From positions 1,589,501-1,653,500 of the forward strand of contig JAUPFP010000032.1 in the NCBI GenBank assembly GCA_036925085.1: a stretch of 64,000 nt of DNA, read 5' to 3'. A program made the translations under genes and the position numbers. Position 1 is the stretch's first letter. Each line of letters opens with the position of its first letter. The notes under the pieces were generated by a model. It did not search any database, was not told where the DNA came from, and saw only the letters and a list, made by a program, of their open reading frames with translations. The DNA is from Brachycybe producta. Lineage: Eukaryota > Arthropoda > Diplopoda > Playtdesmida > Andrognathidae. Below are positions 1-64,000 of this stretch, piece by piece.

Positions 1-160
1 GCCAAATTTTGGGGGTGGAAATGCAGGGGGTGTGGCTTATCGGTCATATTGTTAAGACATAGAAAGATGTTTATATATTAAGTTTCATGTTAGAACTAAC
101 ACATTATTTTCTTTTATTTCTTAAAGAAAACTTTATTTACATTAAATGATACAAGATATA
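1..160. other. Unassigned AT-rich sequence
   Basis: No exon, repeat or RNA gene is recognised here. It should lie in an intron of the IPO7 gene, whose next exon begins at 956. Confidence 0.4.
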
Positions 161-755
161 CAGGGTGGGCCAAAAAAGTGAGAACATGGCATAAAAAGTA
201 ATATAATTACATCAAAATTTGTTTAACTGTATCCATAATAGCTTAAATTGTTTACTCATTTACTTAGTTACCTATTTAGCTATATGATGTCTTTATTTAG
301 GCAATTTAAAGGCGCCATCTTTGGTTTTAATATGCCAATTGTTTACATCAGCAGGTTAAATTTTTTTTTACCAAGAATGACAAAAATTACCGCGGAAGAC
401 CGTATTCTGATTAAACATTTGCGAATTTAAAAAGAGTGGGGTGCTAGGAGAATGACCAATGAGTTTCCAAAAAAAAGTCTGGACCATAGCTAGTGTTAGT
501 CGGGTTATCAATAAAATTGACAACGACGGTACCACAGAACGTAAACCCGGAAGCGGTAGACCAAAATCTGCCAGAACACAACAGAATATTGAGCGGGTGA
601 GTGGGCTGATCTGCAGTCAAGATGATGATCCTCACAGTCACAAAAAAGTCTGCGGGAAATACAAACAAAATTACATGAAACAATATAATTAAGTTATATT
701 TTTAAATAACTCGTATGCTACAAGATGTGCTCATTTTTATTTTTGGCCCACCCTG
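161..755 (+). mobile_element. Mariner/Tc1-type element, internally deleted
   Basis: The ends are inverted repeats: CAGGGTGGGCCAAAAA on the left and its complement on the right, each flanked by TA, the target of Tc1/mariner elements. Between them are broken remains of the N-terminal DNA-binding part of a transposase. One frame (about 375-430) gives MTKITAEDRILIKHLR, and a second frame (about 500-660) gives a block with ERKPGSGRPKSAR followed by LICSQDD. A stop and a frame change separate the two. The catalytic domain is absent, so this is a non-autonomous derivative about 595 bp long. Family assignment rests on the helix-turn-helix block and the TA flanks. Confidence 0.75.
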
Positions 756-779
756 TATATGTAAGACAACATTAGTGCA

Positions 780-821
780 TTCTAATGCATTTTTCGAAGC
801 AATTCTGATGTAGCCTCTTAA
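780..821. repeat. Solo end of the TTAA-flanked palindromic MITE
   Basis: The stretch TTTTTCGAAGCAATT followed by GATGTAGCCTC and TTAA matches the right terminus of the 800-bp palindromic family at 5140, 18530, 32462, 35656, 37034 and 45352. Only about 40 bp remain, so it is a decayed or deleted copy. Confidence 0.6.
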
Positions 822-955
822 CTCGAGGACAGATAGAAATCCGATATATCTCGTACAGAAATATAAGTGATTTTTCGGCATTTTAGAAATTTATTGGTTG
901 CTTTTGCTCATTGTGAAAATGACCATTTTTTTCTATTTAATTTTTGTTTTATAAG

Positions 956-3900
956 GATGATAGTGATGAAGATGATGACGATAGTGACGACGAAGACGCA
1001 GATGCTGCCGAAACGGCCTACGAAACGTATGCGACGCCTTTAGATTCCGAAGAGTGTGTTGTCGACGAATACATAATCTTCAAGGAGGTTTTGCAAAGTA
1101 AGAAGATTCCGACGACTCGTGATGATTTAAGGATGCTGGATATCGACACGTGTTTTTTTTTTGTTTTCAGATCTTCAAAATCTTGACATTTCGTGGTATA
1201 CTTCGTTAACGTCGAGTTTGACGCAAGATCAACAGAAATCGATTCACGATATATTCGTTTTAGCAGACCAAAGGAAAGCAGCTGCAGGTATGACCTAATT
1301 TAGTCTCGATCTGCTTTTCCAGATACTCGTCTTAACCTTCAAACTGTTTATAGTGGATTTACATCGAATAACTAACAAATTGTTAGTAGCAAAAAATGTT
1401 AATAACAAATATGTTAGTTAACAATTTTCTTGACTGTTTTGATAAATGTCGATAAAAAATGCTAATAACAATGTTTTTTGACATATGAAATGTTGGTAGC
1501 ATGTCGACATAACTTGCTAGTTACATTTTGTTATCAACATCCTTTGATCGGGACCAGTGGCGTAATTTGGGGGGTGATACATCACCCCCCCCCCCCCAGA
1601 CTTACTATACATACCTCCTATAGCTGACCATTTTTTTAATCTATAAGACCATAGAGATGAGTGATCGATTAGATTCGCCTATACTCCTATACAGGAATAA
1701 GATTACAGGCGAATCCACTCGATTACTCACCTCAATGATGCTTTTCCAACACCACGTGGATACACACATTGAATATTCTCAGTTTCATCAAAAATGAAAA
1801 AACGACACCCTACAATTTTGAACTTTTTTGCAAAGAAACCAAAAGTAGTAGCTGAAGAAAGAAATGATCCAGTTCCAGGACCAACAGCTCAAGCTGATTC
1901 CAGTAAAATTGAATCTTTTAATGATGGCAGTATAGACAAAATATGTGGACCAGTTCAAGAACCAACAACGTCTCAAGCCTATTCTAGCCAGGCTGAATTT
2001 TTCACATCAGAATCAGTTGCAGATTCGTACGATCTCTCTAACGAGTTGGACATTGGAAAATACGTTGGTAAATCAAGTTTATCAGTTGAGACTACTATTT
2101 CATTAATTAAGAATCCATGGAAGCCTGATAATAATTACAAATTCCCCAAAGGAGAAAGAAATTTGAGCTTTCAATTAAAATGGTTGTCAGAATACAACTG
2201 GTTGTTATATTCAGAAGTATCCCCGGGAGCATTTTGCAAATATTGTGTTTTATTTTCTAAAACAAATAGTTCTGGCAGAGGTCAAAACAAAAGCTTTGGC
2301 CATTTTGTAAATCAGCCATACACAAAATGGATCAAGGCTCGAAAAGCATTTGGAGATCACCAGGAATTGGCTTATCATAAAGATAGCATTTTATGTGCAA
2401 ATGAGTTTCTTAAAATAAATGACTTTAGAAAACAAGATAATGTGTTGGTTCAACTGGATTCAGCAAGGAAACTTCAAGCCAAGAAAAATAGAGACAGACT
2501 TTGTTCCATAATTGAAACAATTATATTTTGTGGAACACAAGGCATTGCACTAAGAGGGCATGATGATTCCGGTCCATTGCAAGATTCTACACCAATTCAT
2601 AATGATGGGAATTTTAGAGCACTTCTTCGAATGAGAGTTAATTGTGGTGACACTCTGCTTCTTGAACATTTACAAGAATCCTCGTTTACATACATTTCTC
2701 CGGCTGCACAAAATGACCTCATTGAGTGCATTGGAATTGTGATTCAGCACAAGTTGATTGAACGTTTGAATTCAGCAAAATGCTTCAGTTTGGTTGCCGA
2801 TGAGACAACAGATATTTCAGGTACAGAACAGCTCTCTGTGTGTGTCAGATATGTTGATTGTGATAAAGTTAGAGAAGACTTTCTTGGTTTTGTTGAAATG
2901 AAATCAACAACAGGCGAAGATCTTACAGACTCTTTAATCTCGTTCTTGCAAACTTTACATGTTGATCTACAATACATTAGAGGTCAAGGTTACGATGGAG
3001 CTGCTTCCATGAGTGGTAGATTCAAAGGAGTTCAAGCAAGAATCAGAGACAAAGTCAGAAAGGAAGCCATTTACGTGCACTGCTCTAGCCATTCTTTGAA
3101 TCTTGCACTAAGTGATTCTTGTGGAATTCCAGAAATACGAAATACATTGGGAACTATCGGTGAAGTAATAACGTTTATAAGAAAGTCTGCAGTTCGACTT
3201 GCAACTTTGAAGAGCACAGTCCAGTCAAAGTATCAAAATGCTCCAAAGTCACTTCGTCTATTAAAATATTGTGAAACTAGATTTATTGAAAGACATGATT
3301 CAATTTTACGGTTTGTAGAGCTATTTGATTGTATTGTGGAAACACTAGGTATAATTGAATGTGATGGGGATAGAGAGGCTGCTTCGAAGGCTCACAACTT
3401 TATTTTGGCTATTCTAAACTCAGGATTTATCGTCGCCATGTTTATCTGTGAAGAAGTACTCGCAACTACAGTTAACCTATCGCGAGGATTACAAGACCCT
3501 CAATATGATTTAATTCAGGCTCTAAAAGGCGTGGATAAATGTGTGGAATACCTGGACAGTTTAAGAGGCGATAGCCACACCCAATTCAGGTTTTTGTTTC
3601 AAAGATCAGAGAAATGTGCTACTGAAAATTTCGTGACAATTTCAATACCAAGAATTAATAAAAGGCAAACTCATAGAAGCAACATTCTTTCAGAATCAGT
3701 CGAGGAATACTACCGAAGAAATGTCTACATCCCATTTCTAGATCATATTTTATCAAATTTAAAAAGCAGATTTATGAATCACAGGAACATTATTTTGGGC
3801 CTTCAGCATCTTGTACCAAAATTTGGAAGCAGTGAATATAATTTCGAGGATTTGGTTGAATTTTACTCGTCAGATTTAACAGAATCTTTATGTACTGTTC

Positions 3901-6143
3901 GCACAGAAATAAATCTGTGGCTTAGTTCTTGGAAAGCTATTCCAGATGTGGAAAAGCCTGCCAATGCACTTGTATCACTTCTTCGGTGTGATGAAACTAT
4001 CTTTCCCAATGTTCGTAAACTACTTCAGATACTGTCCACTTTACCTGTACCATCTTGCACTCCTGAACGTACATTCTCAACCTTAAGAAGACTAAAGAAT
4101 TATCTCCGTAACTCTACAGGTCAAAGTCGTTTAACTGGCTTAGCCCTTATGAATATGTACAGAGATATTAATGTAGATATTAATACTGTAATTGATATTT
4201 TTGCAGAGAAGAAATCTAGACGTTTAAATATTATACTCTGATTCTTATGTTTCTTATGTTCGTAGTTAACTAATAAAATGAAAGCTAATACTTGGTAGGT
4301 AACGCTACCGTTTTAATTTTTAGGCTAGACAGTATGAGATCCATATCACCCCCCCAAAAATTTTTAAATTACGCCACTGATCGGGACACCGCCTCCAGAG
4401 CGGTCAAAAAATTTCTGCTATTAACAAAATTAGCAGCAATGTTAATTTAAAAAAATAACAAATGTTAAAAGCAAATGTTAGTGACAAAAGTTAATGGCAA
4501 AATGTTATTAAATATTTCTAGAAACTTTTAACTATGTTAATAGCAAGTGTTATTAACAAATGTTGATAACAAAAGTGAATCCCATTTTATAGGCGGATTT
4601 TTAATTTTTGTTAAAAACATTGCTGATAACTCCATTAACATGTCAATAATATTGTTGCTAACTTTGTTAATAGCAGAAATTTTGTGATCGCTCTGGAGGC
4701 GGTTTCCTGATCAAAGGATGTTGATAACAAAATGTTACTCGCAAGTTATTTCTATTGTCAACACCGTTAATAACATTCTACTCATGGATCAATTTCCTGC
4801 CGACATGCTGCCAACATTTTTGTCAAAAACATTGTTATTAGCATTCTGTAGCAAACAGTAAAATTGTTAATGAACGTGTATTTGTTATTAACATTTTGCT
4901 ACTAACAATGTTTAGCTATTTCTTCGGTCTAAATCCACTTTAATGGGGAAAAAATAATAAATGCTGAAATCGAATGTTATTGACAAAAGTTAATAGCAAA
5001 ATGTTATTACTATTTCTAGAGACTTTAAACAATGTTAATAACATTTTATAGGCTGATTTTGAACGTTTGTTAAAAAAAAACATTGCTTAGTCTCGTCATG
5101 ATTTTGATGAGAAATTTCTGAACATTACGGTTTTTTTAAGAGGCTACATCACAAAATTACTTCGAAAAATCTCCACAAGAAGCGCTAGCATCGTTTTTCT
5201 ATTGAGCCCATAGACCCAATGTTTAAAGAAAAAAATGTTCATTTTTAAAATACACAACAGTCGCGGCGGCAATATGTTTATTTTTCATATTTAAAGTTGT
5301 CCAATTTTGATCGTTCAAAGTGCAATGTGCACCTTAAATATATGCTGATCGAGTGATAGAATGACAGAAAATTGGTAAGTGCGGTTCTATTTTTAAAAAC
5401 TTATTTCAAAATCGCGAATTTCTAACTCTTATGTTAAATTCCATTGAATTAGCGCTCGTAAGCAAAAAACATCCATTAAAATACTCCTAAAAATACCTAG
5501 AAATAATTTTAAAAAACCACAATTAAACCACAGTGAAGCCAACACATTGGCGCACGTGCTGATTTTTTTCTGGTATTTTAAAATTATTTTTAGGTATTTT
5601 TACGAGCATTTTAATGGATGTTTTTTTTCTTATTTGGGCGTACTCAATGGAATTTAACGTAAGAGTTAGAAATTCGCGATTTTGAAATAGTTTTTAAAAA
5701 TAGAACCGCACTTACCAATTTTTTTGTCATTCTATCATTCGATTAGCATATATTTAAGGTGCACATTGCACTTTGAACCATCAAAATTGGACAACTTTAA
5801 ATATGAAAAATAAACATATTGCCGCCGCGACTGTTGTGTATTTTAAAAATGAACATTTTTTTCTTTAAACATTGGGTCTATGGGCTCAATAGAAAAACGA
5901 TGCTAGCGCTTTTTGCGGAGATTTTTCGAAGTAATTTTATGTTGTAGCCTCGTAAGGAATCCACCATCAGAGAGACGAGGAAATTTGACTTTTGATGGAA
6001 ACAGTTTTTAATCGACAATGTTCGCTTTCAATTTCTTTTTTCCCCGATTACTAGAATCCAAACGTATCGAACAGAGCGGAGGTTACGTATTTCAAAATCA
6101 GACTGTTCCAACTAGCTTTAATTTCGGTGGCAACTTTTCCTGA
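956..6143 (+). CDS. IPO7: Importin-7, last three exons (partial gene)
   Basis: Importin-7 is a karyopherin-beta family receptor that carries ribosomal proteins, histone H1 and signalling proteins through nuclear pores. Three C-terminal exons are visible: 956-1097, 1171-1287 and 6055-6143. Each has AG before and GT after it, apart from the terminal end, and the phases join (1, then 1). The first encodes the acidic tract (DSDEDDDDSDDEDADAAE) followed by VDEYIIFKEVLQ. The second encodes WYTSLTSSLTQDQQ and FVLADQRKAAA. The last encodes ESKRIEQSGGY and ends SFNFGGNFS-stop, close to the known importin-7 C-terminus. The upstream exons with the Ran-binding HEAT repeats lie outside the window. The 4.8-kb last intron holds an intact hAT element and two palindromic elements. 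Identity is confident; only the tail is present. Confidence 0.9.
1555..4379 (+). mobile_element. Complete hAT DNA transposon
   Basis: The element begins CAGTGGCGTAATTT and ends with the exact complement, AAATTACGCCACTG. The 8 bp ATCGGGAC is present on both sides (1547-1554 and 4380-4387), the hallmark target duplication of hAT elements. Homopolymer C tracts lie just inside both ends. It holds a single uninterrupted transposase frame. Intact ends, intact duplication and an open frame point to a recent insertion. It sits inside a palindromic MITE, which in turn is in the last intron of IPO7. Confidence 0.93.
1794..4241 (+). CDS. hAT transposase with TTF-type zinc finger (ZMYM1-like)
   Basis: An 815-residue protein filling most of the hAT element. 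Residues about 115-195 look like the TTF-type zinc finger of ZMYM1-like and P52rIPK-like transposase relatives, with CKYC at 148-151 and a downstream histidine. Residues about 200-440 match the DUF4371 layout, including VADETTD (Asp336) and GQGYDGAASMSG (Asp401), the likely first two acidic catalytic residues, followed by HCSSHSLNLAL. The C-terminus (about 745-800) has the hAT dimerisation signature SCTPERTFSTLRRLKNYLR with Glu758 as the likely third catalytic residue. No stop or frameshift breaks the frame. The start at 1794 is the first ATG of the open frame, and a basic MKKR plus FFAKKPK could be a nuclear-localisation signal. The activity is inferred. Confidence 0.92.
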   Translation: MKKRHPTILNFFAKKPKVVAEERNDPVPGPTAQADSSKIESFNDGSIDKICGPVQEPTTSQAYSSQAEFFTSESVADSYDLSNELDIGKYVGKSSLSVETTISLIKNPWKPDNNYKFPKGERNLSFQLKWLSEYNWLLYSEVSPGAFCKYCVLFSKTNSSGRGQNKSFGHFVNQPYTKWIKARKAFGDHQELAYHKDSILCANEFLKINDFRKQDNVLVQLDSARKLQAKKNRDRLCSIIETIIFCGTQGIALRGHDDSGPLQDSTPIHNDGNFRALLRMRVNCGDTLLLEHLQESSFTYISPAAQNDLIECIGIVIQHKLIERLNSAKCFSLVADETTDISGTEQLSVCVRYVDCDKVREDFLGFVEMKSTTGEDLTDSLISFLQTLHVDLQYIRGQGYDGAASMSGRFKGVQARIRDKVRKEAIYVHCSSHSLNLALSDSCGIPEIRNTLGTIGEVITFIRKSAVRLATLKSTVQSKYQNAPKSLRLLKYCETRFIERHDSILRFVELFDCIVETLGIIECDGDREAASKAHNFILAILNSGFIVAMFICEEVLATTVNLSRGLQDPQYDLIQALKGVDKCVEYLDSLRGDSHTQFRFLFQRSEKCATENFVTISIPRINKRQTHRSNILSESVEEYYRRNVYIPFLDHILSNLKSRFMNHRNIILGLQHLVPKFGSSEYNFEDLVEFYSSDLTESLCTVRTEINLWLSSWKAIPDVEKPANALVSLLRCDETIFPNVRKLLQILSTLPVPSCTPERTFSTLRRLKNYLRNSTGQSRLTGLALMNMYRDINVDINTVIDIFAEKKSRRLNIIL
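5140..5951. mobile_element. 800-bp palindromic MITE, TTAA-flanked, copy 1
   Basis: The ends read GAGGCTACATC on the left and its inverted form on the right. The left is preceded by TTAA and the right is followed by GTAA, a one-base decay of the same target. The whole element is an inverted repeat with arms of about 390 bp around a short AT-rich centre, and each arm includes GCGCTAGCATCG, TTGAGCCCATAGAC and the E-box CACGTG. It carries no gene. Five further copies lie at 18530, 32462, 35656, 37034 and 45352. Confidence 0.8.
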
Positions 6144-6534
6144 GCAAGGATCCAAATACTGGAAATCAAATTACTTTCAGCGAAACAAAAAAAAAAGGTA
6201 TCATTGATCGCGACCGACCCCCGCATCGAACATGTATCTAATACGAACGCAGATTTTTAATGTGAATTTTGAAACCACATGCTGAGGATGAGTTTTTTCG
6301 CCTTCAGTGAATCGGAAGCCCAATTTAAAGAGTTAATTTTTTTTGAGATTATTTTGTTGATATGCAAAATGCCGAATGCAATTGCCGTTTTTATCTGTGC
6401 AAAAGGAAAACTAAAAAAGAAATATTTCAAGTTAGAACATGTTCTTCCTCCCCCTCCCGCATCATGTATAGTCAATATTTAGTTTATTGACTTTGCGTTA
6501 ATTAATTTGTTTGTTTTTTTTTTGTGCTAAGAAA

Positions 6535-6545
6535 ATTCCAATAAA
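6535..6545 (+). terminator. Possible polyadenylation signal of IPO7
   Basis: AATAAATTAAAC lies about 400 bp after the IPO7 stop codon, in the sense orientation. It is a candidate only. Confidence 0.3.
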
Positions 6546-6744
6546 TTAAACTATGTTTATGTACTTGAAATGGTATTGTATACTGACAAGTGATAATTAT
6601 TCACGAATTATTAGCCGAGATTCAGTCCGTAACAAGAGATATCTGCATGGTTATAGCCTATGTAACAGCAGTTAAGAGAATCCGCAAGCGGCCACGGACG
6701 TCATTGAGCCGATAGGGGGCGCCGACATATTAAAACTAGAGGTT

Positions 6745-8490
6745 GGACGAATCCTAAATTTTCTCGAATCCGAATTCTAAATTTTCTCGAATCCGAATCG
6801 TACATTTTGTCGAGTCCGAATCGTACATTTTGTCGAGTCCGAATCGTACATTTTGTCGAGTCCGAATCGTACATTTTGTCGAGTCCGAATCGTACATTTT
6901 GTCGAGTCCGAATCGTACATTTTGTCGAGTCCGAATCGTACATTTTGTCGAGTCCGAATCGTACATTTTGTCGAGTCCGAATCCTACATTTTGTCGAGTC
7001 CGAATCCTACATTTTGTCGAGTCCGAATCGTACATTTTGTCGAGTCCGAATCGTACATTTTGTCGAGTCCGAATCGTACATTTTGTCGAGTCCGAATCCT
7101 ACATTTTGTCGAATCCGAATCCTAAATTTTGTCGAAACCGAATACTACATTTTGTCGAATCCGAATACTACATTTTGTCGAATCCGAATCCTAAATTTTC
7201 TGGAATTCTAAATTTTGTCGAATCCGAATCCTAAATTTTCTGGAATCGTAAATTTTCTGGAATCCTAAATTTTCTCGAATCCGAAATTTTCTGGAATCCT
7301 AAATTTTCTCGAATCCGAATCCTAAATTTTCTGGAATCCTAAATTTTCTCGAATCCGAATCCTAATTTTTCTGGAATCCTAAATTTTCTCGAATCCGAAT
7401 CCTAAATTTTCTCGAATCCGAATCCTAAATTTTCTCGAATCCGAATCCTAAATTTTCTCGAATCCGAATCCTAAATTTTCTCGAATCCGAATCCTAAATT
7501 TTCTCGAATCCGAATCCTAAATTTTCTGGAATCCTAAATTTTCTCGAATCCGAATCCTAAATTTTCTCGAATCCGAATCCTAAATTTTCTCGAATCCGAA
7601 TCCTAATTTTTCTGGAATCCTAAATTTTCTCGAATCCGAATCCTAAATTTTCTCGAATCCGAATCCTAAATTTTCTCGAATCCTAAATTTTCTCGAATCC
7701 GAATCCTAAATTTTCTCGAATCCGAATCCTAAATTTTCTCGAATCCTAAATTTTCTCGAATCCGAATCCTAAATTTTCTCGAATCCGAATCCTAAATTTT
7801 CTCGAATCCGAATCCTAAATTTTCTCGAATCCGAATCCTAATTTTTCTGGAATCCTAAATTTTCTCGAATCCGAATCCTAAATTTTCTCGAATCCGAATC
7901 CTAAATTTTCTCGAATCCTAAATTTTCTCGAATCCGAATCCTAAATTTTCTCGAATCCGAATCCTAAATTTTCTCGAATCCGAATCCTAAATTTTCTCGA
8001 ATCCGAATCCTAAATTTTCTCGAATCCGAATCCTAAATTTTCTCGAATCCGAATCCGAAATTTTCTCGAATCCGAATCCGAAATTTTCTCGAATCCGAAT
8101 CCGAAATTTTCTCGAATCCGAATCCGAAATTTTCTCGAATCCGAATCCTAAATTTTCTCGAATCCGAATCCTAAATTTTCTCGAATCCGAATCCTAATTT
8201 TTCTGGAATCCTAAATTTTCTCGAATCCGAATCCTAAATTTTCTCGAATCCGAATCCTAAATTTTCTCGAATCCGAATCCTAAATTTTCTCGAATCCGAA
8301 TCCTAAATTTTCTCGAATCCGAATCCTAATTTTTCTGGAATCCTAAATTTTCTCGAATCCGAATCCTAAATTTTCTCGAATCCGAATCCTAAATTTTCTC
8401 GAATCCGAATCCTAAATTTTCTCGAATCCTAAATTTTCTCGAATCCGAATCCTAAATTTTCTGGAATCCTAAATTTTCTCGAATCCGAAT
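6745..8490. repeat. 23-bp minisatellite array
   Basis: About 75 head-to-tail units. The first part (about 6800-7110) is a homogeneous variant with unit core CATTTTGTCGAGTCCGAATC. The rest is CTAAATTTTCTCGAATCCGA with frequent shortened units (TTTTCTGGAATCCTAAA). Long open frames across it are by-products of the period. The left border, about 30 bp starting AGAGGTTGGACGAATCC, is nearly the same as the border of the 30-bp array at 34018, so both arrays probably grew inside copies of one mobile sequence. It lies between the convergent IPO7 and UBE2M genes. Confidence 0.9.
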
Positions 8491-8589
8491 GGAGGGAATT
8501 CGAATCCTAATCCGATTCTACTTTACTTCATTGGATCGGATATTTCTCTGTCATACATGGCATGCCCAGAAAATTATCGCTATTATTAT

Positions 8590-8965
8590 ATCAACAACAA
8601 CGGCAGATCATAGTATTTAGTAAAGCGCCGTTTTCAAGATGATAGTTGTCCCGATAGTTGCTGTCATGAGAGCAACTATCGCGAGAAATATCATCGTGAT
8701 AGTCACTGTCGCAATAGCACTATCACAACTATCTCGTTTGACTAGATAGTTGATAGTACTGTCGCGATAGTAATAGTTGTTGTGGGACCCTTTGTAGGGA
8801 AATTTGGCTTCTGGAGGGAGAGAGGCGCAACTCTGTTGTTGACTCAATGATATCTATGAAGTAGACAAAACTATCACGTTACTTCAAGACGTGTAGACAG
8901 TTGCTATCGTGAGAGCGAACTTTCATGACAGCTACTCTCACGATAGAACTATCGCCGTGAAAACA
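8590..8965. repeat. Region dense in ACTATCG/CGATAGT motifs
   Basis: Many short copies of the heptamer ACTATCG and its complement occur in both orientations, so the region could fold into several small hairpins. No coding signal is seen. Confidence 0.5.
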
Positions 8966-9064
8966 AGGCTGCTCTGAAAAAAGAATGGATTTTCGGCAAA
9001 ATTCGCAGTTTGGATTCAATTTTTCGACATCAATAAATACATTCCATTAGTAACTTTAAAATGT

Positions 9065-9449
9065 ATCTTAAATACGACAACACTTTATTAAGAATCGCAT
9101 GAAAACGAAACGTAAACAATTCATCAATTAAAAGAAAATTGTGGTGTTTTGGGTTGGAGAGGAGGAGGAGGAGGGGGGAGTATAAGAGAAAACAAAATTT
9201 GGCAAAGAAACAAATCTCTCGCTCGACAACAAGACGTTTAAAACATCACAAACGGAACCTGCAGCTGCGTTATAACTGTACATCCGACCGTACTAATAAG
9301 ACAAGCTAAGAAAGAACGAGAGAGAGAGAAACGGGATACAGAGAACGAGAGAAGAAACCAAATTTCCGAGAGCAGCAGCATTTTGTGCTAACTATACAAA
9401 ACACAATCCATATCCATATTTTTCATCTTTTCATATTGTTTTAAATTGT
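9065..9449 (-). terminator. Probable 3' UTR and poly(A) signal of UBE2M
   Basis: On the minus strand, AATAAA (plus-strand positions 9084-9089) lies about 360 bp beyond the UBE2M stop codon. The intervening sequence is non-coding and contains an AG-rich tract. Confidence 0.5.
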
Positions 9450-11353
9450 CTACTTTAAGCAGCGTTCAAAATACGTAGATCCGACGTAACCACCCCGCAT
9501 TGATTTGTGAACGTTTTGTTCGAAAAGACGCCTGTTGTTCTGAAGGACTTCGGCCGCTTCTTTATTAAGAGGGTCCTCGGGGTTCGGTTCCTGAAAATGA
9601 TACGTAAAAAGAGAACGTCGATACGATGGAAATCATAACCTCAAAAATATGAAAATACGTCACCAGAAATAAGTACTGTAGGCCGTAAACAATGGAATTG
9701 ATTGTCAGGACCGGTTTCCAGTCTTCTCTGCAAAAAAGAATGAAACGATTTATCGTTTAAGAGAAACTTCGGAGCGACGGATCGTCCGAAAGGAACCTCG
9801 GACCGACGGATCGTCCGAGAGGAACCTCGGACCGACGGATCGTCCGAGAGGAACCTCGGACCGACGGATCGTCCGAGAGGAACCTCGGAGCGACGGATCG
9901 TCCGAGAGGAACCTCGGAGCGACGGATCGTCCGAGAGGAACCTCGGAGCGACGGATCGTCCGAGAGGAACCTCGGAGCGACGGATCGTCCGAGAGGAACC
10001 TCGGAGCGACGTATCGTCCGAGAGGAACCTCGCGATCGACTTATCGTTCCGAGAGAACCTCGCGATCGACTGATCGTTCCGAGAGAACCTCGCGATCGAC
10101 TGATCGTTCCGAGAGAACCTCGCGATCGACTGATCGTTCCGAGAGAACCTCGATAACAGTTGTTTAAAAGAACCACGTTAGATCCAATGATGAAACGACA
10201 AAGTTAACAGACCTAAGGATGTTTAAGCATACATTTCCCTCGAGATCGATGTTCGGATGATAAACCTGTGTCTCGCATTTAACTTTCGGCGGTTCGTGAG
10301 GATAGTTCGGTCCGACTTTGAAACTAAATACGAATCGACCTCCTCTGTAGAAACCCTGATATTGTAAGGGGGAAAAAAAACGGTTTCACCTAACTGTACG
10401 GAAATTCTTTCGATTAGGAACCGCAAGTAGCCTCTAAGGGTTGGTATTCTTAGTCCAAAGTAGAGCTAAACTCATCAACTTTAGCTACGAAGCTTTTGGT
10501 GACAGCTAAATAGCTAGGTATTCTTTCAATTTGAACGTCTAGCCTCCAAGCTAAGGCTGTTAAGTTGTTATATAAGTTGTGTGGATTCAACCGCCGAAGG
10601 CGAAAAAGGTGCGAGATCTCCTGCATAGAGGCTAAGCAGCTGCTAATCGAAAGAATTTTTGAAACTGCTAGCCTCCAAGCTAAGACAGTCGAGTTGTTAT
10701 ATTGGTTTTGACGTTGTGTCAAAGGCACGCAATAAAACGGAAAACCTTTACAATTCTCCTGCAAAGAGGCTAAGCGGCTGCTAATCAAAAGAATTTTAGA
10801 AACCGCTAGCCTCCAAAGCTAAGACTGTGGTGTTGGTAACGCATATAGGTTGCGACAAAAGCGCCTAATAGAGCGAAATAGCAATAGAATCTCCTGCATA
10901 GAGGCTATAAGCAGCAGTTAAATGAATTTCTGAAGCTGCTAGCCTCTAAGCTTTAGAATGTTAAGTTCTTATGCGTCAAACGCGCACGCGATATGGCAAC
11001 AAAAAAAGCTGTACAATGTCCCTGCATTGAGGCTACTTGGCAGTTGCTAATCGAAAGAATTTCCGAATTGCCTCACTTCATCAGGACAGATGATAAGTTT
11101 GAAGTTTAAAAGATCGTCCGGATCTGGAAAATCATTCTGACACGTCTTTGGAAGGTTCAATTCGTTAATATCTTTAAAACAGAAAGAAAGAAAAAAATTG
11201 TTTAGAATTTCAACATTTTTTCCATTTATTTCATTATAAATTTTTACCTTTTTGTATTCTTAACTGTGCTGCCGACGCTCTTTTCTGGTTTGAACCCTTT
11301 GGAGTCGTTTCTCCGTCTTTCTTTTGTTGTTTTAGTGAAAATAGTTTTATCAT
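9450..11353 (-). CDS. UBE2M: NEDD8-conjugating enzyme UBC12, complete
   Basis: An E2 enzyme that takes NEDD8 from the NAE1-UBA3 E1 and passes it to cullins, activating cullin-RING ubiquitin ligases. Five exons (minus strand): 11353-11248, 11171-11077, 10355-10213, 9727-9664 and 9590-9450. All internal borders have AG/GT and the phases join to 182 codons, against 183 in human. Exon 1 begins [15 protein letters not shown], the N-terminal extension that docks on UBA3 and, once acetylated, on DCN1. Exon 2 gives [11 protein letters not shown]. Exon 3 carries the UBC core with [15 protein letters not shown], where Cys110 is the expected catalytic cysteine. Exon 4 starts [11 protein letters not shown]. 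The end is [16 protein letters not shown]. Introns carry minisatellites. Identification is very secure. Confidence 0.96.
9765..10155. repeat. 29/30-bp GC-rich minisatellite in UBE2M intron 3
   Basis: About 13 units in two blocks. The first block has unit GGAGCGACGGATCGTCCGAG plus a short GAGGAACCTC link. The second has GCGATCGACTGATCGTTCCG plus AGAGAACCTC. The CTCGGA and TCCGAG halves of each unit are complementary, so each unit can form a small stem. The array is confined to the intron between exons 3 and 4. Confidence 0.9.
10440..11070. repeat. Tandem repeat of about 135 bp in UBE2M intron 2
   Basis: Four to five diverged units recur. Landmark AGCCTCCAAGCTAAG appears near 10542, 10671, 10806 and 10940 (last two altered), and CTCCTGCATAGAGGCTAAG near 10617, 10757, 10888 and 11022. 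The AGCCTC and GAGGCT landmarks are inverted relative to each other, so each unit can fold. The array fills nearly the whole intron between exons 2 and 3. Confidence 0.7.
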
Positions 11354-11541
11354 TTTTTTTTTGTTTGTTTGTTTTTCGTTTAGTTGCACCTAAAACAAAT
11401 TAAAAAGACTTTTTTTGTGTGTGTTGCTCATATATTCAGCAATGGCGCAATGACATTATTCATCATAGATATATAGAGGTAGTTCAACTAAGAGCTCTCG
11501 GTTTATTGTACCAGAGAATAGATGGCGCCACGTCATATTAG

Positions 11542-11939
11542 ACAGGCAATTAGAAATCGGAACAAACAGAAGTTGGCTCTGCCTTTTTTTATGACGACCG
11601 GCAACTTCTATTGGTTTTTGAAGAATATAATTGTATTTGCAACCAAATTAGCGAGTGTGGTGGGCCAGGTAGGTATTAAAACCTTATGGTTGCAATATAA
11701 AAAGGGTTTTTATAAATTTTTAAATTCTGTGAATTCACTTGATTCATTTAAACGTCACACAGGCAATTAGAAATCGGGACGAACAGAAGTTGGCTCCGCC
11801 CTTGTTATGACGACCGGCAACTTCTAATTGGTTTGCTGTGTGATTTGAGATTAATCTGACGTCTCAACCAATTCGAAGTTGTGTTCGTCATAAAAAGGGC
11901 GGAGCCAACTTCTGTTTGTCCCGATTTATAATTGCATGT
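11542..11939. mobile_element. ACAGGCA palindromic MITE: half copy plus full copy
   Basis: A left half (11542-11640) and a nearly complete palindrome (11759-11939) share ACAGGCAATTAGAAATCGG, AACAGAAGTTGGCTC and GGCAACTTCTAATTGG. No clear duplication flanks this copy, unlike the copies at 15505, 30325 and 50611. Confidence 0.65.
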
Positions 11940-12049
11940 TACTTAGAACCAGATAATTTCTTGTTTATATTGGTGTTAGTTTCTTTATCGAGACGTACAG
12001 TTTTATGAGGGATTGTTTATGTCAAAAATACATGGAATTTTTTTTATAT

Positions 12050-12420
12050 AAAAATATATCAAAAATTCATTTCTTGATTTCAAAAATTCATTTCTTGATT
12101 TTAAAAATTTATTTTTTTATTTCAAAAATTCATTTCTTGATTTCAAAAATTCATTTTTGATATAAAAAAATTCATTTCTTGATTTCAAAAATTCATTTTT
12201 TGATATCAAAAATTTATTTTTCGATTTCAAAAATTCATTTCTTGATTTCAAAAATTCATTTCTTGATTTCAAAAATTCATTTTTTGATTTAAAAAATTCA
12301 TTTCTCGATTTCAAAAATTAATTTTTTGACATCAACAATTCATTTTTTGACATCAACAATTCATTTTTTGATTTCAAAAATTCATTTTTTATATCAAAAA
12401 TTCATTTTTTTTAAAAATTC
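12050..12420. repeat. AT-rich 21-bp minisatellite
   Basis: About 16 units of TTCATTTCTTGATTTCAAAAA with single-base length changes. A looser extension is seen at 12560-12660. It lies in the divergent UBE2M-PTDSS2 interval. Confidence 0.8.
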
Positions 12421-12714
12421 TGCTTCCTGTTTCGAATATTTTTCCTCGTGATTGGCTGAAGCTGTTTAGTATTTGACTTTCAGCTAATAGGAAGTCAAAT
12501 TTGCCTTTAGACAAATACTGCTTAATAAAATGCAGCTTAAAACTGAAAACTGGAATTAGTGATATAAAAAAAATTTTATATTAAAAAAATAATTTTTTGA
12601 TTAAAAAATTGAATTTTGAATTTTAAAAAAATCATTTTTTTATATCAAAAATTGAATTATCAAAAACGCGATGTATTTTTGACATGAACGGCCCCTCATA
12701 GAGCTTCTGTATAC

Positions 12715-12930
12715 AAATCGTAAACTGAAGCTTGTGATGTCAGATGGGTTTGATGAAAATTTTTGGCACGTGTCATTTTATTGAATAAAAAAGGGTGAAA
12801 ACAAAAGAATACGCAAACCCTTTCGTTTAAAATGTTGTTATGATCCTTTTTTTTCTATCTGACTAAATGACGTAACCGTAAATTTTACGACAACTCCTCT
12901 GACGTCACAAGCTTCTTCTTACGACTAGAC
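12715..12930. repeat. Inverted repeat with TGACGTCA ends
   Basis: GAAGCTTGTGATGTCAGATG on the left pairs with CTGACGTCACAAGCTTC on the right. The same terminal motif recurs near 17075, 46240, 47980 and 48685, so it belongs to a dispersed family that carries a CRE-like palindrome (TGACGTCA). Confidence 0.5.
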
Positions 12931-13321
12931 CGAATCACCGAAATAAACAGAACTTTCAAGAGAGAGGCTATTGTATAGTCCTTCCGATGTTTTTTTCTTT
13001 CTAACATGGAGTTGAGCTACCTCTATATATTTATTTTGACATTAAATTAAAAATAAAATAATACTGATCAGGAAAATGATAATTTTATCACGGTCGCCAT
13101 ATTGTGTCAAGGGTATGTTTATAGTCTACTAAATTTGTTAAAAAAAATGTATTTGTTTTCGATGAAATTGTGAGTGGATCAATTGTTTTCCCGTAATTTA
13201 TATCAATATACTAATATATAAAACGCCAGCTTCAAGTTATTTTAATGCATAATTTACAACACTCCTATCAGTGACAAATTTACATTAAAAATGGACACAT
13301 AATGGCGATATTAAATAAATC

Positions 13322-13516
13322 ACAGGCAAGTGTGCTCAGCACAATACAGTCGTATGCCCCGCCTTTTTATGGGCGTCAGACCAAATATCAACCAATCAGA
13401 AATTGAAAATGGCGGTATATGTGACGCCAGACTAAATAATAAACCAATTAGAAGTTGCCGTTCTTCATAAAAGAGGCGGGGCAAACGATTGTATTGTGCT
13501 GAGCACACTTGCCTGT
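13322..13516. mobile_element. ACAGGCA palindromic MITE (AGTGTGCTCAGC type)
   Basis: The ends ACAGGCAAGTGTGCTCAGC and the complement enclose a shared core (GCGTCAGACCAAATATCAAC). The flanks share TAAATC, a degraded target duplication. It is the same family as the copies at 15505, 30325 and 50611. Confidence 0.75.
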
Positions 13517-13729
13517 AGTAAATCTCACTAAAAAGACTGTACTTAATAGAACCTTGAAAAGAACGGCAATATTACAATAGACCAGAAGCAATCTGGTGAC
13601 GTCATTTCACTTCAATGACGCATCCGCCCTCGTCATAAAACCAATAGGGGGCAAGGGGCCGATATCGAAGAAAATCATTTATGAGATTCACTGATATTTA
13701 CAAAAATTCGGCAAGTTACACAGCAGATC

Positions 13730-14065
13730 GATTGTTTGGAAAACCATTTTACTGTTTTAACCGCGTTTTACTGAATTCCCAGAATTGAATTAACATCTGC
13801 AAAATTCAGTAAAACGCGGATAAAAACTAAAATAACAGGAAATACAAACGAGATTTAACTCTAATGTCTTCCCCATTTTCTTTCTTTTTTAAGGGGGTCG
13901 ACATTGGAGGATGAATCTTGTATGCCCTGTTATGAATCAGTAAGTGAATCTCTTTGAATTTCATAGCATATTAATAAATTGTGGTGAAACTCAGTAGAGT
14001 CTACTGAGTGGTGAATCTTAGTGAATCTCGTAGGTATGATTTTCTTCGATGTCGGCTCCGTTGCG
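13730..14065. repeat. Member of the CGCGTTTTACTG repeat family
   Basis: ACCGCGTTTTACTG and CAGTAAAACGCGGATAA form an inverted pair near 13760 and 13810, followed by GTGAATCTTAGTGAATCTCG. Related copies occur at 17155-17650, 46740-47616, 51147-51271 and 51755-51965. Confidence 0.5.
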
Positions 14066-14159
14066 GAAACCGCCGTTGCTATTCTTCCCTGCTAATACTA
14101 ATGATGGTTTCTGAACAGCTGATTTTCGAACTCTCATTATTTTGTCTTTCAGAAAAGCA

Positions 14160-14400
14160 ACATTAAGAAAAACTTGAAAGTTCTTTATAAACTAGAAGGG
14201 TATCTTAAACACATAAGATTCTTTTCATGATGATATCTTTCAAAATAAACTTTTTATTCGACAAAGAAAATAAGAAAATATCGTCTGCTTAAAGTTATGT
14301 CATTTTCAAACTTGAAAGTGTTTTAGAAACTAGAAGGGTAAGACCCTTCTAGTTTCTAAAACAGTTTGAAGTTTTTCTTAATTTTGTACCTGAAAGAAAA
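14160..14400. repeat. Hairpin repeat with AAACTAGAAGGGTA motif
   Basis: GTTTTAGAAACTAGAAGGGT is followed directly by its inverted form near 14340, making a strong hairpin. The family also includes the stretch TTTCAAAATAAACTTTTTAT and recurs at 14740, 16670-16890, 33480-33700 and 48230-48500. Confidence 0.55.
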
Positions 14401-14448
14401 GTGATAATAGGCATACCAATTAAAATTACGTAATGAATGTTATTTCTG

Positions 14449-14685
14449 TGATTACAGAAAAAAAAAAGAATTGTGACAGTCATACCTTATGATATGGCAC
14501 TTGCTTGTGCGTTATTATTTTCTGACTGCCATATTATGTTGTACATCATTCAACGGCAGTCTTATGACGATATTTGTCATAAATATATTTTTGAAACTTG
14601 CTTTTGTGACTGTTACAAAGTTAGGAGCTATAGTTATGACGATTTACAGTCATAGGACAGTCATATTATTTTTTCTGTAATCAGG
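14449..14685. repeat. Inverted-repeat element ending in GATTACAGAAAAAA
   Basis: TGATTACAGAAAAAAAAAAG on the left pairs with TTTTTTCTGTAATCA on the right, and GACAGTCATA motifs just inside are also inverted. About 240 bp long, with no gene. Confidence 0.6.
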
Positions 14686-15039
14686 CTCCCAGATTTGTAT
14701 GGATGTTATCATTTCTTGAAAATCATTTCTTACATGTACTATTCTAGTTTCTAAAACCCCATTAAATTTTTCTTAAATGTTGCTTTTGAAAGTAAGTTTA
14801 ATCATTTGAAAAAGTAAATATTGTCAGAACTACACAAGTAAATTTAATATCTCAGGGGCTCAGCTGGCAGCTACTTGGCGACAGTATAGTGGACATAGGT
14901 CAGGTTCAGTGGTTCCCAAACTTTTTTCTGAAAAGGGCCGGATAGTAAAATCGAGCATTATTGAGCTACCCTTCTAGTTTCTAAAACACTTTCTAGTTAC
15001 TTTTCATTTTGCACCTAACCAGAGTTCGAGAGTAGAGAA

Positions 15040-15311
15040 CTTTCGCATTTTTTTTTTTTTTAAAAACTCGATATGTCGACTTTTACTTTCTTTTATTTGG
15101 CCATGTTAATCATGCCATGTTGCGCGCACCATACTCTAACAATTAAGTTATTGCAAGCGCCCCCCTCTTGTAGCAGCAATAATTTAATTATTACAGTATG
15201 GTGCGCGCAACATGGCCAAATAACAGAGTAAACGTCGACATGTCGACAATAAAGTTGACTCGTCGTGATTAAACAAAAATTTTTGCAAAAGTCCTCTGCA
15301 GGACTCCGTAG
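15040..15311. repeat. Inverted repeat of the CATGTCGAC / GGAGCCC family
   Basis: TGCGCGCACCATACT pairs with AGTATGGTGCGCGCA across a central AT-rich spacer, with TATGTCGAC and GTCGACATGTCGAC arms outside and GGACTCCGTA at the right end. Related to 42146-42476 and 22393-22640. Confidence 0.6.
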
Positions 15312-15504
15312 GTCGTTAAAACCAATTTAAATATTAGAAAACAACTTAAGTTTTCAAAAGTTTTGTCTTAGACTGTAGTTTTCCTATGAGCGGGCCGTAT
15401 AATAATAATACATGAGCCAGATCTGGCCCGCGGGCCATAACTTGCTCAACCCAGCTCTTATTTCGTCTGGTTGCGTCATGGCTTTTAAATGATGACGTAT
15501 TTGG

Positions 15505-15709
15505 ACAGGCAATTAGAAAACGGGACAAACAGAAGTTGGCGCCGCCTTTTTATGACGATCGGCAACTTCTAATTGGTTGTTTATGTAGTCTGACGTCACA
15601 TGCTCCGTCCTTTTCAACGTCGAACCATACAACAAACCAATTAGAAGTTGCCGTTCATCATAAAAAGGGCGGTGCCAACTTCTGTTTGTCCCGTTTTCTA
15701 ATTGCCTGT
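15505..15709. mobile_element. ACAGGCA palindromic MITE with 9-bp duplication
   Basis: Begins ACAGGCAATTAGAAAACGGG and ends with its complement. CGTATTTGG is present exactly on both sides (15496-15504 and 15710-15718). Nine-base duplications are typical of Mutator-like elements. Confidence 0.88.
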
Positions 15710-15931
15710 CGTATTTGGAGGCGGAGCGTTAATTTTTAAGTTTTAATCAGACGATGCAATGAGGGTAATGAGCGGTCTGGATTGAAGCGGAAGAACAAAG
15801 TTTTAATAATCAAAAATTCGTGTTTTTTTTTGGCTCCATTTCAAAGTTAGAACGACTTCAACTATAACCGCCTTTTTTGCTTTTTTTTTTTCAATGTTCA
15901 AACTTTCCATTGCTTATCTCATGTAACAACG

Positions 15932-18900
15932 ATGAAGAAAACTCGAAACGGAGAAAAGAAGACATTAAATGCGGATAAAACAGCGGTGCGGATCCAAACC
16001 GCACACGACTGGGAAAGTTACAAGAACAAGGATTTTTATGACGATGGGACAATGACATTCTTCTGGTGAGATATACATACCGACCATTCCGTTTATTCAT
16101 CGATTTATCCAGCGGTGTAGCAATATTTTGTATGATTGCGACGTCACGCGGGTTGATAAATCGATGAATAACGGCATGTGCAGTTTATAATGTACTACAA
16201 TTTCCTTCACTGCCTTCCCATCTGGTGAAATGTGTGCGCCTGCGCGCGCACAGAAAGATGACGTCATGACAATATATTTCTATGAATGTGAAGTCACACC
16301 GATAGATAATTCGATGTGTAACGGAACGTGCAGATAATAATTTACCACACTTTTCTTCTAATCTGGTGAATGTGTGCCCGCGCAGAAAGATGACATCATC
16401 GATGTATTTATAAATGTACCTAAACAATTATATCTGACCTACAAATGAATTGGGTAAATGAGCAAACGATGACGTAAACAGCGTCAACCGGGCACATGGA
16501 GTAATCGGGGGGGGGGGGGGGGGGGGAAAATGATAAGTAAAACAGGAAATGACGTATGGTCATCTGAAGACCAATCAGAGCTCGCTTTCTCTTTTGTACG
16601 GTTTATGAACAGCTGACTTTTGAACTCTTTGATTATTAGGCGTTTTATTAATAACGTTGAGGTGAAATTGAAAATTTATTCGAAACTAGGAGGGTAATTC
16701 AATCATTTAATGGTATTTTCATATTATTGTCTTTCAAAATAAACTTTTTACTGACGAAAATAAAAATGTCGTCTGCTTTGCGTTGTCTGCTTACCATTGG
16801 GTTATTTTCTTAAAAGCCACATAAAAAGTTTATTTTGAAAGATACCAACATGAAATTACCGTTAAGCTACCCATCTAGTTTCTAAAACACTTTCTAGTTT
16901 TTTTCTTAGTTTTATTAGTGAAAGAGAGAGAGTATGAAAGTTCGAAGGTCGTTTTAACTTTAAAAACACCCTGGTGCTTCTATGAATAAGCTGTTTCTCC
17001 AGCTTACTGCCGCTAGGTGGCGCTTTCATACATCCTCCGCTTTCACTTTTGACTTTCATCTCCCTTAGAGGTAGCTTGTGATGTCAGAGAGATTAACAAC
17101 AATTTAGGATTATGTCCCTGTGTCTGATAAAAAGAGGTATTTTCATGATACATTTGCATTTTCGGTATCCAGTAAAACGCGGATAAACAGTAAAACGGCT
17201 TGCCATAGAATGAGCTCTGCTATGAATCTTTGTGAATCTCGTACATGATTTTTGTTCTGTGTCGTCTCCTCCTTCGCTGGGATATTTCTAAAATAGGGGG
17301 TGGACATAGGGGGTGAATCTCGTACTGTATAGCAAATTGGCACGCCATTTTACTTTTTAGCCGCGTTTTACTGGATTTTCAGATTTTCTATTCAGATATC
17401 CATTAAAACGCGGATAATGAGGAAAAATCTCTGTTCCATACGTAGTATCTGCTGTGAATCTCGGTGAATCTTAGTGAACCTCGTACTGTATGGCAAATTG
17501 GCACGCCATTTTACTATTTATCCGCGTTTTACTGTATTTTTCAGATTTATGTTCTACTCTATTCTGGATATCTATTAAAACGCGGATAAAGAGGAAAAAT
17601 CTATTTTATATACGTAGTATCTGCTGTGAATCTCGGTGAATCTTAGTGAACCTCGTATATGATTATCTTCAATGTCTGCCCCCTTGAGTAACGCTCGATG
17701 AAACAAGTTAGGAACGCGAGCTTTTATCCGCTGAGCGTTTTGGAATGTGCGTAATTATGGTAGCGATTACTGATAGATAGCGCAATGACATCGATTAAAG
17801 TTGCTTATTGACTATGGTGCCTGATTTCAAAGTCGCTTGAAAGCGCAGATTCTCTTTCCCTCTTTCTAAAGAGGCCTTTAAACTTTCCTTCAATGCAGTC
17901 GAAAGTGAAGTGTTACTTGAAGGTGACCTTGACGTCAAGTGGTAATGCAAAATCTATTTTTTTTTTCTTTTAACGAACGAGATACTTTGGGTTGTGAATT
18001 TACAAGATTTTTCTTCCATTTTTTTAGCAAAGGAGGCCTTCAAGGAACACTTGAGTGTATCTGAAGGAGAAGCTTGATATTTTTTTTTATAAAAATCAAG
18101 GCAACAAGTTTTTTCTTTTTGTATTATTTATTTGCTAAGCAATTATGGAAGGCAATGCAAATTTGCCGAGCAACATGACGACGACGGCGGCGCAGAACAG
18201 TAGTAAACCAGGGTTTTCGCCTCTTTTTATTCGTGTTATTTATTCTGATCTTGAAAAACAAGTCCTTCGTGGTCTGATACAAAAATATGAACATATTGTT
18301 GAGAACAAGAGAACAGATAAAGCTACGATGCAAATGAAAAACAAGACGTGGGAAGAAATCGGAAAAGAGTTTAATGCTTTTCCGGGAGTTACATTTCGCG
18401 AGGTGAAATCCTTGCGAAAGTGTTGGGATAACACGAAAAATGCTGCCAAAGAAGAGGTAATTCGGCTCGTTTTTTTTTTGACACAGAATAAGGTGGTGAT
18501 GATACACACAAGGAACCAAAAGCCATTGAGAGGCTACATCGCAAAATTACTTCGAAAAATCTCCACAAAGAGCGCTAGCATCGTGTTTCTATTGAGCCCA
18601 TAGACCCGATGTTAAAGAAAAAATGTTAATTTTTAAAATACACAGCAGTCGCGGCGGCAATAAGTTTATTTTTCATATTTAAAGTTGTCCAATTTTGATG
18701 GTTCAAAGTGCAATGTGCACCTTAAATATATGCTAATCTAATCGTAGAATGACAAAAAATTGGTAAGTGCGGTTCTATTTTTAAAAAATATTTCAAAATC
18801 GCGAATTTCTAACTCCGTTAAATTCCATTGAGTACGCCCAAATAAGAAAAAAAAACATCCATTAAAATGCTCGTAAAATACCTAAAAATAATTTTAAAAT

Positions 18901-21900
18901 ACCAGAAACAAATCAGCACGTGCGCCAATGTGTTGGCTTCACTGTGGTTTAATTGTGGTTTTTTAAATTATTTCTAGGTATTTTTAGGAGTATTTTAATG
19001 GATGTTTTTTGCTTACGAGCGCTAATTCAATGGAATTTAACATAAGAGTTAGAAATTCGCGATTTTGAAATAAGTTTTTAAAAATAGAACCGCACTTACC
19101 AATTATCTGTCATTCTATCACTCGATCAGCATATATTTAAGGTGCACATTGCACTTTGAACGATCAAAATTGGACAACTTTAAATATGAAAAATAAACAT
19201 ATTGCCGCCGCAACTGCTGTATTTTAAAAATTACCATTTTTTTTTAAAAAATGGGTCTATGGGCTCAATAGAAAAACGATGCTAGCGCTCTTTGCGCTGG
19301 TAGCTCGAAATTTTTTTTTTGCCTTATTTCAACTCGAAATAATGCAAAAGAGCTGCGCTCTCTCGCACTTAGAGGCTAAGTGGTTCCTTTTCGAAAAAAT
19401 TTCTCCGATTTCTTTCGTCGCAACATTAACAGAAGTTGGGGTTTTCATGAAATGCGGAATTCTTAAAATGCTGCTGCAAACGCTGGCATAATGTATTTTT
19501 ATGAATTAAAATGCTGAGGGAACGCTTAAGTTACAATTAAGAAAAAAGCCATATTAAGGATGTTGAGTAGGTATTTATTTTGCTTTTGGCCCACCGGCTT
19601 GTGCCAATGCACCGGCTAATTCTATGCTCCATAAAGCATGGAACACACAAGCGGAATTCCGCTCAGAAAATCACAACAGAATATTTAAATGAGAAAATTT
19701 TCCATAAAAAGTGAACGGAAAATTCTTTAAAAATGAGTTGAACAAAGCTCAACTTTTTCCGTTCTCAAAATATTCCGTTTAAATTCCCACCAATCAGAAA
19801 GAAGCATGTGACATCACAAAAAAGCACAATGGAATCCCATTTTGGCAATAAATGTTAGTTTTCTTGTTCATTCAATAGAGGGCGCACACAACTTTCCTCA
19901 TTACTTTTCTGTTTCTGTGTGTGAACAACACAGATACCGAAAAAGAAAATGACTTTTTTTTTTTTCCCTTTCCAATTTTCTTTTTCCTTGGCGGAATTCC
20001 GCGTGTGTGTTCCAAGCTTAAACGGAATAGAAGGATCCGATTTTTCGCGTTAAAGCCTGGAACACACACGTGGAATTCCGCCAAGAAAAAAGAAAATTGG
20101 AAAGGGAAAAAAACAATTGTCATTTTCTTTTTCTGTATTTCTGTTCAGACATAGAAACAGAAAAGTAATGAGGAACGTTGTGCGCACCCTCTATTGAGCA
20201 AGAAAAGAAACATTTATTGCCAAAATGGATTCCAATTTGTTTTTTTTTGTAATGTCACATGCTTCTTTCTGATTGGTGGGTATTTGAACGGAATATTTTG
20301 AGAACGGAAAAAGTTGAGGTTTGTTCAACTCATTTTTAATGAATTTTCCGTTCACTTTGTATGAAAAATCTTTTCATTTAAATATTCTGTTGTAATTTTC
20401 TGAGCGGAATTCTGTGTGTGTGTGTGTGTGTGTTCCAGGCTTAAACGGTTTTCCGTAGCTTTTTCATTCATGAAAACAATGTAAAAAAAAATACACTGCT
20501 GAAAACAGATACGAAAACGTTTTACATTTTTTTTCTGTGATTTACAAGCTTAGACCGTTACACTCTCGGACGGGCAACTTTGAAAAATCCAATGCTTGGA
20601 GGTAGCGGTGACAAGTTGCATCATCAGCAGCGCCAAGATAGCGGGAAAAGGTTTTACTAGCATTTAAGACAAAATGCATGTTGGTCCACAGGCACCAGAA
20701 GGTGGTGGTGCAGTTTTCATCAGGCTATGCCAGAACTTCCGTTGCCATTCAACACATTACGAGTTGCCAGTCCCAGAGTATGTAATGGGCTAAAGTTACA
20801 AGTGATCCCACTTTCACAACAAAAAAGCTGAACCGAAAACGTAAAAAACAGCTCCATCTATTAGTAAGAACAGATAATAAACACACGAGCACATTAAAAA
20901 AAAATTAGAAGGATAATGCGAGTGCGGCATACCTGTGACCCTTGCTGTGACCTCATTTCTGGTAAACCTTCTCATTGGTTGCTTTTTCCACAGAAACCTT
21001 ATGATTGAAAAAAAAAAGTTGACACAATTGCAGCTTTGTTTTCAGCTCATTTTCAGTTGTTTGTGTTTTTCGGTTTACGTGTTGACGTGTTAAGGCCGCC
21101 TTATACTTCATTCTTTTCTGTTCAGTCTGTTCCGTTTCCATTCTGTTCTTTCCGTTGGGGGGTCATATACTTAAAAAACCAGTTCAAATGTCCATTCCGT
21201 TGGCATAAAAGGAATGAACAGAATGGATAGAACTTTGCTGAACTTTGGCGGGAAATATTTGCATGGTAGCCAATCAGAATAACATAGGACGTCATAAGCC
21301 ACACCTTATCCTGTTTATTGTCCACTTCCTATTGTGGGTTTGAGACCTGTGATGCCAGTTTTTCTTATTTTATTAAATAATTATGTTGCTAGTTTCCCTA
21401 TCCTATTTTTCCCTAAGATTTGCCCTGTGTGTTTCTTATTGGTCAGTTGTTCATCCTGTTCAGTTTAGTCATTGATAGTATTATGAGCTTTTCTTTGACA
21501 TGAACTGAACGGACAGAAGAAACGGAAAGGAACAGAATGGAATAAAAAGAATGAAGTATAAGGCGGCCTTAACGTGCCTGTCTGGACACGCGGGTCTTAA
21601 TTGTTATGAATTTCCGCTGCATTATACTGTATAAGAATTCCGCATTTTATGCTCGCTTAAAAAGATCCGCATAAAGCATTGTACTGTGTACAGTTTCGTA
21701 ATGGGAGACCTGAGGTGTACAGAGCCTGTGGAAGAATCGGAGGACCTACGCCATCCGAAGAATGCCAAAAGGTCTACGCCTTAATGAAGGACGAAGTTGA
21801 TTCCCCTGTCAACCCTAGTGACTGTGATAACGATTCCATGCAAGATGCATCTATGCTTGCTCTTCCCGAAGGCCCCAATTCAGTGTCAGATGCTTCTATG

Positions 21901-24641
21901 GTTGCGCTTCCCGAAGGTCCCAATTCGTTGCATTCAGGTATTTAACAAGAGCGCTAAATTCCATCACCACAAATGATTCATGGTGTGGAACACTGATGTT
22001 TGTAACCTGTGCATTGGTCTAAAAAAACCATATGTTGGATATTATGCATTTGATGTAGACACGAATATGGCTTCTCGTACTTTTGACTTTGACACTGATG
22101 AGGAAGAATCTCCACGAAAGCGTAAGAGGATTAGTGCATATTTTGCGCAATGTGGGTTTGAAGAAGAGGAGCACAAACTGAAAATGGAAATATTTCGCAA
22201 CAGAAGAGAGTACCAGAGGAAGGAGCACGAACAAAGGATGGAGGCATTCGAGGCCGAGCGATTTTACTGGGAGGAAAAAAGAAAGAGGCTATAATTGATT
22301 GTTTGTGTTACTTAGTTATGCGTACGTTTTGTAAAACGGTTTTAATAAATAATGTATTTACAATTTTTATCACGTTTTTTTAATTCATTTTATACGGAGC
22401 CTTGTAAAGGATATGCAAGATTTTTCTTAAAAATCTCGGCATTTCGACTTGATCTCGACATTTCGACGTTAATATCTACATGTCGACTTTATTCTCAACA
22501 TGTCGACTATTAATTTCTTATTCGGCCATGCTAATTATGCCATGTTGCACGCACCATACTCTATGGTGCACACGACATGGCATAATTAACATTGCCGCAT
22601 AAAAGAGATTAAAAGTCGACATGTCGAGATTCTGGAAAAATTCGACATGTCGAAGATACATTAAAGCGCAACATGCAATAGAAAGTGTTGTTCATTAAGC
22701 GATCGCTTATAGAAATTTTGAAAAGGTCCTTCTATTTTTAAATAATGTTAAAAATCGTACATTTTTTAACTCCATGTTAAATCCCATAGACCCCCCCCCC
22801 CAAAAAAAAAAACAATCCCACAAACGTTTGCAGAACTCTCATTAAAATGATTTAAGAGCAATAACAATAAATTATCACGTGAATTAATATATAGGCTTCA
22901 CGTTGATTCCTTTATAAAAATGTTGAAAAGGTCTTAATATTTTTAAATAATTTTTAAAATGATACATTTTTTATCTCTTTATGTTAAATCCCATAGACCC
23001 AACAACCTTCCCACAATTGCTTGAAGAACTCTCGTTAAAAATAATTTAGGGCTATAACAAAAAAAAACCACGTGCATTAATGTATCAACTTCACACTGAT
23101 TCCTTTTTATATGCTTAGCACGTGCAATTATTTTTCTATTAATTTTTATGTGACTTCATACCTGGAATAAAAAACCGTTCAAAAACCATTTTTATACCAA
23201 AAACGATTGCAGCGCCTACAATCGGAGAAATGTTGTATTGAAAAACATAATCTAGGCTCTTAAACTTTTGCTCACGGCACAGTATTTTTTGCCTCGAGAA
23301 ATTGTGGCACACATACCCAACTCACGGTACACCCTTTCGAAATCACTGTATTAAACCAGATGCATTTTTTAATCGGGTTTGTTTATGACTGAAATTTCAG
23401 GCGGGCTCACACGCTCACCGTTCTCTTCCTGCTCACCTGTGTCTTAGTCTATGTGGCCGTAATCGAAGAGGAGACTGTCGATGTTGGTTACAACACAAAA
23501 AGGTTTGCTTGTTTTGTTTCTTGTGGAAATAAACTACGAGTCTAAGTGGATAACTGGGTTACGTCGACCACTGCACTAAGTGGACCAAAGGGCTTAGGTG
23601 ATCACTGGATGAAAAGACAACTGGGCTTTGTTGACCGCTAGGCTAAGTTAAATATTGTGCTAAGTGGGCCACTGGGCTAAGCGGAGTAGTGTGCTTAGTC
23701 GATCACCAAAATAAGCTGACAACTGCGCTTAGTCGACTACAAAGCTAACTGAACCCATGTGGTGTAGTGAACAGCTAGGCTTATTGAATTAATTGGGCGA
23801 AGTGGACAAAGTTGGCTTGGCCATCCACTAAGTGGACCACTGGGCTAAGTCGACAACTGGACTGCTGGACTAAAGGGACCGTTGGCAGCTTGGGCTAAGT
23901 CCACTGCTGGTCTAAGTTGACTGCTGGGCTAAGTGGACCGCTGGGCTAAGTGGACCGCTGGGCTAAGTGGACCACTGGACTAAGTGGATCATTGATCTTA
24001 GGGGATTACTAGATGTAGTTTCCGAACCCTAAGGCTCGGAGCCAAAAAATGCAGTTGCCCAAAATGTAGGAAATTTCCCGATCCGGCCCGTGAATTTCGC
24101 GGTTTTTCCATTTACTAATTTTCTTTCCCTCTTTGATTTTTTTGTCGTAATATAGTTCATGAAATTACAAGCAATCAATTAATTGCATTTAAATCGGTTC
24201 AATAGTTTTTAATTCATGCCATCTAATGCGTTTTCCACAAACTTTGTATTTGTTGCTTGTAAGAAAAATTCTACTAAGATAGAAAAAAACAAAACAAGGG
24301 CTAAAGGTCTAATTCGCAGTATGTTATCATCAGTATGAAAGGATGTGATTGATTGTTCTTCCATTTAGTTGTGAGGAACATGAGCCCAAGTGCCCTTTAC
24401 CCGATTGTACTGTTAGTAGAAATTCAAAAAAAATTAAAGGAGCTATTCGACACTAAAGGTCGATTCACATTATACGTGTATACGGAAAACAGGGTATTGG
24501 ATTTGGTGAATTCATTTAACTAAATTGAATCAAATCCAAATCCTCATTGGACAAATCCAAATCCAACTTTCACACAGTTTCTTAAAGTCAAAAATTATTA
24601 TTATTTTATGTATTATTATTATTATATATATAATATCCCAG

Positions 24642-24675
<34 letters not shown>

Positions 24676-27600
24676 TAACAAAACCATTGAAGCACGTCGG
24701 AATTTATATAAATTTGAATAAATGAACCGTTTTTTTTTTCTCAAGGTCAAGATTACGTTGCGCTTTCTCCATCCAAGAACCCCATGATATTAAATTGGAG
24801 AGGGGAAAAGGTTGGAAAGTGTAGAAGGGGGGGGGGAAGAGAAACGTGGGAGGGGGGAAACTGAAATTGGAATGAAAGGAGTAAAAAAAAAGGAACAAAC
24901 GACGCGCATGCGCACATCAGAGAAAATGAAAAGCTAATTTTCTCTTTTAATTATAAAAAAGGGGAGGGGATAATAGTAGCAAAATTAAACTACAGTTTAT
25001 CACAAGTAAAAAGTATTCGAACATTTTTACTTGTATAAAGTGTGCAGAACAGTGCGTAGTGTGACAGCTTACCGTATATCTAACCTTTTGACCTTCTAGA
25101 CAAGAGAATTGGGGAGAGGTGAGCTAAAAAAATATGTTGCAGAGCGCATCGTATATATAGCTTTGTAAATTACATAAGAATGATGGTGATCCTGAGAAAG
25201 CGCTCTCTCGTAGATGTGATCATTTAAGAAAAATAGAACATCATCTTCATTAATGTAACGATTTTCAAATTCATGGTGGACATCTTCATCGTCTTTGGTT
25301 TGCCAAAAACATCATTACTAGCATTGTTAGTGAGTCAACATATATAACTAGTGGGGTAACCCGTCATAAATGACGGGAGCAAAATTCACAGGCAATTGTG
25401 CGCATGCGCGTCGTTTTTTCCTTTTTTTTACTGCTTTCATTTCAATTTCAGTCACCCCCTCCCACGTTTCTCTCTCTCTTCTCCCTTCTACACTTTTCAA
25501 AGGAAGAGTTCAACATATAGTTGACCTTGAGAAGAAAAAAACGGTTCATTTATTCAAATTTATATAAATTCCGACGTGCTTCAATGGTTTTTGTTACTCC
25601 ACACACACACACAGACCTGGGATATTATACAGTGCGTTTCATATATATAGACGCACCCCAAAAATTGGTTATAACTCGAGTTATAGTCAATGGATTCACC
25701 TGAAATTTTCAGCATAAAGAGATCATCTTATATTCTAAACTTTCTGCTAGGCAGAAATTTTTTTCTTTAAAAGGTAAAAATTAAAAAAATTAAAAACTGG
25801 AAAATGACTGTTTCATAATTATAGACGCACTAATGAACTTTTCACTTTTATTAATTATTGTGACAAAATAACATGCTGAATCATTAAAAATAGTAAGGTA
25901 TACAACTGTTATGATGTTTCAAAACTTAAAACATTCTTTTTTACAGAATTAAACAATATTTATAAGCAAATTTGCAGAAATTCTACCCCGAAACAGCTAA
26001 AATGGGACTTTTCAACTCTGCTATTGTAGTATAATCATAGCAATCTGTAAATCATTATTGTATGATGTTGTCCTGAAAGTTCTCTGTAAGATTTAAGTCC
26101 GGGGACACCCTGGCCATTCGAGAGTGGTGATATTCTGGTTTCGTAACCGTTGATTCCTTAGATTACTGGAGCGAACTGGTGCATTTTCTTGCTCAAATGC
26201 TAAGCTAACGCTAGGAAATCGACTTTGGCAGGTCAGTAAACACTATCATAATATTGTCTGATAATAAACATTATTTTTTGGTTGGTTCAAATGCGCTAAA
26301 TACTTCGCATATTGTTAGGCCACCACCACCGACATATCTGAGTGCGTGAAAAAATTCAATCTCGATGATTCTGACGGTTTTTTTTTTCTTTCTTCATATT
26401 GGAAGGATGTTACGAGAAAAGCACAATATTTTCCTAAACAAAATTTCGGCAGTGGGGGAGCCTAATATTATGGGGAACATTTAGTGCCTTTCAAACAAGC
26501 AGCTTAGTTTTTGAAACGCGAGCTTAGCATTTATTTCAACCCAAATAAATATCAGTGATTATCAGACAATGTTACGAGGGTATGTACTGCCATATTACAT
26601 CGCTTCTATAGCATTTGCTTAGTATTCCAGCAAGAAAATGGCCCAGTTTCCTCCAATAACCTAACGAAGGAATGGTTACGGAACCAAAATATCACCACTC
26701 TCGAATGGCCGGCGTGTCTCCCGGACTTAAATCCTGATGAAAACGTTTGGGACATCATTGTACATGATGATTAAGCAGATTGCCATCATGATAATACAAT
26801 ATCAAAGCTGAAAATTGCCATTTTAGCTCCTTTTCAGTAGAATTTCGGTAAATTTGCTTATAAATATTGTTTAATTCTGTAAAAAAGAATGTTTTAAGTT
26901 TTGAAACATCATAACAGTTGTATACCTTACTATTTTTAATGATTCAGCATGTTATTTTGTCACAATAATTAATAAAAGTGAAAAGTTCATTAGTGCGTCT
27001 ATAATTATGAAACGGTCATTTTCCAGTTTTTAATTTTTTTAATTTTTACCTTTTAAAGAAAAAAATTTCTGCCTAGCAGAAAGTTTAGAATATAAGATGA
27101 TCTCTTTATGCTGAAAATTTCAGGTGAATCCATTGACTATAACTCGAGTTATAACCAATTTTTGGGGTGCGTCTATATATATGAAACACACTGTATATAT
27201 AACTAGTGGGGTAACCCGTCATAAATGACGGGAGCAAAATTCACAGGCAATTGTGCGCATGTGCGTCGTTTTTTCCTTTTTTTACTCCTTTCATTTCAAT
27301 TTCAGTCAACCCCTCCCACTTTTCTCTCTCTCTCCCCCTTCTAAACTTTCCAAACTTTTCCCCTCATCCCCTCCCACTTTTCTCTCTCTCTCTCTCTCTC
27401 TCCCCCCCCCTTCTACACTTTCCAAAGGAAGAGTTCAACATATAGTTGACCTTGAGAAGAAAAAAAACGGTTCATTTATTCAAATTTATATAAATTCCGA
27501 CGTGCTTCAATGGTTTTTGTTACTCCACACACACACACAGACCTGGGATATTATATATATAATTTTATCTCAATGTATGTTTTTTGAATTGATGAGTACG

Positions 27601-30600
27601 CTGTCCGTTTTCGGAACCCTGTATAACCACGCAGCACCAGCTTTTTTTCTTTTAATAAAACTTTTTAAAAAATTGAAGAAATAATTTAACAATTCACGTC
27701 GTTGTACACGAGCAATGTCACATTTATAAATTAATTTATACATTTATTTAAGACATAATTGATGGTTATTTTTTTTTTGGTTTTTAGAGGAATGGTTGCT
27801 TGTGTTTTGGTCTTCATTCTTTTGGGAGTAATACAAACTCCGGATGGACCATTCCGAAGGCCGCATCCCGGTACGTCAATCATTAATTGTTCCACGTTTT
27901 TCTCTGCCTTTTTTGTTTTGTTTTTATCCGAGACAAACTTTTCTTTTTTTTTTATTTTTTTTTTCCTAGCCATTTGGAGATTTGTTTTTTGTCTTACAGT
28001 CGTTTACGAGCTCAGTCTTATATTTATCCTTTTTCAGGTTTGCATTGTCAATATTTGGTTATCGAAGTTGTTTTTTACAGACATTATTTCTTGGATTTTC
28101 CATTCGTATTAAGAGAGTTAAGCGAAATTTCGTACGAAATTATTTTATTTACGAAATAATACATTTTGACGTCTCTTCCGCCTCGTTTCGTTGTGAAATA
28201 AAGATTTTTTGTACGAAATGATCACTAAATTTACGAAATTATTGAATAATTTTGTAGTTTGGATTTCGTAGCAACGAAATAAGCGCGCATGCGCAGAAGC
28301 GGTTTAACACCGTTTGAGAAACTTGAAAACGATGCCATTTTTCCACCGCTTCGATGGAAAACGACGTTATTCTAAAAAGATTAACGAACCCTACGTGGAA
28401 GATTTCCGATTAAGTGCAAAGAACAATAAAAATTAAAAAATTTACGTTTAGCGGCGATTAATTATAGTCAAAAACGACCACACAAATCGCCTTAAAATGT
28501 GAATGATTTCGTTTTCGGGTTGCTTTGCTAACTAAAATTACGAAATTGAAACGAAACTTGTGAAACTTAATTTCGTACGAAATTTCGCTAAGTCCCCTAT
28601 TAAGAGAGTTAGCGAAATTTAGTACGAAATTATTTTATTTACGAAATAATACATTTTGACGTCTCTTCCGCCTCATTTCGTTGTGAAATAAAGATTTTTT
28701 GTACGAAATGATCACTAAATTTACGAAATTATTGAATAATTTCGTAGTTTGGATTTCGTAGCAACGAAATAAACGCGCATGCGCAGAAGCGGTTTAACTC
28801 CGTTTGAGAAACTTGAAAACGATGCCATTTTTCCACCGCTTCGATGGAAAACGACGTCGTTCTAAAAAGATTAACGAACCCTACATGGAAGATTTCCGAT
28901 TAAGTGCAAAGAACAATAAAAATGAAAAAAATCTACGTTTAGCGGCGATTAATTAGTCAAAAAAATGACCACACAAAGGACAACGTTTTCGTGTTGCTTC
29001 GCTAACTAAAAGTACGAAAACGAAATCACTTCATTTAAATATTATATAAACTTAATTTCGTACGAAATCTTTTATTTTTTTACAACGAAAATGAGGCGGA
29101 AGTGACGACAAAATGTTATCATTTAATAAATAACATAATTTCGTACGAAATTTCGCTAACTCTCTCTCTCTCTCTCTATTGCATATGTTTTTATTTTATT
29201 TTTGGATTACACTTAGGCGGTGGCAAATGCTCGTCATCTCGTGATGCATTTAGATCGTGATCTCGGGCGAGCTCTCGGAGAAAAAGACTATGGTGGAAAC
29301 TGTGAAATTTACGACAGTAACAGACCAGATGATCCGTTTCACAATGTTTGGGTTAGATTTCTATTGTCAGTTTTATCGTGGTTCACTAAAAAATTCAATG
29401 AGGCTTTTTTTTTGGTGGCATTGTGGTTTTTGTTAGGTTTGCGGGTATTCGATTTGTTTTTTATGAGCGAGCGTAGTTACGTTTCACACGTTACAGTGCG
29501 AATCATGTGTTCCAATGGGTGTTCCAGCTTCCATTTGATGGATTCCATGGCAATGGCATAAGTCAAGCATGTCAAAGTCGCGGGCAGCGAGCTGCATGTG
29601 GCCCACAAAGAATATCTTTGTGGCCCAGCCCCTGTCAGATCCAGTATTACTGACATTCAACTTGAGTCAGTTTTGAAAGTAATCACTGCGAACAAGATTT
29701 CCCCCGAAGTAGGAAAGATTGTAGCCAAGAAGACATGCCGAGTGTCCGGAGGTGCCGTTGTCCTTGGCCTTTTTATACTATACTTTTCGAAATAAACCTA
29801 CGTTTCTATAAAAATTGAAGGTCATGTTTTTTTTTTTTGCGGCCCACATACACTTACACATTGTTTATTTGGCCCTTGTTAGCCTTTGAGTTTGACATGC
29901 TTGGCATATAAGTGTTAGCAAATTCAGTGAAAATTACCAGCGCCATAACTAGCTTTTCATGTGCCCTTGGGCCCTTTTAAAGAGACCATTACCTCTAGAA
30001 ATTTCTTTTCAAAATACAGTAAAACCTTGGATTGCGAGTAACCGTGTCTGTGAGTGGTCTTGCAATACGAGCAGGCTTTGCCTGCCGAGCGTCACGTGAT
30101 CACAACTGAGCCGATGGTTCGCTTTGATATATACGAGTGCTTTGGATTACAAACACGTTTCCTTAAGGAATTATATGCTCGCGATCTGAGGTTTTACTGT
30201 ATCGTCAACGATTACCAAAGTCATAATCATATAAAAGAAACTTAAAAATGAAGTGACTTTTTCATGAGTTGCCGAACGACGCCATTTTAAATTTCTAAAT
30301 ACGAAAACCTACTGCTCAATTTAGACAGGCAAGTGTGCTCAGCAGAATACAGTCGTTTGTCCCGCCCTTTTATGAGCGTCAGTCCAAATATCAACCAATT
30401 GGAAATTGAAAAGGGCGGGACATGTGACGTCAGACCAAATAACAAACCAATTAGAAGTTGCCGTTCCTCATAAAAGGGCTGGGCAAACGACTGTATTCTA
30501 CTGAGCATGCTTGCCTGTTCAATTTAGTGGCAAATGTTGTCACCTCACATTTCCATAATTCCTTAATGAAATACATGTTTTCCCTACTCATATTAAACTC

Positions 30601-33600
30601 GAATACAACTTTCACATCAACTCGAGAGCCATGTGGCAGGTGGGATGATTCCAATATTAAATCCATAGTACTTTGAAATGAATACGAAATACATGTATTT
30701 GAATGGTGAATTAAAAGCAATAGGAAATACATGTATTTGAATAGGGAGTTAAAAGTAATGTGAGGTGACAACATCAGAATTCGAGTAGAGGAGTATACTT
30801 TGGTTTTTTTATTGCCAATGTCTGTTGTTTGGTGGCGCATCTATCGGATAAAGTCCATTTATAGGAAGTTCATTGATTTTTAATTTTTTTAATTATATTA
30901 ATGACTTATTTTAAAAAAACGTTTTGGCAATCATTGGGTAAGTCTTGACAATATTTTGAAAAGAAATTTCTGGAGGTAATGGTCTCTGTAAATAACGCAA
31001 AGGGCTGCCTAGCTGGGCCCACTCCATGTTCTCGGTTCACCAATAGCTGTATCCCATAAAAAATGTCATCAGTTTCATTTCAGGGCCCTGTGCCTGTGCA
31101 CCACCCTAGTTACAGCACTGGTTGTATCTGTCAAACAAGACTACCGACACTTTAGACGCCACACTTGCTTATGACGTACTGCAGAAAAGGGAGGCGTGGA
31201 CGTGTATTGCCATCGTATGACCAATGGGGTGTGGGACAGTTGCCCTAAAAGGACATTTGCCCTAAAGACACTTGCCCTAAAGGGACATTTTCCCTAAACC
31301 ATTTGGACTAAAGGGACATTTGACCTAAAACCATTTGCCCTAAAACCACGTACCCTAAAAGGACGTTTGCTCTAATCATTTACATCATTTGGCGTTTTTA
31401 ACGTACTCCACCGCAAAACACTAAACTTAATGAAAAGAGAGAAGAAGAAAATGGTTTTAGGGCAAATGTCGTTTTAGGGCAAATGGTTTTAGGGCAAACG
31501 TTCCTTTAGGGCAAATGTCGTTTTAGGGCAAATGTTGTTTTAGGGCAAACGTTCCTTTAGGGCAAACGTTCCTTTAGGGAAAACGTTCCTTTAGGGAAAA
31601 CGTTCCTTTGGGAAAACGTTCCTTTGGGAAAATGTTCCTTTGGGAAAACGTTCCTTTAGGGCAAACGTTCCTTTAGGGCAAACGTTCCTTTAGGGCAAAC
31701 GTTCCTTTAGGGCAAACGTTCCTTATGGGCAAACGTTCCTTATGGGCAAACGTTCCTTTAGGGCAAACGTTTTTTTAGGGCAAACGTTCCTTATGGGCAA
31801 ACGTTCCTTTAGGGCAAACGTTCCTTATGGGCAAACGTTCCTTATGGGCAAACGTTCCTTATGGGCAAACGTTCCTTTAGGGCAAACGTTCCTTTAGGGC
31901 AAACGTTCCTTTAGGGCAAACGTTCCTTTAGGGCAAAGGTTCCTTATGGGCAAACGTTCCTTATGGGCAAGTGTCTTTAAGGCAAATGTCTTATATCTCT
32001 GACCAATGATGGCCCTTAACTTCTAACTTTGCTATATGTGGCACGAGGCTTGTAATAACTATAATAACATTGTAACTTTTATTGATCTCAACTCAAAACT
32101 GTGACACTTTGGTCAGTTATTTTTGTGAATAACAAAATTATAATATGTGTTTCAGGAAAAAATGGATGTTTTTGTTCCGACTCATTTTTTCGGGTGGTGG
32201 CTAAAGGTGACGGCTAATATAATCTTTCGAAGAACTCTTTTTTTTATGAAAGAAGTGTTGTTCTTTTTTTATTACAAGCTTTTATTTAACTTGACGTGGC
32301 CGTTATCCGTTTCCGGTGGACTTGTATTTCTCCTATTTTAACCAATTTCCCCCATAACCTAGAAAGCGCTGTAATTTTGTACATTGCAGCATATTTCTAG
32401 TACGACCCGTTAATTTGTCAAGTTTTGACGGATCCTCGAATGACCTGTCCAGGATCCGTAAGAGGCTACATCGCAAAATTACTTTGAAAAATCTCCGCAA
32501 AGAGCGCTAGCATCGTTTTTCTATTGAGCCCATAGACCCGATGTTAAAGAAAAGAAATGTTAATTTTTAAAATACACAGTTGTCGCAGCAGCAATATGTT
32601 TATTTTTCATATTTAAAGTTGTCCAATTTTGATGGTTCAAAGTGCAATGTGCACCTTGAATATATGCTGATCTAATAATAGAATGACAAAATATTGGTAA
32701 GTGCGGTTCTATTTAAAAAAAAATATTTCAAAATCGCTAATTTCTAACTTTTATATTAAACTCCATTGAGTCCGCCCGTAAAAATACCTAAAAAATAATT
32801 TTTAAAAACCAGAAAAAATTCAGCACGTGAGAGGCAATGTGTTGGTTTCACTGTGGTTTACTTGTAGTATTTTAAAATTATTTTTTTACGTATTTTACGA
32901 GCATTTTAATGGATGTTTCTTTCTCTTATTGGGGGGGGGGGGGGTACTCAATGGAGTTTAACATACGAATTAGAAATTCGCGATTTTGAAATAAGTTTTT
33001 AAAAATAGAAAAACACTTAACATTTTTTTGTCATTCTATCACTCAATCAGCATATATTTAAGGTGCACATTGCACTTTGAACCATCAAAATTGGACAACT
33101 TTAAATATGAAAAATAAACATATTGCCGCCGCGACTGTGTATTTTAAAAATTAACATTTTTTTCTTTAACATCGGATCTATGGGCTCAATAGAAAAACGA
33201 TGCTAGCGCTCTTTGTGGAGATTTTTCGAAGTAATTTTGCGATGGTAGCCTCTTAAATAACGTACTTTTCGACAAAATAATAAAAAACGACACTCCTAGA
33301 AATAAAAGCTTGTACCGAAAACCGTAGTTTTTTTATGTTTACTTGTTTTTTCTTTTAAAAGACTTTGATGATTCGTGATTGGTGGCTCTGTTCTGTGATG
33401 AGCATCATGTTTGAAATCTTAGAATACACTTTGGAGCACCAGTTACCAAATTTCAGCGAATGTTGGTGGGATCACGTACGTATAACTACTTTTTTTCGTG
33501 ATGATATCTTTCAAAATAAACGTTTTATGACAGTTTGAAAAAAGCCGAAAATAGTTTTTAATCAAATGTCAATGGAAAAAAAACCTAAAAATGGGTCATT

Positions 33601-36600
33601 TTCAAACTGCTATAAATCGTTTATTTTTTAAGATATTGCCACGAAAAAACCTTTAGCATAATCGTTTACCCTTCCAGTTTTTAAAAACAATTTGAATTTT
33701 TTTCGTAATGTTTCTGAAAAACCGTTCGCTTGACGTTTTTGTGCCCAAATTTTACAGAAAACGTCTATGGAGCTTAGCACTATAGTGACTCCAGTGGTGC
33801 CGTAAAGGGGGGGGGATTGAATATCTATAAAGCCCCTCTTAAATGGTTTTTATTGTAGTAAATTACTATTGTTTGTTTGGTATTTAGTGGATAATGGATG
33901 CTTTGGTCTGTAACGGTCTCGGCATTTATCTCGGAATGAAGACGTTGCAATACTTTTCGATGAAACCATATCATTGGCGAAGTCTTTGGAAAATACCAAC
34001 TTACAGGTTAAATTAAAATTAGAGGTGGGACGAATCCTAAATTTTCTCGAGTTCGAATTCGAATCCTAAAAGGTTCTCGAGTTCGAATTCGAATCCTAAA
34101 AGGTTCTCGAGTTCGAATTCGAATCCTAAAAGGTTCTCGAGTTCGAATTCGAATCCTAAAAGGTTCTCGAGATCGAATTCGAATCCTAAAAGGTTCTCGA
34201 GATCGAATTCGAATCCTAAAAGGTTCTCGAGATCGAATTCGAATCCTAAAAGGTTCTCGAGTTCGAATTCGAATCCTAAAAGGTTCTCGAGATCGAATTC
34301 GAATCCTAAAAGGTTCTCGAGATCGAATTCGAATCCTAAAAGGTTCTCGAGTTCGAATTCGAATCCTAAAAGGTTCTCGAGTTCGAATTCGAATCCTAAA
34401 AGGTTCTCGAGTTCGAATTCGAATCCTAAAAGGTTCTCGAGTTCGAATTCGAATCCTAAAAGGTTCTCGAGTTCGAATTCGAATCCTAAAAGGTTCTCGA
34501 GTTCGAATTCGAATCCTAAAAGGTTCTCGAGATCGAATTCGAATCCTAAAAGGTTCTCGAGATCGAATTCGAATCCTAAAAGGTTCTCGAGATCGAATTC
34601 GAATCCTAAAAGGTTCTCGAGTTCGAATTCGAATCCTAAAAGGTTCTCGAGATCGAATTCGAATCCTAAAAGGTTCTCGAGTTCGAATTCGAATCCTAAA
34701 AGGTTCTCGAGTTCGAATTCGAATCCTAAAAGGTTCTCGAGTTCGAATTCGAATCCTAAAAGGTTCTCGAGTTCGAATTCGAATCCTAAAAGGTTCTCGA
34801 GATCGAATTCGAATCCTAAAAGGTTCTCGAGTTCGAATTCGAATCCTAAAAGGTTCTCGAGTTCGAATTCGAATCCTAAAAGGTTCTCGAGTTCGAATTC
34901 GAATCCTAAAAGGTTCTCGAGATCGAATTCGAATCCTAAAAGGTTCTCGAGATCGAATTCGAATCCTAAAAGGTTCTCGAGATCGAATTCGAATCCTAAA
35001 AGGTTCTCGAGATCGAATTCGAATCCTAAAAGGTTCTCGAGTTCGAATTCGAATCCTAAAAGGTTCTCGAGATCGAATTCGAATCCTAAAAGGTTCTCGA
35101 GTTCGAATTCGAATCCTAAAAGGTTCTCGAGTTCGAATTCGAATCCTAAAAGGTTCTCGAGTTCGAATTCGAATCCTAAAAGGTTCTCGAGTTCGAATTC
35201 GAATCCTAAAAGGTTCTCGAGTTCGAATTCGAATCCTAAAAGGTTCTCGAGTTCGAATTCGAGTCCTAAAAGGTTCTCGAGTTCGAATTCGAGTCCTAAA
35301 AGGTTCTCGAGTTCGAATTCGAGTCCTAAAACGTTCTCGAGTTCGAATTCGAATCCTAAAAGGTTCTCGAGTTCGAATTCGAATCCTAAAAGGTTCTCGA
35401 GTTCGAATTCGAATCCTAAAAGGTTCTCGAATCTCTGGAATCCTTCATGTAAGAATCCTATATTATTCATTAAGAAGATACAAATAAATGAAATAATATT
35501 AAATATTAAATTATTAATAATTAAAAAACAAGTGTGACACTCAGGGTCGCCACAAGGTGATATTGGTGATCCGGGTACAACACCGAAATTGCAACAATCG
35601 GACGTCGTTTCTATCTTTGTTAGTGAACGCTTCTATTGGACGTCAATGGAGTTAAGAGGCTACATCAGAAAACTACTTCAAAAAATCACCGCAAAGAGCG
35701 CTAGCATCGTTTTTATATTGAGCCCATAGATCCAATGTTAAAGAAAAAGTGTTAATTTTTAAAATACACACACACAGTCGCGGCAATATGTTTATTGTTC
35801 GTATTTAAAGTTGTCCAATTTTGATGGTTCAAAGTACAATGTGCACCTTAAATATATGCTGATCGAGTGATAGAATGACAAAAAATTGGTAAGTGCGGTT
35901 ATATTATTAAAACTATTCCAAAATCGCGAATTTTAAATTCTTCTGTTAAACTCCATTGAGTACGTGCTCAAAAGCAAAAAAATATCCATTAAAATGCTCG
36001 TAAAAATACCTAAAAATCACAGTGAAGCCAACATATTGGCGCATGTGCTGATTTTTTTCTGGTTTTTTAAAATTATTTTTAGGTATTTTTACGAGCATTT
36101 TAATGGATTTTTTTTTTGGCTACGAGCGCGTACTCAATGGAGTTTAACAGAAGAATTAAACATTCGCGATTTTGAAATAAGTTTTTAAAAATAGAACCGC
36201 ACTTACCAATTTTTTGTCATTCTATCACTCAATCAGCATAATATTTAAGGTGCACATTGCACTTTGAACCATCAAAATTAGACAACTTTAAATATGAAAA
36301 ATAAACATATTGCCGCCGCAACTGTGCATTTTAAAAATTAACATTTTTTCTTTAACATTAGGTCTATGGGCTCAATAGAAAAACGATGCTAGCGCTCTTT
36401 GTGGAGATTTTTCGAACTATAGTTTTGCGATGTAGCCTCTTAAAATTAATTTGACCAAAGTTTTAAGTTTTTTTTCAGGTTAGGATTCGAAAGATGAAAA
36501 AAACAGTTTTCAAATCACGAATATTTTTCAAGATTTCGCGGGATTCGAATGTCCCTTCCCTACTTTATATAATCAATCGGAGGTTTCATTTTAAAATTAT

Positions 36601-39600
36601 CTTGATATTGATTAATTAATAGGGGCAAATTACAGCGTATCATTGCCCAGTTTGGTCCACACAGTTGGGTCGACTTTGATTGGAAACCGACGTCGAGTTT
36701 AACTCGGTGGTTCTCGACGCTGCTCGTTATTTCCATCGTAACTATGGCTCCGTTATTGTTTTTATATCGTACGCAATTTTTATCATGTTTATGGGGAATG
36801 TTTTTTTTTTCTTCCTTTCAATAGTTTTTGTTAGCCGAATTGAACACTTTTTACTTGAAATTTATTTTGTGGGTTCCTCCAGCACACTATTTAAATTTGG
36901 TTCGGCTATTCGTTCTCATGCTTGCTGGTGCCGTATCTATGAGAGAAACATTTCAGTATTTGGATGACCCGTGAGTTTTTTCTTCTTTCTTTTTTGAATC
37001 TCCTCGTCTTTTTTAAAAAAAATATTTTCTTAAGGGGCTACATCACCAAAATGACTTCGAAAAATCTCCACGAAGAGCGATAGCATCGTTTTTCTATTGA
37101 GCCCATAGACCCAATGTTAAAGAAATACACAGTGGCGGCAATTTGTTTATTTTTCTTATTTAAAGTTGTCCAATATTAAGTTTTCAAAGTGCAATGTGCA
37201 CCTTACATATATGCTGATCGAGTAATAGACTGACAAAAAATTGGTACGTTTGCTTCTATTTTTAAAAAGTATTTCAAAATCGCGAATTTCTAACTCTTAT
37301 GTTAAACTCCATTGAGTACGCCCAAATAAGAAAAAAAAAATCCATTAAAATGCTCTTAAAAATACCTAAAATAATTTTAAAATACCAGAAAAAAAATCAG
37401 CACGTGCGCCAATGTGTTGGCTTCATTGTGGTTTAATTGTGGTTTTTTAAAATTATTTCTAGGTATTTTTACGAGCATTTTAATGGATGTTTTTTGCTTA
37501 CGAATTTAACATAAAAGTTAGAAATTCCCGATTTTGAAATAGTTTTTAAAGATATAACCGTACTTATCAATTTTGTGTCATTCTATCACTCGATCAGCAT
37601 ATATTTAAGGTGCACATTGCACTTTGAACGATCAAAATTGGACAACTTTAAATATGAATAATAAACATATTGCCGCGACTACTGTGTATTTTAAAAATTA
37701 ACGTTTTTTCTTTAACATCAGGTCTATGGGCTCAATAGAAAAACGATGCTAGCGCTTGTTGCGGAGATTTTTCGAAGTAATTTTGTGATGTATTTTGTGA
37801 TGCCTCTTAATGTGAAAAATAAGAGAATAACGTGCCGTGATAAAATATCTGGTGAAGAAGGAACTAAGTGCAACCAATATTACCAATTTTCGTACGAAGT
37901 TTTGCTAAAGGCGCGGTGATACGTTACGAGTTAACTAGGACCGAGCACACTTGTACACACCTTTCGTGTTTGAGCAACTCGGAGCGATTGGTTTTCACTT
38001 CTTGCTACTCGGATCATCGTTCTTTGGCTTCGTACCGTTCCACAAATTGACAGTTTCCCGCTCAGTCCACTTTCTAGTGCGACCACGTTAATGCTACTTG
38101 TCTCCGAGCTGACTCGCAAAAGTTGAGCACGGTCCGACTCCACTCCGCTTGGATGACGACGTCCGAATTGGCTCGGATCACACGTTTACATGTTTACACC
38201 GAGTGTCAAGAGTGCGCTCGGTCTGAGCGTACTCGAATCGTGTCACCGCGGCTTTTCAACTGAATTTTACATTTGCATTGAAACATTTTTATGCATGTGT
38301 CGCACTGCCATAGACTTTCTGGGCTGCTTGCACACTAAAATTACGTTCAACCGAGTACTCAGCTAACTGTTATCGCTTTATTTAGAGAATGTAAGAAATT
38401 TGGACAACAGTCTTGGGTCCTCGTGTCCATCATCGTAACAGAGTTCCTAATAATTGCAAAGTTTGGATGGGACACAATCACACTTCCTTTGCCAACGTAA
38501 TTTAATTATCAGTTTTCGCATGTTTCGCACTCTTTAATTTTTTTTTTTTTTACAATCGGACTCGTAGGCACGTGGCCATATTTTGGACGATTGGATTGTT
38601 CGCTCTTTTATGCTGGACATTTTGGAATTTCTTTGTGCGAGATAAACTTCTTCCAAGGTAAAAAAAAAAAGTTTCGAAAAAAGGCTTCTAGTGATTGTGG
38701 CCAAACAATTGGTTGTAACAGGAGGCTTATCATAGGCTCGTGCGGACGCTGTACGTGCTGATGAAGAGCTAGATTTTTTTAAACCTTTTTGTGGATCGTG
38801 AAGGTTAGCAAAATAACAAAGACAGTCTGAAAGTAGATTTTTTGTGTGTGTAGGCTGTAGGGGTCTCGAATTTATTTTAAGCCACGTGTCGAGACTGGAA
38901 CATACAACGAACTGAACACTGTTAGCAAACGTTTCCAAAGAACGTGTTAGTTGTTCTGTTCGCTGTGGCGAGAAGTGGTCAAACTTGAACAGAGCATGTT
39001 TGCAACGTGTAACTCGGCTGCTGTCAAAACTTCCAAATGACTGGATGTTCCAAGAAATGTTTGTCGAGACGTGTTGAAACTACTCCTGGCCCCCCGAACA
39101 CGAACGTCCTTTGATGCGACTGGCAAAAACCGACAACTGGTGGATCGGTGCCGAACAGAACAACGGACAAATTTTGTTACAGAGAAATGTTCGGGAAAAA
39201 CCGTCCACACTGTTCGCAGACAGTGTTCTGTTCTAGTCTGGACCTGGCTTTACGTGGGGCTCACGTCAAATATTTAATAAATACACTAGACCGAACTTTT
39301 TTTTCAAACCCTTAAGAAAAAGTTCGGTCAAGTGTATTTATTAAATTTTTAGCACAGAACAATGTCCGTGGACAGTTTAACGAACATTTCTCTGTAATAA
39401 ATTTTTTTTGTTCTGTTCGGTTCTGATCAACCAGTTTTCGGTTTTTGCCCGTCGCATCAAAAGATGTTCGTGTTCGGGCCAGGAGTCGTTTGGACATCTC
39501 GGCAAACATTTCCCCCTCCCCCCCCCCCCCTTCGAACATGCTGAACTAAATGTAAAAAAATAGGCTACCAACTGGGAACATATTGCGAACATGTTAATCT

Positions 39601-39894
39601 GTTCAAGTCTAGACACTCCAGGCCTCGGCGAACAGAACAATGACCATGTTCTTTGGAAAAATGTTCGCGAACATGTTTTGTTCTCGTCTGGTCGTACACT
39701 CGAAAATGATAATTTCAGTATTGAATCCAAGAAACAAAAAAAAAAAACTCGAATCCTTTGTTTGCTTGTGTTTTAGGTTCTGGAGTGGATTTGGATTTTT
39801 GAAAAAATATTCCTGTTCCAATTCTAAAGTAATTACTAACGGAATTCATTTCAAAAATGGTTCACAATATTATTCGAGGCTTAAAACAGAATAA
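15932..39894 (+). CDS. PTDSS2: Phosphatidylserine synthase 2, complete
   Basis: An integral ER enzyme that swaps the ethanolamine head group of phosphatidylethanolamine for serine. Thirteen exons: 15932-16065, 23401-23502, 27788-27870, 27970-28037, 29217-29351, 32156-32206, 33362-33475, 33888-34006, 36623-36737, 36825-36970, 38386-38496, 38568-38657 and 39777-39894. All phases join to 461 codons (human PTDSS2 has 487). Landmarks: [11 protein letters not shown] across the exon 1-2 junction, [34 protein letters not shown], then [16 protein letters not shown] (residues 215-230, the most conserved family block), [25 protein letters not shown] and VRLFVLML. Several hydrophobic segments fit a multi-pass enzyme. 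DYGGNC and FSECWWDHW favour PTDSS2 over PTDSS1. The last exon is the least conserved and rests on frame and splice signals. Confidence 0.93.
16066..17150. other. PTDSS2 intron 1, proximal part
   Basis: No exon is seen. Diverged direct repeats of CATCTGGTGAAATGTGTGCG and CGCGCAGAAAGATGACGTCA near 16210-16400, a G20 run, and a hairpin-family repeat (16670-16890) fill the segment. Confidence 0.5.
16507..16526 (+). repeat. Run of 20 G residues
   Basis: Uninterrupted G20 on the coding strand of PTDSS2 intron 1, able to form quadruplex structures. Assembly length error is possible for such a homopolymer. Confidence 0.8.
17155..17650. repeat. Three direct copies of a CGCGGATAA / GAATCTCG unit
   Basis: Units of about 180 bp each contain CAGTAAAACGCGGATAA or TATCCGCGTTTTACTG, GCAAATTGGCACGCCATTTT and GTGAATCTTAGTGAACCTCG. 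They belong to the same family as 13730, 46740, 51147 and 51755. Confidence 0.6.
18145..22294 (+). CDS. Myb/SANT-like protein, MSANTD3-like, nested gene
   Basis: Three exons: 18145-18456, 21694-21937 and 22059-22294. They join in phase (0, then 1) to 263 codons. Residues about 30-100 form a Myb/SANT-like DNA-binding domain of the MSANTD3 type, with regular tryptophans in [16 protein letters not shown] and [15 protein letters not shown]. The middle exon carries [10 protein letters not shown] and two direct copies of ALPEGPNS. The last exon is a charged helical tail ([32 protein letters not shown]) typical of MSANTD3 C-termini. The family is thought to derive from the Myb-like protein of Harbinger transposons. 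The gene lies wholly within intron 1 of PTDSS2 on the same strand. Its intron 1 holds a palindromic MITE and two other inverted repeats. AATAAA lies 50 bp after the stop. Exact function unknown. Confidence 0.8.
18530..19297. mobile_element. 800-bp palindromic MITE, copy 2
   Basis: Left end TTGA then GAGGCTACATC; the right arm runs to GCTAGCGCTCTTTGCG, where the last 20 bp have diverged. Same internal layout as copy 1. It lies 73 bp after the first exon of the MSANTD3-like gene. Confidence 0.75.
19620..20450. repeat. Double inverted repeat with GGAATTCCGC motifs
   Basis: TGGAACACACAAGCGGAATT (about 19630) is matched inverted near 20010 and directly near 20058, and inverted again near 20405. 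Two palindromic elements therefore lie back to back, each including TTTTCCGTTCTCAAAATATT and a CATGTGACATCAC stretch. Near 20417 there is a TG dinucleotide run. Confidence 0.65.
21089..21571. mobile_element. Inverted-repeat MITE ending in TTAAGGCCGCC
   Basis: TTAAGGCCGCCTTATACTTC on the left and its complement on the right enclose about 440 bp rich in CATTCTGTTC motifs. Flanks fit a TTA/TAA or TTAA target, so it could be Harbinger-type or TTAA-type; I cannot decide. Confidence 0.65.
22344..22349 (+). terminator. Poly(A) signal of the MSANTD3-like gene
   Basis: AATAAA lies 50 bp after the stop codon at 22294, in the sense orientation. Confidence 0.6.
22393..23160. repeat. TACGGAGCC element and a diverged direct repeat
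   Basis: TACGGAGCCTTGTAAAGGAT begins a copy of the element seen at 42146, with ATGTCGACTTT arms to about 22640. From about 22720 to 23110 a block of about 200 bp (AAAAGGTC, ATCCCATAGACCC, AACTCTCATTAAAA) is present twice. Confidence 0.5.
23540..24010. repeat. Degenerate 17-18-bp minisatellite in PTDSS2 intron 2
   Basis: About 25 imperfect units of CTGGGCTAAGTGGACCG. The right end (23910-23985) is the most uniform. Confidence 0.8.
24010..24635. other. Intronic sequence without recognised features
   Basis: PTDSS2 intron 2. A direct AAATCCAAATCC motif occurs near 24530-24565; nothing else is recognised. Confidence 0.4.
24636..24917 (+). mobile_element. Truncated Helitron-like element, copy A
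   Basis: Starts TCCCAGGTCTGTGTGTG after an A, then runs through the same GAAGCACGTCGGAATTTATA and GCGCATGCGCAC landmarks as copies B and C, in the opposite orientation. The 3' hairpin and CTAG end are missing. Confidence 0.55.
25348..25622 (-). mobile_element. Short Helitron-like element, copy B
   Basis: Read on the minus strand it begins TCCCAGGTCTGTGTG after an A and ends with a perfect 8-bp stem (CCCGTCAT and ATGACGGG) followed 8 bases later by CTAG and then T. This is the layout of non-autonomous Helitrons: 5' TC, 3' hairpin plus CTRR, insertion between A and T, no duplication or terminal inverted repeat. No Rep/helicase is present. Confidence 0.7.
25630..27193. mobile_element. Tc1/mariner fold-back element
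   Basis: Both ends read CAGTG(C/T)GTTTCATATATA, flanked by TA. Each arm is over 400 bp and the arms are nearly perfect complements. Inside the right arm, about 26625-26770, a frame gives [20 protein letters not shown], the hallmark C-terminal block of Tc1-type transposases, and the same block lies inverted in the left arm near 26100. The element is thus two transposase tails joined head to head and cannot encode a working enzyme. It sits exactly between Helitron-like copies B and C. Confidence 0.85.
27203..27548 (-). mobile_element. Short Helitron-like element, copy C
   Basis: Same layout as copy B: minus-strand TCCCAGGTC start after A, the 8-bp stem CCCGTCAT/ATGACGGG, and CTAG end followed by T. 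It is longer because of a CT-rich expansion and a partial duplication near 27310-27410. Confidence 0.7.
28108..29165. repeat. Two tandem copies of a palindromic-ended element
   Basis: Copy 1 (about 28108-28600) and copy 2 (about 28604-29165) both start AGAGAGTTAGCGAAATTT and end with the inverted form. GCGCATGCGCAGAAGCGG and GATTTCCGATTAAGTGCAAA recur at the same places in each. TTTCGTACGAAA is repeated throughout. It lies in PTDSS2 intron 4. Confidence 0.75.
29564..29903 (+). mobile_element. hAT-derived miniature element, copy 1
   Basis: The ends CAAGCATGTCAAA and TTTGACATGCTTG are inverted repeats, with related flanks GCATAAGT and GCATATAAGT. Inside, a short frame gives [18 protein letters not shown], which resembles the C-terminus of ZBED/FAM200-type hAT transposases. 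It is a terminal remnant of an autonomous element. Confidence 0.7.
30017..30199. mobile_element. Tc/mariner-type MITE (CAGTAAAACCT ends)
   Basis: CAGTAAAACCTTGGATTGCG at the left and an inverted AGGTTTTACTG at the right, flanked by TA on both sides. About 183 bp with no coding capacity. Confidence 0.75.
30325..30518. mobile_element. ACAGGCA palindromic MITE with 9-bp duplication
   Basis: ACAGGCAAGTGTGCTCAGC and the inverted end enclose the family core. TCAATTTAG lies on both sides (30316-30324 and 30519-30527). Confidence 0.85.
31227..32000. mobile_element. Element with expandable TTTAGGGCAAA arms, copy 1
   Basis: GACCAATG flanks it on both sides (31219-31226, 32001-32008). The left arm has CCCTAAA-type units, the right arm TTTAGGGCAAACGTTCC units (17 bp, about 30 copies), and a non-repeated core (about 31370-31440, ACTCCACCGCAAAACACTAA) lies between. 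The 8-bp duplication suggests hAT mobilisation. The TTTAGGG motif is not a telomere: units are 17 bp and the arms are opposed. Confidence 0.8.
32462..33252. mobile_element. 800-bp palindromic MITE, copy 3
   Basis: GTAA then GAGGCTACATC at the left; GCCTC then TTAA at the right. A G14 run interrupts the right arm near 32932. In PTDSS2 intron 6. Confidence 0.8.
33480..33800. repeat. Half of the AAACTAGAAGGG fold-back family
   Basis: GATGATATCTTTCAAAATAA and its inverted form near 33630, followed by GTCTATGGAGCTTAGCACTA, correspond to the longer copy at 48165-48620. In PTDSS2 intron 7. Confidence 0.5.
34018..35450. repeat. Perfect 30-bp minisatellite array in PTDSS2 intron 8
   Basis: About 46 units with exact 30-bp spacing. 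Unit core TTCGAATTCGAATCCTAAAA then GGTTCTCGAG. Each unit has a perfect 12-bp palindrome (TTCGAATTCGAA) in the T version. Nearly all variation is one site, GAGTTCG or GAGATCG, with three units at 35270-35330 carrying GAGTCC. Because 30 is a multiple of three, the minus strand stays open for 477 codons encoding an acidic decapeptide repeat; nothing else supports a gene there. The left border is almost the same as that of the array at 6745. Confidence 0.92.
35656..36439. mobile_element. 800-bp palindromic MITE, copy 4 (exact TTAA flanks)
   Basis: TTAA at 35652-35655 and 36440-36443 directly abut GAGGCTACATC and its inverted end. The clearest support for a TTAA target in this family. Confidence 0.88.
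36475..36575. repeat. Possible right border of the 30-bp array element
   Basis: TTAGGATTCGAAAGATG and GGGATTCGAATGTCCCTTCC resemble the inverted form of the left border (GGTGGGACGAATCC) of the array at 34018. If so, one element spans 34018-36570 with MITE copy 4 inserted in it. Confidence 0.35.
37034..37806. mobile_element. 800-bp palindromic MITE, copy 5 (TTAA flanks)
   Basis: TTAA at 37030-37033 and 37807-37810. The left end is GGGGCTACATC (one change). Several short internal deletions. In PTDSS2 intron 10. Confidence 0.85.
37910..38255. repeat. Inverted-repeat element with GCGCGGTGATACG ends
   Basis: GCGCGGTGATACGTTACGAG pairs with CTCGAATCGTGTCACCGCGG at the right. The inside is rich in ACTCGGA and TCCGAGT motifs. 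PTDSS2 intron 10. Confidence 0.6.
38875..39700. repeat. Fold-back element in the last PTDSS2 intron
   Basis: The centre (39285-39345) is a hairpin, GACCGAACTTTTT and AAAAAGTTCGGTC. On both sides GAACACGAACGT, GGCAAAAACCGA and ACAGAGAAATGTTCG occur in opposite orientation, giving arms of about 370 bp. GAACA/TGTTC motifs recur throughout. Confidence 0.7.
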
Positions 39895-40026
39895 TGTATT
39901 TAATAGTGATTCACCAATAAGGCTTTTTACAAAGGCAACTACTTAAATATGTTTTCCTATTAAAATGTTTATTAAAAGTTTACAAAATGTCTTCTTAATA
40001 GACTAGAAACGTGTATCTCATACGTG

Positions 40027-40400
40027 GGTGTGGGACATTTCCCCTAAAGCCATTTGCCCTATAGACATTTCCCCTAAAGCCATTTGCCCTATAGACACTT
40101 GCCATAAAGCCATTTGCCCTATAGACACTTGCCCTAAAGCCATTTGCCCTATAGACACTTGCCCTAAAGCCATTTGCTCTAAAATCATTTGCCATAAAGA
40201 CACTTGCCCTAAAGGGACATTTGCCCTAAAAACCACTTGCCCTAAAAAGCCATTTGTTCTAATCAGCAGTGTAAATTTATGTCGTTTGGCATACTCCACC
40301 GAAAGACACTAAACCATATGAAAAGAGAGAACAAAAAGGTGGATTTAGGGCAAATGTCCCTTTAGGGTAAGTGGATTTAGGGCAAATGGCTTTAGGACAA
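40027..40400. mobile_element. Element with expandable TTTAGGGCAAA arms, copy 2
   Basis: The same GGGTGTGGGACA start and core (ACTCCACCGAAAGACACTAA) as the element at 31227. Here the left arm has grown, with about seven 30-bp double units CCATTTGCCCTATAGACACT, while the right arm is short. No target duplication was found. Confidence 0.7.
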
Positions 40401-40748
40401 TTCAACTTAGTACACCTGCAATAAGCTCGAAAGCCGTGTGGCAGCGGGGGATAATTTCCCATCATAAGTGGTTGTTATTTAGACAACGTTTAGACAAATA
40501 ATCATCCTAAAACAGAACTATGTACTGGAAGAGCTTTCCACATTCTAACTATATTTGGAAAGAAAGACTACGAATATGGCATCAGTTTTAGCTTTTATTT
40601 CTTTAATAAGCTTTGGATGGCCAATGTCTACTAATAATGTGGGTTTCTAGTAAGAATTCCATCTAGCAATGCTCTGTTATCTGGAGTTAGCAGCAAGTGT
40701 CAAGGCTTTGCTCAGCTCTACGGGGTTTGCTCTACTTTTGCTTTAGAC

Positions 40749-41083
40749 GAAGCATGTCAAACTTGCGGCCCACAGCGAATATCTTTGCGGCCCAGCCCCT
40801 GTCAGATCCAGGATTACTGACATTCAACTTGGGTCAGTTTTGAAAGTAATCGCTGCGAACAAGATTTCCCCCGAAGTAGGAAACATTGTAGCAGAGAAGA
40901 GATTCCAAGTGTCACAGGAAGAAAACATTCATTTTACCGTTGTTCTTGTTCTTTTTTCTACTGTACTTTTCGAAATAAACCTACGTTTCTATAAAAATTG
41001 AAGACATTGTTTTTTTTTGCGGCCCACATAAACTTAGACTTTGTTTATTTGGCCCGTATTAGCCTTTGAGTTTGACATGCTTG
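40749..41083 (+). mobile_element. hAT-derived miniature element, copy 2
   Basis: The same sequence as 29564-29903, flanked by an exact 8-bp duplication, CTTTAGAC (40741-40748 and 41084-41091). Confidence 0.82.
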
Positions 41084-41209
41084 CTTTAGACAGTGACAAG
41101 GAATAAAATGGTACATGCAGTAGGGACTTGGCGACATTGCATATGAAATTAAATTTAACGGAAAACTTAAATATTTAAATTAAGTAATATTGTTTTTGTT
41201 TCGATTTCT

Positions 41210-41765
41210 CACTTCGAGTCAGCGAAGCAACTCTCGAAAACGAAGTCGTTCGTCTTGAAGCGCGTTTAGACCAAGCTCGCGAGTATACTTGTATACTGAC
41301 AGTGTATCTTTTAAGCTTCAGGAACTAAAATGGGAACCATTAGCAGGCCGAAGAAATGACCAAAGCCTATTCCTTTTCGGACGTTTACTGGCAGATGATA
41401 ATATTGCCCTACTTAATGACTTATTGAATACACATCCTCGTAAGGGGATTGTGCAGGGAAAACATTTTCTGGGAGTCATAATTTTGTTTTGTTTTGACAA
41501 TGCATATATTTGCAGCATTAAAAAAATATTGAAATTGTTGTTGGGTTTATATCAATGGGGTTTTATATTTTCTGGTTTTGACAATGCATTTTCTATGCTG
41601 CACTTGGACTCTTGTCCCTCTGCCATAGGCATTTATGGCTGCTTGCAGAGTAACTTTTCAAATCAAATAAAAAAAAGGGAAGACACGGGCAATTCAAAGA
41701 CTTTAAAAGAATTAAGGGCTAGAATTGATGCATATTTTTGGCCTTTTTCCCCCGAATGTTATTAA
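41210..41765 (+). pseudogene. Possible decayed coding fragment, perhaps LINE-like
   Basis: Two open stretches look more protein-like than the surroundings. At 41219-41290 a frame gives SEATLENEVVRLEARLDQA, a heptad-like helical segment. From 41313 another gives LQELKWEPLAGRRNDQSLF, which resembles the region near the end of non-LTR reverse transcriptases. There are no matching domains or splice partners, so the origin is uncertain. It lies between the convergent ends of PTDSS2 and NEK1. Confidence 0.25.
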
Positions 41766-41833
41766 GACTCTTCCATGCGATCTAGAACTGCAGCTGCTGC
41801 GATTGTCTGGTTCAGCTAAATAGATTAGCTAAG

Positions 41834-41839
41834 TTTATT
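41834..41839 (-). terminator. Likely poly(A) signal of the NEK1-type gene
   Basis: Minus-strand AATAAA about 100 bp beyond the stop codon at 41936. Confidence 0.5.
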
Positions 41840-41935
41840 AAATAAGTGTTCAAGTCACGTTCAAGTGTTCAACAATATAGTTTTTCCTGATTTTAAAAAT
41901 GGCACTTTGGTTCTCGTATAATAAATTAAATTAAT

Positions 41936-44900
41936 TTATGTTTTGTCATCTACATATGCTTCGTCTGCGAGAACCAACTGTAGAATCTGACCACAGTAGT
42001 GTTCCTTTGTGGGACCCAGAAGGGTTTTAATCAGTTCGATTTCGTCGGAGATGCTTGCATCTTCGTCGTCTTGCACATTCTGCATCTTGCGATAAGCTGC
42101 AACAAAAAAAAAATTAGAATGAACCAAACTACCAAACTCGTTGAATACGGAGCCCTATAAAGGGCATGCGAGATTTTTTTTTTTTTAAATCTCGACATTA
42201 ATCTCGAAATTTCCACTTTTTCCAGAACCTCGACATGTCGACTTTATTCTCGACATGCGGACTTTTAATCTCTTTTATTCGGCTATGTTAATGGCGCTAT
42301 GCTGCGCGCACCATACTCTAATAATTAAATTATTGCTGCTACAAGAGGGCGCTTGCAATAATTGAATTATTAGAGTATGGTGCGTGCAACGTGCCAACAT
42401 AGCCGAATAAAAGAGATTAAAAGTCGACATGTCGAGATTTAAAAAAAATCTTGCATGTCCTTTACAGGGCTCCGTACTTTGACGAGCCACTTTTTAAGTT
42501 TTACCCATCAATAACGTTTCGACACCGACATCTCGTTCCAATTCCTTCCTACGTTCTTCTAACTTGCAGTAGACGTCTTCGATCTTGTCTAGTTCGTGAA
42601 AACTCGCAATCGAAGACGTCGAACTCCAACTGTCTAGAGAATTACTTCGGCAATCTTCCGATTTTAAAATCTTCTCCATGGAGCTTTTCATCAGTTCTAC
42701 GTCATCTTCGTAGTTTATTTTACTTCCCGAATCGTCTTCATCGTCGAACGTAACCTCGGTCAGATTCGGCAGCGAATATGTTCTCATCCCGTTTAACATA
42801 CTGGAACTACGTCCCAATTTTGGGAACCGGAAACGAATTTCTTTGACCACTGACTTATAGAAATCAACTTTCGTATCGGTTTCGTACAACACTGAAGTTT
42901 TGCTCGACGTTGTTTCGAAAGTCTCGGCCGATTCGACTGGTGGACTCGAAACGGGAGGTTTATTTTCTTTAACAGTTGTTTCCATTTCTTCGTCGTGAGC
43001 CGCAACTAACATACAAAGCGTTAAGGTCCTAGCCATTTTAGATAAACTGTTATCTGCGCAGAAACCACTGTCCGGCGTTAAGGTTTTCTCGTCTGATAAG
43101 CTAGTATCATTGCATATTGAAGCAAGAAATTGTTCTGCTTCGTTGCAGTTTTGTTCGACCTCGTGGTGCGTTTCCGACTTGACGAGAATTGTCGTCGAAG
43201 TCGCCGATAACTCGGCCAACGGTTGCTCCTCGACTGTTTGTGGTTTATTCGCGAGATCGTTAGCAACAGTCGCATCCAATTCATTTTTTATTGAGGTGCT
43301 TTGTTGGTCGGTCTCAGGATATTCGATCGTGTCCTTCGTAGGAGTCATCTTAAATTCCTCGACGCCTTTCTGTTCGTAACGAATGACCTTGTCGTCAACT
43401 GTTGTTACGTCCATATTGGAAGCCGTCGATTCCAACGGCAAAAGTAGTAGGTTTTGGCATAGACTGTTTTCTTCCCATCGTGCCCGTGCAAATTGCTTGC
43501 GTGCCGTATCGTTGCTGACGAAAACCTCGGCGTTATTGCTCGGAGTGCTTTCGACTTCCGATGCCGGCAGCGCTACTTCATCTTTTTTTTCGGAAGACTC
43601 GCTGTTCAGATCGTAGCCGACTGGATTTAAAATCTCGCATTTGCAATCCTTTACTTTTACGTCGCAATTGTTCTCGGCGGAATTTTCCGTCGATTTCGAG
43701 GATTCTTTCTTCGCAATCAACGGGTTCTTCCGAATGTTGAAACGTTGTTGCGGCAACGTTGGAACCTTCTTCGAACGATGAGCTAATTGTAGTTTGCTTG
43801 CTCTTTGAGCGGTCAACGGTTGCAAGTAAGGCGATTTCAACCCGTTACGATTACAACCATGAAACGGAGTACCGTTGCTTTTGACCGACGGAGAATTACT
43901 GACGCAAGGCGACGGGACCCTGATTACGTTTCCCAAGGATCCCTTTCGCACGGATTTCGCCGATCTTCGATCGCCGCAACTCTTTTCGTCACTGTGTAAA
44001 GTTGTGTGACTGAATTCTTCATCGAATTGACCCGGACTCAAGAACCGACGTGCTCGTTTCAACAGGAACGGCTTGCGAAGAATCGCATTGACTGATGGTC
44101 TATCTCTCGGATTCCTTTTAAAAAGCTGAGAGACTAAGACTCGAAGATCGTAGCCGTATCGAGACGGAACCGGAGGATACGACCCTCGAACGATTTTCAA
44201 AATGAGAGATTTTACGTTTCCCGCTTCGAAAGCGTGTTTGAGGGTCGTCATCTCGTATAAAACACATCCCAACGACCAAATGTCACTTTTGTGGTTGTAC
44301 GGACGGTTTTCACAGATTTCCGGCGACAGATAGTACGGAGTTCCGATACAAGTTCGTGCTAACTCCAGAGTGGTGTCCAAAACTTTGGCGATGCCGAAGT
44401 CTCCCAGCTTGACGGTTCCATCGAGCGTTAAGAACACATTTTGAGATTTAATGTCTCGATGGAGAATCTTTCTATCGTGAATGTGTTTTAGAGCGAGACA
44501 AATCTGAACGAACCAATCGAGAATTGTGCTTTCGGAGAAGGGGATTCCTACAGAAATATATGAAAATAAAATAATATCGTTAGAGCTGGCAAAGGTTAGA
44601 ACCGAACAGTTTCTACTCGGTCGCGCGAATTTTGAGTTAACCGGTTCTGATCATTTCGTCGATCTTAACAAACGAGTTCCAAATGTTCAGATGCGCACAT
44701 CTGCTAATGCGTTTGAACCGGTTCGTAAGATCAACGAACTGATCAGAACCGGTTCCCAATTTGCATTAGCAGATTTTTCCAGCACATTAGTTAGAGGTGG
44801 TTAAAAGGGTAGAACCGTACCGATTCATCCCGGTTTGGAACCGGTTCTTATCAGTTCGACCTATACTGGCGAACCGGTTCTACCAGTTCCGAACCGTTGA

Positions 44901-46611
44901 CATCACTAGACATAATATGATATAGGCCTACACATGGGCGCGGACTCGATTTATGGGCCAATCAGGCATTTAGCCAAAAAGCCGCATAGTCTGAGGGCCG
45001 TAACTTTTCATTATAAGGCCGGGCCAACTTCATAATAAATACGGATCGGATATTTATGAAATATCAAGCGCATTTTTTCTCAATCTTTGGCTCACGAGCC
45101 AATTGTGAAGTAACAATTCCGTTTAGATCAACCAACCATTATTATGCGTTTATCTAAAATAGCACTTATTAGAGGCTAGAGCTTTCTCTATTTGACAAGT
45201 GACAGTAAGCAGGCATATAGCCTCTAACCGGCCTTTTTTTATTTGAAAAAGCATAATTTCAGTTGCTTTATAATGATGATTACAGAAAATCATGGAAATG
45301 ATCCAAATTAATGTAAAATTGCAGAAACTTATTTAACATGACCCAAATTAACAGGCTACATCGGTAAAAATGACTTCGAGAAATCTCCACAAAGAGCGCT
45401 AGCATCGTTTTTCTATTGAGCCCATAGACCCGATTGTTAAAGAAAAAACGTTAATTTTTAAAATACACAGCAGTCGCGGCGGCAATATGTTTATTTTTCA
45501 TATTTAAAGTTGTCCAATTTTGATGGTTCAAAGTGCAGTGTGCACCTTAAATATTATGCTGATCTAGTGATAGAATGACAAAAAAATTATGAAATGTTTT
45601 TCCATTTTAAAAAATATTTCAAAATCGCGAATTTTTAACTCTTATGAAAAAAGAAAAAAAATCTATTAAAAATACCTAAAAATAATTTTAAAAACCATTC
45701 AGCACGTGCGCCAATATGTTGTCTTCACTGTGGTTAACGTGTGATTTTTTAAAATTATTTTTACGTATTTTACGAGCATTTTAATGGATGTTTTTTTCTC
45801 TTATTTGGGCGTAGGCCTACTCAATGGAGTTTAACATACGAATTAGAAATTCGCGATTTTGAAATAAGTTTTTAAAAATAGAAAAAGACTTACCAATTTT
45901 TTGTCATTCTATCACTCGATCAGCATATATTTAAGGTGCACATTGCACTTTGAACCATCAAAATTGGACAAGTTTAAATATAAAAAAATAACATATTGCC
46001 GCCGCGACTGTTATGTATTTTAAAAATTAACGTTTTTTTCTTTAACATCCGGTCTATGGGCTCAATAGAAAAACGATGCTAGCGCTCTTTGTGGAGATTT
46101 CTCGAAGTAATTTTGCGATGTAGCCTCTTGAAGTCAAATCACAGTAATTTACCGAAACTCATTAACAAATTGTAAAAGGGGGTTCTTGCATTCTTTTGTT
46201 ATTTCCCCCCTTTCTAATCAGGCCCAACTTGTCAACCCGTCTGACGTCACAAGCTTCCTCTTACCACGGCAAGGCTATACCTACCTATGTGGGGTTGCAA
46301 ATTTACCTATTGCAATGTTTACCTTTCTGTGCATTAATACGAGTGTAAAGATCTCCAGCATCACAATAGTCCATAACAATGCAAAGGTTGTCACGGAAGT
46401 CGAACGACTCTCTATAAGCGACTATATTAGGATGACCCATTCGAGACAAAAGGTCCACTTCCAAAAGGGCCTCGCTTCTTTCTTTAGTTGTCAATCGACC
46501 CATGTTTATCTCTTTGATCACATATTTACATCCTGTTTGTCGGCAACGAGCTAAGAATGCAGTTCCGAAACTACCACCACCAATCTTTGCTTCTTTACAG
46601 TATTTTTCCAT
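41936..46611 (-). CDS. NEK1: NEK1-type NIMA-related protein kinase, complete
   Basis: A serine/threonine kinase of the NEK family; NEK1 acts at centrosomes and primary cilia and in the DNA damage response. Three exons (minus strand): 46611-46323, 44547-42505 and 42096-41936. The junctions read AAAG then GAATCC, and ATGG then CTTATC, in phase, to give 830 codons. The kinase domain covers about residues 4-260, with glycine loop GGGSFG (11-16), Lys33 in [14 protein letters not shown] with Asp128, DFG at 146-148, and [15 protein letters not shown] with Thr162, the activation-loop threonine of human NEK1. [14 protein letters not shown] and [11 protein letters not shown] follow. The middle is polar and low in recognisable domains. 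The C-terminus (LLMAYRKMQ to [11 protein letters not shown]) matches the conserved tail of NEK1. The protein is shorter than human NEK1 (1258), and the long basic coiled coil is not seen. Confidence 0.93.
42146..42476. mobile_element. TACGGAGCCCT inverted-repeat element in NEK1 intron 2
   Basis: TACGGAGCCCTATAAAGGGC at the left and CAGGGCTCCGTA at the right, with matching ATGTCGAC and GCGCACCATACTCTAATAAT arms and a central AAGAGGGCG. About 330 bp filling most of the intron. Confidence 0.75.
44584..44905. repeat. AACCGGTT-rich inverted repeat in NEK1 intron 1
   Basis: AACCGGTTCTGATCA and TGATCAGAACCGGTT lie inverted around a central AGATGCGCACATCT hairpin. GAACCGGTT recurs at least six times. 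Confidence 0.65.
45352..46127. mobile_element. 800-bp palindromic MITE, copy 6
   Basis: Left TTAA (45348-45351) then CAGGCTACATC; right GCCTC then TTGA. NEK1 intron 1. One internal deletion in the left arm. Confidence 0.8.
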
Positions 46612-46623
46612 AGTTTACATCAA

Positions 46624-47240
46624 GTTTAATACACAGTAATAACAGACTATACTGTGCAGTAACCATGGCAACAACAGTATTCTTCCTTCCCCGTTACTCC
46701 ATCAAGATGTAATGTATATCAAAGGGGACGACTAAGAAGAAAATCCTGTACGAGATTCACTGCTGAATGCTTATTATTTTTTGGTAAACAGTTTCACTTT
46801 TTATTAGCGTTTTACTAGACATCCTAATCAGGTTTACTACACAGTAATAACAGGCTATACTGTGCGGTGACCATGGCAACAACAGTATCGCCCTCCCCTC
46901 AATCACGATGTAATATGTAATGTATATTGTATAGCCAGAAGAAAATATAGATACGAGATTCAGTAAGATTCACAGCAGAGTGTGTATTATGGCCGTTTCA
47001 CTGTTTATTAGCGTTTTACTACACATTCTACTCAGGTTTACTCCACAGTAATAAGTTACTATAACAGACTATACTGTGCAGTAACCATGGTGACAATAGT
47101 ATTCTCCCCCCCTTCTACCCCCACCAACCCCCACCTCCAGCTTGATTTGACGTATATCAAGGGGACGACAAAGAAGAAAATCATATTCGAGATTCACCAT
47201 ATTTCACCAAGATTTACTAAGATTCACTGAAATTCATTGA
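46624..47240. promoter_or_regulatory. Triplicated 208-bp upstream unit with X-box-like sites
   Basis: A unit of about 208 bp lies in three tandem copies directly upstream of the NEK1-type start codon. Each holds ACAGTAATAACAGACTATAC followed by a 14-bp quasi-palindrome: GTAACCATGGCAAC (46659-46672), GTGACCATGGCAAC (46867-46880) and GTAACCATGGTGAC (47081-47094). These fit the RFX X-box consensus (GTNRCC, AT, RGYAAC), the third with changes. X-boxes drive many ciliary genes and usually lie close to the start codon; the first is 48 bp from it. Regulatory function is inferred. Confidence 0.6.
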
Positions 47241-47616
47241 GAATCAGCGAGATTTATTAATTCGCTAGATTCTCTAGAGATTCACTGGCACTAGAGATTC
47301 ACTGATTCACTTTTATTTTCACATCACTGACAGAAGTGCTTACGAGATTCATCTTTTAATGTCTTCTCCCTTGGCCTTACTGTACGAGATTCACAAAAAA
47401 GGGGAACGACAAAAGGAGGCGGATTTCGTATGGTAACACGAGCAGTTTTTCTTTTTACGCGTGTTTTATTGGATACACAGAATTTGGATTCTTCAATGAA
47501 ATATATAATAAAACGGGGATAAAAAGTCAAACGGCTTGACATACATGTGGTGAATTTTATTTGAAACTTAGTGAATCTTATTCATGATTGTGTTTCTATG
47601 TCGTCCCCCTTGTATC
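47158..47616. mobile_element. GGGGACGACA inverted-repeat element
   Basis: AAGGGGACGACAAAGAAGAA on the left pairs with TATGTCGTCCCCCTT on the right. Inside are a run of GAGATTCACT units and CAGTAAAACGCGG-related segments (ACGCGTGTTTTATTGG, AAAACGGGGATAAA). Related to 51147-51271 and 51755-51965. Confidence 0.55.
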
Positions 47617-48164
47617 GAAAGCATTGGAGAGAATATAGGAGGCCTTTAACAATTGGAATATCAAATACTGTATAGTATTTGCTATAAATGGTGGCGTCCA
47701 TAAAAGTGAGCGGGTATTATGAGAAAACGGGTGTTTAGTTTGTGATTTTATTTGATGTTATTTCTGTAGTAGTTCAATTTGAAACAACTGAAAATATGTA
47801 TAAAACTGGTACGTTGATTTTGATTATTTTATTGACGTTTGTCGATTTTTATTTTAAAGAAACTGAAACAAAAACATTGTAGGAAGTGGTGGGGTGATAA
47901 TGTTGAGCTCATAATCGAGATTCAAAATGCAAAGTAGGGTGTGTCTTTCACCCTATATCTGCCTCGTCGTAAGAAGAAGCTTGTGACGTCAGAGGGGTTG
48001 ACGAAAAATTTAGAATTGTTTCATTTAGTCTGATATAAAAGGGATGATATCAACAATTTAAACAAAGGTGTTCCTGTATAATTTTATTATCCCCTCCTTT
48101 TTTAAGGTGGCTCAATAGATATTTTTTAACCCCCCACCCCCTCTCCAGACGGCGCCACTGCAGT
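47617..48164. other. Unassigned sequence
   Basis: No gene seen. One GAAGCTTGTGACGTCAGAGG repeat end lies near 47980. Confidence 0.4.
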
Positions 48165-48620
48165 GGCTAATGCTATGTTCCATAGGCATTTATCGGACGT
48201 AAAAACGTCAAGTGAACGTTTTTTTAGAAACATTACAAAAATAATTCATATTGTTTTCAAAACTAGAAAGGCAAAACATGATGCTAAGAGTTTTTTATTA
48301 CAATATCGTAAAACATAAACATTTTATAGCAGTTTGAAAATAATCCGTTTTTAGGTTTTTTTCTATTGAGATTTTCATGAGAAAAAAAACTATTTTCGGC
48401 CTTTTTGAAACTGTCATAAAAAGTTTATTTTGAAAGATATCATCGCGAAAATACTTTCAGCATTATCACCAACGATTCTAGTTTCTAAAACAAGTTGAAT
48501 TTTGTCGTAAAATGTTTTTCCTGAGAAACGTTCGCTTGATAAATATTAATTTTTTTAAAACCGCGGGTAGAAACGGAAGGGAGACCTCTTATAGAGCATA
48601 ATGGCCACTACAGTGGCGCC
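48165..48620. repeat. Fold-back element of the AAACTAGAAGGG family
   Basis: Both arms hold TCTAGTTTCTAAAAC-type and AAAGTTTATTTTGAAAGATA-type motifs in opposite orientation. CTATGTTCCATAGG and TTATAGAGCATAATGG mark the outer parts. Confidence 0.5.
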
Positions 48621-48950
48621 ATATGGCGGGATAAAAACAAATTAATCTGACAAAATGACAATCTTAATTTTTTTTAACCCCTCTGACGTCACAAACTTCT
48701 TTTTACGTGAGGGAAGTATACTCGACAATTATTGTAATGTACATAGAACGGAAGAAACTTTAAGCTGGTTACACACGATCTTTTCGGGCTTGTCAGTCCA
48801 TGGCGTGGAAACATTCACATTTGTTCAAATTGTAATGCTTTGCAGTGATGCGAACAGGAACAATTAGTGAACAAGGGATTCAAGGAACCCTATAGACCTC
48901 CATTGCTTTAATATATGCTTTCATATATCAAATAACCAACTTTTTTTCAT

Positions 48951-49298
48951 TGTGCGCATGTGTACGCACATGTACACACTTGTGCGCATGTGTACGCACA
49001 TGTACACACGTGTGCGCATGTGTACGCACATGTACACACGTGTGCGCATGTGTACGCACATGTACACACGTGTGCGCATGTGTACGCACATGTACACACG
49101 TGTGCGCATGTGTACGCACATGTACACACGTGTGCGCATGTGTACGCACATGTACACACGTGTGCGCATGTGTACGCACATGTACACACGTGTGCGCATG
49201 TGTACGCACATGTACACACGTGTGCGCATGTGTACGCACATGTACACACGTGTGCGCATGTGTACGCACATGTACACACGTGTGCGCATATGTATATA
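48951..49298. repeat. 30-bp satellite of alternating pyrimidine-purine
   Basis: About 11 units of TGTGCGCATGTGTACGCACA plus TGTACACACG, almost without variation. Every step alternates pyrimidine and purine from 48981 to 49298; the only break is a CTTG at 48979-48982. The sequence lacks stops in most frames, which explains the many open frames, but no protein is likely. Flanked by ACCTCCATTGCT at 48897 and 49921. Confidence 0.92.
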
Positions 49299-50610
49299 GA
49301 TAATCACACATGTATGTACTCATGTACATGACATAGTTACATGTGATGCACATGCATCATTCATTTGTAATAATATGGGTTTAAAATGAAAATACGTCAC
49401 ATGTATTCTAATATACAAAAATAATAACAGAACATAAAAAGGAACACCCCTCCTAAATAATAGAAAAGTCCCCCCTTTCGAATGCTACAACTGGAAAGAG
49501 GAAGAATCTCGATTTTTTGAAAAAAAAATTACGTTTTTAAAAAATCGAAATTTTATATATCGAATCGCTCTAAAATTCCAATTTTTTCCAGTTTCATCGT
49601 CAGAATGTTTACATCATTTTAAGTCTGATGACATTTTATTGTAGGTGGCCCCGTTTTCGAGTTGTTCGACCCACTAAAAATTATGACCAAAAACTCAAAA
49701 TTTGTTTCTGAAAAATTCATAAAAAAATAACCCCTGGGTAAAATTTTCTAATTTTTTGTCAGGAGCTTCATATTGACCCACGGAATCAAATAAAAAATAC
49801 TGCATGTCTTTATCTCATTCCGTTCTTGAGTTGTTCGAGGAACTAAATCGGGTTCCGGACACACACACACACAGACACACAGACATCCTTTTTTTCCCCT
49901 TTTCTTGCATGATCCTATATACCTCCATTGCTCTTTAGAGCAATGGAGGTCAAAAAACATAAGAGTAATAACATAAGAAAATTAAGAAGATGGACAAGCT
50001 AGAATTGACCGTTTGTGCCTAGCTACTTAATAGACCAAGTGGCACCTAGTAGCCTAGTAAAAAAAATTTAGATCAAATAATGTCTTAGTTTTCAACCAAT
50101 ATTGAAACTTTAAAAATAGCATTGGATGAGTGGCGACCATTGACTTAAACTGACCGTCTTTGCAGCGCCGCCAAGTGGGTTGAGTTGATGGTTAAAACCA
50201 AATTATCAGTTTTTAAAAAAAAAAATAGAAATCTGTAATTTTGGATTAGATAAATTCTAAATATATTGTTTCATTTTTTTTTTTCATGTAATGGTTCTTT
50301 GGAATTTATTAAAATGAAGCTGGACCGGTAAGTTTACACATTTTTAGACAAATTAAATTCGTTATTCGCCATATATATCTCATTAGATAAAGCAAGTACT
50401 TGAAGTAACAACTAATAACATGTTGTTTCTAATATTTATTGTAGTGTGTCAGTTTTTCTAATGTGTCATTTGAGGCAAGGAAACATTTTCCCCCCAATTA
50501 TTTTTCTATTAATTTTGATGTGACTTCCTACCTGAACAAAAACCATTCTTATACCAAAAACGATCGCAGCGCCCTACATTCGGAGAATTTTGTTAAACAC
50601 TGTATCTAGG
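49299..50610. other. Intergenic, no gene seen
   Basis: Contains an ACAC run near 49860 and a short perfect hairpin, CCTCCATTGCTCT and AGAGCAATGGAGG (49922-49950). Otherwise unassigned. Confidence 0.4.
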
Positions 50611-50804
50611 ACAGGCAATCTGTAGACAGCTTCAGAATTTCTTTGGCTCCGCCCTTTTATGAGCGTCAGAACAAATATCACCCAATTAGAATTAAAAAGG
50701 GCGGAGCATGTGACATCAGACTCAAAGTAAACCAATTAGAAATTGATGACGCTCATAAAAGGGCGGAACCACAGAAGTTCTGAAGCTGTCTACAGATGCC
50801 CTGT
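50611..50804. mobile_element. ACAGGCA palindromic MITE with 9-bp duplication
   Basis: Starts ACAGGCAATCTGTAGACAGC, ending with the inverted form (one base different). GTATCTAGG is exact on both sides (50602-50610, 50805-50813). The arm sequence differs from other copies beyond the first nine bases. Confidence 0.87.
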
Positions 50805-51146
50805 GTATCTAGGCGCTTAATAACTTTGTGCGGTCAGATTTGGTGACAAACCAACTACATTTTGCAGTGATTCAGCTGGCCTTCTAGTTTCTAAAACACT
50901 TTCTAGTTTGGCTTAACTTTGCCCTTCCTGAACGACAGAATAATCAAGAATTCAAAAATCAATTTGTAAATCATCTTAATATATTTTACATATTGATTAT
51001 TCATAGTATTAAATATGCATAGTGTATTTTGTATGGAGTGCTTGTAGCGCCGTTGGTGGCGAGATGTGCAACAGCGATATTTCAGTGTTTGTGTTGGCAA
51101 TCAGCCAGACGGACGGGCCTTACAGTGTTTGTAGGCCGGGAACCAA

Positions 51147-51965
51147 GGGGGACGACACAGGCATTTCGATCCAGTAAAACAAAGGATTGAAAGTAAAATG
51201 GCTTACAATACATAGGCTCTGCTGGGAATCTTAGTGAATCTAGTTCGTGATTTTCGTCTGTGTCGTCCCCATTTGACAAAACTGTATTGCTGTTTTGGAA
51301 TCAGCGTCTGGCGACTAGAAAATTGGAGAGCTTTATGATCGTTTGAAATCACTAAAGCCTTGAAACCTCATCGAACCTATCTCAATCTTGCCGATTGAGA
51401 ATGGCGCATGCGCGATCGCAAATAAAACAGCAGGATACGACAAATTAGGAACTTTTAAAAAAACTAAAAAATAGATAACTAGCACATCCATTGACTGAGA
51501 AGCATGAAAACTACATGACGTTCATCACTGGAATGTGTTGATTATTTTCAGTCTGATGACATTTTATTGTATTTTAACCCATTTTTAAGTTATTTTAATT
51601 TTTACGAAATAAACACCTAAATATACAATGCTTAGAGATAAGGACGCAAGAGTGAAACTGGTCAGAAAATGTCTACAGCGCTTGCTCGTATGGCTCAAGG
51701 AGCCTTAAATATGGTTCATACACTTTATCGCTCAAAATGAGCATAAAGCGGTAAAAACAAGCGGGACGACACAGGGGATTAATTTCGTACTGTATCGCAT
51801 GCTGTATTTTTTATTACTGTATACGCGTTTTACTGGATTTTCAGAATTAAATTTTATTCTGGGCATCCAGTAAAACACAAATAAAAAGTTAAAACGGCTT
51901 GCAATGCATATGCTCTGCTATGAATCTTAGTGAATCTTGTGTGTGATTTTCGTTTGTGTCATCTC
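51147..51965. repeat. Two GGGACGACACAG elements
   Basis: The first (51147-51271) has GGGGACGACACAG and CTGTGTCGTCCCC ends. The second (about 51755-51965) starts GCGGGACGACACAG and ends TTTGTGTCATCTCC. Each contains CCAGTAAAAC and GTGAATCT motifs. Between them (51290-51750) nothing is recognised. Confidence 0.55.
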
Positions 51966-52110
51966 CTTTGCCAAAAAAAAAATATCTGTTGTGATTGTGT
52001 GAATCTCATACAATACGGAGCCCTGTTGAGGACATTATGAAAGTTTTTCTACAATCCGTATCTACAGATTACAATCGTATATACGAATTAGCAGTCTGTC
52101 GCAACGAATT

Positions 52111-52797
52111 TGTGAGCTTTTGACATCAACCAATATTTTATTACCAACCTTTAGATGACATTTTCTACTTTTCGTTTCTTCTCTGAGCAGTATGACACCT
52201 GCACAGAGAAGATCCGAGCTGTAGAGAGAGCTGGATGGAGATAGATTGAAGTCACTCTTCTGCATGGGGGTGAAATCAATGCAGGAGAGTGGCGGCCATC
52301 TCTCTCTCTTCCGGTTGATGCTGATATACATCTTCTCCATCGGTATTCCGACTAGAGAAGATGTTGTAGCTGCTGAGAATCGTATAGCTCCTGCCCTATG
52401 AAACCTCCGGCCTCTGAAGAGAAGTTATTAACATAAAGACATAGAGACAACGCTACTTCTTGTTACAACACTTTTATTCATTCCTTGTAAGAAGTACAGA
52501 TACAAGGGTGAATAGTAATATACTAACTGGAAATCCTCAGGCCCATGATTTGGAATGTATCGCAAAAACAGGCAAAGGAAAGAACTGAGGAACAAAGAGG
52601 AACATGGTCCTTTTATACCTTGGACCTGTGTACACCTGCGAGGTGTAACCAGGTCCAAGTGACCATGGTCCTTTATGTATCAATCCGCCACTTGGGCATG
52701 AGTCAGAAGGTGAGTCAGAGAGGAGGGAGGGACGGTTGAGAGTTGTTTACCCCCCAGGCTATGGTTTTGGCGGGATCACGATTTACAGGGTGTTACA
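52111..52797 (-). repeat. 3' LTR of the Gypsy element
   Basis: Starts TGTGAGC and ends GTTACA on the plus strand. By reading, it is the same as 61493-62179. On the minus strand it has TATAAAAGG (52609-52617) and, about 135 bp on, AATAAA (52473-52478). Confidence 0.95.
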
Positions 52798-53139
52798 TAC
52801 CCTCCAACTTTGCTTGGAGTACGTCCTCGTACTCCAGCCAAGGGTGGAAGGTTTTCAAGTTACGCAGCGGGGAGACATGGGTGGCTGAGGACTTACCGTG
52901 TACAGAGGTGGTTATGGAAAGGCACTGGCACCGAAGTGTCAGCGCCCTTTGAAAATGCAAATTCTGAAAATAAAAAGGCAAACACAATTAATACTCGCTG
53001 GGTGGCGAGTTCCTATGGACATTTACAAGAAATACTTATTTATACATAAAGCAGTTATAACAGAATTCTTTTCTCTCTTTTTTTTTTATATTTTCCGAGC
53101 TCACCACCCCAATGGGCGGTGACCACACGGTTTTCTAAT
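52798..53139. other. Non-coding region before the 3' LTR
   Basis: Element sequence between the downstream ORF and the 3' LTR. On the minus strand the LTR is preceded by GTTGGAGGGTA, a weak polypurine tract. Confidence 0.5.
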
Positions 53140-54162
53140 CTATACCCACGTCGGTTGATTGCATGCACATGTACATGCAGAAACATATCCGTGAAGTGCT
53201 TGTAGGGGGTCTGACGGTGAGTGGAGGAGGTGGCTCCGCAGCCAGGGATGATAGGATTCCCAGGCGGCGACGATCCATCCGTTGTCGAAGCCCCGGAGAC
53301 TTTCCATGAAACTTCGGTGGACGGTGGCATCGGCGGCGATCAGTCGGCCCGGTGGTTGCCCGGTGAGGACACCGTAAACGGCGTCCCACAGGATGGCGGC
53401 CTGGTAAGTGGCGCGGGTCCTCCAAACGATCATTCGGGCAATGCTGTATGCTCCGTTAAGTGGGACTCCCAGGAGACTGTTAAAGAAAGCCTGCTGAAGG
53501 GCGCCCAATGCTGGAGTGATGGGCTGCTCGGCAAACTGGTATATTTCGATGTACCGGGTGGACGGAATTAGGACGGCCATAGAGAGTTGCAGGTAGTATG
53601 ACATTCCTACAACGTAGCGCCCTTCCTCCGGTATGTAGAGGCGCGGAAATCCCTCCATCAGGTCATAGTGACCGATGTAATAGGTGTTTGCGGGCCGCAC
53701 CTGTCGTTGCCAGAGTGCCCAGCAATTATTTAGCAGTCTTTCACATCGTGCTTCCTGACGAAGCGGTCGATATACCGGTAGTCTCCTGGTAGTGACTGTT
53801 GGTATGCGAAAAGGTTGTGTCACTTGCGGCAAAGTTAGTACGGGGGTTGCTGAGGCTGCGGCGATATGGCGAGACGAGGCAGTTGACGTCGTTAGGTCGA
53901 TGGCACGTGCTGTGTCGTCCCCGACTTCCTCGATGCCGAGTTGCTGCGTTGTCGTGTCATCCGAGTCCATCCTAGTAGATGGGTCAGGGATGGCATCGTC
54001 CTGGCTTCCCGTTGTTTCGTTGCACTGTGACATCCTTGTTCTTCCAGAATTGTTTCCGAAGTGCTGGTGACCAGCCTGGCGTTGGCTATATACTTGTGTG
54101 TTTCCCGACTTCCCCATCGAGGTGTGAAATTCCAGGGTCCCATGGAAATCGTATAATTCCAC
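53140..54162 (-). CDS. 340-residue ORF downstream of pol, unknown function
   Basis: An open frame in the place where Gypsy-class elements sometimes carry an env-like gene. The first 110 residues are polar (SQCNETTGSQDD, STRMDSDDTTTQQ). From about 115 the protein is more compact and rich in aromatics and arginine (RPLRQEARCERLLNN, ALWQRQVRPANTYY, FPRLYIPEEGRYVVGMSYY, NSLLGVPLNGAYSIARM, AAILWDAVYGVLTGQPPG). No signal peptide, cleavage site, clear transmembrane anchor or CCHC knuckle is seen. It could be a relocated capsid-like protein or an accessory protein. The start at 54162 is the first ATG; another frame overlaps upstream to 54380. It is not recognised. Confidence 0.65.
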   Translation of the reverse strand: MELYDFHGTLEFHTSMGKSGNTQVYSQRQAGHQHFGNNSGRTRMSQCNETTGSQDDAIPDPSTRMDSDDTTTQQLGIEEVGDDTARAIDLTTSTASSRHIAAASATPVLTLPQVTQPFRIPTVTTRRLPVYRPLRQEARCERLLNNCWALWQRQVRPANTYYIGHYDLMEGFPRLYIPEEGRYVVGMSYYLQLSMAVLIPSTRYIEIYQFAEQPITPALGALQQAFFNSLLGVPLNGAYSIARMIVWRTRATYQAAILWDAVYGVLTGQPPGRLIAADATVHRSFMESLRGFDNGWIVAAWESYHPWLRSHLLHSPSDPLQALHGYVSACTCACNQPTWV

Positions 54163-54487
54163 GAAGCTGGCTGGAACTCCAATAAGCCACCCAATTTGTT
54201 TGTTATTGGAGGCTCGCGGGGTGTCGGTTTCTGAGTATTAAACGCCGTTCTTCCACTATTGTTTGTTATCGTTGTCAGACGACCTGGTCCCCAAACGCAG
54301 TGTGCGAAAGTTTCCCCATTGGAATCAGATTCGAGTGGTGAAATGTGAGCAGGGGTGTGTGAATGTTTGTGGTCACACACGTTGTTGTTTGTTTATATTG
54401 GTGTGTGTCAGCAAGTGACCAATGTGATGATATAAACAACCGAAAGAAAAAATTTAGGTTGTGTGGGTTGTTGATAGGGTTATTGGT

Positions 54488-57400
54488 TTATTGTGGTGAG
54501 GAGGTAGGTTCCTCTTGTTGTGGGGAGCTGGATTTGTCTTCCCCCTCCAACCCTTGAACAACTGTCCTCAGTTGTTTTGGCTTGATATGCACAATGTTCA
54601 CCGTGTCTCGAATCAATCTTCCAAACGTATCTTCGTGCTCCAGCTCGAGCACCGTGTCGCTGATGATTTTGGTTACCGTGTAACCATCCCTGTACGAGTA
54701 ACGTAGTTTCTTGGTCTCATCAGGCACGATGCGTTGGTCTCGAACGAGTACTGGGTCTCCGATTTTATACGTGTGTGGAGTTTTTCGTCTTGCGTCATAG
54801 TACTTCTTCTGTCGCAAATGGGCCTCGTGCAGGTTGGCCCTTGCGATTTCGACCTCTTCCGTGGCAACCACAGAAGGTGCTGCAGGGTTTGAATCCATAA
54901 CCTTCGGTAGGAGAGGTGCCCGATTGTCGATTCGTAGTCGGGCCTCTCTTCCAAACATTAAGCGGTATGGCGAGAACTTCGTTGACGTATGGGTCGCGGT
55001 GTTGTAAGCGAAGGTGGCGGCTTGGAGATGGAAATACCAATCCCGCTGTCCTTTTTCAGGCGTCAGGAGTCTCTTGACGGTCTGCATTATAGTTTTGTTG
55101 GTCCTTTCCGCAAGACCGTCTCCTTGCGGAAAGTACGCTGTCGTGGTGGCGTGCTTTATTCCCAGCTCGTCACACAGCGCTTGTGTGTCTTTAGCTGTAA
55201 AAGGTGTTCCCCGGTCGGTGATTATCCTCCTGGGCATCCCGATAAGATACACGATCGTATCTTGGAGGAAATTCTTAGTTGTTTTGGCCGACTGGCTGTG
55301 CACAGCTCGTGCGAAACAGAATCTGGTGGCGTAATCCACTGCCAGGATGATGTGCTTGACACCACCCAGTGATTTTGGCAGGGGACCGATGTAATCGATT
55401 CCCCAGCATTCACCTGGGTCTCCAATTTCCATTTCATGGAGGAACCCGGGCAGCTTGGACTGTGGTGTCTTGCACTTTTGGCATATCTCGCACGTGCGCA
55501 CATACTCGATGGTATCCTGCTTCCAGGTTGGCCAAAAGAACCGTTGGCACACCTTTTCTAATGTCTTATCCTGGCCGAAGTGTCCGGCTTCAGGACTATC
55601 GTGTAAAAGTCTCAGAACTTCGGGTACCAGATGTTTGGGTACCACCGTCACGAGCTTGGGTGTTATGCTGCCCTGGTAGACAAGGGCACACAAAACCTCG
55701 TCTATGATGACATAGGTATGGTGAAGCTCGGTACTTGGATTGTTGCGAAGTTCGGTCTTAATCTGTGTCACGTTCGGGTCTCTTGTTTGTTCAACCGACC
55801 AATCCCAACGCAAAGTGACTGCGTAAACCACGCTGTCGTCGAGGTCATCTGGGGTAGCCTGCAGCTTCCAGTCTTCAGGAACGTCCACCGGACTCCGTGA
55901 AATGCAATCTGCATCGACGTGAGTGATGCCGGCCTTGTAGACTACGGTGTAGTCGTATTCCTGGAGCAGTAGCTGCCAGCGACCCAGGCGTCCTTGGAGT
56001 CGCTGTGCGGTTTTTAAGTAGCACAGTGCATGATGGTCGGTGACGATGACAAAGGCTTTGTTAAAGAGATAAGGTCTAAACTTGACGATGCCGTACACCA
56101 CTGCGAGGCACTCTTTATCTGTTGTTGAATAGTTTAATTCGGCGTCTCGGAGCACTCGAGAGACACCACCCAGGATCTGCAGTTCCTTAGATGGTGACTG
56201 TTGGTAGAGGATAGCTCCGATGCCGTAAGCAGAGGCGTCGGCGTGCATTTTGATTTCGGCATCTGGGTCGTAAATGGCCAATATTGGCGCGGTGACAAGT
56301 TTAGTCTTTAACAGAGTGAATGCTGCTTCTCTGTCGATCGTCCATAAAAAGGGCAGCCCCTTTTTGGTCATATCCGTGAGTGGTTTAGCGATGTGGGCAA
56401 AGTTAACAATAAATCGCCGGTAGAAACCGGCCATGCCCAGGAATCGCTTCACCTCCTTGACATTAGTAGGCGCCGCTAAGTCGGAGATGGCAACCACTTT
56501 CCTCGGGTCTGGACGCACTCCTTCTTTGGAGATGATGTGTCCCAGGTAGAGGACTTCGTCGTAGCCGAAGAAGCTCTTTTCGGGGTGAAGCTTCAACCCC
56601 GCCTCTTTTAGGAGTCCTAGGACGCAGTCCAACCTTTCCATAAACTGTTCAAAAGTCGCGCCGAATACGATGATGTCGTCTAGGTAGACTAGACAAGTCT
56701 CCCATTTGTGGCCAGCCAAAAGGATATCCAGGGCACGCTGCATAGTAGCAGGAGCGTTACGCAGACCAAAGGGCATCCGATTGAATTCGAACAGCCCACC
56801 GGGTGTGATGAACGCGGTCTTCTCCCTATCCTCTTTGGCGACCTCAAATTGCCAATAGCCGGAGATCATGTCGAGGGTCGCGAAGATTCTCGACCCACGA
56901 AGCGAGTCTAAAGCATCATCGATTCGGGGTAGTGGGTAATTGTCTGGTTTGGTGATATCGTTCAGGCGTCTATAGTCAACGCAGAAACGCCATTGTCCAT
57001 CCTTCTTCTTCACCAGGACTACTGCTGAAGCATAAGGAGACTTGGATTCGCTGGCTACTCCGGATTTGAGCATTTCCTCAACTGTCTTCCGGATAATCTC
57101 CCGCTGCTCGGGGCCACTCCTTCGGAGGGGTTCCCGCACGGGTGCATGATCGCCAGTATCGATTCGGTGTTCCGTGAGGTTGGTACACCCAAGTTCCGAC
57201 GTTTCTAGCGCGAAGACATCTCGATAGGATCTCAAAAGATCCATTAGAATGCGCCTCTGGCCATTACGTAATCGAGGCCCGAGTTGCATTGCTTCATCGA
57301 ATTTAGCGCCTGACTCTTTTGTCATGATCGGGTCAGCGTTTGAAGTGGTCTTTACTTCAACCGTTTCGAAACAGTAGTCTTTTTGTACGTGGGCTATCAC

Positions 57401-58783
57401 TTCGCCGGAGGCCAGGGTCAATGGCCCCGTAGTAGTGTTCAGGACCTCGACTAGGAAGCTGTTGCTGTTACGGCCTTGCATAATGCCGGGGGCCACCCAG
57501 ACCCCCCTCGAGGCGCGTAGCTTCTCGTCAGGAGAGACCACGAAAAGATCCTGATCTGTGAGGATCCCAGAGGCCTCCACCTCCACTAGTGTTGTCCCAT
57601 GGCCAGTGAGCTGTGTTAGCCCTTTGACTACTAGGTATTCGTTCGGTTGCTGCATAAGCTTGACTTCAATGGGAGCGGTGTCCGACTCCCCAAGAGTGGC
57701 TGGCGTGATTTCTTCCAGGGCACTCTTGACGTACGCCTGAATACTCTGCCTTCGGAGTGCTGATTCAAAAAGGTCGTCTTCTAAGTAGACTTTATTGGTC
57801 TGCATAGACACAAGGAGCTTCAGTGCCCTACCCAGGTCTCGGCCTAAGATGGCGTCGGGTGGGCCAGTGATAACCAGCAGGCGGCCCGTGGCAGATTGTT
57901 TGGCAATTTCCACAGTAGCGGAGACTTGCCCTGCCACGGCGATGGTGTTTCCTCCAACTCCCTCAATCCTTGGCGGATGGGCCATAGGCTTGATGTTGAG
58001 TTGGAGCTGCTTTGCAAGTGCCTTGGATATTACACTACCATGAGCTCCGGTGTCTACGAGCATGCGGACCTCTTTGCCATTGATAGTGACAGTGATTTTC
58101 GGACTGTCATCACTGACACTATGATCTCCTATCTCTTGGGGCATGCAAGTATTCTTCAGTTGTCTATATAGGTCTTTCAGCATCCGGCGGCAGCAGGGGC
58201 GCCCTTGGAGTGACGTCCCACCACCTGGGGCCAAGATGGCGACCACCTCATTGGCGGTGCAACCCAAGGCGGCGGTGGCGAGGTTAATGACCTCAAGGGT
58301 ACCATGCCAGGTAGTTAGGTCATCCATTCCCCAGGTTAATTCCGGGATGTAGTCGACCATCATTATTGGCATGCCGGCCGGTGCTCTGTCATAATTGGTT
58401 GTCTCAGGAGGCATATCCGGTACCATGACCACACTACGGTGGTCCGTATCGGAGGCCTCCCTTGTGAAATCGTAGATCGGGTGCGCGTACTGATGTTCTG
58501 TACGCTCATAGTTTGTATAGCGCGGTACATAGTACGCGCGCTCTTCAGGTGTCGTATATGGACCTGGTACATGTCGTCTGTAGTATGAATCGTAGCCGGA
58601 CTCGTACGGCTCTCGGTGCCCGACAGCGTACGGCGGAGAGTTGTCTGATTCGCTACGATATTGGCGATATTGTGGTGTTGTAGTACATGTAGTCGGTAGT
58701 GGTGGCGCAGGCGGCGGTTGGGTGCCATTATGAATAATCATCATGTGAGTGATCTGTATTTTTAGTTCATTAAGTTGATGCAT
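54488..58783 (-). CDS. pol: Gypsy polyprotein: protease, RT, RNase H, integrase
   Basis: A 1431-residue frame without interruption. Residues 1-220 are Tyr/Pro/Arg-rich and of unknown role, with an LTWGMDDLTTWHGTLE block at 149-164. The aspartic protease has DTGAHGSV (DTG at 244-246) and AILGRDLG at 311-318. The reverse transcriptase covers about 540-760, with the catalytic Asp638 (IFATLDM) and YLDD at 700-703. RNase H is about 845-965 with HADAS, TDKE and TDHHAL. The integrase has an HHCC finger (H1061, H1068, C1098, C1101) and the DDE residues D1130 (WGIDY), D1190 (ITDRG) and E1226 (GLAERTN). It carries out reverse transcription and insertion. The lack of decay suggests a young copy. No gag nucleocapsid knuckle precedes the protease. 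Confidence 0.95.
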   Translation of the reverse strand: MHQLNELKIQITHMMIIHNGTQPPPAPPLPTTCTTTPQYRQYRSESDNSPPYAVGHREPYESGYDSYYRRHVPGPYTTPEERAYYVPRYTNYERTEHQYAHPIYDFTREASDTDHRSVVMVPDMPPETTNYDRAPAGMPIMMVDYIPELTWGMDDLTTWHGTLEVINLATAALGCTANEVVAILAPGGGTSLQGRPCCRRMLKDLYRQLKNTCMPQEIGDHSVSDDSPKITVTINGKEVRMLVDTGAHGSVISKALAKQLQLNIKPMAHPPRIEGVGGNTIAVAGQVSATVEIAKQSATGRLLVITGPPDAILGRDLGRALKLLVSMQTNKVYLEDDLFESALRRQSIQAYVKSALEEITPATLGESDTAPIEVKLMQQPNEYLVVKGLTQLTGHGTTLVEVEASGILTDQDLFVVSPDEKLRASRGVWVAPGIMQGRNSNSFLVEVLNTTTGPLTLASGEVIAHVQKDYCFETVEVKTTSNADPIMTKESGAKFDEAMQLGPRLRNGQRRILMDLLRSYRDVFALETSELGCTNLTEHRIDTGDHAPVREPLRRSGPEQREIIRKTVEEMLKSGVASESKSPYASAVVLVKKKDGQWRFCVDYRRLNDITKPDNYPLPRIDDALDSLRGSRIFATLDMISGYWQFEVAKEDREKTAFITPGGLFEFNRMPFGLRNAPATMQRALDILLAGHKWETCLVYLDDIIVFGATFEQFMERLDCVLGLLKEAGLKLHPEKSFFGYDEVLYLGHIISKEGVRPDPRKVVAISDLAAPTNVKEVKRFLGMAGFYRRFIVNFAHIAKPLTDMTKKGLPFLWTIDREAAFTLLKTKLVTAPILAIYDPDAEIKMHADASAYGIGAILYQQSPSKELQILGGVSRVLRDAELNYSTTDKECLAVVYGIVKFRPYLFNKAFVIVTDHHALCYLKTAQRLQGRLGRWQLLLQEYDYTVVYKAGITHVDADCISRSPVDVPEDWKLQATPDDLDDSVVYAVTLRWDWSVEQTRDPNVTQIKTELRNNPSTELHHTYVIIDEVLCALVYQGSITPKLVTVVPKHLVPEVLRLLHDSPEAGHFGQDKTLEKVCQRFFWPTWKQDTIEYVRTCEICQKCKTPQSKLPGFLHEMEIGDPGECWGIDYIGPLPKSLGGVKHIILAVDYATRFCFARAVHSQSAKTTKNFLQDTIVYLIGMPRRIITDRGTPFTAKDTQALCDELGIKHATTTAYFPQGDGLAERTNKTIMQTVKRLLTPEKGQRDWYFHLQAATFAYNTATHTSTKFSPYRLMFGREARLRIDNRAPLLPKVMDSNPAAPSVVATEEVEIARANLHEAHLRQKKYYDARRKTPHTYKIGDPVLVRDQRIVPDETKKLRYSYRDGYTVTKIISDTVLELEHEDTFGRLIRDTVNIVHIKPKQLRTVVQGLEGEDKSSSPQQEEPTSSPQ

Positions 58784-58805
58784 GATGGTGTTGAGTTTAC
58801 AGCCA

Positions 58806-59207
58806 TCACACGACTGTGGGAAGTGGATCTGGTAGTAGCGGAGGTCGCTCCTGTTGATATCTGGAGTAACATGTGGACGACATTAGGCGTCGAAATGTAC
58901 TATTGTTTGTGGGCCGAGCCGTGCGCCGTGTAGACTGTTGATGCACATCATTACTTTGGGTGCCGCCACTTCGTGGCACCCACCAGGTCCCAGGTTGAAT
59001 AACTGGATCTATGGTGGGTCCGAGTGGGACAGCCACACGTGATGATGCGGCGTATTGTGTATCGTATGTCTGTGATGTTGCATAGGCCCTCCATAATGCT
59101 GATGGATATATGCTTCCCCTGGAGTGCGGAAGAGCTCTCCGGGCGGTCCCAGTTAGTCGTGGGTGAGCATCCATTATGTTAAGGCTTGTGTAACACGTAG
59201 TGATCAA
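58806..59207 (-). CDS. 133-residue ORF upstream of pol, unrecognised
   Basis: Ends 22 bp before the pol start. Proline-, arginine- and serine-rich (GTWWVPRSGG, QQERPPLLPDPLP). It might be a gag remnant or leader ORF; no motif supports either. Confidence 0.3.
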   Translation of the reverse strand: MITTCYTSLNIMDAHPRLTGTARRALPHSRGSIYPSALWRAYATSQTYDTQYAASSRVAVPLGPTIDPVIQPGTWWVPRSGGTQSNDVHQQSTRRTARPTNNSTFRRLMSSTCYSRYQQERPPLLPDPLPTVV

Positions 59208-61036
59208 TGTAAGTCGGTGTTATGTAGGTTTGGCCGTTGATCTCGCTGTAGATTGCAGTCTTTTCGTCGGCAACCGACACTATCGTACCCTTATACACTG
59301 AGTGACGATAGTTTCCCTACGTTTAATAAAGATGGTATCGTTGTTTAAGTGGCTGTGTTGGTGTTGGCGTTGTTCTTCAGTTGGGTGTGACGATCCCAAC
59401 TGGTACAGTGTGTTTGTAAATTCTTTATTGAGTATCAATTTTGGTAAGATCTCTCTCTACACGTGGTATTTGGTGACCACGTGGAGGTTATAAGAATCCC
59501 CAAAAGTCTCGATGAAGAAACAACAGATGTACAATGCAATTGCGAGCGTGGTACACCACCCAATCGAAATTGCACTGCGGAAAGTGAATTAGAAATGGAA
59601 GTGTATTGCAGTTGCCTGAAGAAGAGGCAAGCAATATGAAGAGTAAAGCTAGAGCGCGGTGCCCGCACTTTTAGTTTTACTTAGAAACAAGAATGAAGAG
59701 TGTGTGTGTGAAGAACACACAAAGAACAAAAAGTTCAAGATGGCTGAACTTTTTAAATGCACAAACAAAGGAGAAGTTCAAGATGGCTGAACTCTCCAAA
59801 GAAGCAAGAAAAGAAAGCTGTTTTACTTTGAAAGTTTAAAACTTAGGTGCGGTGCCCGCACATCAAAAGTTTTAATTTAGTTTTATTAAAACAGTAAAAC
59901 AGTGTAGAAATTGAAGTGTGTTCAACAAGCTAAATGCTTGGTGAACCAGAAGAAATGTTCAGGCTGAAGAAATTTTGAGTCCTCACTGCTGGATGGCTCT
60001 GGATGAAAAAGACAGAGCCAGTGCCCAGTGAGGGACTATGTTGAGTAGAAGGAAGAAGTCCGTAGGTGGCGCTGAGGTGGCCACTTCCGGTTCAGTTTAT
60101 TGCAATGTCCAAAAATTGATGATTGAAAAGTTCCTCCGGGGCACGTTTTTATGGTGGCCAGGAGAAAGACACAAACAGAGAGAAAATTCAAAGAAAAAGA
60201 GAAGTTTTCTCTAACAAGAGGAACTCCGCCAGGGGGCGCGTGAGTGCAACCCTCTGGAAGAGAAGAGAAGAGAAGAGAACACAAAAAGATGAGAGAAGGT
60301 ACAACAATGAGTCACATGGAGCGAAAAACCGCTCCGTTGGCGCTTTTTGAAGAGTGTCCGGTCGATCCAAGATGGCGGCCGGGCTTCAGTGCTGTCCAAT
60401 GGAGAAAGTTCATGTGATGATGCATTGAGGTGATGATGATGAAGAAACTGAAGAACATGACTTGGGACATAGTGGTCCCAAGGGAAACACAAGTGTAAAA
60501 ACAAAGAACAAAGAAAAGGGGGGACAAGAAAGTCCCACGTGGCTAGAAAAAGTGTGTTTTAAGCTTGTAAGCCCCCTAACAATGAAATAGAGCTAGGGAG
60601 AATCTTGCTTGAAAATTAAAGATGAAGAGTGAAGATAATAGGACATTTTAAAAGACACACACGTCCTTTAAAAGCCTATTAATAGATGAATAGATTAGTA
60701 GATGAGATTTGTTTGCTCATCTCATAATGAGACTGCAAACTCCTCTCGGAGAGTAAGAAGAATTTGTTTAAAGTGTTGCCCACGTGGTGTGGGTTTCACT
60801 TTGAAAATTAAAGAAGAGTGAAGGTGACAGTGGGTGATTGTAATGGAAACATGAAATACAAAAACACGGACGGAAACACGTGTGTCCAAACGGTTGTCCA
60901 CTTTCCGAGTGCTAAGCGGTCAGCAGACAAAAGTTCGTTCCCACGTGTCTCTAAGGACAGGACACAGAATCGCGCGGTCGACACGTGGTGTGTGTAGCCA
61001 CAAGTCTTTTTCGCGATTCCACAAAAACGGTACCAT

Positions 61037-61395
61037 GCGGTTGGCTTTGACGTGATCGAGGGCCTCCATACATGGTCCCAACATAAAAAGGCGCCACGCG
61101 GTTGGCTTTGACGCTATCGAGGGCCTCCATACGTGGTTCCAACACAAAGGACGCCGCGCGGTTGGCTTTGACGTGATCGAGGGCCTCCATACGCGGTTTT
61201 ACAAAGGCGCCACGTGGTCGACTTTGACGCTATCGAGGGTCTCCACACGTGGTTCCAACACAAAGGACGCCGCGCGGTTGACTTTGACGTGATCGAGGGT
61301 CTCCATACGCGGTTTTACAGACAGGCGCCACGCGGTTGACTTTGACGCTATCGAGGGTCTCCATACGTGGCTCCAACATAGAAAGGACGGACGAA
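61037..61395. repeat. 60-bp tandem repeat in the Gypsy leader
   Basis: Six units of about 60 bp with GGTTGGCTTTGACG, then ATCGAGGG(C/T)CTCCATACG and GGCGCCACGCGG or GGACGCCGCGCGG in alternation. The alternation of two unit types implies doubling of a 120-bp dimer. Confidence 0.85.
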
Positions 61396-61467
61396 GCCTC
61401 GTGAGGCACAATCACGAGACTTAGGACAAAGGACGGCTTCTGTTTACAGGTCGGAGAAGGCAGATGG

Positions 61468-61490
61468 AGCTATACCCCGCACCTCCACCA
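61468..61490 (-). promoter_or_regulatory. Primer-binding site of the Gypsy element
   Basis: On the minus strand, two bases after the 5' LTR, TGGTGGAGGTGCGGGG starts with TGG, the complement of a tRNA CCA end. The tRNA is not assigned. Confidence 0.75.
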
Positions 61491-61492
61491 AA

Positions 61493-62179
61493 TGTGAGCT
61501 TTTGACATCAACCAATATTTTATTACCAACCTTTAGATGACATTTTCTACTTTTCGTTTCTTCTCTGAGCAGTATGACACCTGCACAGAGAAGATCCGAG
61601 CTGTAGAGAGAGCTGGATGGAGATAGATTGAAGTCACTCTTCTGCATGGGGGTGAAATCAATGCAGGAGAGTGGCGGCCATCTCTCTCTCTTCCGGTTGA
61701 TGCTGATATACATCTTCTCCATCGGTATTCCGACTAGAGAAGATGTTGTAGCTGCTGAGAATCGTATAGCTCCTGCCCTATGAAACCTCCGGCCTCTGAA
61801 GAGAAGTTATTAACATAAAGACATAGAGACAACGCTACTTCTTGTTACAACACTTTTATTCATTCCTTGTAAGAAGTACAGATACAAGGGTGAATAGTAA
61901 TATACTAACTGGAAATCCTCAGGCCCATGATTTGGAATGTATCGCAAAAACAGGCAAAGGAAAGAACTGAGGAACAAAGAGGAACATGGTCCTTTTATAC
62001 CTTGGACCTGTGTACACCTGCGAGGTGTAACCAGGTCCAAGTGACCATGGTCCTTTATGTATCAATCCGCCACTTGGGCATGAGTCAGAAGGTGAGTCAG
62101 AGAGGAGGGAGGGACGGTTGAGAGTTGTTTACCCCCCAGGCTATGGTTTTGGCGGGATCACGATTTACAGGGTGTTACA
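61493..62179 (-). repeat. 5' LTR of the Gypsy element
   Basis: Same sequence as 52111-52797. Minus-strand TATAAAAGG at 61991-61999 is the probable promoter. Confidence 0.95.
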
Positions 62180-62334
62180 AATTAAATAGTCCATTGGAAC
62201 GGATAAAGTAATTCATTGCAACGTATTAAGTAATTGTAATAAATCAGGTTAAGTTTTGTTAAATTAAGCTTGTTGCACGGGGTCTAGGGGCTCAGTCCGC
62301 TACTTTTTAAAAATTTAATTTATCCATTTAACAA

Positions 62335-62560
62335 TCTGTTGCAACGAATTAAGTAGTCTGTTGCAAGAAATTAGTTAATCTGTTGCAACGAATTAAGTAG
62401 TCTGTTGCAAGAAATTAGTTAATCTGTTGCAATGGATTACTAATTTGTTGCAACAGACTACTTTGTTGCAACCAACCACGTTGCAACGGTCTGCGAATTA
62501 ATTGTAACGGATAATTGCTAATTCGTTGTAACAGGTTAGAAGTGACCAAAATAAAAACAT
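62335..62560. repeat. GTTGCAACGAATTA minisatellite
   Basis: About six units of AATCTGTTGCAACGAATTAA or AGTCTGTTGCAAGAAATTAG. The Gypsy element inserted into the same kind of sequence (GCAACGAATT at 52101). Confidence 0.65.
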
Positions 62561-62797
62561 ATATTCTTTTCAGGGCTCCGTAGATTTGTAATCTGTTACC
62601 TCTATATGTGGTAGAAATCTGAACAGCTCAGAGAAATCTGCAGCCCCAGCAGCATTCTCTAGAGCATGCTGCGGCAGGAATCCTCTCCGAGTATCGTGCT
62701 GCCATGCAGTCTCTCCCCTATTTTAAACAATGTCGGTAATGACCAACGAGCGTGGACTACAAAGAAAGCTTTATTTTTTCTCTAACTCGGTTATAAT

Positions 62798-63676
62798 CAG
62801 GGTGGCTGATTTTTTTGATTTTTTTTAAAAAAATCAAATAAATCGATTTTTTTGATTTAAATCAGATTTTTTGATTTTTTTTTCATTTATGTGAAATATT
62901 AATTTTTTTATGATGATGTTTGCAAAAATGAGTAATAACAGCAATGTTAATTGTTAAGTTGTTAGTAAAATAATTGCAAAATAAGAAAAAAAATGTTAAT
63001 AAACATTCAAAATTGAAAATAATAAGTTTCAAGCACTTTTAATTTAACATTCTGAACATATAAACACCAGCTTTGCAGTCTTTTCAGTTCCCAAAGCAAA
63101 TCAGTGCCTCAAGAGGTAAACTGGGTTAAGTCACTTTTTTTAAAAAAAAACACGATTTTTACATCTTTATAAGATGTAAAATTCGTGTTTTTTAAACAGC
63201 TTGTCAAGTTCTATCAGTACTAAACAGTGTTAAGTCCACGGTTTTAGACATCGGCCACTAGATGGTGGTATACCATGTTAAGTCCTATTCCATCAATGAA
63301 AAGAAAAACTTTCAAAAGGACTCCACTGTATAATTTAGGTTTGGTGACTTAAAACAGCTTACCTCTGAGGCTCTTAAACAGATTACTATTAAGTATATTT
63401 ATATGTATCTCTTTAATGATTTTTCCACCAGTCAATTGGGGGATATTTCCTCAAGTATATCTTCCAAATAAATAATGCATTAATGAAAGGACTACCACCG
63501 GACTTTATTTTATAAACATAGAGAAAAATACTGGGAACTGTTTTATTTTTATTGTATAATTTAAATGTTGAAATAAATGTGAATATTTTTTTTAAAAAAA
63601 TCAATTGATTTTTTTAAAAAATCATTTGATTTAAATCATGGTTTAAATCAATGTGATTTAAATCACTGCCACCCTG
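62798..63676. mobile_element. hAT MITE with GATTTAAATC-rich ends
   Basis: CAGGGTGGC at the left and GCCACCCTG at the right, with GTTATAAT on both sides (62790-62797, 63677-63684). Both ends have AAAAAATCA/TGATTTAAATC tracts. The inner part has no transposase. Confidence 0.9.
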
Positions 63677-64000
63677 GTTATAATGCAGCAAAATAGCTGT
63701 AAAGTAGCAATAATGAACATATGGGAATGAGCCTTCTATCAAATTTCAACCAGACATATATATGGATTGTATAAAGAAAACTTTGGATGTCCTCAGCAGG
63801 GCTCCGTACAAGTAGGATTTTTTTCCCCCTGTATGTCGTCCCCTTTTGGTTAAAAATCGTGTAGTGTTTTCTAGTCGCTAGTCGTGTCTTTGGACGCCAT
63901 AGTTTTGGTGTCAATCTCCTCAATTGTTGTATTTTTTTGGGGGAATTTGTGTTTGTCATCACGAGGTTGTTACTGTCAAGTTTATCGGTTTCTATTTGGT
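63677..64000. other. Unassigned sequence at window edge
   Basis: Contains the inverted CAGGGCTCCGTA end (63797-63808) and a TGTCGTCCCC motif (63835). No gene seen. Confidence 0.4.

What the first reader, a model, noticed from the sequence alone, without database searches (positions are those of the whole stretch)
46624..47240. Triplicated X-box-like sites directly upstream of a ciliary-family kinase
The sites GTAACCATGGCAAC, GTGACCATGGCAAC and GTAACCATGGTGAC lie in three tandem copies of a 208-bp unit, 48, 256 and 470 bp before the start codon of the NEK1-type gene. Established knowledge: RFX factors bind X-boxes of this form and control ciliary genes, and NEK1 acts at cilia. A tandem duplication would have multiplied an RFX site. 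I did not see this motif elsewhere in the window.
Basis: partly seen in the sequence, partly recalled or inferred. Interest (0 to 1): 0.75.

Follow-up and report, generated by a model that had tools for sequence, protein, structure and literature searches.

The report
Triplicated RFX-type sites before NEK1 kinase
Just upstream of a NEK1-type kinase gene in an unnamed animal-like genome, a switch sequence of the kind recognised by cilia-controlling RFX proteins has been copied to three sites by a local DNA duplication; the switch is a known kind, and the closest copy looks like the one that matters most.

Summary
Three 14-bp X-box-like palindromes lie 48, 256 and 470 bp before the ATG of a three-exon, 830-aa NEK1-type kinase gene on the minus strand; no other match with at most one mismatch is in the window. 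The proximal 14-mer occurs at 72 places in the 295-Mb genome against 2 for its reversed control. The genome encodes an RFX1-type DNA-binding domain. Of six upstream regions of other ciliary genes that I fetched, three hold a strong X-box (three of the four with a readable first exon). Each unit joins about 100 bp of promoter to the end of a mobile element; only that end was found elsewhere in the genome. The X-box lies in the best-conserved 43-bp block of the units.

Against the bold reading: the middle and distal 14-mers are rare (6 vs 0 control, 4 vs 1). No binding, start-site or related-species data were available. Some X-box sites lie near genes not known as ciliary. Most likely the proximal site works and the outer copies are weaker helpers or relics. 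This is a new member of a known kind.

The parts
46659..46672 (.). proximal X-box-like site GTAACCATGGCAAC, 48 bp before the ATG
   Evidence: 72 genome places vs 2 control; matrix score 19.1
46867..46880 (.). middle site GTGACCATGGCAAC, 256 bp before the ATG
   Evidence: 6 genome places vs 0 control; matrix score 19.0
47081..47094 (.). distal site GTAACCATGGTGAC, 470 bp before the ATG
   Evidence: 4 genome places vs 1 control; matrix score 17.2
46619..46826 (.). unit 1 (proximal): X-box region plus end of a mobile element
46827..47033 (.). unit 2 (middle)
47034..47250 (.). unit 3 (distal); its outer part runs into the mobile element at about 47150-47620
46639..46681 (.). 43-bp conserved block around the proximal site (also 46847-46889 and 47061-47103): 36 of 43 columns invariant in the three units
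   Evidence: sequences
47150..47620 (.). mobile element with inverted terminal repeats (ends not mapped to the base); its left end is what recurs in units 1 and 2 and elsewhere in the genome
   Evidence: (inverted pair 47154-47175/47594-47615, 82% complementary)
46323..46611 (-). NEK1-type gene, exon 1 with ATG at 46611
42505..44547 (-). NEK1-type gene, exon 2
41936..42096 (-). NEK1-type gene, exon 3 with stop codon

Best explanation
This is the promoter region of a NEK1-type gene with a working proximal RFX X-box 48 bp before the start codon. A mobile element landed just upstream, and the stretch holding the X-box plus the end of that element was then duplicated twice in tandem. An RFX1-type factor is proposed to bind the proximal site and switch the gene on in ciliated cells; the two outer copies are weaker auxiliary sites or relics. 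Shown: the sites, the gene model, the repeated units, motif enrichment and an RFX gene. Inferred: RFX binding, a transcription start between the site and the ATG, expression in ciliated cells, and the order of events.
For: Motif over-represented 72 vs 2, and 736 vs 18 strand counts for the broader pattern; flanks of 22 copies from 20 loci and the window share at most 40 bp between different loci. RFX1-type DNA-binding domain matching human RFX1 1dp7 at E 2.6e-32. Other ciliary genes: a B9D2-like gene with a site 119 bp before its ATG and two tektin genes with sites 269 and 651 bp before. NEK1 type. The X-box block is the most conserved window of the three units: 36 of 43 columns invariant against 55 of 201 elsewhere. 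Pattern absent from 9 of 9 fetched copies of the dispersed part. Overexpressed Nek1 inhibits ciliogenesis in a mouse cell line (PMC2442590, abstract), so dose control is plausible.
Against: No expression, start-site or binding data. The B9D1-like gene has no site in 416 bp, and two further ciliary regions without a located first exon have none. Exact sites also lie near a PRIM2-like gene and a weakly PHD-like frame; only 3 of 20 fetched exact sites have a plausible gene start nearby by eye. A Drosophila study found that an X-box before an ATG alone does not predict RFX control (PMC2375033, passages). By my reading none of the three sites fits that paper's loosest consensus RYYNYY N1-3 RRNRAC; the first two fit its strict RTNRCC N1-3 RGYAAC, the third does not.
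Confidence: 0.52

Rival explanations
1. All three sites work together as a selected array: the duplications were kept because more RFX sites raise or steady NEK1 output.
For: Three sites scoring 17 or more in 436 bp where 119,023 unselected bases have none; the block round each site is conserved while the rest of the units has indels. X-box clusters recur in the genome: three sites within 172 bp at L033, where the second and third lie in a local repeat 98 bp apart (0 of 300 shuffles as good), and two each at L029, L056 and L057. C. elegans ciliary genes often have one or more X-boxes (PMC2873420, passages).
Against: The outer 14-mers are variants hardly over-represented genome-wide (6 vs 0, 4 vs 1). 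At L029, L056 and L057 flank similarity is absent or borderline (146, 5 and 72 of 300 shuffles as good), so most other clusters do not show duplication. No relatives to compare.
Confidence: 0.2
2. The sites are RFX sites but serve a non-ciliary RFX programme (another RFX family member) or a general promoter role.
For: PF02257 has nine matches on six contigs, so several RFX genes are likely, and some exact motif sites lie 231-280 bp before genes not known as ciliary.
Against: Three of four other ciliary genes with a readable first exon carry a strong site; two other NEK-like kinases with a readable start do not (L052, L053).
Confidence: 0.13
3. The array is a neutral duplication of a promoter fragment and the motif has no present role here.
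For: The neighbourhood is dense in repeats and mobile elements; the units differ by many indels.
Against: The proximal motif is 36 times its reversed control genome-wide, and the X-box block is the best 43-column window of the alignment.
Confidence: 0.11
4. The conserved thing is an upstream start codon: each CCATGG gives an ATG on the gene strand that opens a short peptide MVTAQYSLL in all three units, and in unit 1 it overlaps the true start out of frame, so it would repress translation.
For: The first nine residues read the same in all three units, and the three differences of unit 2 from unit 1 there are synonymous third-position changes.
Against: Three changes is very few. The whole 14-bp palindrome is enriched genome-wide; the tektin site GTTGCTAGGCAAC has no ATG. 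With a start site between the X-box and the ATG the codon is never transcribed.
Confidence: 0.04

Closest known systems
RFX X-box promoters of metazoan ciliary genes (DAF-19, dRFX, RFX2/3 targets)
   Same: Inverted-repeat site within a few hundred bp of the start codon of a cilium-related gene; RFX1-type factor encoded; other ciliary genes of the genome carry such sites.
   Different: Three copies in tandem units; one half-site is GTAACC where the third base departs from the published RYYNYY half; binding not shown.
NEK1 kinases
   Same: Kinase domain closest among solved structures to human NEK1 (4apc, E 5.6e-131); most names in the 120 rows listed are NEK1, at 52-75% identity in the best local alignment.
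   Different: Modelled at 830 aa in three exons, while the 120 listed relatives are 785-1,450 aa. The three best rows by E-value are named Nek5 (two) and ribosomal S6 kinase-like (one), so NEK1 against NEK5 is not settled by a tree.
Homotypic binding-site clusters arising by local duplication
   Same: Several like sites in one promoter within copies of one segment.
   Different: The duplicated segment also carries the end of a mobile element; whether all sites act is unknown. Named from recall; a paper search with RFX, X-box and homotypic cluster gave none.

Membership tests
RFX X-box | two half-sites in inverted repeat, 1-3 bp apart | tested here: met
   all three sites
RFX X-box | fit to a published consensus (PMC2375033, passages) | tested here: inconclusive
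   by my reading sites 1 and 2 fit RTNRCC N1-3 RGYAAC, site 3 does not; none fits RYYNYY N1-3 RRNRAC of the same paper
RFX X-box | genome encodes an RFX DNA-binding domain | tested here: met
   9 PF02257 matches on six contigs; RFX1 1dp7 match, E 2.6e-32
RFX X-box | motif over-represented in this genome | tested here: met
   met for the proximal 14-mer, 72 vs 2; slight for the middle, 6 vs 0, and the distal, 4 vs 1
RFX X-box | found before other ciliary genes of the same genome | tested here: met
   3 of 6 upstream regions fetched, 3 of 4 with a readable first exon
RFX X-box | close to the transcription start | tested here: inconclusive
   48 bp from the ATG; start site unknown
RFX X-box | bound by RFX and needed for expression | not testable with these tools
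   no experiment
RFX X-box | conserved in related species | not testable with these tools
   The genome search says that this genome has no relatives here
NEK1 kinase | N-terminal NEK1-type kinase domain | tested here: met
   NEK5 not excluded by a tree
NEK1 kinase | long C-terminal tail ending in the NEK1-type terminal segment | tested here: inconclusive
   555-aa tail in the gene model; resemblance of its end to NEK1 is from recall
mobile element with terminal inverted repeats (MITE-like) | inverted repeats at both ends and dispersed copies | tested here: met
mobile element with terminal inverted repeats (MITE-like) | target-site duplication | not tested
   ends not mapped to the base

The most novel reading that the evidence does not exclude
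In this genome RFX control is repeatedly strengthened by local tandem duplication of X-box segments: at NEK1 a mobile-element end was carried along and three sites now set the dose of a kinase whose excess blocks cilia, and a second X-box cluster (L033) shows the same kind of local duplication.
Probability: 0.15. Interest if true: 0.55.

Novelty: new member of a known kind. Interest (0 to 1): 0.36.

Why it matters
If true, it is a natural promoter series in which the number of RFX sites before one ciliary kinase changed by duplication, giving a clean way to ask how site number sets gene dose. It also suggests that the RFX X-box code can be read from an unannotated genome: motif count, RFX gene and X-boxes at B9D2-like and tektin genes agree. 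For a specialist, an X-box before a NEK1-type gene is expected rather than surprising.

Tried and rejected
Rejected: that the X-box belongs to a dispersed repeat (9 of 9 fetched copies of the dispersed part, L010-L018, lack the pattern; one search scored 40 of 94 candidates, so its list is a lower bound; the looser matrix does find weaker sites in two of these loci, L012:148 at 16.6 and L014:703 and 1447 at 14.9). Rejected: that the 14-mer spread inside one repeated flank (22 flanks; alignments between different loci are at most 40 bp).

Tried and left: naming the organism. The NEK1 search and a search with part of the Ty3/gypsy-like pol frame of the window gave no close named relative in the rows listed. 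Tried and weak: gene content round 20 loci with exact sites was judged only by a codon score and by eye; 3 of 20 have a plausible gene start 231-280 bp away.

Matrix: the weights are my own, from recall. The threshold 15.5 for the ciliary test was set after the B9D2-like site (15.7) was seen. Expected number of such sites and chance of three or more: 0.019 and 1e-6 in the four regions with a readable first exon by the unselected background; 0.033 and 6e-6 in all six regions; 0.16 and 6e-4 in all six by the higher rate seen in the flanks of the 20 motif-chosen loci, 8 in 193,996 bases. The NEK-like search gave nine other places; I fetched four upstream regions: two with a readable start have no site (L052, L053), L054 lies in coding sequence and has none, L055 has one of 12.2 in its coding part. 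IFT20 (PF14931), PACRG (PF10274) and IFT57 (PF10498) could not be tested because the machine did not answer.

Full report
What is there. The window is a 64-kb piece (G000:C32:1589501-1653500) of an unnamed 295.3-Mb eukaryote genome. Three 14-bp near-palindromes sit at 46659, 46867 and 47081, spaced 208 and 214 bp. They lie before a gene on the minus strand whose ATG is at 46611. I joined three exons with ordinary splice sites (46611-46323, 44547-42505, 42096-41936) into an open frame of 830 codons. Its kinase domain matches solved human NEK1 (4apc) at E 5.6e-131, far ahead of NEK7 at 1.7e-59 or weaker. The database search lists 120 of 7,831 proteins, mostly named NEK1, at 52-75% identity in the best local alignment; the first three rows are named Nek5, ribosomal S6 kinase-like and Nek5, and only the 7,985 candidates sharing most words were scored. 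The Pfam kinase model covers the domain. I call it NEK1-type; NEK5 was not excluded by a tree.

More than chance. GTAACCATGGCAAC, the proximal site, occurs 72 times in the genome and its reversed control twice. The broader pattern GTNRCCATGGYRAC gives 368 forward and 368 reverse against 11 and 7. By base composition about one copy of such a 14-mer is expected. The flanks of 22 copies from 20 fetched loci and the window share at most 40 bp between different loci, so the excess is not the spread of one mobile element. The 20 loci come from the head of the list of 72 places; the rest could not be fetched. The middle and distal sites are different: their exact 14-mers occur 6 times (control 0) and 4 times (control 1), so genome use marks the proximal one as the preferred form and the others as rare variants.

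The repeat unit. The three units align with many indels. A 43-column block around the X-box is the best-conserved window, 36 of 43 columns invariant with no gaps, against 55 of 201 in the rest. Only the outer half of each unit, not the X-box half, was found elsewhere: 43 other places match query stretches within 105-217, 326-417 and 533-625 (40 of 94 candidates scored, and the search skips very common words, so absence is not proof). Nine of nine such loci fetched hold no X-box by pattern. Those stretches are the left end of an element with terminal inverted repeats that stands at about 47150-47620. The simplest history, inferred, is that the element inserted upstream of the promoter and that promoter plus element end were then duplicated twice.

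Does RFX control of ciliary genes exist in this genome? PF02257 matches nine places on six contigs; one domain aligns to human RFX1 in 1dp7 over 61 residues at E 2.6e-32. I looked upstream of other ciliary genes found by the B9 and tektin models. Six upstream regions were fetched. In four a first exon could be read by eye: a B9D2-like gene with GTTGTCATAGCAAC 119 bp before its ATG, a tektin with GTTACCATGACAAC 269 bp before, a tektin with GTTGCTAGGCAAC 651 bp before, and a B9D1-like gene with no site in 416 bp. The other two regions (a third B9 gene, perhaps MKS1, and a third tektin; first exon not located) have none. The B9D2, B9D1 and MKS1 names and the tektin first exons rest on recall and on the family matches downstream; the first-exon frame of one tektin (L058) matched no Pfam family. 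Two other NEK-like kinases with a readable start have no site (L052, L053). In 119,023 bases chosen for other reasons one site reaches 15.5 and none 17; in the flanks of the 20 motif-chosen loci 8 reach 15.5 in 193,996 bases. By these two rates three sites in all six regions have a chance of 6e-6 or 6e-4, with a threshold set after the first site was seen.

Limits. Motif alone does not prove ciliary control. In Drosophila, negative control genes had X-boxes before the ATG at the same frequency until conservation was added (PMC2375033, passages read). Here exact sites also lie 280 bp before a PRIM2-like gene (PF04104, E 1.7e-28), 237 bp before a frame with a weak PHD-finger match below Pfam's cut-off, and 231 bp before an unnamed 118-aa frame. 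For human RFX targets a study gives -500 to +500 bp of the start site as its robust window for X-boxes (PMC5838959, passages), which fits, but the start site is not mapped here. C. elegans ciliary genes often carry one or more putative X-boxes 100-250 bp upstream (PMC2873420, passages), so several sites in one promoter is known.

Is it in print? Paper searches with X-box, RFX and NEK1 (3 papers, of which I read passages of one, PMC11317154), with tandem duplication (1, listing only), homotypic cluster (none), NIMA-related kinase and daf-19 (1, listing only), NEK1 with RFX3 (12, of which 10 listed) and general terms on duplicated sites (3, listing only) showed me no report of a duplicated X-box before NEK1; the library holds only open-licence papers and supplements were not read.

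Other clusters. X-box clusters occur elsewhere: three within 172 bp at L033, in what looks like an intron of an NDR-type kinase gene (name from recall; kinase domain by Pfam), where the second and third lie in a local repeat (0 of 300 shuffles as good) while the first does not share it (111 and 28 of 300); two each at L056 (borderline, 5 of 300), L057 and L029 (no flank similarity, 72 and 146 of 300).

Verdict. It is a good new example of a known kind.

Noticed in passing
G000 genome-wide: GTAACCATGGCAAC is 36 times commoner than its reversed control, yet only 3 of 20 fetched loci have an obvious gene start nearby by eye; what the other copies do is open.
   Followed up: partly
L033:4975-5146: Three X-box sites in 172 bp, apparently inside an intron of an NDR-type kinase gene, the last two in a local repeat 98 bp apart.
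   Followed up: partly
window 46650-46682 and the same places in units 2 and 3: The X-box is flanked by short inverted arms ATACTGT / ACAGTAT, kept in units 1 and 2 and with one change in unit 3 (sequences).
   Followed up: no
window 46595-46666 (minus): The CCATGG of each site opens a short frame beginning MVTAQYSLL on the gene strand; in unit 1 it overlaps the true start codon out of frame.
   Followed up: partly
window 46231-46268 and 47965-48002: A 38-nt inverted pair (92% complementary) brackets exon 1 and the array; the stretch holding the first arm has 40 other matches in the genome (40 of 46 candidates scored).
   Followed up: partly
window 54488-58882 (minus): Uninterrupted 1,464-codon Ty3/gypsy-like pol frame; the 120 rows listed show 36-59% identity, many of them pseudoscorpion (Cordylochernes) proteins.
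   Followed up: partly
window 6748-8490 and 34031-35430: Two long tandem arrays with related units (CGAATCCTAAA...), 80 and 47 copies; the second is open in several frames over 478-531 codons.
   Followed up: no
window 48951-49294: Tandem array of a 30-bp unit, 11.5 copies at 99% matches (TGTGCGCATGTGTACGCACATGTACACACG), rich in alternating purine-pyrimidine.
   Followed up: no
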